Part shown: in pieces, positions 1 to 64,000 of the stretch
Numbering within the stretch: position 1 is the stretch's first letter
Layout of the letters: every line of letters begins with the position of its first letter
DNA from: Sphaerolaimus hirsutus
Lineage: Eukaryota > Nematoda > Chromadorea > Monhysterida > Sphaerolaimidae
Direction: 5' to 3'
Assembly: GCA_964036195.1 (NCBI GenBank)
Contig: OZ038460.1
Location: 17,859,504 to 17,923,503, forward strand
DNA: 64,000 nt
Made by a program: the position numbers and the translations under genes
The notes under the pieces: model-generated
The model's database searches: none
The model's input: only the letters and a program-made list of their open reading frames with translations
Told to the model about the DNA's origin: nothing

Positions 1-1842
1 CATGGGTTTTAGATTGGACTGGTTAATTTTGAGGTTCGTATTGCCGTAAATATTTACTGGAATAACCCCTCCCCGTCTTGAATGATTCCGCCTGTTAGAC
101 GATTGGGGAAAATTCGAATAATCCCCTTCATTAGGTTAATGATAAATTTTGTTGTGTAAAATTCAAATAAAAATGATCTTATGTTGTTAATCATCATTTC
201 ATCTTCATTTCATCAAATGAGTTCATAAAGTATGCTTGAAAATGTTGATGAAAAAATAATTGCCCCTTGAATAATGCCCCCCTCGAATAGCCCCCCCCCC
301 CCACAAAAAAAAAGTCTGAAGAAAAAATCATCTAAATTATTAAAATTGTAAAGGTTTAGAACCCCCGGTTTCGTTTCAAGTTTTTTCGCGTGTGAGAATT
401 GCGAAATTCAGTAAATCTTCATTAAATGCGAGTATGGCTATAATTAATATGATGTCACTGGATTGGATATGTTTCCATCTCAAAATATAAAAAAATACAC
501 CGATGGGTTTGTGGCGGACGCAAGAAGGTATTACCTGATTTTTATGTACTAAAAATATATATGTTAGAAACTATAAATATATCAAAATGATAAACATACA
601 ACTTCTCTTATCTACCATTTTTAGTATCACAGCAAATCGAAGCAAACATTAAAGCTGAGGTCAATTAGCATTTCAATATCAGAATGTAATAAAATATATA
701 TAGGTAAACTCGGCAGACATGAAACGAATCAGGTATTCGGCCCTTGGTTACCAATGACGTATCTTTTTTATTCGAACTTGAATGGACGGATTCCATTCGG
801 TTCACGATACTTTTGATTGAATCCAACTTTTTATGCGAGAACGAGATGAGTTTGATAGACAAATCGTTATAGAAAGTCAGATTGTAAGGTCTTAGGTCGG
901 ATCTTATCGTCGCAGTCTCGACGAATTCCTTCAAAAAAGAACGTATGAACTTCCCAGTGCGTCCAAGTTACCTTTGCGTTGAATATGAATGAGGTAAAAG
1001 ACGCTAGATTTCTGCTCTCGTCAACGAAAATGACAGCGGTATCCAATTAAATCAACATGTGTGTCAACTCGTGTGTGCGCCGCCATTAGCGACCAATTGC
1101 GTTCGCTTAATCGCATTCCGCAGCCATTTTTGATGACGCAGACGGAAATCCTGCATCTTTCATACTGGGTAACATTCTCTCAAACGGTAACTTGGACGAG
1201 TGCCAACTACGAATATACGCAGTTGTACGAAAATCCCGTAGAGCATTGACTTCCATAATGTCCGTCGAGTTTATGCACACTACCCTATTTGCTATCTAGG
1301 TACCTATGCTATACTGTAAAACTGAAATTGATGTAACAACAACGCATATTTACCTTTCAATTATATTCACCTGTTTGAATACATACGTCTCCTTCACAGA
1401 ATGTGCACTTTTCATTCCAATTCTACACATTTAGGCATGTTCATGCTATTATTGTATACAAAGCAATGTTTGTTTGTGTTATATCATCAAAATTGGCATT
1501 TTTCCAATGAATGGCTGCTTCAATTGAATCCCCGCGCACATCCTAATTAACAAATGGTACACTGCGACTCCATTAAAGCATTTACGGTAAAAATAAAAAA
1601 TAAAAATAAAATAGGTGTACGGGTGGTCCTGAATTTAGCCGATTATTTTCGTCTACATAGAATATATCAGAAAATAAAAACTACATTTATTTTTAAAGTA
1701 AAATAGAATGCAGATAAAATATTTAGGAAATTTGCTCGAAATCGTGTAAAACTCAGGCCCACCATTTCAGCTGGCAATTTGCCAATACAAAATTCAGATA
1801 TGCAATGATTCCCACGCAAATGTGCCGCACTAGTATCTAAAC
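1..1842. other. no gene recognised
   Basis: AT-rich sequence with short G/C runs (291-302). A minus frame at 665-934 is open for 89 codons and contains FVETATIRSDLRPYNLTFYN and HKKLDSIKSIVNRMESVHSS. It ends in a repeat tip, TAAACTCGGCAGACATGAAA, that recurs near 39070 and 39950, so it is probably transposon-internal. I recognise no family. Confidence 0.3.
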
Positions 1843-2440
1843 TACCGTATTTCCTCGAAATACCCCCCGGGGGTTTATTGTTTCAGAGTGAGAATTTTGA
1901 GAGAAAAACGTGAAAAATGCAACAATAACCACCATTTTTAAGTTTTTACAGCCTTATATAAGGATGTAGATGGTATAAACAATGTTCTAACGTAACAGAG
2001 TGAGTGTTTTGAACGTCTGTTATGCATTTCCCGGACCACAAATCCATGGTGCCTATTTTGAGGGGGGTATTTCGAGGGGGGGGGGGGTATTTCGAGGAAA
2101 TACGGTACTTGAGTTTCGGTATCCTTTGTATGTGTGTCACGATTAACGCTTACTATGTAATAGCGCCAAACACACTACCGTATTTCCTCCAAATACCCCC
2201 CCTTGGAAATACCCCCCCCCCCCTCAAAATGGGCACTATGAATTTGTGGTCCGGAAAATGCATAACAGATGTTCAAAACACTTACTGTGTTACGTTAGAA
2301 CATCGTTTATACCATCTACATCCTTATATAAGGCTGTAAAAACTTATAAATGGTGGGGGGGTTTTTCCACGTTTTTCTCTCAAAATTTTCACTCTGAAAA
2401 AATATTTTCACCCCGAGGGGTTATTCGAGGAAATACGGTA
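1843..2440. repeat. two TACCGTATTTCCTC G-run palindromic elements
   Basis: Copies at 1843-2107 and 2176-2440 run from TACCGTATTTCCTCGAAATA to the reverse complement, with runs of C or G next to each end. Both carry the same inner segment (CTGTTATGCATTTTCC-like). Confidence 0.8.
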
Positions 2441-2568
2441 GTTGACACAGTCGTGTATCGATCAACTGAAAAAGCATTGTAAACATCTCTCATTCACCTC
2501 AAAACTTGTATAAAACGTGGTTCAGTTGACCTCTTCTCGACTGTCAGTTAAATGTGCAGCTACAGGTT

Positions 2569-2773
2569 TCAACTCTCCCGCGTGGGCGTCTTATCATCGT
2601 TGCACTTTGAAGTCGCCGCCGCGCCGCCCAGACCAATGTCGTCAGTGTTCTGATTGCGGTCGCCGCTGGCCGCTGCCACTGCGGCGTGCAGTTCGCACAG
2701 GCAGGCGGCCACGCGCAAGTGCAGCCGCGACAGATTGGAGGCCGCTCGTTGGAGTGATGGGTGCCGCGGAGAA
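2569..2773 (-). CDS. homer: Homer terminal exon 14
   Basis: It has 67 codons and a stop, in the order SPRHPSLQRAASNLSRLHLR, VAACLCELHAAVAAASGD, then a polar acidic tail ending KTPTRES. The LHLRVAACLCELHAAV stretch has heptad character like exon 13 VHSVLCELESHL and would close the coiled coil. The acceptor is a C run plus CAG, and the incoming phase matches exon 13. GC content and codon pattern are typical of coding sequence here. Confidence 0.65.
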
Positions 2774-5700
2774 CTGGGGGGGGGTTGTGTTTGACAGGGG
2801 GGTATAGATACCCGACCCGATTTTTTGGACCCGAAACCAACATAACATTTTTTACAGATTTTTTTGCCAAAGTATGACATTTACAGGGTGCACGGTGAGC
2901 TGTCTCAATTACTAACCCACTGCTACTACTTGCACAGCGGGTTTACTTGCACAGAGAGCCACATGTTTCCCTCACCGACCTTCTACCCATCGCTTCGCAA
3001 ACTCCACACGCGCAGTTGGCGGCTACCAAAGGCCACTGGCAGGTGCGCTTAGATGCGCCATGTATCTGGTGCCCCAATGAGCGCGCTGAGCTGCTGGGGG
3101 CAATTCCGCACCCTGTAAAATGCCCTGTAAATGTGAAATTTGATGGAAAGTGTCAAAAGTCATGTAAAATGTCCTGGAAAATGGCAAACTAGGTAGTTTG
3201 CAATTTCCCAGAGCATTTTACATTACTTTAGACACTTTGCATGACATTTTACATTTCACAGGACATTTTACAGGGTCCAGGATTGGCACCTGGTTGGGGT
3301 GGCGCCCACGTGGTGATCGGGGGTGTCTGCCGTGTGCTGGGGGCTGTGCAGGGGGGTGCCTACGGGCAGCACCAGGTGTGATTCTAGCTCGCATAGGACG
3401 CTGTGCACCTGAGGGGGGGGGGGGGGTTAATTGGGATGATTGTCTGTTTTTGGAATTTTGTGATGCAATGAATGCGAAAAATTGAATGTAAATTTAGATG
3501 GTCTCCAAAATATCCACCATCCGTTTGCCACGTTATGTCACACTTTTGGTTGTCACTTGACTAAGATGTTTTTTGTAACTATTCTGACTCTCGGTACATT
3601 TAGTAAACCTGGCAAGGGGCCACTTCCACATTAAAGTGACAACAAAGCAGACATTTAAGTGCCATATGAAATGACAAGTAAAACTTCATCACTTCTCAGT
3701 TTCAATCTTCTCAGTATCACCTCTTACCACCTGGCAAACTGCAATTAGCCCCAGAGGCCAGAAATAACCCTCCAACAAACTTCATGCATATCAACTTTTT
3801 GTTCTTGTCTGTTTCCAGCCTGGGTGATCAGTTCCCTGAGTCTACTCAGCAACTCTTCCAAACTGTTCGCACTTTCTGACATGTTTCTGGTGCTGGCGTC
3901 CTGGTGCTGGTACCTGGCTGAATTTGGTGCGGTGTTACCGTGGTCTGCGTTGGTGTGGTAAAAGGTAACCTATGTGTAATACGATAAATCTTCAATTTTG
4001 CATTAAACAGTACGATTTAAACTGAAATTTGCAGAAACAGTAAATAAAGTTAAGTACCGTAAAAGAAATAATAAGTAATAAAGTAAAGAAACAGTTGGTA
4101 AATCGTATATTTGCGCCCTGCGGTAAACAGTAAGGCACGAATGGAAATTTCTGGTATAAATACAGTATGGCATCAGTAAATCTAAGATTTGCGGTAAACA
4201 GAAACAGTATGTAAAATGTATTCTAGCAAACAGTGCGGTATTGTGAATCTTAGAATTTGCGGTAAACCGTACGCTAAAACTTAAAATTTCCGGTAAACAG
4301 CATTACAAATCTGAAAATGCCAAATGGTAGCGATCAGTCCGCCTACATGCAGATAAATATATGCGCAGCTCTGTCTGTGACATTTAAGTCTGTTTCAAGG
4401 GCAAGTTAATCAGGGGGCAGTTCCAAGCCCTGTAAAGTGTAAAGTAGAGTGTCAAATGTAAAGTCAAATGCAAAGTAAAGTGTCAATCAAAAAAAAGGAT
4501 TTTATTACTGAACTTTGCATGACAATTGACACTTTACTTTACATTTGACTTTACATTTGACACTTTACTTTGCATTTGACTTTACGTTTGACACTTTACT
4601 TTACACTTTACAGGGCTTGGGATTGGCACCAGGGGTATTTTCTGAACACACTACTGGCGTTGTTTGATAATGGATATTGCTGGCTCTATTCCAAATAAAG
4701 TTCCAACAATACATCACATTTTTAATCAACCACACTTCACCACCAAATAAACCTACTCACCTCTGCCCCCACCAATAAGCAGCCCAGCGCCGACTCCGCC
4801 CACCAGGTGCACAGGGGCGCCGCCAGCGGCCGCGTGTCTCGGGCTGGCGCTGGCGCTTCTGCCCTGCAGCTGTGCGTGGTTCTGGTCCAGTCTGGGGGCA
4901 CTCCCAGACCCTGTAAAAGACCCTGTAAAGTGTAAAAGACCCTGTAAAATATCATGTGTCATGTAAAAGACAATGTTAACTGTCAAATGTCATGTAAAAT
5001 ACCCTGTATCCAAATCTTATTTTATAGTATTCTTATCTAATGTTTTGAATCCAATCTTATGTCAAAAAGTAAGATTTGGATACAAAAACATAACATTGGG
5101 ATACGATAAAATAAGATTTGGATACACATAACACTTCACTGGGCTTTTTACATGACACATGACATTTGACAAAGTATTTTACATGACAAATGACATTTTA
5201 CTTGGTCTTTTACACTTTACAGGATCTTTTACAGGGTCTGGGAGTGGCACCTGATGTAGCCCATGCGCGCCAGCGTGGCTAAGTGCTCATTGGCCAATTG
5301 CAAACGGTGCAGCTCCTTTTCCCATTGTTTTGCATTGGCGGAACTATTGGGGGATTTTTGTTTTTTATTATTTGTTTTTGTTCAGGTGCTAGTTCCACAA
5401 CTAGAGAAGTGTTGAGAAAAGTTGTAGGTAGGTGTGGTTGTAAGTGGTGATCTAAGTGACAGTCACTTGACACTTCCCTTGAGTCTTACCACTTTTGTGA
5501 CACTTGTCCAGTTGCGGAATTGGCAAAAAGTACTTTGGACCTGAGAAGTATACCTTTGCTTGAGTGCGCTCTTCAGCCGAGCATTTTCCATTAACACTTG
5601 GTATTGTTCCGCCGGTGATAAACTGCAGCTGCTTTCAGCAACTGGTGGGGGTGGCTGCAATGTTTTATTCCAGCTTTTTCAGTTTCTCAAAAAGCTACAT

Positions 5701-8700
5701 CCTTTAGTTGACAATCGGCGAGTGGTCAACTAAAAAATCTATCGTCAACACACATTGGTTGACGGAAACACAAAATTACTTAGTTATTTACGACATATTT
5801 AGTTGATGGAGATCAATTATTCACGATAAACATTACCTAAGTAGGTATCAAGTATCAACTGTTAACCGAACTGCTTTCAAAATAGATTTTTCAGTTGACT
5901 GCTAAGTAACAGTCAACTATGTAGTATGTGTAGCCACATAATTATATTCATAGACAAAACATAATGCACAATTAAATAATTATCTACTCACCATAACATC
6001 GGCCCACATAGGATTATTGTCAATTGCGTCCGAAAATCGGGAATCGCTTTCATCTATGTTGTGGTTACATTCGCGTTTTACAAGAGACTCTGATATTTTG
6101 CCTGTTAGGACGTGTGTTTTGTGGATACTATTTTGCACTACACACACTACCTACTTTTGCACTGAAATTTCTGAAGAAAATTGGAAAATTTATAAATCAG
6201 CTAAGAACCCATGTCAGTTCATCGGAATGAAGTCTGTCAACTACTGTTGATGGAGATTAGAAATGAAAAAGACTCATGATTTAAACTCCAATGCATTCCA
6301 AACTAATGTAGGAGTTTTCAAACTTTTTTAAAGAAATTTGTAGAAAACTATTGTGTGGGGACTTTAGGTTACAAAAAATTGGTCACTGGAGAAGTGATGT
6401 AAAGGTGCCTAGCATTGGTGCCTAGTCCCTGAACAATGGCAAACGCTTCTAAAAAATTTAAGTTGCAGCACTTTTTACATCACTAGTTTTTAAACTGAAA
6501 AGTTTTAATAATGTTTACCTGATTGTTTATTGATTCCGGACAAAATCTGCTCCTTGATCTGGTCAAATCGACTCAGAAACTGTGTGAAAAATTTGCTATT
6601 TAGAATAACTTTGACGTTTTCCAACATTTTCCAAGCATAAATGGAATTAGGGGTGGCATTTTAGAGGGGGTCCAGCAAACCTCCAATATGGCATCAAATT
6701 TGGCCGACGTACAACAGAATAGGGGATAAACGTTTGGCGGACCCCCCCCCCCCCAAAAAAAAAGCCACCCCCCAATTCCATCTACCGCATATCCTCGAAA
6801 AAGACCCCAGCTGAGATTTTTTCAGCAGAGTTTTTGAGGGGGGGGGGGGGGGGTTATTTTTTCCTCCGAATTACATTATGTATCTGTTGTTGCTGATATA
6901 GGCTAATATTCCGTTGTATTTTTCGTTTCACACACTGCACTGCATTTGCAGCACAGGCGAAGCTTTATTTGGTCTGTCTAACGTCATTGAATGTTTTTTT
7001 AGATTGAGCTAATATACCTATATTCCACCTATTACAAAGTGGGGAGTTATTCAAGTGTGGGTGTTATTCAAGGGGGGTTATTTTTTCTCACTCGGCCAAC
7101 AGGGGGAGTTATTCAGGGGGTCTTTTTCAGGGGCTTATTCGAGGATATACGGTATGTTTCCAGGTTACTCACTTTATGCACATCGGCATCATTCAGGAAT
7201 CCCAAACCGTAAACGCACGGTTTGCTGTGGTGCGGTCTCGGTACCGGTGCATTTTTACCATCACTAGTAGCCTCCCCACTCGCGTTAGCAGTCTGGTGTT
7301 GACTAGCATTTGAAAGCTTCGCTCCGCCCGGGTCGCAGAGATGTACAAATCGACCCGTGGCCCGTTTTACTATAGTTGACCGGCCCACGGAAAGATTGAG
7401 AATTGGCTGCGGGTGGGATAAGCAATTTGATTGAATTTGTTGATTTACTTATTAAATTCGACCGCAGCGGTTCCTCATGTTAAAGTACGACTCATTTTTC
7501 GGACAAGTAAATTGTTGACAACTGTGTCAAGTGACAACGAAATTTGTAGCCGAAAATGAGTTTACCGTATTTCCTCGAAATACCCCCCGGGGGGTGATTG
7601 TTTCATAGTGGTCCCGAGAGGGGGGGGTTAAACGAGGGGGGGGGGTATTTCGAGGGGGGGGTTATTATTTCACAAGAAAATTTTTGAAAACCAAGTACGA
7701 AATAGTCGTCTGAAACGTACGCAGACGTCGAAAAATGCAACAAAAACCGCCATTTATAAGGTTCTGTAGACTAATATTAGTATGTAGATGGTATGTACAC
7801 TGTTCTAACGTGACACTGACATTGTTTTAACGTGTGTTCTGCAGTACACAGAACGCAAACTGCAGTATTTGTCATGTACGTTCCCTTTACACTCAATTTG
7901 GGGGGGGGGTATTTCGGGGGGGGGGTATTTCGAGGAAATACGGTACATGTCACTTATAATACTGCGAATGAGTCAGTGAGTGGCGCCATGGCGCCGTAAA
8001 AATAGCACCAAAACTGTTAGTCTCCTGGTAGTGTAATTAATGACGCCAATTATCTTTGGCGCCCTTGGTGCCCCGCGCCATTTTTTGGCGCTTTTTCATC
8101 ACTACTATCGGAATTGGCTTCAAAAAACCACCCAAATAAATTTCACGATTCAAACAAAATTAAAAATCACCCACCTTCCCGCCATCGACGCAGATCAGCC
8201 GGTACAAATGTCTCCTTCTATCGTAAAACATGTGCACCGGGGCCGGTTTACTCGTAGCCGGAATCCACGGACGGATATTTTGATTATTTTCCTGATTACT
8301 CTGTTGTTCCGGTTGGGTTTGTTGAATGATTTCATTCTGATTGTGGTTGTTGTTTTGGTGGGCAGCTGGGGGCACTTCCAGACCCTGGAAAATACCCTGG
8401 AAAATGTCAAATGTCATGCAAAGTGGCAAAAGTCATGTAAAATGCCCTGTAAAATGGAAAATGTAAATTCGCCTTTTTACAGAGCATTTAACATGACTTA
8501 GACACTTGGACTTGGCATGACATTTTAGAGAGCAATTTACAGGGTCTGAGAGTGGCACCTGAAGAAGTTTGAGCTTTGCTGGCGCATGGATTCAGCGTGT
8601 AAATGCGGCAGATTACGCTGAACAGCGGCTGTTCTCTGGGTGGAGTGGGGGGTTATTTGAGTACTGTTAGCGATTGATTGAAAAACATATTTTTATTATA

Positions 8701-11700
8701 GGACTTTTCATTACTCGTTTATTTTCAAGTGTTACCATCATGTGTCTTTCCCTACACTAAACACTTTACCAACAAACAAAGTTGTCACTTTAATTCGCAC
8801 TTAATCACCTCGGCCGTTTGCACATGAGCAAAGTGGCGGCCAAGAACTTCTGCAGCTCCAAGGGACTCATGCCCGGCCTCAACGAGGACAAGTCGAAGTT
8901 ATCTTCCCCGCTGGAAGTCGACTCGAAAACGGCCGGTCGAAATCCCTGCTGCGCTGCAAACACATCGGTGTATTTCGGCGGCAAGGCGCCACCAACGCCA
9001 ACGCCAACGCCCGGCGCCATGGCGTCGGAATGGCGCCAGGCGCCAGCGCCATTCGGCGCCAAAGTCGCGTTGGTGCCCACGTGGCTCCAATTGGAAGCGA
9101 CCGAAGAATTGTCGTTGCAATGGTTCGATTTCCCGCCCACTATTCTGGACCGGACGCAGTAGGCGCCTGTGAGCACTTCCAGACCCTGAAAAGACCCTGT
9201 AGGCTGTAAAGTGTCAAAGACCCTGTAAAATGTCATGTGTCATGTAAAATACCCTGTAAAAAGTCATGTGTCATGTAAAAGACCCTGTAAAATGTCATGT
9301 GTAACCAAATCTTTTTTTATCGTATCCAAATCTTATGTTTTTGTATCGAAATCTTATTTTTTGACATATGATTTGGATACAAAAAGATAAGATTTGGATA
9401 CGATAAAATAAGATTTGGATACACATGACACTTTACAGGGCATTTTACATGACATTTAACACTTAACAGCGCTTTTTACATGACATTTGACATTTTACAG
9501 GGTCGTTTACCGACACATGACATTTTATAGGGTCTTTCACAAAACACACATGATATTTTACAGGATCTTTGACACTTTACAGGGTTTTTTACAGTGTCTG
9601 GGAGTGGCACCGGGGCCGGGGCTATTTGCACTCGAATGTGAATGGTTGCTGTGAAGATCTGTTGATGCGGGCCGGTGGCAAGTGACTTTTACTGGGCTGG
9701 GCGCCACTGCTACTACGCGCGGTCTGCGGGTGGTCACTTTTTTAAATACCTGTTTTTATTATTGAGATTACGGTAGATGGTTTTTTTGGTGATGTGGTTT
9801 GAAGCGCCGTGGTTGGTGATGCTTAATCAGTGAAAGACTTTGGAAGGTCAGAAATTCAAGAAGTACTTTCAAGTTTTTTTTTAAATTTTCATTTTACAGA
9901 TACCGCTTTATTTTAATAAATTTCCTAAATTTAATTTAATTTAGGCGCCAACTTCTTATCTTGGCGCTTTCAAACCACTTTTGGTAATAATAAATGCAAA
10001 TTTGGCAAGGCGCCAACCTTCTCTGCGGTGTATCCGGCTCCCTGGAGTCCATTTTAGGTGATAAAGCGATTTCTCAGAAAATTGTGCTGTGTTGGCGCGG
10101 TGAAATGGAATGTTTGAAGCAAAATAAATATCAAATGACCCTGCTGCAGCCTGCAGAGACGATAAATAAAATATACGTAGGTATGTACAGTAATTTGTTT
10201 GTGGGAACCCTTTCGAATATAGTATGCATATAGTAATTGGAATGAACACTGGCTTTCGAAAAAATGTGACCGTATTTTGATAAAAAATGCACGTGAAAAA
10301 TTATGCACCAAATTGAAACGTAATAAGGGCAATCAAATGTGAAAAGAAAAAATAACATTTTTGGATTTTGATCAGATGAGATATGGTAGAGTGTGCGGTG
10401 AGTTGACTATGTGAATTGTAAAATAGTGTTTCAGTGTGCGTTCACTCATATTTCTTTGTTTCGCGAAGTCTGCTGTATAAACGTCATTTCATTTTTTGTC
10501 CTAAATAATCATGTATCGACTTAACTATGCACGGTTCAAAAACAAATAAGACAATTGCTTTGTGTTCTATTTTTTATGTGTATTTATACTCCGTGGACCG
10601 CATGCTTTGCTTTTTTCTGAACGAAACACTCCATCATGACGTCATCGTCGATAAAAAATTTAGAAAAAAAACATCTGTCGCCTACACGCGACTGCGTTTC
10701 TTTTAATTTTTATTTTATTTTTATGAATGTGTGTGCACACTGCACAAGTATCCTGCTCGCGCATTATCGACCAAGACAAGTAATCATGGGTGTATTTATA
10801 CCACAGTTGTTAAAATGTACGTACATTTACTCGAAAAATATGCGTACGCGAGTACGCGGTAAATACATTTACATATACTTTTCAAAAAAGTAATGTACTC
10901 ACTTTTACGCGTTCATTTTAAAAGTACTCGCGTACAGAGAAAATGTATTTTTTGTTGCTAAATCACTATTTTCTGTTGCTAAAATACGAAAATTTTGAAG
11001 AAATCATACAATATTTCTAAAATAGACTAAAAAATCACTAAAGAATGACATCCATTATGTCTTCAAGTGTAAAACTAACTCTCACATGTAAAAAAGTAGT
11101 AGCTTTTACGTTTTCCGGGGAAAAATACTCGCTTTTACATTTTCCCGGGGAAAAAGTATTTTACTTGCATTTACGCAGTAAATAAAAAGTATTCTACATT
11201 TTCAATACTTTTTGGTGAATAAAAAATAAATACTTACATTTATATATACTTTTAAAAAAGGTTCAGTAATTCTAACAACTCTGCCGCAAAGCCAAAGTCA
11301 TTGTGCCTACACACACTACTTTTCACAATGACTTCGTGTGAAAACTGGAATTTTTTCAAATGCAAATAAATGAACACGGTTGAATGTTTTTATAAAATTT
11401 TAATTGGAATTAAAATTAAAGAATGTTAAAATTGAAATTTTTACAACTGAAACACATATAGCACACAAAAAGAGTAGGCTGGATGTCACAATGTCGCCAT
11501 TTCAGTTTTCACAGAAGTCACGGTGAAAACTAGTGTGTGTAGACCCATTTTAACAGTAAAATTGCCAAATAACACAATTTCAATCAAACGAAGTACGCAA
11601 GTACGCGGTAAATACATTTACATATACTTTTTGAAAAAGTAATCTACTCACTTTTACGCGTGCATTTTAAAAGTACATGCGTACATAGAAAATGTATTTT

Positions 11701-14700
11701 TGTTATTAAAATCCCCATTTTCTGTTGCTAAAATAAGAAAATTTTGAAGAAATCATATAATTTTTCTAAAAAATACTAAATAATCACTAAAAAACGACAT
11801 CGATTATGTCTTCCAGTGTAAAACTCACTCTCTAGTGTAAAACTCACTGTAAAAAGTAGTAGCTTTTACGTTTTCCGGGAGAAGTACTCGCTTTTACATT
11901 TCCCTGGGACAAACAAGTATTTTACTCACATTTACGCATGAGTACGAGTAAAGAAAAGTATTTCAAATTTTCTATACTTTTTGGTAAGTAAAAAATAAAT
12001 ACTTACATTTACAAATACTTTTGAAAAAGTTCAGTAATTCTAATAACTCTGGTGTATACTTTGCGGTCCGCCGAGTATAATACCATTTGTTATCAAGGAT
12101 TGTGCTAGACAAAATAAACTATATTAATTAGCACCTGCCAAAGCTAAGCTATTTTTTTCCTTTCTATGGCTTTGAAAACCTATATAAAAGACGATCTAAA
12201 ATATGTTTTCTGTACTCGAGTACTTTCAAAAAGTATACATAAAAGCGAGTACCAGAACTTTTTTCAGAGGAAACGTAAACGTGTTTACTCAGTACTCGAG
12301 TAAAAGTAAATACGTTTTAACAACTATGTTGTGTACTTTCTATTGTAGACCGCCCTTCTATTATTATTTCGTGGCTCAAATTTAGTCGAAAAAATGTACT
12401 TTCTATTGGAGACACCCTTCGTTTGGAGACCTGCCCTTCTATTACAAGAAATACGGTATTTATAATATTTACCTTTTCCACTATTTCAGGGACGGTCTCA
12501 GACCGTGTAAAATGACTTTAAATGAAAATGAGCTGTACGTTTACCATTTTCCAGAAAATTTTAAAAGCATGATGCTTAACATTTTGCATGACATTTGACA
12601 TATATCACGGCATTTTACCAGAGTTGTTAAAATACTGGTGTTTTTGGAAAGGGTAAGCGTAATTCACAGGGTCTGGGAGTGGCTCCTGATGCAAAAAAAA
12701 TAGTATTCTTGGAAGGCATTTGTAATGTGTGCTGTAAAAAACAATTCACGACGCGTAAAAAATGTTCTATTTCAGATGTTGAACTGAGCATGAACTCGAT
12801 CATGTTATATCAAGCCTAGCATTTGAAAGATTTTTGCAAGATTATTTCAAAAGATTTATAGATTTTTTAATAGTTTCTTATATTTTCGCCAAGTTTTTCC
12901 AGAAAGATTTAAATATATTTTCTTTTCCAGGAGAGAGTTGAAAACATAGCATTTACCGTATTTCCTCGAAATACCCCCACGGGGGTTTATTTTTCCATAG
13001 TTGAAATTTTGAGGTGGGGAACTTGGACTTTGGAGGGGGGGGGTATTGCTTCGCCAGAAATTGCTCGAACTCGCAGCACTTACCGTATTTCCTCGAAATA
13101 CCCCCCCCCCCTCGAAATACCCCCCCCCCTCGAAATACCCCCCCTCAAAATGGACACTATGAACTTATAAACCCCCCCTCGAAATACCCCCCCCCCCAAA
13201 TTTAGTGTATAGAGAACGTAAATGACAAAGGCTGCGGTTTGTCATCCCGGCAATGCAAAACACACGTTAAAAACGATGACTCTGTTATGTGAGAACAGTG
13301 TTTGTACGTCTACACACTTATAAATGTCTTTAGAGTCTTATAAATGGCGATTTTTGTTGCCTTTTTCGACGTCTGCGTACGTTTCAGACGACATTTTAGT
13401 ACTGGGATTTCAAAAAATTTCTGGCGAAATAATAACCCCCCCCCTCGAAATACCCCCCCCCCTCGTTTAACCCCCCCTCAAAATTCTCACTCTGAAACAA
13501 TAAACCCCCCGGGGGTATTTCGAGGAAATACGGTATTTGTCGTGTATTCTAACGTAACACAGTCATTGCACAGCGAAACACAGCTCTCCGACAGCTCGCT
13601 TCCAACAAGCTGACAATGCTCTGTTTACGTTTGGCAGCGAGTTGTCAGCATTTGGCAGCGAGTTGGTAGGTAGTTGTCAGCATTTGGCAGCGAGTTGGCA
13701 TGTGTTTTAAAAAGCAGCTGCACAGTTGGCAGCGAGTTGTAAGTAAGTTACATGTTTGTGAAGTGTCAAATGAAGGCTGAAAATGTGCTTTTGGCAGCGA
13801 GTTGTCAGTCAGCTAATGCATGCACAAAATAAAATGTCAGCGAGTTGTCAGTAAGCTGCATTTCACTTGTCAGCGAGTTGGCCCTATTTTTGACATTTGG
13901 CAAGCAAGTTGGCAGATAGTTGTCAGAGAACTGTGTTTCGCTGTGTTGTTTTAACATGACTTCTGCATTGCCTGGATAAAAACAGCAGTTTCCTCATTTA
14001 CGTTTTGCTTACACTCAATTGGGGGAATGGTATATCGAAGGGGTCTCTTTATTCACAGTGGCCATTTTGAGGGAGGGGGTATTTCGAGGGAGGTAATTCG
14101 AGGATATACGGTATAATTATTTGGCTAAATTTTTTTCCGTGTTTTTCCAGAGATGTTTAATTACATTTTCCCGAGGTTTTTTCTGAGATTATATTTATCT
14201 AATCACATTTTCTAAAAATCACAGACTTATTTGAAACGCTAATCAAGCCAAGTGTCTCACGCACGTGTTGTCTTTCAACCTGAAAATGGCATATAAAATT
14301 ACAGCCTTGTGAACATGACGCGATCCGAGTTTTGTGACGCCAAACTATCCAATTTCAACAAACTACAGTAAATTTGTTTGTAAATTTTAATCCTATAATT
14401 CCTTTTTAAAAAAAGCGCCGAATATAAACAATCTCAAGTGAACATACAAGTGTTAAGAGGAAGTACCGCGTCCTGTAAAGTGAAAAGTGTAAAATGCCAT
14501 GTGAAATGCACAAAAAAAGAGTAAAAAGAAGATATTTTTTTTGTTGATGAACGTTGTATACTCCGGTTACTTTACACCCTGCACGCGTGGTTCCCGCTGG
14601 AAGTGTGCCAACGATGGTTAGCGCGTGCGAGTTTCATAAAAAGATGACAAAATTGATTGTTGTTATAATGTTATTCATTAACATATTCACATCGATGAAT

Positions 14701-17700
14701 TTTTTTCATCTTTTTACGGAAATCGCATGACTTAACAATCATTGGCACGCTTCCAACACGAGACATAAATCAGTGCGACGGCAGAGTATCATGTACGCCG
14801 AGTATACATATTGTATAAAAATTGTCAGATTTGTAAAGACATTTTATATGGCGTCTGACACTTTACAGTTTACTTTACACTTCACAGGGTGTGAGATAGG
14901 ATTAGGAACTTGAGAAATTTCAATTATTAACAAGTAAACTTATGAATGACAAGTGTTCCAAAAAAAAATTTTGTGAGCATTTTTTGCGTTTTTTTAGAAA
15001 CTGGGGCGGCCCCAATTCTGCAACAGAACAGGTGACAAATTTGTTTAAGTACAGTAAAAGTGATAACTAAAATTCACGTAGACTTTTTAACCAAAATACT
15101 TGACTCGACTTACCACATGCTTAACTTGTCTCTTGATATACCACTTACCACTTTTCTTGTCACTTATCCACAATGGGAATTGACCCCTGCTCTGGGCACA
15201 ATGGGCATGGGCCCACACACTAGTTGAAATCAGAATTAGTGTACCTAAACTAAATTTCGTTTATTTATGTGATTAACTGTAAAGTGTAACTGTAATATTC
15301 GTTTTTTAGTTGACATTCAGTTGACATTTACTTGCGATGTCAACTAGTGTGTGAAAGCCCACTCACCCCAAGCGTCAAGTGTGCGCGAGTCCACTAAATG
15401 AGACACTAGTACCGCGGAGACGCGTGCCGTGATTTTCATTCCATCCTTCCATGTTCCATGCGCTGAATGCGCATTGCCCACGCACGAAACCGGTGCATTT
15501 GCATGTGCAAAATTGGCTTTGCAAAATCATTTTGAGGGGGTATTTGAGAGGGGGGTATTCAAGGGGGAGTTATTTTTTCATCAGAATTTCCAGTAAAATG
15601 TATGATTTATCTACTGCACGAATGGGGTAAATTTGATAACATTAATCATTTGTAGAGTTGAATAGAACGAGGGTCTTGGGGAGCCCTCAATCCCTGTTCA
15701 CACTTTGGGACTTTGTATATATTGACTCCAGATTGGAAAATAGATCGGCACATATGGGCAGAACTAGGGAATCATTGAAACATAACAATCGCGGGTTTGA
15801 CACTCACACTTGCTCAACTGTAGGAATACAAAATTCATAATTCAAGCTGTGAAATCAATATTAGTGAACTCTAGCTGCAAGATAATGCATACCGTATTTC
15901 CTCGAATTACCCCCCGGGGGTTTATTTTTTCAGAGTGAAAATTTTGAGAGAAAAACGTGAAAAATGCAACAATAACCACCATTTATAAGTTTTTACAGCC
16001 TTATGATAAGGATGTAGATGGTATACTCGGCGTACATGATACTCTGCCCTCGCACTGATTTATGTCTCGCGTTGGAAGCGTGCCAATGATTATTAAATCA
16101 TGCGATTTCCATAAAAAGATTTAAAAAATTCATCGATGTGAATATGTTAATGAATAACATTATAACAACAATCAATTTTATCATCTTTTTATGAAACTCA
16201 CACGCGCTAACCATCGTTGGCACACATCCAGCGGGAACCACGCGTGCAAGGTGTAAAGTAACCGGAGTATACAAACGATGTTCTAATGTAACACAGTAAG
16301 TGTTTTGAACGTCTGTTATGCATTTCACGGACCACAAATTCATAGTGCCCATTTTGAGGGGGGGGGGTATTTCGGGGGGGGGCATTTCAAGGAAATATGG
16401 TATATTGACATATAAAATACATAAAACGTTTTTTGTAATGGTGATATGTTGTGAAATGTTTTCTACCCATCAAAGTGGGGGGAGTTATCCAAGGGGGGAT
16501 TTTTTCCTCACACTTAGAAACGGGGCACTTATTCGAGAGAGGGGGACTTATTCGAGGATATACGGTATATTTTTTTGGTTGGAAAAATATATGAAAAAAT
16601 CTCATTCATATTTATTTATTTATATATTTTCCGCGTTTTTACACAGAGATTCAATTGTATTATAATATATTTTTAAAAATTTTCTGAGATTATATTGACG
16701 AGGTATATGTAGTAAGATGTGAGGTAAGATTTAAGATGTTCTCTGAAAATCTACCCGCCAATTTTCAACAAAATTTCATCGCACCGGCAAGTTGTGATTT
16801 TGCACAGTTCATTTTGCACATGCAAAAGTATCGGCTTTCTTAGGCGCTAATGGAGGGTCGCGCTTTCATACTTGTCTACAACAGCGGCGTTTTTCTTGGA
16901 CACTGCTCGTGTTTGTTTAATCTGCGTGCACACACTAGTTTACTGTCAGCTTTTGATGAACTTATCAATCGTCTTTGAACGCATTTGAGTTTACTGGAAT
17001 GTGTTATTGTGGCCACACAAGCTGGTTTTCAATGTTCCTTTTTGAAAACTCTCCTAGGCGACGCGTCGCTGTATGGAATTCAAAAGTGTGCAATTTGCAC
17101 TTTTATTTTTCAATAAGTGACAGCATATGTGAATATTGGTTTCGGCAAGTCACATTTGCCGTTCAAAGTTCACATTTGCAGAACATTTTTGAAAACCGTA
17201 GGGCGACGCGTCGCCTCTGTAGCGGCGACGCGTCGCCACTATAATACTCTGAAGACAATTTTGAAAACTTAAAATTGAATAAATTAGTTTTCAAAAATGT
17301 ACATTACAGTTTTCAAATTTGCAGAACATTTGTGAATGTAGAGATGTAGAGCGACGTATGGCGACGTCGCTGTACGTCGCTGTACGCGCCAGTTTTCAAT
17401 ATCTGTGGAACAAATGTGAAAATGCGTCGCCTCACACATCAAAAGTAGGAAAATCGTCGCCCAGCATCACCAGTTTACAAAATTTCGCCAACTTACTTCA
17501 AAATCCTTTAAAAACCACTGGATGAATGGGTTTATGTAAAATTGACACTGTAGATGCAGTATTTTTTGCTGCATCTGATGATAGGGTCGTAGAAAACTTG
17601 GGATTTACATAAAATAAAATAATTTTTTTTTTAAAAAACGTCGCTGTGGCGACGTTTCAGGTGACAACTGCATATGTCACCTGTTTCCATAAGTTATTAC

Positions 17701-20700
17701 CAATTTTGAAAAGTTTTAGATTTATGATGTTGTGAAGTGGGTGTTTTATTATATTGATTATGTCATATTTATGTGGGGTTGATGTCATATTTATGGTATT
17801 TATGTTGTTGCAACGTGAGGTTGATACCAGCATCAACATTCCAAGGTGACTTAACAACTAAACAGTATCTGGCCAGGTGCCAAACCTGATTTTCTGCATA
17901 TTACATATGTCTTATTTTGTGCACTTCCACCTTGCATCACATTTACTAAGCTGAGTTTTCCTGTGCAGCTCTAGATTTTCTTGCTTCATTGCATTGCTTC
18001 ACAGCTGCACTGCTTGGCTCAGCTGGACTGGAGTTTTTGGTGTTTTTGCTGCAGGCTGGAGTGTTGTAATGGCCGCCACTGAGTGCTTGGTAGTTAATTT
18101 ATACCTTTTGCACTGACACTTGGAAGTTGTGCACATACAGTAAATAATTTTGAAAAAATCTCTGGAAACATAAAAAGACTATGTGATGTTTTCCAAGCCT
18201 TTTTTGCATCTTTACTTTTCTTTTACAAGACTTTCACTCAATTCCTCAATTCCATGGATAGATCTAGATAACTTTTGAGTTTTCAAAAAGGTTCATGTTT
18301 ATGTTAAATTTCGTGACAGATTGTAATATTAAATGAAAACATTTCTGAAAACAATACAATAAAATTGTTTGTTTTTTTTGTGCTAGTGTATTGAATGTGA
18401 CATTGTCGCAGTCAGTGTTCACTTGTTGTTCATTTTTTTGGCTTTCATTTACATACAAAATCAGCTGTTTGAATTGCACTTGTGATTTTTAAAAAAATTA
18501 TAAAGTGGATTGTATAAAAATATCATTACTTGTTTTGCAGAAATGTTATTGAATTCAGTTTTTTTTTTGATGTGAAAAAATAAGGGCTTTTTACTGTGAT
18601 AATGTGATAATTACAGATACAGGGATGTAATTTTAAAAAATTATTAAATGTTTTAAGCATCACAACAATTTCTCCATCATCTTTGAACTTCTATCATGAA
18701 ACATGGTATCAAATGAAAGAGAAAAAAAACTGGACATATATTTGAGACAGATATCATATACAATGTAAAACCAAATTTTTTAAAATATTTATAGTTATAA
18801 AATGAATTAATTTTTAAAAATATGTATAACAGTGCTAAAAATATACAATACAGTCCCAAAAATCAAGCATAATTTTCTGCATCACATGCCGCTTACAGCT
18901 TGTCCTACAAATTTGTACTTATTCGACAAAAAAATATTATGTCTGCAGCATTTTACCAGAGTTTTCAAATATGTGTTCTTCCGGAGGAAAAATAGAAAAA
19001 AAACAAAGATGGCGGCCGTTTGGCTCATTACACAGACTGTTTAAATGAATTTGAAAACAAAATAATGGGTTTTCACAGAGGGAACCTTGAAAACCAGCTT
19101 GTGTGGGGCCATTATTAAGTTCCATCAAAAGCAGTTAACAGAAACCTCATTCTGGTAAACTGAAATGTGTTCTATGCCGTTTTATGAGTTTACTAAAATC
19201 TGGCAGTAAACTAGTGTGTGCATAGCCAATAGATGGCTTATTTGTGCTGACTGGCTCAATTTGATCATGAATATACCTAGGTATTTTTTTTGGATTTACT
19301 AAAAAACATGAGAAAAGGAAAGATATAATATCAGGGACTGAGTGATAGGTAATTTGAAATTTATTCTACCGTAAAAATTCAATTAAGCACTAGCTTTTTA
19401 TCCAGCTGAAACTGGCATGATTCATATAATTTGATAACTATCATTTGCAAATTGTTTCTGTGTCTTCTAAGTAAATAGATTGGCAAATAACTGATGATAT
19501 GACGTAATGCATCTGACGTGCTTCTAAATACGTTGGTTCAAATAGTATTGGGAATACCGTATTACCTCGAAATATCCCCAGGGGGTTTATTATTTCGCCA
19601 GCAAAATTTGGGGGGGATAATTCGAGGGGGGTCTATTATTTCGCCAGAAATTTTCGGAAATTTCCCATACGCAGACGTAGAAAAATCGAACAATTACGTA
19701 GATGTATATGTGTTTATAGGCATATATAACTGTATATAGGTACACATAAACCCTTCCCTAACGTCACTTAATCATCAGTTTTAACGTGTGTTCTGCATTG
19801 TACAGATGACAAACTACGGTATTTGTCATGTACGTTCTCGTTACACTCAATTTTAGGGGGGGTATTTCGAGGGGGGGTTTATTCAATGGGGGGATAATTC
19901 GAGGTAATACGGTACCTATGTCCCAAAAATGCCCATGTCATTCTAAATAGCTCTTTCGTCCATGTTCCTTGTAAAACTGAGTCAATTATAAACCATGTGT
20001 GCACAACACAACTTTCTGTATCCGTGAAAGTGGAAGTGCAATAGGTGGTCACATACTTTTAAGGTGGATAATAAATGCAAATTGCAAAATACACATTTTT
20101 GCAACATCAAAAGCAATCCAAGCTGTAAATTTCATGTTGCTAAAAAGTAAAAATTACACACTGTCAATCTCATATGGGCCAGTTTTGCAAGTGGACAAGT
20201 GAAACGTGGAATGTGTGATAAGGAAAGTGACAAGTGTTCAATCAAGTGACAAGAAGGGTGGTAAGTGATAACTCAAGAGTCAAGTGACGAGGAAGATAAA
20301 GCGATCAGTTGAAACACGAGGTCGAGTGACAAGAAAACAGGTAATAAGGCCCAGTGTAAAGTGTTGGAAACGCGCCAGGAAACATGGTTCCAGCACTGTG
20401 GCGCCATTTCATAACTATGTGACAAGCACTTCCATTCACAAATCAACTTAAGCAAAAAAATTGCTTGTTCTGATCAACGATGGGTAAGTTCTCCAAAAAA
20501 GAACACTTTCTGTGTTTTGAGTTTTTCAAAAATGAATACCTGTGTTTTGAGTTTTTTTATTGAAAAAAACTTGAGTAACTCTGTTTTTATTTCTGTGTTT
20601 TTTCTTAAAACTCGAGTTTTTTGAGTTTTTTTCTAAAAAACTTGAGTTTTTGTCCAAAAAACTCGAGTTTTCCCCAAAAAAATTCTGATTTACAGTATTT

Positions 20701-23700
20701 TGATGTGGAAACAGCGGTTTTCTTATAAAATATTGGTTTTGCACATGTTATAACCCCACATAACATATGTGTATTCATTCAAGTCTCGTAAAAGTCCATA
20801 AAAATGTCCTCAATGAGGACATCCACCCACATCACAACACCAGCATCAACAAAATTATCAAAGACGACAATTTACGCAGTACTCCAAAATTCTCCAATGG
20901 ATGTGCACTGTATGGAAGACTACAGAATTGATTTGAACTACAACTATATTGTAACATGTCCACCAGGAGATGTGCATGCCATCTTTAATTTATTTTATCT
21001 TATTTTATTTTATCTTATCTTGTTTAGTTTAACTGAATTCATGTGCATTCTGAAAATGTGAACAACCACTTCACTGAAAAAAACTCAAAAACTCAAAAAA
21101 CTTTTCTGTGTTTCCGTGTTTCTGTGTTCTCCAAAAAAAACTCATTTGAGTTTTGAGTTTTTCAAAATTTGTGAGTTTCCGTGTTTCTGTGTAAAACAAA
21201 AACACATAAACTCAATGAGTTTCTATGTTCAATTTCTGTGTTTTTTCCATCGTTGGTTCTGATGCAAATCTAGTGACAAAGACATAATGCGAAATCACAA
21301 TTCAATTTCACACTTTCAAACTGGCAAACATTTCACTTTACAAATCAACCCGTCACTTTACTCGCCACTTACCACTTTTCCCACCACTTGCAAAATCGTC
21401 TTGCATTTGCATTGCGTTGTAACTTGGAAGCTAGTCTAAACTGGGCTTAGGAGGGGGGGGGGGGGGGAGTTAAGCCTAGGGTGAAATATTGCGGCCGCAT
21501 GGCGAATTGTGTCTCGGCTCTAGTTTAAGTATGCCGTAATTAGCTATCTTCCTAGTTGACTTGCCATGCCAGCTTGCAAAACCTAAATAAATACGTACGT
21601 ATTTGTCTACTACCGTACACTTGACAATAGGATGTACCGTATTCAATCTGAATAAAGACCAAATATTTAGTTGTTATATTTCTCACCACACTGCATTGCT
21701 TTCACTGTGGGTGGATTTGGTTTCACATTTTCCTTGTGACTATATTCATGAAAATACTGTAACATTCGTTGTGTAGTGTACAGTACAGCAAGTTACCAGT
21801 GTAAATATTTATGTTGAAGTACCTAGATGTCTGCGTATACCTAATACATATCGTGTATTTTACATACACAAGACATAGACACATGCAGCACTGATCGCAT
21901 TAGTATTTGCTGATGGAAAGTAAACTGATTGGGCATACGATGAATGTTAAAATACCGTACTTGAATGTTAAAATACTTCACCTGGAAAAATGTAATGGTG
22001 AAATGAGCCAAATTCACCAATACCACAAGGAAATTATTCGAAAACACACAAATGAATTAGGTCAAAAAATTCTCTGCCATGATGTAAATCATTCACAGAA
22101 AAATGATTGTCATTGAGCTGCATGCGAGTAATATTTGTAAACACAATAAATAAATAATCAATTATACTCCAGTCACTTAACACCCTGCACGCGTGGTTCC
22201 CGCTGGAAACGTGCCAACGATTCTTTATGCATGCGATTTTCATAAAATGTTTTTAAAAAGTCATCTCTGTTTTAGCGCTATACGTTAACTTATTCACATC
22301 AATGATTTTTTTAATTTTTATACAAAAATCGCACGCTTTATCATCATTGGCACGCTTCCAACGTGAGACATAAATGAGTGCGATGGCAGAGTATCATGTC
22401 CGCCGAGTATAACACAAAAACAACCACTGCTACATACTACCGCGAAAACTTTCTTTCTTTTCCGAAACAAAATGGCAACTAAACCTATTTCGGTTATCCC
22501 AAATTTCAATAGCGCAAGGGATTCCGCATTCGCACACTTAGAGAAAATTACCAATTCCGCTAATACAAGTTAGCTTGAATGGGCCCGTTTACATGGGCTT
22601 ACTTTAAATATGCATTTATGCAAATGAATCTTTCGCTTAGATTGTGATTAGCATGCGGAATTTGGAAGCTTCGAGGCAAGGATTTTCAGCTGAGATTTCG
22701 TTCGGTCCCAACGATTTTGGTTCCATATTTTTTGGTATCATATTGTATGTTCCATTTGATCCGGGGTTGCCAAAATTTGGCACATTTTAATGCGGATGAC
22801 GAGCGCTCTAGTTGACACCAAAAATACCAAAACTTAAAATTTTTCGAACACAATTGATTTATTAATTCCGACGTATAAATGTGATGGTGGTAGGGGAATA
22901 TGAGAGATTGTGAGGGGATTATGAGAATTTGCAGAAACCTTGTGAATTTTTTCCTATTGGAAGCAAGCACATACTTTATTGAATATGTATTGCGGATATT
23001 AAAGTAATACTTCTGTAAACAACTAAGACACAATTGTCACAAAGTTGTCACAGAGAAATAAGTGCATAAAAATCAATCGAACATAGTGTTTTTTCTTTAT
23101 CAAATATTGTGAGATTTATAAGTGGGGTTCATTCAACTTTCACATTTAAATCAATCAAACAATAAATACTTGTAAACTGCATTCGGATCAAGTCCGGCAG
23201 TCACTTTTTGAATGGACTTCTAATGCTATAACTCACACTATGGGGGGAGTTAAGAGCTGAAATTTGGGGGGAATATAGCCTCGCCACGTATCAAGTGTTT
23301 CAAGGATTTTCATTGAAGAAAAATGGTTACTGTATTACCTCGAAATACCCCCAGGGGGTTTATTATTTCGCCAGCAAAATTTGAGGGGGGGGATAATTCG
23401 AGGGGGGGTTATTCGAGGGGGGGGTCTATTATTTTGCCAGAAATTTTCAGAAATTCCCCATACTCAGACGTAGTAAAATCAAACAATTACATAGATGTAT
23501 ATGTGTTTATAGGCATATATAACTGTATCTACACATAAACCATTCCCTGACATCACTCAATCATCATTTTTTACGTGTGTTCCGCATTGTACAGATGACA
23601 AACTGCAGTATTTGTCATGTACGTTCTCTTTACACTCAACTTTAGGGGGGGGTATTTCGAGGGGGGGTTTATTTTTTTCCTCAGCCGAATTTTAGGGGGG

Positions 23701-26700
23701 GGGGGTATTTCGAGGGGGGGGTTAATTCAAGGGGGGATAATTCGAGGTAGTTTACACTATATTTACAGTTAACAGTATGTTGATCCGGACAGAGAAAACT
23801 GCACAAGTTTTTTTGCATATACGGCGACCCACACTAAAACGGGTCGCCATTGCATCTGCATTGGTGTACAGTAGGGGGGTAATGTCGGCTATATTCCCCC
23901 CAAATTTCAGCTCTTAACTCTCCCCATAGCGTGAGTTATAGCATCAAAAGTCCATTCAAAAAGTGAATGCGGGACTTGATCCAAATGCAGTTTAAATATG
24001 GCATATTGGGAAAACTGTGTCAGGGGAAGGTATTTATCTAACAGGCATGTCAAAACGAGTGACACATCTCTACATCCCATATTTAGAATAACATAACTGT
24101 AAAATTTGACCCAAGTCATTATTGGAACCAAATGAACCTTCCTATTGTTTACTCTGGGACAGAATGATACAGACCACAAGCATATGGACCCAAAGGTTGG
24201 AACTGAAATTAATGTCAGCCGGATTTTAGAAAGCAAACGGGTAAGGGTGGCGGAAAATCGGCCCTGTGCCGGCGGCCATGTAAACCAGAGTTGTTAGAAT
24301 TACTGAACATTTTAAAAGTATATGTAAACGTAAAGTATTTTTTTTACTCACCACAAAGTATAGAAAACGTAAAATACTTGTTTTACTTGTATGTACGCGT
24401 AAATGTGGGTACTTTTCTTGTGAGTGTAGAAATGACTAATTTTCTTCATAGAATATGTAAAAGTGGGCACTTTTTCATACGAGTACAGCACAACGTATGT
24501 TTTTCTATAAGCAGATGACAGATAAAATAGTTTTCAAGGTCTCTTTATTCTAGGAGATAAAAATCGTCACTTTTCACTTTTTAAAGTGCTGAACACATTT
24601 GAATAAAGTCAAATATGATAAGTACTGACATTTCTTATCATTTTTGAATTTACTCAAATATGTTCAGCACTTTATAAAGTGAAAAGTCACAAAAAACGTC
24701 AAAAATAGACATTTTTAAACGTTTTTTGTCACTTGTCACTTGATGAGGACATTCCTTGTATAAAGTCAAAATATGATGAGTAGCGACATTTATCATCATA
24801 TTTTGACTTACCAATTCAAGGAATATCTTCACTTTAACAAGTGACAAGTGACAAAAACGTCAACAAAGAAGCGCCACTACATGCCCAGCGACCAGAATTA
24901 CATGGCAGCCGAGTCTACATGCACAACGGGCTTACATCGCCAGGGAGCCTACGTCGGTCGTTGGGAAATCAGGGAAATTATGAGACAAACACGAATAGTT
25001 TGAATAATAATGTACACGACATAAATTGAGCGTGATTCGCCGCGATGTAGCGTTGAAAAATTAACCCGATAAAAAAAGTTGCATATGTAAATAACGTCAT
25101 TGAAGCGTTTTTTCCACTCACTACCGTTTTGTATTTTTTTTTGCAATCCTCAACATTTTTGGATACCGTGTTTAGGAATTACGTCACGAACCTTCAAAAA
25201 TTTTGAGAACCTCAATAAATAAATAGAAACGCGTGACAACAACTTTGAAGCTTCGTTCGGCAAAAGGAAATTTGTTCAAATTGCAAGGTAAATTGGAATT
25301 GAAATGGAATTTGGGTAACCAGATGCAATGTAAATACCGTATCTCTTTGAATAAGGCCCCAAACAAAAACACCATCCGAGCTTTTTACCTCCAAAAATTA
25401 CTTTAGATGTTTTCAACCTCCTTCCTTGAATAACTCAACCATGAGCAAACTTATTTGAGTAAAATAAATTCTCGATACGTAAGTAGTGAAAATGAAAAGA
25501 AAAAAATAATAAACACCGTAGCGCTCATTCGCAGAAATACGGTAGCTTAGAAAGATTGCATTGAAATTGCACAATCTACACTGGGACAGGCGATGTGATG
25601 AATCGCTTCGAGGCTTCAAGACCATAATTACCTTCTTTTGCGTGCGCTTGTATAAATATGTAGGCTGATAAATGTGAACAAATGTTTTCAAATGAATTTC
25701 ATTGTGGAGGAAATGCTGATATGAATATGTATACACAACAGCATCAATATAAATGTATAGTGAAAGTAGTCCGCTCTGAAATTTATCATAGGTATATCAT
25801 CTGAATGGTGGAATGAAATCTTTGTATATTTTGCATCACAGTGAATAGATACCTAGGTATATTGGGATACGTAATTTATATAGGTAACCATGTCATTCTT
25901 AAACTTATGGTAACATTCTGTGAGAAGCATGTGGTTAGCATTGAAAAAATCTCTGCGAGATTTACATTTAAAAAATTTCAGAAAATCTCAGAAAATATAA
26001 GATTTTCTGAGATTTATATTTTTCCACGATTTTCCAGAGAGATTTAATTATATTTTCTTTTTGAGAGATTTTCTGAGATTTTTAAAAATATCAGAAAATC
26101 TCTCAAATTCTGATATTTATATTTATTTATATATTTTCCCAGGTGTTTGAGAGAGATTTAATTAATTATATTTTATTCTTGAAGGATTTTCTGAGATTAT
26201 ATTTAATTATATTTTCCAAAAATTGATGATTTTTTACAATGCTACGGTATTTACAAGTAACTAAATATTTCTGCGTAAAAATATTTTCCTCTTTATCGGT
26301 CCTTAATTGTCGACTGAAACGATAATGAATGTTTAAAAATAGGCGCCTAATATGTTTACCTATGTGATGTTTATAGAAAGATTTGTGAAAATCTGTTAAA
26401 TAGTAAATGTTGAAGTATGTATATTAAAAATGTTATATTTAAATTGTAAAATGTTGAAGTATATAAAAAATGTTAGAAATTGTAAATGTTAAAGTATTTT
26501 GACAAGAATGTACCTATGTAAATGTTGAAGTAAATCAAATATTGACAAGAATGTAGAAAAGTATTCAACTCACCAAACTATATAAAAATAATGGAAGTGA
26601 CAGCTTTTAGGGTAGGGAAGTTAAAGTCGTATGGAGCTGAGACAATGGTTGTTAAAACGTATTTACGTTTACTCAAAAAGTATGTTTAGGTATACTCGGC

Positions 26701-29700
26701 GTACGTGATACTCTGCCCTCGCAGTGATTTATGTCTCATGTTGGAAGCGTGCCAATGATTATTAAATCATGCGATTTCCGTAAAAATATGAAAAAAGTTC
26801 ATCGATGTGCATGTGTTAATGGATAACATTATAACAACAATCAATTTTGTCATATTTTTATGAAACTCGGACGCGTTAACTATCGTTGGCAGACTTCCAG
26901 CGGGAACCACGCCTGCAGGGTGTAAAGTAACCGGAGTATACTCGAGTCTCGAGTAGTGAGTAAAAACAAACTAAAAGTAAAAAAATCCTCAAAAAAGTGC
27001 CTGTCCTCATGATTATGTATACTTTTTTAGTACAGAAAACGTATTTCAGATAGGCTTATATAGGCTTTATCAAGGCATCGCAGGGAAAAAAGGGAGAATA
27101 CCGTATTACCTCGAATTATCCCCCCCCCCTTGAATTAACCCCCCCCCCCTCGAATTAACCCCCCTCAAAATGGGCTGGGGAAATAATAAACCCCCCCCTC
27201 GAAATACCCCCCCCCCTCAAACTATGTACATCATGTATGCAATGTATATGATGTATTTTTTACTGCTCATTTGCATTGCAACTACACATAGACTAGTTTG
27301 TGTAGCTCTATATACGTTTGTATGTCCAAATATATCCTGTTTGGACACATTTATTACCTGTTTTGGGTACGAAAATGCATACTTTTTACTACGATCCTTA
27401 CGAAAATTTCTGACGAAATAATAACCCCCCCCCCTCGAATTAACCCCCCCTCAAATTTTGCTGGCGAAATAATAAACCCCCATGGGGGTATTTCGAGGTA
27501 ATACGGTAGCTATAAATGGCTTTATAAGCACATATACCGTATTTTCTCGAAATACCCCCCTCGAAATACCCCCCTCAAAATGCACACAAATGCACACCTC
27601 AGAATTTATAAACCCCCCCTCGAAATACCCCCCCCCAAATTTAGTGTATAGAGAACGTAAATGACAAAATCTGCAGTTTGTGATCCGGGAAACGTGAAAC
27701 ACACGTTAAAAACAATGACTGTGTTATGTTAGAACAGGGTTTATACCGTCTATGTACTTATAAAGGTCTATAGAATCTTATACATTTTGCATTTTGCATT
27801 TTTCGGCGGTTTTGCATTTTTCGACGTTTGTGTAGGTTACAAACAACAATTTAGTACTGGAATTTCAAAAAAATGTCTGGCGAAAAAAAACCGCCCTCGA
27901 AAAACCCCCTCAAAATTTCCACACCGAAAAAATAAACACCCCGGGGGGTAATTCGAGGAAATACGGTGTAATTAAAATTAGCTGCAAATACCGTATTTCC
28001 TCGAAATACCCCCTGGGGGGTGATTGTTTCATAGTGGTCCCGAGAGGGGGGGGGTATTTCGAGGGGGGGGGGGGGTTATTATTTCACAAGAAAATTTTTG
28101 AAAACCAAGTACGAAATTGTCTTCTGAAACGTACGCAGACGTCGAAAAATGCAACAAAAACCGTCATTTATAAGGTTCTGTAGACTAATATTAGTACGTA
28201 GATGGTATAAACACTGTTCTAACGTGATTCCGACATTGTTTTAATGTGTGTTCTGCACTACGCAGAACACAAACTGCAGTATTTGTCATGTACGTTCTCT
28301 TTACACTCAATTTGGGGGGGGGGGTATTTCGAGGGGGGGGGGTGATTGTTTCATAGTGGTCTCGAGAGGGGGGGGGGTCAAACGAGGGGGGGGGTATTTC
28401 GAGGGGGGGGGTATTTCGAGGAAATACGGTAGGCAAGAGACCACATGAAGTAGTGAACAAAAAGATGAAAATAGGCAAAAAGGCGCGAAAATAAATTTGA
28501 GTGAAAATTGGGGCAAAATTTTGCAAAAATACTCATTTTAAGTTTTCTGGGAAAATAGTATTTTGCTAAGTAAAAACGAGTAAAATGAAAAAATTTAGTT
28601 TACATTTATACACACTATGAAAAAAGTTTGGAACGTTTAACAACTGGTTAAAAGGAATTTTTCCACAGAGAAAATTTGCCATCATCGCTATCTAAATATT
28701 CAGGCATTCACAAAATGTCACTCTAAAATGAATTCACTCATTTCATGCCCATAAAACTTTATTGAAGACATGCAAAACCCTTTCTAAGTTGCAAATTGAC
28801 ATATGCATATCAAATAAGCATTTTATTGCTTTATCAGATATTAAATACAAATCCCCTCAACAGTTAACACTTTCACTTTGAATTATTAGAAAGCACATAT
28901 TATAGATAAAAAGTAATATTTTTTATCAAAGCGAAGTAAAGTTATAAGTGGTATATCGAGAGTAAATGTTACCTATGTAAAGTTATGTAAATATGTACCG
29001 TATTTACTCGAGTAATTCCGCCGAAGAATTATTCGTCAGACTTTTTAGAGGGGGAAACTATTCAAGGGTGAGAATTATTAAAGTGGGCGAATTATTCGAG
29101 AAGATACGATGAATTAAAATGCAGTTCACCGATACCGTATTTCTTCTAACAGTAGGGTAGGCCTCCAATGTAAAACCGTAACCAATAGAAGGTACACTTT
29201 TCGACTTTCATTGGCCAAGACGTATTTTAAAAAATAGAAGGGCGGGCGCAATAGAACAGAAGGAAAAGTCGAAGTAAAATTGCTGGAATTGTGCCAAACG
29301 CTAAAACAATGGCGGCGGTCGCTGTTAGTGTTCAAAACGATGACTGCAGAGAAATGAAGTTTCAAAATGAGAGGGGAAAAACGTTGACAAATACGTCCTT
29401 CTGTTAAAAGAAATACGGTAGATTAATGTGTAAAACAAACTTCTAGGTACAGTTGAAGCTTGAAAGACACCTGACGCAACAGGTAAATCTTAGGACATTT
29501 TTTAAAATTTTGAATTTTTGAATGATTTGAACATTTGAATTTTGTCAATTACCCACGCATTAATACTCGTAAATATTAAAGCTGGAGTTACAGCACAACG
29601 ATAAATAGAAGGTGATACGACAAATAAAATGTCACCGATAAAACTATTATTTTCATGTTTTCAAGTTGTTTTTTTTAAATAAATGTTCAATACTCAAATT

Positions 29701-30301
29701 TTAATGAAAATTTATCATGTGGTCGATGTTAAACTCGAAATTGAATGAAAAACGTTCGATTAAAAAATGGTCCGCCGACAAATCAATTTCACCGTGATGC
29801 CCAAAAATCTATTTGTCGATGGCCATTTCATGCAATGACCGCCTACAAATTGATTTTAGGGCATCACCGTGAAATTGATTTGTCGGCGGACGATTTTTCA
29901 TCGAACGTTTTTCATTCCAACTCGAATTTAACATCTACCATATGATACATTTTTAATTCTAATTCGAGTATTCAACATTTATTTTCAATAAAAAACTTGT
30001 AAACATGGAAATAATGAATTTATCGGTGACGTTTTATTTGTAGTATCACCTTCTATTTATCGTTATGCTGTAACTCCAGCTTTATGATTAAGTGCGAATC
30101 AGTGACGGAAAAGCAACCTTATCCACAATTCACACATAAAGTAAAAACCAACCTTTGCAAGGGGGGTGGAAAAGTGACTGAAGTTGGCAACTTGCCAACG
30201 CTGCCGCCGCTCTGATTATTGTTACTTTGCGGTTGTGTTCCGCTTGTAGCGGACATTATTGCGGCGATATTGCCAGCCGTACTGCTCGGGTAGAGATTCA
30301 T
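2569..30301 (-). CDS. homer: Homer scaffold protein, 14-exon gene model
   Basis: Homer proteins bind proline-rich PPxxF ligands (mGluRs, IP3 and ryanodine receptors, Shank) with an N-terminal EVH1 domain and multimerise through a C-terminal coiled coil at synapses and membrane contacts. Joining 14 minus-strand exons (30153-30301, 9611-9723, 8809-9166, 8559-8635, 8175-8365, 7173-7406, 6519-6579, 5992-6101, 5554-5654, 5251-5343, 4761-4891, 3796-3944, 3290-3408, 2569-2773) gives 2,091 nt with no internal stop. EVH1 hallmarks are EQPLFS (residue 208 on), PWIPATS with Trp266, FYDRRRHLYRL, and YGLGF (362-366). Coil hallmarks are LMENARLKSALKQ joined to SSANAKQWEKEL. Unlike known Homers it has about 207 residues before EQP, an N/Q-rich insert (234-263) and a G/S/H-rich insert (about 320-356) inside EVH1. 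Homer identity is firm. The N-terminal extension and the exon 12 donor are inferred from matching splice phase only. Confidence 0.85.
3097..3289 (-). mobile_element. introner, family 1, in Homer
   Basis: The core is flanked by CTG on both sides (CAG in gene orientation). Minus-strand tips are GTGCCAATCC and GGAATTGCCCC. Inner words are TGTAAAATG and CATGACATTTTAC. It supplies the donor of exon 13. Its own acceptor at 3094 is followed by a 49-codon open frame (SSARSLGHQIHG...) instead of exon 14. Confidence 0.85.
3290..3408 (-). CDS. homer: Homer exon 13
   Basis: It encodes VHSVLCELESHLVLPVGTPL and an H/T/P-rich tail ending HHVGATPT. The acceptor tract is a pure C run (CCCCCCTCAG). The donor ACCAG|GTGCCAATCC is the tip of the introner at 3097-3289. 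It starts in phase 0 and ends in phase 2. Confidence 0.65.
3796..3944 (-). CDS. homer: Homer exon 12 (3' end uncertain)
   Basis: It reads HGNTAPNSARYQHQD, then a heptad-type segment NSLEELLSRLRELITQAGNR. The acceptor CACACCAACGCAG matches the incoming phase. No strong donor lies before the in-frame stop at about 3750. AAA|GTTGAT is the phase-compatible choice given here. Without it the protein would end some 15 residues later. Confidence 0.6.
3960..4330. repeat. GCGGTAAACAGTA word cluster
   Basis: Degenerate repeats of GCGGTAAACAGTA and AAATTTGCGGTAAAC lie in the Homer exon 11/12 intron, bounded by GGTAACC-like ends. No coding potential. Confidence 0.6.
4414..4629 (-). mobile_element. family-1 element inside a Homer intron
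   Basis: It is flanked by CAG on both sides on the plus strand (CTG in gene orientation). Tips are GGGGCAGTTCCAAGCC and CTTGGGATTGGCAC. The interior is a near-palindrome of TGTAAAGTGTCAAA words. It lies inside the intron between exons 11 and 12 and does not set its borders. Confidence 0.8.
4761..4891 (-). CDS. homer: Homer exon 11
   Basis: It starts after the introner acceptor CCCCCAG|ACTGG and reads LDQNHAQLQG, RSASASPRHAAAGG, then a hydrophobic-glycine run VHLVGGVGAGLLIGGGR. The donor GAG|GTGAGT is strong, phase 1. The Gly-rich tail has no Homer counterpart I know of. Confidence 0.75.
4895..5250 (-). mobile_element. introner, family 1, forming the Homer exon 10/11 intron
   Basis: The 359-nt intron 4892-5250 is the element plus one CAG copy: ATCAG|GTGCCACTCC...GAGTGCCCC CAG|ACTGG. 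A second palindromic element (GTATCCAAATCTTA words, 5006-5126) sits in its middle. Confidence 0.93.
5251..5343 (-). CDS. homer: Homer exon 10, coiled coil
   Basis: It reads SANAKQWEKELHRLQLANEH then LATLARMGYI, equivalent to the Homer SNAKKWExEL coil block. The acceptor is ATCCCCCAATAG. The donor ATCAG|GTGCCACTCC is the tip of the introner at 4895-5250. Confidence 0.85.
5386..5525. mobile_element. short family-2 element inside the Homer exon 9/10 intron
   Basis: Left tip GTGCTAGTTCCACAACT follows CAG. The right tip is CAGTTGCGGAATTGGC. It lies wholly within the intron and does not form its splice sites. Confidence 0.6.
5554..5654 (-). CDS. homer: Homer exon 9, start of coiled coil
   Basis: It encodes PPPPVAESSCSLSPAEQYQV followed by LMENARLKSALKQ. 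The last part matches Homer ENEKLKxAL heptads. The acceptor is ACATTGCAG and the donor AAG|GTATAC, phase 2. Confidence 0.85.
5992..6101 (-). CDS. homer: Homer exon 8, linker
   Basis: It reads KISESLVKREC...NNPMWADVM, an acidic linker between EVH1 and coil. The acceptor CCTAACAG includes a branch-like CTAAC. The donor is ATG|GTGAGT. It takes one base from exon 7 (G+GC, Gly) and ends in phase 0. Confidence 0.75.
6519..6579 (-). CDS. homer: Homer exon 7, last EVH1 helix
   Basis: It encodes FLSRFDQIKEQILSGINKQS, the C-terminal EVH1 helix (Homer: FxxKFQEVKEA). The acceptor TTTTTCACACAG and donor CAG|GTAAAC are both good. The exon ends in phase 1. It is only 61 nt, too short to notice as an ORF. 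Confidence 0.85.
6783..7154. repeat. TACCGCATATCCTC palindromic element
   Basis: Ends TACCGCATATCCTCGAAAAA and TTATTCGAGGATATACGGTA flank G-run arms (AGGGGGGTTATTTTTTC). It sits in the Homer exon 6/7 intron, with its right end just 18 bp from the exon 6 donor side. Confidence 0.75.
7173..7406 (-). CDS. homer: Homer exon 6, end of EVH1 domain
   Basis: It has 78 codons. PILNLSVGRSTIVKRATGRF followed by VHLCD aligns with the Homer AIINST...TKTSQKFGQWAD block. A 35-residue G/S/H-rich insert follows, then KPCVYGLGFLNDADVHK, the conserved YGLGF block. The acceptor is ATCCCACCCGCAG and the donor AAA|GTGAGT. Both ends are phase 0. Confidence 0.9.
7563..7945. repeat. TACCGTATTTCCTC G-run element
   Basis: Full copy in the Homer exon 5/6 intron, closely matching the copy at 27989-28431 (shared GTCCCGAGAGGGG and TTCTGTAGACTAATATTAGT). 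Confidence 0.8.
8175..8365 (-). CDS. homer: Homer exon 5, EVH1 core with N/Q insert
   Basis: It begins after the introner acceptor CCCCCAG|CTGCC. The first 30 residues are N/Q-rich (AHQNNNHNQNEIIQQ...), an insertion not usual in Homer. It then reads IRPWIPATSKPAPVHMFYDR, RRHLYRLICVDGGK, the conserved second and third EVH1 strands including the ligand-binding tryptophan. The donor is AAG|GTGGGT, phase 0. Confidence 0.9.
8369..8558 (-). mobile_element. introner, family 1, forming the Homer exon 4/5 intron
   Basis: The intron 8366-8558 (193 nt) is the element plus one CAG copy: TTCAG|GTGCCACTCTC...GGAAGTGCCCC CAG|CTGCC. It interrupts the EVH1 domain beside the N/Q-rich insert. This is the cleanest example. 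Confidence 0.95.
8559..8635 (-). CDS. homer: Homer exon 4, start of EVH1 domain
   Basis: It encodes EQPLFSVICRIYTLNP followed by CASKAQTSS, the first EVH1 strand, matching the Homer EQPIFS...HVFxIDP pattern. The acceptor has a C-rich tract (CCCCCCACTCCACCCAG). The donor TTCAG|GTGCCACTC is formed exactly where the introner begins. Phase at the 5' side (two bases from the previous exon, then GAA CAG) is the phase expected for the Homer MG|EQP junction. Confidence 0.85.
8809..9166 (-). CDS. homer: Homer gene exon 3, unrecognised N-terminal region
   Basis: It has 118 codons, GC-rich and fully open. Contents in order: RSRIVGGKSNH, a G/A/V-rich run (APGVGVGVGGA), then an amphipathic segment SLRPGMSPLELQKFLAATLL followed by MCKRP. 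I recognise no domain. The acceptor CTCACAG|GC is the end of an introner. At the 3' end, CCGAG|GTGATT joins in frame to the EQPLFS exon, but the same bases read as CGG CCG AGG TGA. The protein could therefore stop here, and Homer could begin elsewhere, even at the Met of MCKRP. An AATAAA lies within about 70 nt downstream, which keeps that alternative alive. Confidence 0.55.
9170..9610 (-). mobile_element. introner, family 1, forming the Homer exon 2/3 intron
   Basis: Tips are GTGCCACTCCCAG and GGTCTGGAAGTGCTCA, followed by CAG|GC at the acceptor. The upstream flank is CCG rather than CAG, so the duplication is lost or was never present. The interior has many TGTAAAATGTCATG words and a nested GTATCCAAATCTTA palindrome (9301-9422). 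Confidence 0.85.
9611..9723 (-). CDS. homer: Homer gene exon 2
   Basis: It reads PRVVAVAPSPVKV through HSSANSPGP, a P/S/H-rich linker with no stop in the frame set by its neighbours. The acceptor is ACCCGCAG|A. The donor is CCCCG|GTGCCACTCC, which is the tip of the introner at 9170-9610. It starts after one base and ends in phase 1, matching both neighbours. Confidence 0.5.
10018..10052 (-). CDS. possible alternative first exon 1b
   Basis: This short open stretch starts at ATG and reads MDSREPDTPQR plus two bases, followed by AAG|GTTGGC. Its phase (2) and its donor start (GTTGG) are the same as exon 1a 20 kb upstream, so either could splice to the exon at 9723. The donor runs into a GGCGCC-type repeat, which may have built the resemblance by chance. 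Confidence 0.3.
10587..12081. repeat. ATACTCCGTGGACCGC...GTCCGCCGAGTAT element with ACTCGAGTA-type interior
   Basis: The ends are loosely inverted (CTCCGTGGACCGCATGC and GCGGTCCGCCGAG). Inside are at least two blocks (10815-11265 and 11590-12040) of the same AAAAGTACTCGCGTAC / TTTTACGTTTTCC words, a further self-similar repeat family. Confidence 0.5.
12490..12685. mobile_element. family-1 element, intronic
   Basis: It runs from GGACGGTCTCAGACC to GGTCTGGGAGTGGCTC, with CAG on the left and CTG on the right. It lies within the 20-kb first Homer intron. No exon is seen on either side. Confidence 0.7.
12954..13535. repeat. TACCGTATTTCCTC G-run elements, two overlapping copies
   Basis: Starts at 12954 and 13081 share one right end (CGAGGAAATACGGTA). 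This looks like a copy inserted into a copy. C runs reach ten bases. Confidence 0.75.
13556..13950. repeat. GGCAGCGAGTTG word palindrome
   Basis: Ends AACACAGTCATTGCACAGCG / CTGTGTTTCGCTGTG bound about ten degenerate copies of TTGGCAGCGAGTTGTCAG spaced 25-60 bp. Not coding. Confidence 0.65.
14465..14907. mobile_element. degenerate family-1 element with nested TATACTC element
   Basis: Ends carry CCTGTAAAGTGAAAAGTG and ACTTTACACTTCACAGGG. A 260-bp TATACTCCGG...CCGAGTATA element (14557-14816) is inserted in the middle. The terminal 10 bases are no longer clear. Confidence 0.5.
15004..15186. mobile_element. family-2 element, CTG-flanked
   Basis: CTG flanks both ends. Tips are GGGCGGCCCCAATTCTGC and CCACAATGGGAATTGACCC, with inner ACTTACCACTT words. 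It lies in the long Homer intron. Confidence 0.7.
15890..16402. repeat. TACCGTATTTCCTC G-run element with nested TATACTC element
   Basis: The outer element is like 1843-2440. A 250-bp TATACTCGGCGTAC...ACCGGAGTATA copy (16022-16271) is inserted at its centre. Confidence 0.8.
16927..19225. repeat. CACACACTAGTTTACTG-ended element, GACGCGTCGC-rich
   Basis: Ends GCACACACTAGTTTACTG and CAGTAAACTAGTGTGTGC face each other. The left third repeats GGCGACGCGTCGCC. The rest is AT-rich with no gene seen. Similar ends occur near 15200-15360, 35460-35670, 37195-37370, 58890-59035 and 61040-61190. Confidence 0.5.
19555..19914. repeat. TACCGTATTACCTC G-run element
   Basis: TACCGTATTACCTCGAAATA ... TAATTCGAGGTAATACGGTA. 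It shares the inner TACATGTAC/ GATGACAAACT segment with 23327-23750 and with parts of 47740-47938. Confidence 0.8.
20176..21400. mobile_element. family-2 element with nested AAAACTCGAG-word element
   Basis: Tips are GGGCCAGTTTTGCAAGTGG and CCACCACTTGCAAAATCG. The outer arms carry AAGTGACAAG words. A palindromic element bounded by CCAACGATGG-type ends and full of AAAACTCAAAAAC/GAGTTTTT words (about 20476-21257) is inserted inside. Confidence 0.6.
22163..22411. repeat. TATACTC-ended MITE-like element
   Basis: Ends TATACTCCAGTCACTTAACA and GTCCGCCGAGTATA, inner GCGTGGTTCCCGCTGGAA. Other copies: 14557-14816, 16022-16271, 26691-26940, 32203-32452 and 48916-49163. All are about 250 bp, and TA at the tips suggests Tc1/mariner-type insertion. 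Confidence 0.75.
23170..24001. repeat. 110-bp-arm palindrome with nested G-run element
   Basis: Left arm TGTAAACTGCATTCGGATCA... and right arm ...TGATCCAAATGCAGTTTA are inverted copies (CTATATTCCCCCCAAATTTC innermost). A TACCGTATTACC element (23327-23750) fills the loop. Confidence 0.7.
24546..24853. repeat. two adjacent hairpins
   Basis: 24553-24690 pairs GTCACTTTTCACTTTTTAAA with its complement, and 24727-24853 pairs GTCACTTGTCACTTGATGA with its complement. Both have TAAAGTCAAAATATGAT-type stems. Confidence 0.6.
26691..26940. repeat. TATACTCGGCGTAC element copy
   Basis: About 95 percent like the copies at 32203-32452 and 48916-49163 by eye. A recent family. Confidence 0.8.
27099..28431. 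repeat. three consecutive TACCGTATT G-run elements
   Basis: Copies at 27099-27508, 27535-27967 and 27989-28431 lie nearly end to end. Homopolymer C/G runs reach 13 bases. All open frames here (PPPRNTPPP-like) are repeat translations. Confidence 0.85.
29133..29420. repeat. TACCGTATTTCTTCTAACAG element
   Basis: The right end is CTGTTAAAAGAAATACGGTA. It differs in the core from the G-run type. Related cores (TTCTATTG/AGAAGGGCG) occur at 37688-38048 and near 12340-12460. Confidence 0.7.
29575..30086. repeat. 510-bp near-perfect palindrome
   Basis: The left arm AAAGCTGGAGTTACAGCA... is mirrored by ...TGCTGTAACTCCAGCTTT across a short centre near 29830 (GTCGATGGCCATTTC). The right end is 67 bp from the Homer exon 1a donor. 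Confidence 0.8.
30153..30301 (-). CDS. homer: Homer gene exon 1a (distal first coding exon)
   Basis: The exon opens at ATG (30301-30299) with MNLYPSSTAG and continues as an S/N/Q/G-rich stretch ending PPPLQ plus two bases of Arg. The donor is AAG|GTTGG, weaker than the GTGAGT or GTAAAC donors of inner exons. It ends in phase 2, which the exon at 9723 completes (AG+A, Arg). The GC-rich codon-like composition stands out from the surrounding repeats. It could instead start a separate protein; its link to Homer rests on phase. Confidence 0.55.
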
Positions 30302-30889
30302 AGTGAAATTTGGAATTATAGATTTTGGAACTTTTTAAAGTACCTTTTTAGTTTGGATTGATTTCGCCGGGTTTTTATTGTTGATGTGTTTTTGTCTCGT
30401 TTTTAGAATGTTTAGAATATCTGCGTTCCGTACGAGTAGGGCATTCGTTTGAAGGATGAAATGAAATTAGATAGAATTACCTAGAATAAATAAGTAATAT
30501 CTTTAGAATACTGCCACATATACGTAATGTCGCTCGCGTATTACTGTTTGGATCAGCGATGGAAAAGCGCCAGAAAAAAAGGGCGTGGGAACTAGTGATG
30601 TAAAAGCGCCATGGCGCTGGCGCCTAGCGCTAGTGTCAAAGCAAAAAGCGCCATGGCGCTTTTGGCGCTCGGCGCTACTTCGCTGTGGCGCCATGCCTAT
30701 GAAAAGCGCCATGGTGCTATTTTTGCCCGGCGCTACAAACAAAATGCCTGGCGCTTGTGCTTGTGCTAAAATTCATAACTCCCAGTACAATTAAAATAAA
30801 CTCATGAGCTTTGGACACAAGAAACGTCTGCATCTAAGCTTTCTTTGACTGAAATGACAATGTCATATCTTTATCCATTCATCTGTAAT

Positions 30890-31297
30890 TACCGTAAATT
30901 CTCTAATTGGGTGCCCGGCGTACTATTGTTTTCAGCACATTTTTAGGGGGCGCACTATTGGAGATGGCGTATTATTGGAGAGTGGTGCATTATATTTTGC
31001 CTGAAATCAACAACTCCACTGACCACATAACTCAAGTGTGAGGATGACATTGTAAAGCAATGAACAGTGTATAGTGGCGGTAGTTCAAACTGCCAGCCGC
31101 CATGTCTGAAAGTGCGGTATCCGCGGTTTGCGCAGATTGCGACATCGTTACGTCGGTTTTTTATTTTTTTCTTAGGGTGGCGCATTATTGGAGACGGAGA
31201 GTGGCGCATTATACTCGCACAACGTGCGCAAGTGTGGCGCACTATTGGAGAGGGCGCATTATTGGAGACCTGGCGCCCAATTAGAGAATTTACGGTA
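30890..31297. repeat. TACCGTAAATTCTC element with GGCGCACTATTGGAG words
   Basis: Ends TACCGTAAATTCTCTAATTG / CAATTAGAGAATTTACGGTA. Inside, GGCGCATTATTGGAGA is repeated about six times. The frames seen here are repeat translations. Confidence 0.75.
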
Positions 31298-33814
31298 ATT
31301 TTATTCCCAAAATCAATTTTACGCCCGGTCAATTTTACGCCCGAGCTGTAATCGCAGCATAACAGGGGGAATTTTTCAAAGGGGGACTTATTCAAGAGGG
31401 GGAATTAATCGAGTGAATAGGTAGGTACGTTCACTCGAAAAATATGTATACTCGAGTCGAGTACAGAGTAAATACGTTTTATTTTCCTCCAAAAAGTGCC
31501 TGTAAGCAATAGCGCCAGACTTTACGTTCGAGGCGCCAACGAGAATTGCGCCATGGCGTCATAGTGTGTCAAATGGCGCCAGCGCCAACGCCATCTCGCC
31601 GTCACCATTCAAATGTTCCGCTGGCGACAGGGGGCTCAGGTGTGTCTTTTATTCACAGTTGAGTTGAGTCCGCTGCATATGCACCGCAAATCTAATTTGA
31701 GGATGGCAAACCCTTTGAAACGGAGTAGCGGGCCGTAGGTCTGGAGGATTATTCTGCTAGTTAGAATAGTATTGTAATTCCGATAGTCATAAGTTTTCAC
31801 TGATTGTAACACTGACTTGACATAAAAACATAAACTGGGCTGTCGCGTTGCGGAAGTGGGCACGCGCTTGCAAATTCTACTTAATTGAACTCTAAAAATT
31901 AAAAAAAAAGTAAACACATGTATCAGCCTTGAATGTATTTGAGTTTACTGGAGTGAGTTTTTTCTACTCACTCACCATCAACTGTAGTTGACGAATACCC
32001 AATTTCAGTAAACTCAAATTCAATTCACTTTTATTTCAGAGTTCACCAACTTTTCAGTTCACTGGCAGTAAACTAGTGTGCACAGCGCTTTTCTCTCAAC
32101 GATAGGAAGCGTGGCGTGAGCGCACAACTTTCTCCCGTTTCCGTGTGTTTTACTGATGTGATTGGCTGAAAAATGATCGCATTCACAAAATATGTAAATG
32201 TGTATACTCGGCGTACGTGATACTCTGCCCTCGCACTGATTTATGTCTCATGTTGGAAGCGTGCCAATGATTATTAAATCATGCGATTTCCGTAAAAATA
32301 TGAAAAAAATTCATCGATGTGAATATGTTAATGAAAAACATTATAACAACAATCAATTTTGTCATCTTTTTATGAAACTCGGACGCGTTAACCATCGTTG
32401 GCACACTTCCAGCGGGAACCACGCGTGCGGGGTGTAAAGTAACCGGAGTATACCTATTTATTTTAGAGTCTGCTCATGCTCAAGCCAGCTCTATGTTAAC
32501 CGAGAGTTTGCGAAAGTGTTTTTGAATAAAACGACGTACATATTTATATTTCCATGTGCACTGACCGCTTTTACATCCACATTTACAATATATGAAATCG
32601 ACTATTTTCAATCTGAACTGAATTAAAAGAATCTAATATATATTTTACTTTGTCACTGCGCACGCTGGATTATCAGTAAACTAAAAATTGAGTAAATACT
32701 CACAAATCAGCTTTGAACGTCTACGGATCTGAGCTTAATTTTGAGTTCGCATTTTAATTCCAAGTTGACGGAGATTAGAAGCCAAACTCAAAATTAAACA
32801 TTAATACGTTCAATGCTGATTTATTTTGACTTTACTGGTTTTGGTAAACTACCATTCGCAGCGCCATTACATTCATTTATTTACTTCGGTCAAAAATTTC
32901 AATTAATTGGTTGACCAGCCTGAGTTTTTGATCGAAATAGCGTGAAATTTCCTTGCGTAGCATTTAATTCGGGCAGTACAATTTTTTCAAAACAAAAAAA
33001 CCATTCCTACAGAAGGAACAATTGCATAAATGCATTTGGGAATCAAAAAAAGTGTCAAAATCCGGTACACATCATTTCTTGTCTGAAAATGATGTGTTAA
33101 TAGTGTTTGAAACTTGAGTCAAAAGCCAAAAAAGAGTCTATGCGAAAACAGAGTGCAAAATCGGCCTAACCATCTGCATACTTATGAAGAGAGCAGGGCA
33201 GATGCAAAAGCATGAGCATTCAGTGAGTGATGTATATTGATGTCAAAGTGTTCAAGGAAAACTTTCTGTGTTTTGGTTTTGGAAGTTTAATAAAAAAATT
33301 CGTTCAGATGGGATTTGGTCAATTTAATTTTACAGTATGATATCTGGGGACATGTATCCCAGAGTTGGAAAAACGTATTTACGTTTACCCGAAATACCCG
33401 GTTATTCGGGTATTTATACTTACGTTTACGTTTACGTTTTCCAAAAATACCATTACGTTTTGTTATGTTTTCCTGACCAAAATACCCGGGTACTAGGGAA
33501 AACGTAAAAAAAACTTGTGATCGTTCACATGTGCACATGTTCAAATGGGGTGCACCACCTGCAGCCGCATGTATACATGCAGTAGTGCACATAAAAATGT
33601 AGTGTATGAAAAAAGTGACTGCACACTTGCACTTACACATGGAATACTGGGTACATATTCATCAATGTATTCAACAGCTGAACACAAAAACTTTTTTGTT
33701 TGTTTCTGGAGCATTGTGTTTATAAATTTTTTTTGTGATGAATTCCGACGACGCCACTTGCAACAACTGTGAGTAGTACATGTTTTGAAACTGGCAGGGC
33801 GAGTGCAAGCTCTG

Positions 33815-34000
33815 GTGCCAATCCCAGACTCTGTAGGATGCCCTATAAAATGTAAAATTTCATGCAAATGTCAAAACTCATGTAAAATGCCCAGCAAAAT
33901 GGCAAAGATTTGCCACCTTCCAGGGCACTTTGCAAGACTTTAGACACTTTGCATGTCATTTGACATTTTACAAGGCATTTTACAGGGTCTGGGACTCCAC
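33815..34000 (+). mobile_element. family-1 element
   Basis: It reads CTG then GTGCCAATCCCAGACTC ... GGGTCTGGGACTCCAC then CAG, so on the plus strand it has an intron-like GT...CAG form. A micro-ORF MNSDDATCNN with a GTGAGT donor lies just upstream (33738-33768), but no frame joins it convincingly to the far side. Confidence 0.75.
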
Positions 34001-35106
34001 CAGAATCACCAGTGTTAGTTGGATTTAGCCACACTTACTACAGAAAGTTGTGCAGATGGAATGATTGACCCACCTGAAGGTGAAAAGTATGGTATATTCC
34101 AAAGCACAATGGCAAATATGGTGTGTAAAATTTTTTTTACATTTACGTTTTTTTTACGTATTCCTTGGTATTTTAAAAATACCTTACGTTTTAGTATTTA
34201 TACTTTTTATTTGGAAACGGTATTTACGTTTATGTTTACGTTTTCCAAAAATACCAGTATTTGCACAACTCTGATGTATCCCTACATACTTCTATGTACC
34301 GCATTTCCTCGAATTACCCCCGGGGGGTTTATTTTCTCAATGTGGAGATTTTGGGGTGGTTTAAACGAGGGGGGGGGGTTTCAAGGAAATATGGTGGTTG
34401 GATTTCTATGGAGTTTCTGCATTTATATCCCATAAAAACACAGAAGCATGCATTATCATTCTCTGTAAACTCCCACATGCTTCACCTATCTTCAATGATA
34501 AGGATCCTATAATTTGACCATACCATGATATCCTTTTGATTGTGATTTAAATCCCCCTTGGGGCATAAACCATGATTGGCGTGACTGAACAAATAAACAT
34601 AAATCCTCCAACTGAGTTTTGTATGCACTTTTCATCACGGGTTCTTTGTGTCCTTTCAAACTTGTGTAATGCACTAGGCACTTGATCATGCTGATACTTC
34701 CACACACATCACCATGCACATGTAACTAAAAAGTATGAATAGTCTTCAAGTGGATTTTTGAGAACTATTTTGAAATGGTTTGTTTGGAGAAGTGTCAAGA
34801 AGCATCCACATGAAGATGTGCGTGTTTACACACACATTTGTTATGCACCCACAAAAAAGAGAATGGCACCCTCCAATAGAATGGCAGGTAAAAAGTAGAC
34901 AAAAAGTAGAATGGTCCTCTTCTATTAGAATAAATATGGTACTCTTGTTTCTCTGTGTTCTAAATAAAAACACTCATCATGGGTTTGAATATTCCATTAT
35001 CATGTGCACCTGTTTATATTATTTTAACCCAGAGATTCCTAAATTTTCTGCGTTGAACTGTGTTCCCTTGCCATCTTCAATGTGTTATCCTTGTACCCTG
35101 GACGCA

Positions 35107-35238
35107 TCAAACATGGATACACGCTGCGCGGCGCCGCGGCACATATTTTGTATGTGCGTCTGCCTTCTGCGCGCGCGCGTTGTCTTGCTTGCTGCCCGTG
35201 TGCGTTTTCAATGCTCCTGCTTTAGTGTCGGGGGTGTT
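35107..35238 (-). CDS. possible terminal exon, unrecognised
   Basis: A GC-rich island with a good acceptor (CACGACTTTCAG|AACACC) is followed by 43 codons: NTPDTKAGALKTHTGSKQDN then ARAQKADAHTKYVPRRRAAC, IHV and stop. No partner exon was found, and the opposite strand is also open here. Confidence 0.22.
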   Translation of the reverse strand, partial: NTPDTKAGALKTHTGSKQDNARAQKADAHTKYVPRRRAACIHV

Positions 35239-38200
35239 CTGAAAGTCGTGGTCATGGAGTGTTTTAACTATAGAAAGTGGAGTGAAAGTGCTGAATGAAC
35301 CGAAGGGTAGGTACATATAGATATTTGTGACACTGTCATTTGTTATGGAGAAAGTACGCATCGATCTCTTCATTAGTCATGTAAGCATGCATTGTGCTGG
35401 TGCCTGGAATTAGTGTCAAAAACAAAAATGATGTGGAATAGCTTCATTTTGCAGCATTGGCGCCACACAAGCTAGTTTTCAACCAAAATTTTGAAAACTT
35501 GTAGATCTGCATTGAATGCATCTGAGTTTTCTACAATGAGGTGCCCTTCATCTACAGTTGGCGGAGAGTAAAAACGACTCATTCTAGAAAACTCAATGCG
35601 TTCAATGCTGATTTATGAGTTTTCAAAAAGGAACATTGAAAACTAGCTTGTGTGGCCACATTGCTGTTTGGTGCTATGAACCTGAAAAGCATACAGTGGT
35701 GCTTGTGTTTTTTGCATGAACTGTTTTTTTGTGAAATCCGTAGTCCTTTTGTAGGTCAAATTTTATGCAAAAAATGGCATTTTGTGTCTTCAGATAGTGT
35801 ACAGTAGAAGATTCTTACTGTGAAATTGAACACTCTTCAACCACTGCATAAATTTTGCATATGTTTGAATATGATTGAGATTTCATTAGCACATTCCTTT
35901 GTGACAAATTATAAGCTCATGGATATGTCTAGCCCCTTTGCAGATTAAAGTTTATGTTGAAATTTTATTTTACATTTGGCATCAAGCTGAAATATCATTC
36001 AACTGGAATATGCTGTATCAAAGAATGGATGGATGGGTTCATTTGACTATAGTGAATTTTATTCATTCCAGCCTTTAAAGCTTTTCAAACTGTGTTGAAA
36101 TATTTGGTTCAGCGCCAACTTCTATCAAACATTTGACATTTGGTGCTTGTGAAGTTTTTATTGGACTGTTTCATTCTGAGAATTGGAAATTTACCAAAAT
36201 GACGTGAGTTTAATACAAGAATAATGAAAATCAATTGAAACAAAAGTCTGACAGTGAGAGCTACATAAATTAAACCTTTGATGAACCTCCAGCGTGCAAC
36301 ACTTTCTGAACACCCTATCCCCAAATAACTAAATTTGCACATAGAAAAATTGTGGATGGAATGCTAAATGCTTAGGCGGTTTTTTAGACAATGTTTGCCA
36401 AATTTGCGTGCTGAGATGAATCATGTGTAAATAGATGGGTTTAAATTACCTATATAATTATGCTGTTGTTTTCAAATAAACCACATGTCAGCGAGCAGTA
36501 GGTAGTGGATTAATGGTTACCTTACTGTACCTATCTTAATACGTCTTGAATAAAAACACTCCTTTGAAAAACACTGTTATTGGATCCTTAAGTACAAACG
36601 AGTGTCAACTCATCTTGAAACCTGTCAACTGAAAATTCTATCCTGATCGGACTGCGCGCTGTACAAAGATTGTTTTCCTTAGTTACTTGAATGAAGACGC
36701 GAAAAATAATCCACCAAATTAGTGATGTTAAAAGCGCCAGGTTCCCGAATTCAAAATCAAAATTCAAACACAGAATTGAAGATACCTAGCTCTGCTCCTG
36801 AGTCATCAAGTGCCAGAATGTTTTTCAAAATGTAAATTCCTAATATAAATCTAGTGCTCTCAAATGGCGCCATTCCATAACTTTTGCACAGTGGAATGAA
36901 TGATGCCGCAATGAATGTCATTAGGCACTTTTGCCCGAGTTTACGGACCGCAAAGTATGCGCAGAATCCTACCATAATTTGATGAATTAAATCTTGTGAT
37001 AAATTTCGTATTGATTCATTCCGTAGTAAAAACGAAATATTATGATCAAAAACTGTATAATTTTTGGTTCACTATTCAGATTGGTTATGGTAGGTTTCCA
37101 TACTAAGTGTGATGTCCGCTGAGTATAACTTTATTTATGTATGTATGATCTAACGATGAATGAATGGGGGAATGCATGCATTTATGTTGCTGCACACACT
37201 AGTATACTGACAGAAGTAAACTCAAATTAAGTGCTAATAAATCAGCTTTGAATATTTGAGTACACCAGAATGAGTTATTTTAAATCTTCCACAAATGTAG
37301 TTGACAGACATCTCATTCTGGTAAACTCAGATGCGTTCAAAGCCGACTTATGAGTTTACAATATCCAAAAACCAAAAGTCATGTGCGCAGCACCAATACA
37401 TTGAACGGGTCCGCTGCAGGGTGTCAACTTTCCGTTTCCGCTTTCCGGAGCAAATTTTTACTCTTTTCCGTTTTCCATAAAAAAAATTCCAGCGAACTAG
37501 GGTGTCCGTTTTTGACAAATCCATCTTCAACGTGAGGCGTACGTGTCGGGCATTACGTTGAAATTGGATCTGAGCCCTGGTTTTTATTTTCATCTGTAAA
37601 GTTTCGATATGACTTCATGACGTTTTTTTGAAGGGGGTAGATATTCGTGCCTGGAAATACCGTTTTTGTACTGACAGGGTTATATTTTACCGTATTTCTT
37701 CCAATAGAAGGGCGCCCTTATATATTTTCATCAACCTTTTTACCTGCCCTTTTATTGAAATCGCTCTTCTATTTTTTCGTCAACTTTTCAACCAATCTTT
37801 TTCAAATTCCGCCAAGGTTATTTATAGGGGGCGGTATTTCGAGGAAATACGGTGACTCAAAATCAATGGACCAAAACCACTAAATCACAGCGTCCGCTGA
37901 TATTTTCGCCTTTTTCTGCATTTGGCGCAATTCCAGCACTTCGTGTACCTTCTATTGGAGACTGCCCTTCTATATTTTTGGTGGTACAAAGTAAGTCGAA
38001 AAGTGTACCTTGTATTGGAGACGCCCTTCTATAAGAAGAAATACGGTAATCGATAACCTAAGTTATGTAATGACTTCATTTTTTTACTTAAATTATCACA
38101 TTTTCACAGTAGATGGATGCACTAACAAATGGTATTCAAGAGGGGGGGTATTTTTTATCACTCTTTAAATTTAGGGGAATTCAATCGGAAGGGGGTTCGA

Positions 38201-40153
38201 TGTGAAACTGTTATAAATAATTACCGTATTTACTCGTATCATTCCCCCGGGGAATTAGTTTTGCATCAGACTTTTTTGAGAGGGGTTAGGAAGAATTATT
38301 CAAGTGGAGGAATTATATTTTCCTCGCTCGTCTAACAAGGTGGAATTATTTAAGGGTTGGGGAATTATTCAAGTGGGGGAATAATTCGAGTAAATACGGT
38401 TTTTATTTATCTAAAACAAAAAGTGTTTGGTAAAACCTCGTCACCTCCTTAAATTAAAACAGCCCAAAGTGCCTAATATATTTTAGCTAGAGAAACTCTG
38501 GCATCAAGTACAATACATAAATTACAGAATAGCACGCAATGGAATGTGCCGCATGTTTCAAACGCACTTCCCAATGATACACGTCCACTGAGCGAATGAT
38601 TTACATCAGTCTACCATAATCCGTTTGAATAGAAAACTGATTGATAAATTTCTATTGTCATTCATTGAAATGTTACGTTACTCTCAACGTTTAGGCGAAT
38701 TTAGTGCACAACTCAATTTTCCACGTGACTTTTTCATAAAAATACGGTACCAATTCTGCGTGAAGCGTCAGTTTGTAAACTCGGCAGACATTATAGGAGT
38801 CAATATCTGGAAGGAACCACTCCATCATGACGTCATAAAGCGAACGTCATAGAAGGTAATGGTAAACACAAAAGAAAACGTGACGAAATAATATGTCGAA
38901 TATCAACGGACGTTTCGCTTTATTTATTTTGTGATATCATTTTGTTCAACTTAGATAGGATTAACTCTGTCTTCATTGAAAACTCTTACACTGTTTTTTA
39001 ACCAAAAAATTAAATTAGTATTTCACTTACCCGTCGTTTCTCTTGTTCCGTTCAGATGGGATATGCATTTGCGGCAGACATGAGTTTATTTATTTATAAT
39101 GCTTAATCCTAAAGAAGCAAAAATGAGACAATAAAACAGGCTTCAATGTCTCATTTCAGCGTATCTAGGATATTTAAAGTTTTTACTGAAGAAATACTAA
39201 TTATTTCCGGTTAAATTCTGAAATTTTGAATAAGTTAGTAATTAGAATTTGCGTTAGCTCAATACGATATTATTCTGGTGGCAAAAACGGTGTCGCAGTT
39301 TGCGACAATCTCTTGTTATCGCCGACCAGCAAATGCATTTTCTATTTTTATTTTTGTTTTTATTATAAATAGGGATTGGGTCACATATGAGAACTTGGCC
39401 CTCATCCCGGTTACTAGTTGCGTATATTACCAATGAGAGTAATAGTTCAAAGTTAGCTCAAAATCGCTAAAATTTGCTCCACTTTGCCAATTTCCACCTT
39501 CATAATCGCTATTTTCGTTTATATAAGTAGTTATGTAGCTAGAGTTAGCCTATTTTATTCATATTTATGGCGAATTTCGAAATTTTGGCCAGCTACCAAG
39601 TTCTCATACGCGGGCTTTTATCTATTTATTGAAGAGTCCGCATATGAGACCTTGGCAGCCAGCCAAAATTACGAAATCCGCTATAAATATAAATAAAATA
39701 GGCTAACTCTTTTATATAACCAAGTATATAAACGAAAATAGGCAATTATGACAGTAGAAATTGGCAAAGTGAAGCAAATTTGCGATTTTGAGCGAACTTT
39801 GATCTCATTCGTATAGTACGCAACTAATAACTGGGATGAAGGCCAAGTTCTCTTACGTGACCCGATCCATAAATAGGCATTCAACGAACATAAGTTTTTG
39901 GTTGACGCTGGATTTAAGTGCCGGAAAGCTGACTCGTTTCATGTCTGCCGAGTTTATCAAAAATGACCAGAATTTGCCTTAGAAAAAAGCGTAAAAATTA
40001 CTGAACTGACACGCGGGTATAGCGCTCCTCAAACGACGATAAAATTGAAATTACAACTAAATACGATATGTGAGCGATGATCAAATTTGAGCTGACCGTG
40101 CCATTATGTAACGAATTAAGCATTTCCAATTGCATTCCACCGAACCGGACACA

Positions 40154-40572
40154 TACCGTATTACCTCGAAATACCCACATGGGGGTTTATTATTTCGCCA
40201 GCAAAATTTGAGGGGGGGGGGGTATTCGAGGGGGGGTTCTTCGAGGGGGGGGTTTATTATTTCGTCAGAAATTTTCGTGAAATTCATAGTTAAGAATACG
40301 CTTTTTATTACACAAATACGGTAATAAACGTGAGCAAATATGTTATATTGGGGCTATAGAAGTACATCTGTACACAAATGAGCGTGTAAGTGTAGCTGCG
40401 ATGCAAATAAATAGTAATAAATACATCATGTACATTGCATACATGATGTACATCATTCCGGAGGGGGGGGTATTTCGAGGGGGGTTATTATTTCCCCAGC
40501 CCATTTTGAGGGGGGGTTAATTCGAGGGGGGGGGGTTAATTCAAGGGGAGGATAATTCGAGGTAATACGGTA
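40154..40572. repeat. TACCGTATTACCTC G-run element
   Basis: TACCGTATTACCTCGAAATA ... TAATTCGAGGTAATACGGTA. The interior is similar to 27099-27508 (ACATCATGTAC/ATTTGCATCGCAGCT). Confidence 0.8.
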
Positions 40573-42319
40573 AATACAAACTCTGGGGCAGTTGCCACTG
40601 CGACATTGGCATGTTATCACTACCAGGGGCTGATTTCAAGTATGAAAATAGAAAATAAAAGAATTACATATTAAAAAATACAAGTGAGAAGTGAAAAATG
40701 TAATAGAAAAGTCAATTTATTTATGAGAAAGTAGAATGGCGGATAAAAAATCAAAAACATTTTCAGCGTTTTATCTTTACGTGTCAATTGTCTAAACTTT
40801 TTACTTGCCATTTTACCTCTCACTTATAAATTTACTGTTTACCTCCCTCATATACCTAGGTAATTTGTTTTTTATACTTATCCACTTTCTGAATTTGCAC
40901 CTGGAGCTACTTGCAAATACCCACATAAAATTAAGTTAACATAAAAAATCGAACAATCACATAGATTTATATGTGTTTATAGGCATATATTACTGTATAT
41001 ACACAACAACCTTCCCTAACGTCACTTAATCATCAGTTTTAACGTGTGTTCTGCATAGTACAGATCACAAACTGCGGTATTTGTCATGTACGTTCACGTT
41101 ACACTCAATTTTAGGGGGGGTATTTCGAGGGGGGGGGGGCAGAGTTGTACAAATACCGGTATTTTTGGAAAACGTAAACGTAAACGTAAATACCTTTTCT
41201 AAATTGTGAGTATCAATACTGAAAACGTAAAATACTTCTAAAATACCTGGGTAAACGTAAAAAAAACGTAAACGTAAAAATTTCTTTGAAGTGCACCACC
41301 CATGATCAAGTGCCTTGAAAAAACACTGCATTGTTTTTCCTATTTCAACCATTTCTCTGCTAATACGATCACATTCTTGCTTACCTATGTTATTTATCAA
41401 ACAATTAAGAAGATAAATGGCCAAAAACATAAATTGTATTTATTGTATCAGAAAAAAGTTCGAAAATGCAGTTTTTGTGCATTTTCCATACGATTTTTAC
41501 GTTTTCTCTGGTACCCGGGTAATTGTGCCAGGAAAACGTAACAAAACGTAATGGTATTTTTGGAAAACGTAAACGTAAACGTAAATATAAATAACCAAAT
41601 AACCGGGTATTTCGGGTAAACGTAAATACGTTTTTCCAACTCTGGGGGGGGGGGGTTATTATTTCCTTAACCGAAATTTAGGGGGTATTTCGAGGGGGGG
41701 GGGGGGGTTCAAGGGGGGGATAATTCGAGGTAATACGGTACTTGTCACTGAACATGAATTTAGAAACGTGACATTTGATATTCTTGACAGACATTGGGAC
41801 ACGTCCCAGTGATATTGAATCAAAGAAAGAGGCAATAATTCAAAATTGCGACCCACTGCAAGTCCCCAATGTTCCAAAACTCGTTCAAATGATAAATGAC
41901 ATAAAGATGGGTATTTGGAGATATTTGTTCATGATTTCATGATAACATTTCGTTTTTGAATTTGCGACGTCGTGTTGAATTTATTCGAAATGTAATTTTT
42001 TTAAATCAATTTGATCGATGAATGTCTTTCGAAACCAACCAGCGATCAGGTTTTATATTGTGAAATATCGTAAATTTCTATACAAAATATGTATTGGGTA
42101 TATACGTAAAGTGCAGGAACAATTTCAAAGTTAACCATTTTTTAGAAACAGTTCCAAATGTGTTGTTATCAACAAAAACATACAAAAATACGGTTTGATC
42201 GTAGTAACATATCAAACTTGACTTGTCACTATCTTGATGGAACGTTTTTGTAATTCACTTGTAAGTGTAACTTCACTGGGATATTAGGATTTCGTTTGTT
42301 TGGCTTGGTGCCAATAATA

Positions 42320-42719
42320 TACCGTATTTCTTCGATTTCATTGACTGTTCATTTACATTGGCTTGCTCGTTTACTTTGCCGGGTCTGTGGGGCATCCGCA
42401 AAATACATTGCCGTGTTCAAATACATTGGCGTATGAAAATATCGATGTATAATTATCCCATTTATCCTTTTATGTTTGCCACTTTAGGAGTCTGACAACT
42501 CCACCGCTGCGACAATTTACCTAACTTATGATGAATGTAACGTGGAGTTTACATTAAACATATTTCATATTCATATTTACTTTACAAATGCACTTGAAAA
42601 ATAGACTATGGAATATACATTGCGATGCTTATTCACTTTGCCATGCTCATTTACATTTCCCCCCCAAAAAGCTTACGAAACAATACATTGACGGTCAATA
42701 AAATCGAAGAAATACGGTA
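42320..42719. repeat. TACCGTATTTCTTCGATTT element
   Basis: Ends TACCGTATTTCTTCGATTTC / AAATCGAAGAAATACGGTA. Inside are repeats of TTTACATTGGC and TTCATTTACATT words. Confidence 0.75.
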
Positions 42720-43830
42720 CCTGAGTCACAACCAACAAAGTACTTAAGTATAAGATAAGATACGTAGGTATACTCAAGATAATAGGTATATTATATTTAC
42801 CGTATTACCTCCAATTGTAAGTATGCCTTTGCCAACAATTGATTTCATCACTTTTTCTGCACCTACAATTGAGGCATCTAGTTCCGAATGTCGGTAAAGA
42901 CCAAAGTGTAAAAAAATGAGTTAAGTGCGGATATGTGATAAGTGCACTTATTTCTTCATGATAGCAAAAGAATTTTTTCAATATCTTATACCGTTCCCGA
43001 GATATATATATATGCCGATTTTTAGAAAAAACAAAAAAAATCATCCGAAACAGGGTATCTCCACCCTCATATTGGAAAAAATTCACTCGAAACAGGGTAT
43101 CTCCAAAAAGAGCCACCAAAAATTTCACTCGAAACAGGGTATCTCCACCAACGGAAAAAATCATCCGAATTACGGTATAGATTTGAAGCAAACAGTCCAA
43201 ATTCCCATACAAAACAGAAAAAATCATCCGAATTACGGTATAGACTTCCAAACCAGTTTTTGAAAAAAATCATCCGAAACAGGGTATCACCAAAAAAATC
43301 TTTGTCGGAAACAGGGTATCTCCAAAAAGTCTTTGTCCGAAACAGGGTATCTCCACTGCTCTGGGTAAGAAATTTGCTCTCAAGTGGGGCCATGGGCCAG
43401 CAGAACGGCAGCACAACCGCGCTGTTGATCCCATGGACTAAGTGGAGATACCCTGTTTCGAGTGATTTTTTTGAAAAAAATCACTCGAAACAGGGTATCT
43501 CCACTGAATCTGCTGACCTGCTATCTATCGAATCATCATAACTCTAGCTATATACACCGGCCGCAGGGTTTAAAATATGGAAAATGTACACAATTTCATA
43601 AGCTTTTCAAAAAGTCTTGGGCAAGACTTGTCACTTTAAAGTTGCACGCTCGGGCCAACTTTGAATTTTCAAATGCAATTTTGGAAAAACCTAAAATGGT
43701 GGAGATACCGACATTCGGAACTAGATGCCTCAATTAGAGCGTACCTAGAGGGTACCCCTTATTGTTTTTGCCAAATTTTGCAAACATTTAACCAACAGTG
43801 AACAACGCAACGCAATTCATTTTATCAAAC

Positions 43831-44074
43831 TGGAATGTAACAAAGTGGAGAAGTGAGAAGTAAAACGGCAATAGCGTTATGAAATGGCAAAAGCGGAGTG
43901 AATTGGCAAGTAAATTGGCAAAGGTGAAGTAAAAACTAACAATAAAAGGTAATTTCTCTTCGCTTTTGCCATTTTACTTCTCAATTCACTTAGTGAATTG
44001 TCATTTTACCTTTCGCTATTTTACTAAGTTTCAAATTTTACTTTTCACTCCTCCACTTGCGGAACTGGCCCGAC
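43831..44074 (-). mobile_element. family-2 element next to a MANNDENG micro-ORF
   Basis: Minus-strand form: GGGC|GTCGGGCCAGTTCCGCAA ... CTTTGTTACATTC CAG|TTTG. On its 5' side is an open ATG exon (44075-44140, MANNDENGAEGHQDN...), and past it a short frame to a stop (43788-43829). Everything lies inside the larger TACCGTA element 42798-44337, so this may be transposon-internal. Confidence 0.5.
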
Positions 44075-44140
44075 GCCCAATACAAGTTGCACAGAGTTGT
44101 CTTGGTGCCCTTCGGCACCATTTTCATCGTTGTTCGCCAT
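44075..44140 (-). CDS. possible small first exon (MANNDENG)
   Basis: ATG in an excellent context (AAACATGGCG) opens 22 codons, MANNDENGAEGHQDNSVQLV then LG, to a GT at the tip of a family-2 element. Splicing to 43788-43829 would give 35 residues. It sits inside a transposon, so it may be a captured fragment. Confidence 0.22.
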
Positions 44141-45550
44141 GTTTCGCTACTGTTTTACGCACGTTTTGGCACGCAGCCAGCTGTGTGTTTTATTGAAGGT
44201 ACATATAAATACCTACTGTCTGCTTGAGATCGGCCTATTAGGTATTTATTTCGCCATTTCAAAAGGGCCAAAATTGCACCCTTTATTATAGGGTACCATT
44301 TATTGGAGGTATGCTTACAATTGGAGGGAATACCGTATTAGGTGTACTAAATGTTGTCAGCAGTACTTTGTTTCAGTCAAGAAATTGATGGTACATGAAT
44401 CACTTGATGGCATCTGCACATTTCGATTATTTAACGATGGCAAACCCTCTTTGAGCTCTGACAAGACAATAAGTGTTTAGGTAAATGTTGAAGTGTTTTT
44501 TCTCAAATTGCTTTTTAAATTTAGATTTCTTTTGTCCAAAAATGGTTTTGAATTTTGGAATTTTTTCCAATAATTATCGAATTCTTCGATTTTTTTCTTA
44601 TGCATTTTGAATACATCCATAGTTGTTAAAACGTATTTACTTTTTCTCGAAAAATACGTATACTCGAGTACTGAGTAAATACGTCACGTTTCCTCAGAAA
44701 AAAGTACCAGTACTCGCTTTTACGTATACTTTGTTTAAAGTACTCGAGTACAGAAAACGTATTTCAGATAGTCTGTTATATAGCGTTTTAAGTGAACAAA
44801 CAAAGTGAATAGGTTAAAAATAGGGAAAAATCGTCGAAAATGGGCATATGAGCACATAAATAGCCAAAAATTGCTGAAGATCGGCAAAAAGTTCTGAAAA
44901 TTAATGATTTTGAATCACAATTTGGGTAAAAAACGTCAAAAATACTCACGTTTACGTTTTCTGGATGAAAAAGTACGTTTACTCGCGAGTAAAAGTAAAA
45001 AAAAACTTTACATATTCTGTACTCAGGAAGTGAGTAAAAAATAAATACTTTACGTTTACGTATACTTTCAGAAAAGTTTGGTACTTTTAACAACTCTGAA
45101 TACATTCATGTTTCACTATACCAACGTGAAATGCTCGACAATGTTGGTAAACTGTTTAAAAAAACACAGTATGAAACACTGTACACAGTTGTGTGTTTAA
45201 TTGGTAAACCATTGGGAAATTGTTTTTCCATCAGACTTTCAGATTGGGAAGCTATTCAAGAGGGGTAATTATTCAAGGAAACAAAAAAACTCTTCAAATT
45301 TCCGAATTTTCGAACTTCTCTTGAAAAAAATTGATTTCAAGTGTTTTTTCCAGTCCTGAAATAAAACTTCCAAAACATTTTCGAATTTTTTCGTTTGCCA
45401 TCGTTTTTTATCATACCGCAAAAGTGAACGGTCGCAGTGCGGCGGCCTATCTGCGTCATTTACAATATCAATTATCATCAGACGGCCACAAATAAATTGC
45501 ATTGAAAGTGCGCCATGGCGTCCTTGAAGCCTTACGCCATTGAGCTTGGA

Positions 45551-45788
45551 ACCATAATGGCCCAATTCCGCAAGTGAACAAGTGGTAAGTGCTAAGTGGT
45601 AAATAAGTTTGGTGCTAAATCAAGTGATAATCAAAGTTGTGAATGGAGTCATACTTGTCATACAAATTTCTCAATTGGATGTGATGCAAAATGTTAAAAG
45701 TTCAGTAAAAAAATCTTTTCTTTTTATTGGTAGGTATTTTACATGTCACTTTACACTTTACTTTACACTTTACAGGGTGCGGAGCTGC
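45551..45788 (+). mobile_element. hybrid family-1/family-2 element upstream of the unrecognised gene
   Basis: The left tip GGCCCAATTCCGCAAGTG is family 2. The right part ACTTTACAGGGTGCGGAGC is family 1, ending GCTGCCC before CTG. It ends just before the GC-rich leader of the plus-strand gene. An AG inside it (TTTACAG) could act as an acceptor for a 5' UTR exon. Confidence 0.6.
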
Positions 45789-45968
45789 CCCTGGCGCCCT
45801 TACCATCACTCGAGTGCGACAGCGAATTGACGGGCTGCACGCTGGCCCGCCGCCATGGCGACCGCATTTGCGTCCAGCGTCAAAGTGAGTCAAAGTCAAA
45901 GTGCAGCGCACTGCAAAAAGTGAAACTGATAAAACAAGTGTCAAATTTTAATCGTCGGTCAACTAAAA

Positions 45969-46117
45969 ATGAGCTCGGATAATTCGACCGGCAAGCCGCC
46001 GATCCCTCCAAACGTTCAACGGATCAATTCAAATCCGCGCCTATTGGCATCGCGCCAAATTTCGATGGCCAGCCGGAGTTCGGGTGGATCCATGTCCGTA
46101 TCGAGTAGTGGGGGCAG
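45969..46117 (+). CDS. unrecognised gene, exon A
   Basis: The first coding exon has 49 codons plus two bases. It contains NPRLLASRQISMASRSSGG and ends GGGCAG|GTGACAATTT, where the donor is the tip of a family-2 introner. Confidence 0.6.
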
Positions 46118-49100
46118 GTGACAATTTCGCGAGTTGACAAGTGACAATAAATGTGTTAAGTAGATGTAATAAAGAGAAAGGTATGCTCCGCGGAGCGCAT
46201 GCTACATAAATTTATTTTTATTTTTTGAATGAAACAATCAGTGATCGTTATAATGACTGTTTCAAAAGAAAATATTTCGGGCACAAAGCGTATGTCGGTC
46301 GTACTCGACTCCGCCTTTTTCTTTTTAAAATATTTTTCCTCGAGGTTATTCGAGGGGGGTTCTATTATTTCGCCAGAAATTTTCAGAAATTCCCCATACT
46401 CAGACGTAGAAAAATCAAACAATTACATAGATGTATATGTGTTAATAGTAGGGTTCAAACGATATATCGTATCGAATATCGAATATCGGATATCCCATCT
46501 TTTAATATCGACTATCGATATCGAAAATTTTGAAAAAATACTGAATATCGATATCGAAAATTTTGAAAAAATATCGAATATCGATATCGAATATCGACCA
46601 TTTTTTATATCGAATATCGAATATCGATATCGAGGTTCCATATCGTATCGATATCGAATATCGAGTTTCAGAAAAAAATATCGAATATCGAATATCGATA
46701 TCGAGTTTCAGAAAAAAATATCGAATATCGAATATCGATTGAACCCTAGTTTATAGGCATATATAACTGTATCTACACTAGTGATGGAATGGCGCCATGG
46801 CGCTGGCGCCATTTGAGGGCGCCAAAGGGCGCCGCGCCATGGCGCCATTGGCGCTTGGCGCCCTTTTTCTGTGGCGCCCTTGGCGCCTGGCGCCCACATT
46901 CTGAAAGGCGCCATGGCGCCCTTGGCGCTTGGCGCCCTTTTTCCGTGGCGCCCTTGGCGCCTGGCGCCCTGCTTTTAAAGGGCGCCAAAAAGGCGCCAGC
47001 AGGGTTTCAAGGTGAGAGCTGTATAAATGGTAAAAAAAATGAAAAACGCATTCATGGATGATCTGAATTCACCAGAAAAATGGACGAAGTGGTGTGAGTG
47101 GGTATAAATCGTTTGTGCAACGGTTCATCAGATGTGTCTGACAGATCAGAAGACGAGAATGATGGAACGTTGAACTTGTAAAATCATAAATCAACGGATT
47201 CAAATCGTTGCAATTCCGTTTTTTTGTCCATTTCGAGGAAACATGATTGGAAAAGTCAATTTGAAGTGAATGGATTGTTGTCAAATGACAATATCCACTG
47301 TGTTTGAATTGTCATATGAATTTTACTCAAAATTTTTTGTTGCTAGTGTTGCCTTTGTTCAATACACCCTGGAGAATGCAAATTAAGTAGTGAATGCATG
47401 TACTAGGGTGCTGTAGAAACACTTTTAGCACACGCAGGGTGTTGTATGCACTTATTTACCCTGGCGCCCTTGGCGCCTGGCGCCCTATTTTTCAAATGGC
47501 GACATGGCGCCCTTGGCGCTTGGCGCCCTCTTTCCGTGGCGCCCTTGGCGCCTGGCGCCCGCTTTCGGAATGGCGCCATGGCGCCCTTGGCGCCTGGCGC
47601 CCTTTTTCTGTGGCGCCCTTGGCAGTTGGCGCTTGGCGCCCACTTTCTGAATGGCGCCATGGCGCCATTGGCGCCTGGCGCCCTTTTTTCTGGCGCTTTT
47701 CCATCACTAATCTACACATAAACTATTCCCTAATATCACTCAATCATCATTTTTTACGTGTGTTCCGCATTTTACAGATGACAAATTGCGGTATTTGTCA
47801 TGTACGTTCTCTTTACACTCTATTTTAGGGGGGGGGGTATTTCGAGGGGGGTTTATTATTTCCTCAGCCGAATTTTAGGGGGGGTATTTCGAGGGGGGGG
47901 GGTTAATTCAAGGGGGGATAATTCGAGGTAATACGGTATATTTTATTTATATGTTCTTGGCTTTTTGAGAGATTTTCAAAAGTTATGTTTGAGTATTTGT
48001 TTTTTTTTCTGAAAAACACCCACTTTTGGAACTCGCACTGCAAAGTTCATAGGTAAAGTTAAAAGTATTTAGGTAGGTAGTATGCGAATGTCTAACACTT
48101 AAAGTAACCTTAAAGTTCGCCCACAAATAACACTACTGACCACTTACCACTTATCTTGTCACTTGTCCACTTGAGGAATTGTGCCCAGAACGATATCCAC
48201 AGCGACCAGTCTTAGCAGCAACGCATCTGGTCGATCCACTTTGAGCGCCCGGTGAGCAACTTTCATCGTTATTACTAGTGATGGAATGGCGCCATGGCGC
48301 TGGCGCCATTTAAAAGCGCCAAAGGGCGCCGCGCCATGCCGCCATTGGCGCTTGGCGCCCTTTTTATGTGGCGCCATTGGCGCCTGGCGCCCTCGTTCTG
48401 AAAGGCGCCATGGCGCCCTTGGCGCTTGGCGCCCTCTTTCCGTGGCACCCTGCCCAAAAAGGGCGCCAAAATGGCGCCAGCAAGGTTTCAAGCCAAATAC
48501 GGTGTAAATGAAGAAAAATAATGAAACGTGAAGAAGCGTGTGCGCAGATATTAGAAATTCACCGCAAAAAATGGACGAAGTGGTGCGATTGGACTAAAAT
48601 CTTTAGTCCAACTGTACATCAGACGCATCTGACGGATCAGAAGCTGAGAATGATGTGCCTTTGAACTCGCAAACTTGTAAATCAACTTATTCAAATCATC
48701 GCAATTCAGTTTTTGTCCATTTCAAGAAAACATCAATGGGATAAGGGAAGTATATGTTCTGTACCATTTTACAGGGTATTTTACATGACTATTCATAGCT
48801 TGCATGACATTTTATACTTTACAGGGCATTTCAAGTGAAGGAACATTTGAAATGTGTGCAGTAAATTACGGTGCTGAAGTAATATTTGAGGTAAAGGCAG
48901 GGTATTTTATATAGGTATACTCGGCGTACGTGATACTCTGCCCTCGCACTGATTTATGTCTCGTGTTGGAAGCGTGCCAATGATTATTAAATCATGCGAT
49001 TTCCGTAAAAATATGAAAAAATTCATCGATGTGAATATGTAAATGAATAACATTATAACAACAATCAATTTTGTCATCGTTTTATGAAACTCGGACGCGT

Positions 49101-50492
49101 TAACCATCGTTGGCACACTTCCAGCGGGAACCACGCGTGCAGGGTGTAAAGTAACCGGAGAATATCTATTCTGACGCCATTGGCGCATGGCGCCCTATTT
49201 TCCAAATGGCGCCCTGGCGCCCTTGGCGCTTGGCGCCCTCTTTCGGTGGCGCCATTGGCGCCTGGCGCCCACTTTCTGAAAGGCGCCATGGCGCCCTTGG
49301 CGCCTGGCGCCCTTTTCACGTGGCGCCCTTGGCGCCTGGTGCCCAGTTTCCGAATGGCGCCATGGCGCCATTGGCGCTTGGCGCCCTTTTTTCTGGCGCT
49401 TTTCCATCACTAGTTATTACACCTAAAAAATTTATGTACCTTACCTTGTGAATGTGATGGAATTTCGCCACGGCACTGGCGCCGTTTGAGGGCACCATGG
49501 CGCTATTGGCGCCTGGCGTCATTGGCGCTCGGTTCCCTTTTTCTGGCGCTTTTCCATCACTAACGATTATAGATGGCAAACAAGGAATTTTATTCCACCG
49601 CAACTCTCAAATCTTCAACCATTTTCATGGTGTCAAATTTTTTTTTAATCACAAGTCTAGTAGAATCAAAATTTGAAAATTTGAAAAACGTTTTTTAAAA
49701 CAAATTTTAGGAAAATAAAACACTCGAAGAAATTTAAACACATTTTCCTCCGCTGAGTTTGCCATCATCAATCACTCGCTCAAAAAAGTCCAATTCGTTG
49801 TCCACCGGTTTGAGGCGCAACGCCACGCCCGACGCCCTGTGCGAGCTGTCCCCCGCTCAAAGAGTCCACTTGCAGCGGGTGGCTTTGCTGCACAGCAGGT
49901 GTTGATTCCTCAAGTGGACTAGTGATGGGAATAGTGTAAGTGGTGAATGCAAAACGGAGAAAACGCTAGAAAGTCGGTAGAAAACGAAGACACCTAAAAT
50001 TGATTTTTTAAAGAGAAATTCGAAAATTTGCAAAATAATCGAAAATTCAAAAAGCGGGTATTCAAAAATATCGAAAATTCATCAACTATTTTTGGAAAAA
50101 ATAGAAAATTCACGATGTCAAATACTCAAAAAATACCATCGTTAGTCCATTAACGGCTGCAGAACTTATGGTCAAGTTCCATTGATACTTAACATATTAT
50201 ACCACTGAAAACATTGCTCACCACTTGTCACTTGTCCACTTGTGGAATCGTCCCCAGATTGGATGACATTCGCAATGAAAATGACAATGACATTGACAAC
50301 TTGACAAATGGACATTGTATCGGATTTGTAGGGCGCAATGACAATAGCCCTCCAAATGAAAATTGTCCTCTAAATGACACGATCGATGGCAATTCTAGGA
50401 GGGCGAGATCCGCGGCTAGGGCGTCTAGAATTGGAAGGCGCAGGGCGCAATCCCATTCTGCGATTTGCGGCAATAGAAAAGGGAAGGATTGA
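45969..50492 (+). CDS. unrecognised 195-residue protein, four exons
   Basis: Exons 45969-46117, 48189-48251, 49758-49898 and 50258-50492 join to 588 nt with an ATG in good context (aaaaATGA), matching phases at all three junctions and one stop. The protein starts MSSDNSTGKPPIPPNVQRIN, is rich in Ser/Gly/Arg for about 90 residues, has a probable helix DALCELSPAQRVHLQRVALL, then an Asn/Asp-rich part and a basic tail (RRARSAARASRIGRRRAQ). I recognise no family. It looks like a disordered regulatory or cytoskeletal protein, or one isoform of a larger protein. Two of its three introns are family-2 introners. A GC-rich stretch upstream (45777-45968), with one upstream ATG at 45854, is probably 5' UTR. 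Confidence 0.6.
46449..46749. repeat. TAGGGTTCAA element with ATATCG core
   Basis: TAGGGTTCAAACGATATATC ... CGATTGAACCCTA. The core is almost only ATATCGAATATCGATATCGA. It is nested in the exon A/B introner. Confidence 0.85.
46779..47709. repeat. TAGTGATGGAA element with GGCGCC core
   Basis: Ends TAGTGATGGAATGGCGCC / GGCGCTTTTCCATCACTA. The arms are GGCGCC, GGCGCCATGGCGCC and CTTGGCGC words with a unique 450-bp centre. A sister copy lies at 48276-49412, a short one at about 49456-49562. Confidence 0.85.
48189..48251 (+). CDS. unrecognised gene, exon B
   Basis: It has 63 nt encoding TISTATSLSSNASGRSTLSA. The acceptor GTGCCCAG ends the family-2 introner (CTTGAGGAATTGTGCCCAG). The donor is CCCG|GTGAGC. 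Phases fit on both sides (AG+A and CG+T). Confidence 0.6.
48276..49412. repeat. second GGCGCC element, in the exon B/C intron
   Basis: The architecture and unique centre (ATGGACGAAGTGGTG, CATCTGACGGATCAGAAG) match 46779-47709. A TATACTC element (48916-49163) is inserted near its right arm. Confidence 0.85.
49758..49898 (+). CDS. unrecognised gene, exon C
   Basis: It reads LPSSITRSKKSNSLSTGLRR, then NATPDALCELSPAQRVHLQR. The acceptor is TTCCTCCGCTGAG. The donor AGCAG|GTGTTGATTCC is a family-2 introner tip. Confidence 0.65.
49899..50257 (+). mobile_element. introner, family 2, forming the exon C/D intron
   Basis: The intron is 359 nt, AGCAG|GTGTTGATTCCTCAAGTG...CACTTGTGGAATCGTCC CCAG|ATTGG, with inverted tips and a CAG duplicate. 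The middle is AT-rich with short GAAAATTCAAAA repeats. Confidence 0.9.
50258..50492 (+). CDS. unrecognised gene, exon D (terminal)
   Basis: It starts after GTCCCCAG and has 77 codons plus stop. It opens LDDIRNENDNDIDNLTNG and ends in an Arg/Ser-rich basic tail closing GNRKGKD. It is open only in the frame demanded by exon C. Confidence 0.65.
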
Positions 50493-50810
50493 GAGTTTTG
50501 AAAGCGGCATTATTTTTGTGCAGGGTATTTATGTTTGTCTTTGACGTGTGGACTTAGTTAGTGACGTGTTTTTGTATTGTTTTTTTTGTGCATCTGGGGC
50601 GAAATTTCACTCACCTGAGACTTGTTTTTGTGCGGGATTCTTTTTTACTGGATCTCAACTAGTGCTGTAAAATGCGCCAGAACTTTGGCGCCAAGTGCCA
50701 AAAACGTCATGGCGCTTCCCATGGGCATGGTGCCACAGCAAGATAGCGCCAAGCGGCGATATTTTCGACTGCAATAACAAAATTTTCGGGTTCATCAAAT
50801 TTCGCTCCTG

Positions 50811-51635
50811 GTTTCAATTTTGCAAGCGGACAAGTAAGAGGCAAACACATACCTAAGTTGAGTCAAGAGTGGGTCAATATCCTAGGGTGTCAAAAAATTT
50901 TTTTTACGGAAAACGGAAACGGAAACGGAAAAAATTTTTCAGCAGCCGGAAAACGGAACGGAAAACGGAAAAAAATGTTGACTTGGCGGAAAACGGAAAC
51001 GGAAACGGAAAAAATTTTTCAGTGGCCGGAAAACGGAAAAAGAGGCCGGAAAACGGAAACGGAAAAATCAAATTCGCACGGAAATGGAAAAACTTGCTGA
51101 AATTTTGCCGGAAAACGGATAAAATTTGCTGAAATTTTGCTGGAAGTGGAAAAAATTTGCAGTAATTTTGCTGGAAACAGGAAATTTTTTACATCATTGA
51201 CAATCTGCATGAATTTTTACCAGTTTGGCAGATCAGAAAACAGAAATTTGAGCCAGAAAAGGGTAAAATTAGGCAGAAAAATGGAAAATTGAGGCGGAAA
51301 ATGAAAAAATGCGGAAAAACTGGAAATTGAGGCGGAAAACGGAAAAAAGGCGGAAAAACTGAAAATTTTGCCGGAAAACGGAAACTGAGCCGGAAAAACG
51401 GAAACGGAAAAAAAAGTTGCCGGAAAACGGAAAAAAAATTTCAGCAGCCGGAAAACGGAACGGAAAACGGAAAAAATTTGCCTGCGGAAAACGGAAACGG
51501 AAAACGGAAAACGGAAATTTGACACCCTACAATATCCTAATTGACAGGTATTTTAATTTAGAAATTAACTTGTCAATTAGTGGTTGAATTAACTAGCCAC
51601 GGACCTTGACATTTGTCCACTCGCGGAATTGGTCC
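50811..51635. mobile_element. family-2 element with nested GGAAAC-word element
   Basis: Tips are GTTTCAATTTTGCAAGCGG (after CTG) and CTCGCGGAATTGGTCC. The whole interior is occupied by the TAGGGTGTCA palindrome at 50883-51529. Confidence 0.6.
50883..51529. repeat. TAGGGTGTCAAA element with GGAAAC core
   Basis: TAGGGTGTCAAAAAATTT ... AAATTTGACACCCTA. The core is made of CGGAAAACGGAAACGG words in the same direction throughout, unlike the mirrored cores elsewhere. Confidence 0.8.
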
Positions 51636-54600
51636 CTCGTGGTTTTCGCATAACTTTTGTGCCTTTTTAGTCAAACACCAGCTGCCAACAAAATTTGCCT
51701 ATTTCGATTGTAATATGTAAATCAAATCACTAAAATTCATATTCATTTTTAATTTCACCTGCGGTTTCTTGCTTCTCATCCGAATAAATAAATTTTTCAA
51801 AGTGCCAAAATCTTGGCCGAAACGTAACCCCCAAAATAATTTTACGCGATTCAGCGATATAAACTCAAATGTATGAAAGGCTCATGGGAAATGAAGAATA
51901 CCTATACTCGACTACATAAAAATAAAAATGTAAATATTTATACGCAGAAAAACACTTGAAAATAAAACCAAAGAAATTTGGGCCCCACTCCAATCTGAAA
52001 AACAACAACCAATTTTATACACAAGTGCCAAAATTTCAACAAAAAATCTGCATTTTGAAATTTTACAAAGAAGTCTTTAAGAGGCGATTACAGCTAAATC
52101 ACTTTGCGAAAAATCATGATGTAATAATTACTTGTAGCGAAAATATCGCCAAATGATTTAGGTAATTGTTGTAATCGCAGGAAACGATGTTTTATGCATT
52201 CGCTTTTGTTGTCCGTTACTTTTTATATGTGCAATTTATGTATTTTCTGTGTGTTTGTCACAATTTGAAATTGGGCCCAGGTCATATATACCATTTCATC
52301 CAGCAGACGACTGAGAAATTTCTTCAAATAATAAATCCCTTAACTAAAATAAACATTAATACGATATAGAGAACTCAATTTACCTATCTGTAATCACATT
52401 CACAGTGAACTTATTTTATATTAAGTATTTGCTTGAATAATTCCCCCTTGAATAATTTCCCCTATTGAATTGTTCCCCTCTGTAAGACGAGTGAGGTAAA
52501 TAAAATTCCCCTTGAAACCCCCCCCCCCTTAAGGCATATGATCACTGTCTTATTAAAACAGCAATTTCATGTTATTGCGTAAATAAAGCATATTTTGTGG
52601 AATGAGTTGCTAGAAACATTGTTGAATGAAATAATTATTCCTTTCCTTGAATAACCTCCCCTCAATCAGTCCCCGCCTCAAAAATGTCTGACAAAAAAAA
52701 TTTCCCCAGGGGAATTATTCGAGCAAATACAGTAAAAGTTCCCCGCCAATGTCATACTGAAAAAGCATTTTTTTACCTTATTATGCAAGTGATTTCTCGT
52801 GAAGTTTTTGATGAAAACAGTAAATTTCAGAAATTTTAGGTAGGTATATTGAATTTATAGAAAAAGTGTAAAAAATTAGAAAACTGTGCGCAGATTTCAC
52901 TGGGGACTACAAAAATAATGTAAATACTTGAGTAAAATGTCGGGGACAAATTTCGATCGGGAAAAAGTTCAGAACTTTTTGGTCAAGTATTACACTTGGA
53001 ATGGCGGTGAAAAATGCTACGATAGGTACGGAATCAAACCTTAAAAATATTTATTTACAAAATAATAAAAAACGAATAAACTACTGAATGTTACAAAAAA
53101 AATAAAGAAAAATTTGAAAAACATGAAAATATCACTGACCAACGTGAATAAAACGTGATAAGTTGATCCATAAGTGTCTATAATTGTAGCTGGCAACAAG
53201 AACGAAAGGAGCATTTTTATAACAAAAATGAATCAGAAAACAAAATAGGTACCGCACTTCGATACACAAAATACACAACTATTTTTTAAATAATTTTAAA
53301 AGAAACACTTTTTTCAAATAAATCTACAGTAGTAAGCAGCATGCTTTCTAAATACACTCTTCCAAAATCACACTGAGATTTGGTTCAACCCACCATTTAA
53401 GTAAAATCGGTGCATAAGAAGCGAATATTTCTCCATCACATTGTGATAATGATTTTCATGAATCGTCCATTTCATTCGAACCTGAAATGTTTGTAATTTT
53501 GGGTTGGGGTCTGAAAAAAAAATCTAAAATGTTGACATATTAATTGTGCCAATGTTATTGACTATCTAGCATACCCACGTAACTTTTATCTACAACCCTG
53601 TCGTGAAATTCGATTACTTATAAAAAAAAACTTTTTTGAATATTACTAAAACAAATTCATTTTTGTTCTGAGGACAACAGAGTTGTTAGAATTACTGAAA
53701 TTTTTAAAAAAAGTATATGTAAATGTAAGTATTTATTTTTTACTCACCAAAAAGTAAAGAAAATGTAAAATACTTTCTTTTTACTCGTACTCATGCGTAA
53801 ATGTGAGTAAAATACTTTTTTCCAAGGAAAATGTGAAAGTGAGTACTTTTCCCCTGGAAAACGTAAAAGCTGCTACTTTTTACATGTGAGAGTGAGTTTT
53901 ACACTGCAAGACATAATAGATGTCATTTTTTAGTCATTATTTAATATTCTTGAGAGAAATGATATGATTTCTTCAAAATTTTCTTATTTTATCAACAGAA
54001 AATTGTGATTTTAGCAACAAAAATACAGTTTCTCTGTACGCGTGTACTTTGGGAATGTTCGCGTAAAATTGAGTACATTAGTTTTTTAGAAAGTATATGT
54101 AAATGTATTTACCGCGTACTCGCGTACGCGTATTTTTCGAGTAAATGTACGTACATTTTAACAACTGTGGAGGACAACTCCAAAACCAGGCAAATGACAG
54201 AAAAAAATTGAATAAAAATGGTAAGAAAAGTTATAAGTGGTACAGTGGCACGCGAATTTGTAAATCAACATATTTGTGGGTTAATTTACCATCTACAACT
54301 TTTCTTATCACTTATCAATTTTATTGTCAATTGACCACTTGCGGAGTTCGCGCCAAATAAGTGACCTTCAAAAATGTCTAAAATATCGGATGTCTAAAAA
54401 ACTTGTCCGTTTCAGCGAATTACACTGTTTTAGATTTCAGGCATATATTTTCAAAATTTTCTTTCCATTCCACAAAACAGATTTTCAAAAAAAAACTTTC
54501 CATCCAGCCATCCATTTCCCAGCCAACTTTCCTCTTTAGACCAAAAAACAACGTTTTACGCACCATGAAAATACTCCACAAGTTCACCACGAAGCGAGTT

Positions 54601-55411
54601 TGCTAACGGCCAGACAGCGAAACGGAACACAACGTTTTTGACAAGTGACCACGTTTAAACGTTCATAGATTCACCACGTTTGCACCACGTTTTGGGGCAG
54701 CATCGCGCCGGCAAGGACAGGGCCAGGGGACAAATTCAATAAACCCGACACGTGTTTGATTCGGGAAACTCGATCAATTGTGTGACCGAATTTGTAGATG
54801 TTTGAAAAAAGCTATGTCGATATCGACTCAATCTCGGCACGCTGCAAAATGTCATGTAAATTGTGAAATATCACACAATTTTGTCAAATACCCGGTAGAA
54901 TTTTCAATTTGACATGACATTTGATAAGATCTGTCTGTCATCTTATACTTTCCCTGATATTTTACTGAGAGCGGGACTGACTGCGGGATCCAATATAATT
55001 AATCGTACTGCTCTAAACAACCTGTCGGGCCAATTAAATTTCTCCCCAGGGCCAATAAAAAGTGTCAAATGTCGGTGCCAAAATCGATTTTCACCACGCA
55101 CAGTGCAAATGAACGGTAAACGAGCCTAAAGCCGCACATGCGGGACACAAATCCACTTCTAAAGTGGGCGGAGCTTGTAGGACTGGAGTCGACATCGATT
55201 ATCGACACGGTTGATAAAGAGTGGTTGGTGCCGGTGGTACGCGCACTTGCGAAAACGTATTTTGTTTTACTCGAGTATTGAGTACCCGCAACCCGCAGAA
55301 AGCTTTATTTTACGTTTACCTATTTGGGAAAAAGTACTTTTTACATTTCGCTCACGTTTTCTGGAGAAAAATACTACCTTTTACGTTCTACAGGGAAAAC
55401 GGTACTTTTAC

Positions 55412-56013
55412 TAGGGTTCAAACGGGATTGACTTTTTGGGATCGGGATCGGGATCGGGATTCACTTTTTGAGATTTCGGGATCGGGATCGGGATCGGGAT
55501 TGGGGTTTCGGGATCGGGATCGGGATCGGGATTGGTATTTTGAGATTTCGGGATCGGGATCGGGATCGGGATTGGCCGGGATTGGGGTCACGGGATCGGG
55601 ATCGGGATTGGCATTTTTTCGGGATCGGGATTGGGGTCTAGGGATAGAGATTTTTGTCACTGTTCTGGCATTCACAGTTGTTCATAAAGGTCTCAAAACA
55701 CTGTTGGATGCCAGAAAAGTGATATAAAATGGACGCTGGGGGTTTGCGTTCACATTTTTGCACGCAAAAATGTCATTTTTTCACTTTTTATGATTTCCAC
55801 TATTTATTCCGGGATCGGGATCCCGGACTTGGGAGATTCTCGGGATCGGGATCGGGATTTGAAAGTTTTCGGGGTCGGGATCGGGATCGGGATTGGTATT
55901 TTTGGATTTCGGGATCGGGATCGGGATTGGGGTTTCGGGATCGGGATCGGGACTGCAAAATCCCGGAATTTCACGGGATCCGGGATCGGGATCGGGATCC
56001 CGTTTGAACCCTA
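55412..56013. repeat. TAGGGTTCAAACG element with GGGATC core
   Basis: TAGGGTTCAAACGGGATTG ... GATCCCGTTTGAACCCTA. The core is GGGATCGGGATCGGGATTGG repeats, all in one direction, interrupted by a 120-bp unique centre. It is nested in an AAACGT-word block. Confidence 0.85.
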
Positions 56014-56216
56014 ACTTTTACACTACATTAATGTTTTATTGGGTAAAAAAATTACTTCACGTTTTCTGTACTCAGGTTGTGAGTAAATTTAGTGATTTAG
56101 CTGTTAGGCATTTAAAGAAAGTACAAAAAAGTTGACACGGTCTGAAATTTGTCACTTGACATGGCACTTTACAGAGTACTTTTCTTGAAATTTGCAAGTT
56201 GACGGGCGCTTTACTG

Positions 56217-56750
56217 GGGCCAGTTCCGCAAGTGGACAAGTTAAGAGTTAAAAGTTAAGAGTTGAGTAAAATGACAAATGGCAAGTTAAGAGTAAAGTTA
56301 AATGATAAATGATGAGTTAAGAGACAAGAGTAAATTTAAGAGTAAAGTTAAATGATAAATGATGAGTTAAGAGACAAGAGTAAATTTAAGAGTAAAGTTA
56401 AATGACAAATGATTAGTTAAGCGATAAAAGTAAAGTTAAGAGTCAAACAAGTGTATCCAAATCTTATTTTTTTCGTATACAGATATTATGTTTTTGTATC
56501 CAAATCTCACTTTTCGAGATAAGATTTGGATACAAAAAATAAGATTTGGATACGAAAGAAAAAGATTTGGATACACTTGCTTGACTCCTAACTTTACTCT
56601 TATCTCATAACTAATCATTTGTCATTTAACTTTACTCTTGTCTCTTAACTCATCATTTATCATTTTTAACTTTACTCTTAACTTGTCATTTGTCATTTTA
56701 CTCAAGTCTTATGTGTTAACTCTTAACTTTTCCACTTGCGGAACCGGCAC
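56217..56750. mobile_element. family-2 element with TTAAGAGTAAAG words
   Basis: CTG GGGCCAGTTCCGCAAGTGG ... CCACTTGCGGAACCGGCAC CAG. The arms repeat AGTTAAGAGTAAAGTTAA and its complement. A GTATCCAAATCTTA palindrome (56452-56575) forms the tip of the hairpin. Confidence 0.7.
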
Positions 56751-56914
56751 CAGGTCACCTACTATACTTCACAGGCCGCAGAATAAAGCAGCTCTTAAAT
56801 TTGTTATAGCCTAAAATTCAACCGCCATTGAATGTTTGCCATTCATTCAACAGTTGAGACAGTTGAGTAATATTGAAGCGGCCACCACTTAGAAAAAAGC
56901 ACACGACGAAACTG

Positions 56915-57088
56915 GGCACACTCTCAGACCATGTAAAATGCCGTTCAAAATGTCATGCAAGCAAAGTGTCAATCCAAAGTCATGTAAAAAAGCCTGTAAA
57001 ATGACAAACACGAAATTTTACATGATTTTTCACTTTTGCATTTTATTTGACTCTTGACACTTCATTTTACAGTGTCTGGGAGTGGCAC
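56915..57088 (-). mobile_element. family-1 introner-like element with exact CTG flanks
   Basis: It is flanked by CTG on both sides. Minus-strand form: CCCAG|GTGCCACTCC...GTGTGCC CAG|T. Removing it joins two open stretches (57089-57132 and 56818-56911) into a 45-codon frame. Whether this is a real gene is unclear. Confidence 0.75.
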
Positions 57089-57834
57089 CTGGGGGTGGGG
57101 ACTGCACTCCAATAAAAATACGCGAAAATCATGCGATATTCAGTAGTTCCATTCCATTTAACATCGAGCCGAGAACCAAAAGCACTTATTACAACAACTC
57201 AGGCGATCAAGGTTTTCCTCAAATGGACAAGTGACAAGAATGTTAGTGATAAGTGAAGTTTTAAGTGGTGAGTCAAGTGACTGGTTGTTATTTTTACGTA
57301 AAATTTGCAAATTTTTATTTTTTAGTTATCAAATTTTTACGTAAAAATACATGTACTGTAGTTTACTTGTCACCACCTACATACTAAAAACATGTAGGTA
57401 ATTAAGTTCACTGGACACCACCTAAATACCACTTACCACTTTTTTGTAACTTGTTCACCCGCGGAACTGGTTTCAGCGGCCAATTCCGCATCCCGCAACG
57501 TGACAAGATGACAAAGTCTCAAGAATTAAGAATGGCTACAAATTGTAAGTGTCAAGCTTCAAACACAGTAAATGACAGATGAAGTTTTGTTTGTCACTTG
57601 ACAAGCAATTTGTAACTTTTTAATGCCTGATATTTGCCTTGTCACTTGACAAAATGCACAATAAGTGTCAAGTTTTTGGTGATTTCTGTGACATGCAGGC
57701 AATGTGTTGCATTTGAATGTTTCGATTTTTCCCAACTTTCCCTCGACACCGGCAAACGACAAACAAGCACGTACACGAACATTTTTATATTTTTTATGGT
57801 GGTAAATATAATGGTGAGTGCTATATAGTGAGAC

Positions 57835-58045
57835 GGGGCCAATTCCACAAGTGTACAAAAACAAGACAAGTTATAAGTGATAAATAAAGTAATAAGTGGT
57901 TAGTCAAGTGACCACTCAAGTATTTTGATTTTGAAATTTACTTGTTACAAAAATTTAACTTACCAGTAACTTGACTTAACACTTACAACTTTACTAAACA
58001 CTTAGCACCTTGTTTATGTCACTAATATACTGGTGGAATTGGTCC
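57835..58045. mobile_element. family-2 element
   Basis: It reads GGGGCCAATTCCACAAGTG ... TACTGGTGGAATTGGTCC, then CTG. The arms carry AAGTGATAAATAAAG and ACTTACAACTTTAC words. A neighbouring partial copy ends at 57473 (CCGCGGAACTGGTTTCAG). Confidence 0.6.
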
Positions 58046-59660
58046 CTGGGAAAAAAAGTTTCACACATTTGTCAAAATAATAGGTTGTTACAAAATTGGC
58101 CAGCCAATCACCGACAAAATGCAATCTAATTGGGTTAACAAATGTCACTTGAATGGATACAAAATGCCATAACAATGTGAAATAACCGGTGACTAAATAC
58201 CATATACAGTACAAACATACATAAACATTACTTGACATGTTCAAACTACAGAAATACACCCAAGCCACTAACAGAAGCTTTCCAATATCTTTCCAAAAAT
58301 GGATGTTTTGCTGGAAAAGTTCCAACCAAATTGTTCAATTACATGCTCCGGGCCCACACATTTTAAGTTTTAAGTGCCCTTTCAAGTGACAAATTTCACA
58401 AAGTTCCAGTAAATTGTGTCTTGTGCGAAACTGAGAAAAAATTGTCAAGCACCATCTGACATTTCAAATGCCCTGAGAACATTTTACCAGAAATATGAAG
58501 CTTTGTCTGAAATTTGTCACTTTACAGAATGGTCCAGGTCCACTTTCCCACACTTATCACAACAAATCGCCATTGCGAACTTTTCCATCGAACACGGGCG
58601 GGCGAGGCACAACATCCTTTGACAAAAAAAATTCCGTGCAAAAAAATGCTACTTTTCATCAAATCCCATGCAACTTCTTATTTTCAAAGTGACACAAAGT
58701 GATGTTTTGTAGTCCACATTAGTATACAACTAAAATCACTGAAACTGATTAATTTGTTTCAAACATTTTTGAGTGCATATTGCAGAATGTGGATCCACAC
58801 ACAGTAAATAGTTTTTTGACAGAAATTATTTGTCAAACACTAATGCAAACTTTTTTATAGCCAAAAAGTTATCAAAAGTGTTGGACAAATTTTCATCATA
58901 AACTAGTGTGTGCAGACACAATTAATCATTTTCGATCTCTCAACAATAGTTCATGGACACCTCATTCCAGTGAACTCAAATGTGCCCAAAGCTGAGTTTT
59001 CAGTTTCCAAAATTTCAGCTGTAAACTAGTGTGTCTGGAACCTTCACCACTAAAATCAGTTGCACCAAATGCCCATTCAACACATTCAATGTGACCGGAG
59101 AAAATACCAGTGCCACAAACACCAGTGTTACGCAGAAAATGGTGGCAAAGTAAAAAAAACAAAGCGAAATGAAAGAATGCGCATTTCAGATCAGAATAGA
59201 AAAACACAGGGGGATAGATCAGCTAAAATTGACTGACAATAAATAATGTTAAAAGCTGTACACACTTTTTGATTTTGACTCAACTTGGAGAGATCAAAAA
59301 TGGATAAGTAGTAGCAGACTAAAACCGCAGGTGTGCTAGGGTGTATACAGGGTGTATCAAAAATCATTTATCAGGTGCACAATTATGACTGTGCATAATC
59401 TGTAAATGCAATCTAGTTCCAAAGTCTACAGGACATAATCTTCAATCAGAGATTCCTGATAATTCAGATTGTTTCAATTTGCATATCAGTTTGCAAAAGC
59501 ATATTAGTGCCTGTATAAGCTGTGATTCTAAAATACTTCATTACTGTAAAGAATGAGGCATGAAAATGTTTGAATTGAATAGATTGATTTTTGATTTGCC
59601 ACCCTCTACACAAACATGATAACAAGCTAATGAGTGTGCATATCCAGACAATGCACCAAG

Positions 59661-59856
59661 GGCCACCACTCCCCAACCCTGTAAAATAAAAGATGTCATG
59701 CATAGTGTCAAAATGCATATAAAATGTCATGATAAATGTATTTAAAATATAACTAAAAAAACAGAATTATATTGTGACCTGACATTTTCCAGGTGTTTAC
59801 ATTACTTTTGACAGTTTGCATGACATTTTACATTTTTCAGGGTCTGGGAGTGGCAC
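59661..59856. mobile_element. family-1 element, intergenic
   Basis: Tips are GGCCACCACTCCCCAACC and GGTCTGGGAGTGGCAC, followed by CAG. The interior has CATGACATTTTAC words. No exon is visible nearby. Confidence 0.7.
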
Positions 59857-62695
59857 CAGAAGAAAACAGTGTAAATATAGGTAAATAGAATATCAGTGCT
59901 CAGGTGTAGTGACGGAATGAGGCTGTGACCTATGGTATTACCATTTTATGATGCCAAATTTAATGATGTCAAATTGTGCCTCACCATGACTAAAATTGAG
60001 TTTTTTGCACCACCATTTTATATATCGTATTACCTCAAAATACACCCAGGGGTTAATTGTTTAACCAGCAAATTTTGAGGTGGATTACTTTTAGGGGGGG
60101 GGCTTATTCAATGCTTATTATAATTTCGTTGGGAATTTTTGTGAAGGATCATAGTAAATAATAGGCCTGTACATACCCAAAACTGGTAATAAATGTGACA
60201 AAACAGAATATATTTTCAAATAATGTGACAAACAGTATTTGTATATCTGCGTTGCTGCGATGATAATTGGCAGCAATAAATATAACATATGCGATGCATA
60301 CATGTTGTAGATTATTCCAGGCGGGGTATTTTGAGGGGTATTTATTTTTTCCACACCTCGCTCAGACCTAGGGGCATTTCAAGAGTGGTCTATTCACGGG
60401 GGGGGGGGGGTAAATTGAGGAAATTGGTACATATGTATGTGGTGCCTTGAATTTTATATGTTGAGACATTTTGTGGTGAAAATTTAGACCCATAAATCCA
60501 TGCATTTGTGACACGCAATAAAAAAGTAGTGAACATTTAAATACACATTTTCAGATTGGCACCATGTTTGTCAGTTTTCCATCACTACACCACATGTTCC
60601 TTTTCTGAAAGCATACAAAACGTACAATGATGCTCACTGCATTTCACAAGCCCACTACAATATTGACAAGTACAAATGTGAAAAAAATAAAAAGCATCTG
60701 AATATACAAAACATACAGCTTCACAATTCTAACAATGTGACAAAAAATTCACACCCATGTTCACCCCTGTTTTTCAGGAATCAGCATCACATTTTCAGGA
60801 ATTTTCAGCTGCCAGCCACCAGTCCAATTTGTTCACAATCTGGTACACAGTACACCATTGAAAAAACTACGAATAACAATTGTACAGTGACAAGGAAAGG
60901 AGAGTTTTGACCTAGTGGTGTAAAAAGCACCAATTTTGCCTGGGCCATATTTAATTAGGGCATGTAGGGCAGATGTAGGGCAAATGTCAGTCACCCGACA
61001 TGTGTGCGCCTTATTTACATTCTAATGGTGCAGCATACTCCCAGTAAACTGAAAATTTTGTATACTCATAAATCAGCTTTGAAAGAGATCAAAATAACTC
61101 ATTCTGGTTAACTGAAATGCTTTCAATGCTGATTTATGAGTTTACTAAATTTTCAAAATTTACTTAGTGAAGTAATGTGTGCTGCAACCATCCAATATGT
61201 GGTAGTGCATTTTTCTCACATTGGCTCATCACCAAGTGCCAGCATTAGGATTTTTTTTATTTGAAACTAAAATTCCAGGCTCAATGGTGCTTTTTACATC
61301 ACTAATTGAACCCCTTAAAGATACATGTTTATGCATTTTGCAAGTTGTTAAGAAGGAAAATGCAAATGGCCAAACATCGAACAAAATTAGAAAAGTCGAC
61401 TAAATAAATACACACCACTAGGGAATTGATCATTCAAGAGAGCAACACATGTTTCTTAATGTATACTCTGCGGATGCATGCTATGCATTTTTCGGAAGTT
61501 AAGAGTCCATCATGATGTCATCGTTATTCAAAAATTGTTCCAAAAAAATTTCTGGCTGGAAACATATTTGGTTGATTGTTCTCAACCCTGCTTTTTTCTT
61601 TTAAAAATATTTTTCTCTTTTGAAAGTGCGTGCACAAGTATAGCATTGGTGCATTGGCGCATAAGACATAAGTATGTGAAAATGAATACTGTGCTGTCCG
61701 CAGAGTATAGTCTTTTCAACCAAAATTTGTAGGCTTGTGTATATGAATGTAATAAAAAAGCTATACTATTTTCAGATGGCTCATTCTCAAGTGGTATCAT
61801 TTTCAAGCCTTCAAGTCTGGGTTGTCAGTTGATCAATTATGCAAAAAGCAGTTGCCCCAAATATTTTTGATTACTTTTTGTCAAATGCAAATGTAAAGGA
61901 AGGTGCGGTGCAGGCCAGTGGGTTTCTATCAGTTGTTGCCCACAAAAACTCATGAATTAACTCATATCATTGTGTTTCAAACATCTCTACTGGCAGCAGA
62001 CATCACAGTGACAATAGTAAAAAACATTTTTTGACGCTTGCACCACATTTTCACTACGGAAATGAATAAAATGCATGGGTACACATTGAAATTTGAATAC
62101 CGAAAAGCTCCAAAAAAGGTCAACTCGGGATGCAAACACATTTACAATGATATACTGACATTTGCATTACTACTAAAAATATAAATATATAGACAGATAC
62201 ATATTTATGGGAGATATATAAAATCTGGGGAGAAATGAAAGAGATATAGGAATGTATAATAAAATAAAAAGGAACAAAAAAGCTGAGAAAACGACACCAC
62301 AAGACCAAAAACCAGGGGTGGGACAAAAATATGGCCCTCAAAGGAATTGGCTGTTTGAGTGTCTTTGACTAGAATTCCTCAGTCAAAAAATGTGCAGCTC
62401 AGTGCAAACGAAAATAAAATGAACTTTTTTGATTCTTAAAATGACTAAATATTGATACTGAGATTAAAGTACTTTTTATATTACCTGTACACAAAAATTC
62501 ATCATTTCAACATGATGAATCAAACAACTATAAATATGTACACTTGGAATGCTCTGTATGTGAGATGACGTGAAATGTGTAAAGCTTTTTGAGATCTGCC
62601 ATCCAAAAGATTGGCAAATTGAACTTCTTTTTAAATTGGATTAACTAATTTCTAAAAAATATTCTTTTTTAAAAATATTCCAAAAAGAAGAATGT

Positions 62696-62823
62696 TCAAT
62701 ACGGTTTATTGGCGTCCTTTGGCCGTTTCAGCTGGACTTTGAGTCGCTTCATTCCAATTTGAAAGCCATTCATTGCCTGGATGGCCGCCTGGGCTGACGC
62801 GGGATTGTCATATGACACGAATC
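62696..62823 (-). CDS. bru3: bruno-3 terminal exon
   Basis: It encodes [20 protein letters not shown] then [21 protein letters not shown] and TGA at 62698-62696. This is the end of RRM3 and the conserved CELF C-terminus. The 3' UTR should run below 62696, but I could not place its poly(A) signal. Confidence 0.96.
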
Positions 62824-63840
62824 CTGAAATTTGGAAACCAGTGTTTCATATACCTTATCTAAATAGTGCACAGTAAAGTGACCTTCAAGTGGTGATGTGC
62901 CATGAAGGACCTTTGATATTTGGTGAAGTGTAGAGTCACTTAAGCAAGGACGTATCCAGGGGGGGCGGGGGGGGGGGCTGCAGCCCCCCCCCCCTTCCCG
63001 GGGTGAGACCTAAAAAGTCCCCGAAAATCCAACTTTTCCTATATATTTTTCGATGTTTCTTAAACATTTTGCGCGCAAGCGCGCAATTTCTTCCCCATGC
63101 ATTGTATTTTCAGCGGATCGGTCCCTGTAAGCCAATATCCTTGAAAATGAACACATTTTTGTGACTTTAGCTGTATATGTGTGCATATTTACATGCATAT
63201 AAAGCAGTTCCTGGCGCTGGCGTCAACGCCAATAGCACCATGGCGTGGCGCCTTTGTATGGCGCTAGCGCCAAAACGCCTTTCCGTCCCTATATAGGGAA
63301 AAATTTAGGGGGGGGGCTGAGCCCCCCCCCCGTTCGCTGGCCCCCGTAAACAAGCAGCCCCCCCCGCTCAAAAATCCTGGATACGTCCCTGCACTTAAGA
63401 CAGGTATTTTCCAGAGTGGGGTATTTATTATTCACGGAATCGGGGGGGGGGTATAAAAGGTTGGGGGTTATCTTAAGTGGCAAGTTTTTCAAGATAGGGG
63501 AAGTTATTCAATTGGGGGGTGATTCAAAATGGGCATTGTTCCAATGTAGGGACTAGGGAGCTATTCAAAGTGATAACTTATTCAAGGTCAGAAGTTATTG
63601 CATGCGTGAGTTATCCAATGTGGGGTATTATTCAAAGGGGGGCGATCCAAAGTAACACATTAACTCCAATTTTCATCACCCAAAACCCACCAAAGCATTT
63701 ACTCTGATTGGTAGCGCGATCGATGAACACCTTTGCACTGATCACATGTCCAAATGGCATGAACATTTGCATCAATTCAGCATCTCCAAACTCTTGTGGT
63801 AAGTGGTATATGAACAGATTGCACCCATCTGGACCTTGCA
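62696..63840 (-). CDS. bru3: CELF/Bruno RNA-binding protein, last two exons (third RRM)
   Basis: CELF/Bruno proteins bind GU-rich RNA and control splicing, translation and decay. Exons 63691-63840 and 62696-62823 encode the whole third RRM and the C-terminus: [23 protein letters not shown]2 LFIYHL, linker [12 protein letters not shown]1 KCFGFVSY, then [20 protein letters not shown] and NKPY-stop. The Cys in GCNLFIY and the ending RPKDANKPY place it with bruno-3/CELF3-6 rather than CELF1/2. Splice sites are CTCTTTTCAG|TG, TTTG|GTGGGT and TTTCAG|GA, with matching phases. It is truncated: the first two RRMs and the promoter lie beyond the right edge of the window. Confidence 0.96.
62948..63394. 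repeat. GGACGTATCCAGG element in the bruno-3 intron
   Basis: AAGGACGTATCCAGGGGG ... CCTGGATACGTCCCT with G/C-run arms. A GGCGCC-type fragment is inside (63210-63285). It lies in the last bruno-3 intron (62824-63690). Confidence 0.75.
63691..63840 (-). CDS. bru3: bruno-3 penultimate exon
   Basis: It encodes [20 protein letters not shown] through TNQSKCFG, the first half of RRM3. It begins two bases into a codon and ends after one base of Gly. The donor is TTTG|GTGGGT. Confidence 0.96.
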
Positions 63841-64000
63841 CTGAAAAGAGTAGGGTATGGTAGGGTTAGGTAGGGTTATGGTAGCAGAAATTCGATTGGG
63901 TTATGGTATGTTTTGCGTGGAACCTCTGATTTTCGGATGAGGTTTTTCACGTTTTATGTACGGTCATGTATTTATTTAAACGGTGATTTATTTTTATTTA

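What the first reader, a model, noticed from the sequence alone, without database searches (positions are those of the whole stretch)
2774..9610. Introns of the Homer gene are made by transposable elements (introners) with CAG target duplications
Seen: introns 9167-9610, 8366-8558 and 4892-5250 coincide with short elements whose tips are GTGCCACTCC at the donor and AGTGCCCC-CAG at the acceptor. The intron ending at 2774 starts with the same tip. Two copies are framed by CAG exactly, and the third has lost one side. Splicing them out keeps one open frame. Known: introners are mobile elements that create introns, and a 3-bp CWG duplication with G-rich tips is typical of PIF/Harbinger. Inference: insertion at CAG gives CAG|GT...CAG|, so the element supplies GT and a C-rich tract while the target copy supplies AG.
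Basis: partly seen in the sequence, partly recalled or inferred. Interest (0 to 1): 0.95.

Follow-up and report, generated by a model that had tools for sequence, protein, structure and literature searches.

The report
Jumping DNA that makes animal introns
In this unnamed animal-like genome a short jumping DNA element has landed inside working genes and appears to be cut out as a ready-made intron, which lets us see new introns being born and, in some copies, a splice signal apparently improved by one letter change.

Summary
Window 9723-2569 (minus) is a 13-exon Homer-like gene. Three of 12 predicted introns are copies of one TIR element end to end; a fourth begins with one; the spliced frame is open. 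The 19-base tip occurs 1399 times genome-wide, 1124 after CAG or CTG; reversed-pattern control 0. Exact excision restores conserved proteins across junctions elsewhere: PRPF8, carnitine acyltransferase, trypsin, COMM, lipase, CHGN, 7tm_2. Paralogous empty sites confirm insertion. This is an introner. CWG duplications and a GGG tip fit the NuwaI group of the PHIS superfamily rather than classical TWA PIF/Harbinger (PMC4482050). New: the element is polar, so CAG sites give GT-AG but CTG sites give GT-TG. CTG-left copies have CAG on the right in 19 of 53; CAG-left copies have CTG in 7 of 91 (p 7e-5, gene duplicates not removed), as if T>A repairs the acceptor. One CTG/CTG copy interrupts a conserved CHGN domain. 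Not shown: RNA splicing, species, absence in relatives, transposase.

The parts
9170..9610 (-). Introner copy 1 (441 bp), flanks CCG/CAG; predicted intron 9167-9610 between exons A and B
   Evidence: tips and flanks; frame and borders
8369..8558 (-). Introner copy 2 (190 bp), flanks CAG/CAG; predicted intron 8366-8558, inside the EVH1/WH1 region
   Evidence: Homer match
4895..5250 (-). Introner copy 3 (356 bp), flanks CAG/CAG; predicted intron 4892-5250 in the C-terminal part
3097..3289 (-). Introner copy 4 (193 bp), flanks CAG/CAG; supplies the donor of predicted intron 2774-3289, whose acceptor lies beyond the element
4414..4629 (-). Related copy (216 bp), flanks CTG/CTG, inside the ordinary predicted intron 3945-4760
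2569..9723 (-). Homer-like gene, 13 predicted exons: 9723-9611, 9166-8809, 8635-8559, 8365-8175, 7406-7173, 6579-6519, 6101-5992, 5654-5554, 5343-5251, 4891-4761, 3944-3820, 3408-3290, 2773-2569 (5' start not found; intron 3409-3819 has a GC donor)
   Evidence: PDB Homer, Pfam WH1
56915..57088 (-). Further copy with CAG/CAG flanks; its surroundings were not searched for a gene
33815..34001 (+). Further copy with CTG on the left and a degenerate right end
59663..59856 (-). Further copy with CTG on the left and a degenerate right end

Best explanation
A non-autonomous, polar TIR element (56 of 87 measured copies are 150-206 bp; the Homer copies are 190-441 bp) inserts into CWG sites and duplicates the three bases. 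One tip reads GTGCCACTCC and the other, read inward, GGGGCACTCC. When the element lies so that GTGCCA leads on the coding strand of a CAG site, the gene reads CAG|GTGCCA...TGCCCC CAG|: the element brings the 5' GT and a C-rich stretch, and the second CAG brings the 3' AG. Exact removal leaves one CAG and the old protein. Inferred detail: TTTAC in the inner part of the same TIR, 23 bases before the exon, may serve as branch site, which would explain why the nearer TTTACAG and GGGAG are passed over. At CTG sites the 3' end is TG; such copies either are spliced poorly or by a TG acceptor, or acquire AG through one T>A change in the right-hand repeat. Shown: element, tips, duplications, empty sites, copy number, frame and domain continuity, and the right/left asymmetry. 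Inferred: splicing, branch site, the T>A route, mobilisation by a NuwaI-type (PHIS) transposase.
For: Tip counts: 1399 GTGCC tips, 1129 GGGG tips, controls 0. Flanks: CAG 605 and CTG 519. Of 132 paired tips in the 99 loci and window (113 after removing repeats), 100 (86) are GT/GG and 0 (0) are GG/GG (the loci were chosen by GT tips). Empty sites: the L024 copy (CTG) against L044 with 0 of 40 mismatches, L023 with 1 and L022 with 2; the L008 copy against L030 with 3. Retention would break genes: 108 of 118 GT-tip copies hold stops in all three frames. Domain continuity after exact excision: PRPF8 E=6.4e-79, no gap at the junction (L049); carnitine acyltransferase E=1.8e-16, no gap at the junction to CROT; trypsin E=1.5e-14 and COMM E=6.6e-5; CHGN E=2.4e-15 and 5.5e-13, acid lipase E=2.4e-27, 7tm_2 E=2.2e-7. 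Open frame of at least 25 codons on both sides of the junction: 32 of 42 CAG/CAG copies against 566 of 1960 random junctions, 28.9%. Right-end asymmetry: 84 CAG..CAG, 7 CAG..CTG, 19 CTG..CAG, 34 CTG..CTG; p=6.8e-5 for 7/91 against 19/53, and p=5.7e-5 for intact matched ends, 84/605 against 34/519.
Against: No transcript was available. Only 20 of 34 CAG/CAG junction peptides, picked by eye, were scanned in Pfam and 3 of 20 reached the cut-off. Open frames are also common on the antisense strand of these GC-rich flanks (23 of 42) and at CTG/CTG copies (8 of 10); CAG-left copies without a matching right triplet have them in only 8 of 20. So open frame alone does not prove intron status. Two other AGs, TTTACAG and often GGGAG, lie 19 and 9 bases before the terminal CAG. 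The pattern counts include duplicated genes (for example two PRPF8 copies), so their p-values are too small by an unknown amount. The fourth Homer intron does not end at its element.
Confidence: 0.9

Rival explanations
1. The elements landed later inside introns that already existed, near their borders.
For: It seems to have happened in this gene: the copy at 4414-4629 lies inside predicted intron 3945-4760, and the fourth Homer intron is longer than its element.
Against: In three Homer introns both splice borders coincide with the element tips and the duplicated bases. Exact excision also restores conserved protein at the junctions in PRPF8, CROT, trypsin, COMM, lipase, CHGN and 7tm_2.
Confidence: 0.04
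2. The exonic copies are unspliced insertions in pseudogenes or heterozygous damaging alleles.
For: No RNA; allele frequencies unknown. L055, a duplicate of L054, carries an in-frame stop (seen when reading).
Against: Copies sit in PRPF8 and other conserved genes with intact frames on both sides; 108 of 118 copies hold stops in all frames; right ends are better kept at CAG than at CTG copies.
Confidence: 0.04
3. The introns spread as RNA, by reverse splicing, not as DNA.
For: Intron borders and element borders coincide.
Against: Terminal inverted repeats, 3-bp duplications at CAG and at CTG, empty sites, and a copy inside a MITE-like repeat and inside an intron.
Confidence: 0.02
4. The CTG..CAG class comes from CAG insertions whose left repeat mutated A>T, or from neutral change, not from acceptor repair.
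For: CTG..CAG and CAG..CTG differ by one base each from a matched pair and both exist.
Against: Neutral change at equal rates predicts equal numbers of CTG..CAG and CAG..CTG. Seen: 19 against 7 genome-wide and 10 against 2 in the 125-element sample, pooled without the shared copy 29 against 8, p=7.5e-4. Some sample pairs carry degenerate tips and could be mis-paired, and gene duplicates were not removed.
Confidence: 0.25

Closest known systems
Introners of Chrysochromulina sp. (PMC9860276, Fig. 2C legend read)
   Same: Element carries the 5' splice site and takes the 3' splice site from the target
   Different: Those have 4-bp duplications and no evidence of TIRs; here 3-bp CWG duplications and TIRs of about 23 bp
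Symbiodinium introners (PMC9860276, Fig. 2B legend read)
   Same: TIRs and short duplications, DNA-transposon type
   Different: There the 3' site comes from the element and the 5' site from the duplication; here the reverse
NuwaI transposons, PHIS superfamily (PMC4482050, section 7 read)
   Same: CWG duplications, TIRs of 12-61 bp usually starting GGG, reported from animals only
   Different: The section read describes two-ORF autonomous candidates and names no intron role; our element is short, and one tip is GTG rather than GGG
TG 3' splice sites in human genes (PMC2374985, abstract and passages read)
   Same: TG used as acceptor with an AG nearby; distance limit 28 nt, and here TTTACAG lies 19 nt upstream
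   Different: Human TGs are alternative sites only; here a TG end would have to serve most transcripts of a CTG/CTG copy, and no RNA has been seen
Fritillaria borealis non-canonical introns (PMC13326754, passages read)
   Same: An animal genome with many introns off the GT-AG rule; introner transposons with weak splice sites are named there as a possible origin of splice-site divergence
   Different: Homer here has 11 predicted GT-AG introns and one GC-AG; only the CTG class would be off-rule

Membership tests
Introner (TE that creates introns) | Many similar introns with similarity reaching both splice borders | tested here: met
   Three predicted Homer introns and further genes; borders predicted, not seen in RNA
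Introner (TE that creates introns) | Signs of mobility: duplications, empty sites, high copy number | tested here: met
Introner (TE that creates introns) | Spliced in RNA | not testable with these tools
   No transcript data; frame and domain continuity only
Introner (TE that creates introns) | Intron absent from orthologues without the element | not testable with these tools
   No related animal genome held; one search says G000 has no relatives here
NuwaI / PHIS transposon (MITE of) | CWG target duplication | tested here: met
   1124 of 1399 tips preceded by CAG or CTG; empty site at CTG
NuwaI / PHIS transposon (MITE of) | TIR usually starting GGG | tested here: inconclusive
   One tip is GGGGCA (1129 exact tips), the other GTGCCA (1399 exact tips)
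NuwaI / PHIS transposon (MITE of) | Related DDE transposase sharing the tips | tested here: inconclusive
   163 DDE_Tnp_4 matches exist; the one locus read, L099, shows no such tips; 0 of the 15 C1 matches listed lie within 10 kb of a tip printed, but these print only 100 places each and exact tips only
Classical PIF/Harbinger | TWA target duplication (PMC4482050 passage) | tested here: not met
   Duplication is CWG

The most novel reading that the evidence does not exclude
Because the element has polarity and its target CWG reads CAG or CTG depending on the strand, about half of all insertions are born as GT-TG introns. The spliceosome of this animal tolerates them, using TG at the second step with the upstream TTTACAG of the TIR as the first-step AG, so that they persist in conserved coding exons (CHGN gene, L083 2551-2715) and later mature to GT-AG through a single T>A in the right-hand target copy. 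That would be a two-step, one-mutation route from transposon insertion to canonical intron, visible at both stages in one genome.
Probability: 0.35. Interest if true: 0.82.

Novelty: new variant of a known kind. Interest (0 to 1): 0.66.

Why it matters
Where new introns come from is an old question. A survey of 3,325 genomes found introners in only two groups among animals and land plants, both of them animal (PMC9860276, parts 1-3 of 7 of the text read). An animal-like genome with over a thousand exact tip copies of one element, with ready-made, failed and apparently repaired splice sites side by side, makes the birth and maturation of introns directly testable by RNA-seq and by comparing individuals. 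It would also link introners to the CWG-inserting NuwaI/PHIS transposons, a link that I did not find in print: a full-text search for introner with Harbinger gave one paper, PMC8476143, seen in the listing only; NuwaI itself was not searched by name, and the library lacks most subscription journals.

Tried and rejected
Species: not identified. Chitin_bind_4 gave 0 matches, which speaks against an ordinary arthropod, and Glyco_hydro_6 gave 0; the tool warns that nothing rang in its control genomes either, so both absences are weak.

Autonomous partner: L099 is a PIF/Harbinger-type transposase locus of an abundant family (163 matches in all, more than 100 of those listed covering nearly the whole model), but I saw none of the introner tips in it; rejected as the source on present evidence. 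Its ends were not mapped.

Coding-strand model: a codon model trained on the CAG/CAG flanks called 35 of 41 CAG/CAG copies sense when each was left out; at score above 6 it was 13 sense to 2 antisense, against 72 of 990 random places above 6. The training frames were themselves chosen on the sense strand, so this leans that way. Of 20 CTG/CTG rows it put 7 sense (two are paralogues) and 2 antisense above 5. The sense excess at CTG copies is suggestive only. An earlier model trained on long open frames did not separate the strands well.

CTG/CTG acceptor at GGGAG (adds 9 nt, in frame) was considered; several CTG/CTG copies (L083, L090, L096, L080) have GGGAC or GGAAC there, so it cannot serve all. 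An apparent excess of copies without that AG in the CTG class is confounded by subfamily.

PDB search of the L054 CTG/CTG junction peptide: no match. Ten of 15 CTG/CTG peptides in Pfam: 0 of 10 above cut-off (L096 Glyco_transf_11 at 21.7 bits against a cut-off of 23.9). In one search, 6 of 10 peptides reached no cut-off, among them three CTG/CTG ones (L090, L082, L008).
Full report
1. The observation. The window lies in an unnamed 348-Mb assembly (G000:C16:17859504-17923503). On the minus strand a gene runs from 9723 to 2569; I could join 13 exons into one open frame ending in a stop. Its N-terminal part matches Homer EVH1 domains in the PDB (Homer 3, E=3.6e-8) and Pfam WH1 (E=8.9e-5). All 12 predicted introns end in AG; 11 begin with GT and one with GC. 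Introns 9167-9610, 8366-8558 and 4892-5250 are copies of one element from tip to tip plus one target copy; intron 2774-3289 begins with a fourth copy (3097-3289) but ends further on. A related copy (4414-4629) sits inside an ordinary predicted intron.

2. Genome-wide reality. The exact 19-base tip GTGCCACTCCCAGACCCTG occurs 1399 times, reversed control 0. It follows CAG 605 times and CTG 519 times, so 1124 of 1399 tips sit at CWG. The other tip, GGGGCACTCCCAGACCCTG, occurs 1129 times. In 98 fetched loci and the window, 94 non-redundant exact-tip copies were parsed; 42 had CAG on both sides and 10 had CTG on both sides; for 7 no right end was found; of the 87 lengths 56 lie between 150 and 206 bp, range 98-783, the longest two possibly mis-paired. 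The loci are places on contig C1; 70 of the 98 were taken because they carry CAG and 20 because they do not, so they are not a random draw. With looser tips, 132 pairs were found: 100 GT/GG, 8 GT/GT, 0 GG/GG; after removing repeats 113, with 86, 6 and 0. The element is therefore polar, as far as loci chosen by GT tips can show.

3. Insertion. Searching 125 parsed copies for their empty site in the fetched loci and window found three with candidates. The L024 copy (CTG/CTG, 222 bp) is absent from three paralogues (L044 0, L023 1 and L022 2 mismatches of 40), and the L008 copy is absent from a repeat in L030 (3 mismatches). The third, L085, lies in a common MITE-like repeat and its flanks are not a clean duplication.

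4. Introns, not just insertions. Removing the element plus one triplet restores conserved proteins through the junction: PRPF8 at TEDP/DLPAFYYDP, E=6.4e-79, no gap at the junction; carnitine acyltransferase, Pfam E=1.8e-16 and CROT E=1.8e-15, no gap at the junction; trypsin E=1.5e-14 and COMM E=6.6e-5; acid lipase E=2.4e-27 and gastric lipase in the PDB E=2.4e-20; 7tm_2 E=2.2e-7 and two junctions in one CHGN gene, E=2.4e-15 and 5.5e-13. Counts: 3 of 20 CAG/CAG peptides reached the Pfam cut-off (20 of the 34 printed, picked by eye); 0 of 10 CTG/CTG peptides; 4 of 10, a set picked after reading the peptides. PRPF8 was found through the PDB, not Pfam. 108 of 118 copies have stops in all three frames, so retention would usually truncate. 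Open frames of at least 25 codons on both sides were found at 32 of 42 CAG/CAG copies against 566 of 1960 random junctions, but also at 8 of 10 CTG/CTG copies and on the antisense strand of 23 of 42; CAG-left copies with another right triplet reach it in 8 of 20.

5. How it works. CAG|GTGCCACTCC...TTTACAGGGTCTGGGAGTGCCCC CAG|. The element gives GT and a short C-rich stretch; the duplicated CAG gives AG. The terminal CAG, not the earlier TTTACAG (19 nt before) or GGGAG, fits the proteins above; use of TTTACAG would add 19 bases and shift the frame. TTTAC, 23 bases before the exon, is a plausible branch site; that is inference from the sequence.

6. The CTG half. A polar element at CTG has TG where AG is needed. 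Four spanning patterns (element length about 175-205 bp) gave CAG..CAG 84, CAG..CTG 7, CTG..CAG 19, CTG..CTG 34. Mismatch is far commoner on CTG-left copies (19 of 53) than on CAG-left copies (7 of 91), p=6.8e-5, and intact matched ends are found more often at CAG (84 of 605) than at CTG (34 of 519), p=5.7e-5. Duplicated genes are counted more than once, so these p-values are too small by an unknown amount. The simpler contrast, 19 against 7, has p=0.029 alone and 7.5e-4 when pooled with the 125-element sample (10 CTG/CAG against 2 CAG/CTG, one copy shared). I read this as selection for AG at the 3' end. CTG/CAG copies with conserved coding on both sides are in CHGN, lipase and 7tm_2 genes (L083, L094, L084). 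One CTG/CTG copy, in the same CHGN gene (L083 2551-2715), lies in frame and the Pfam match runs through it (weaker PDB match); at 164 bp plus 3 it would shift the frame if retained. Either it is recent and harmful, or it is spliced in some non-standard way, TG use being the simplest. Human TG acceptors exist, but only with an AG within 28 nt (PMC2374985, abstract and passages read); here TTTACAG is 19 nt upstream. This stays a hypothesis.

7. Kinship. Introners that bring GT and borrow the 3' site from the target are known (Chrysochromulina, PMC9860276 Fig. 2C legend). CWG duplications with tips usually starting GGG mark NuwaI of the PHIS superfamily, reported from animals only (PMC4482050); classical PIF/Harbinger duplicates TWA. 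A Harbinger-type transposase family is abundant (163 matches), but the one copy that I read (L099) does not show these tips, and 0 of 15 listed C1 matches lie within 10 kb of a printed tip. The source transposase is unknown.

8. What is not known. No RNA, no species name, no relatives. The organism is animal-like (Homer, CHGN, 7tm_2; that these point to animals is recalled); Chitin_bind_4 and Glyco_hydro_6 gave nothing, a weak hint only.

Noticed in passing
L049 and L050 (G000:C1 near 22,176,832 and 22,195,635): The PRPF8 exon region, with its introner, is present at least twice, 96% identical over 2.3 kb: a core spliceosome gene carrying an introner and duplicated.
   Followed up: partly
L099 (G000:C1:20512600-20516200): An abundant PIF/Harbinger-type transposase family; most listed matches score nearly alike and share four TGA inside the match, perhaps an intron.
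   Followed up: partly
window, about 1845-2110, 2175-2440 and 7560-7945, and other loci: Another MITE-like repeat ending TACCGTATTTCCTCGAAATACCCCCC, often with long G or C runs; one introner-like copy in L085 has landed in it.
   Followed up: no
L022, L023, L024, L044: Related gene copies sharing one introner (flanks CAG/CCG); L024 alone of the four holds a second copy at CTG.
   Followed up: partly
window 8365-8175: The Homer EVH1 domain carries an asparagine/glutamine-rich insert, absent from the PDB Homer chains, right after the introner intron.
   Followed up: no
window 3409-3819: The predicted Homer intron has a GC donor.
   Followed up: no
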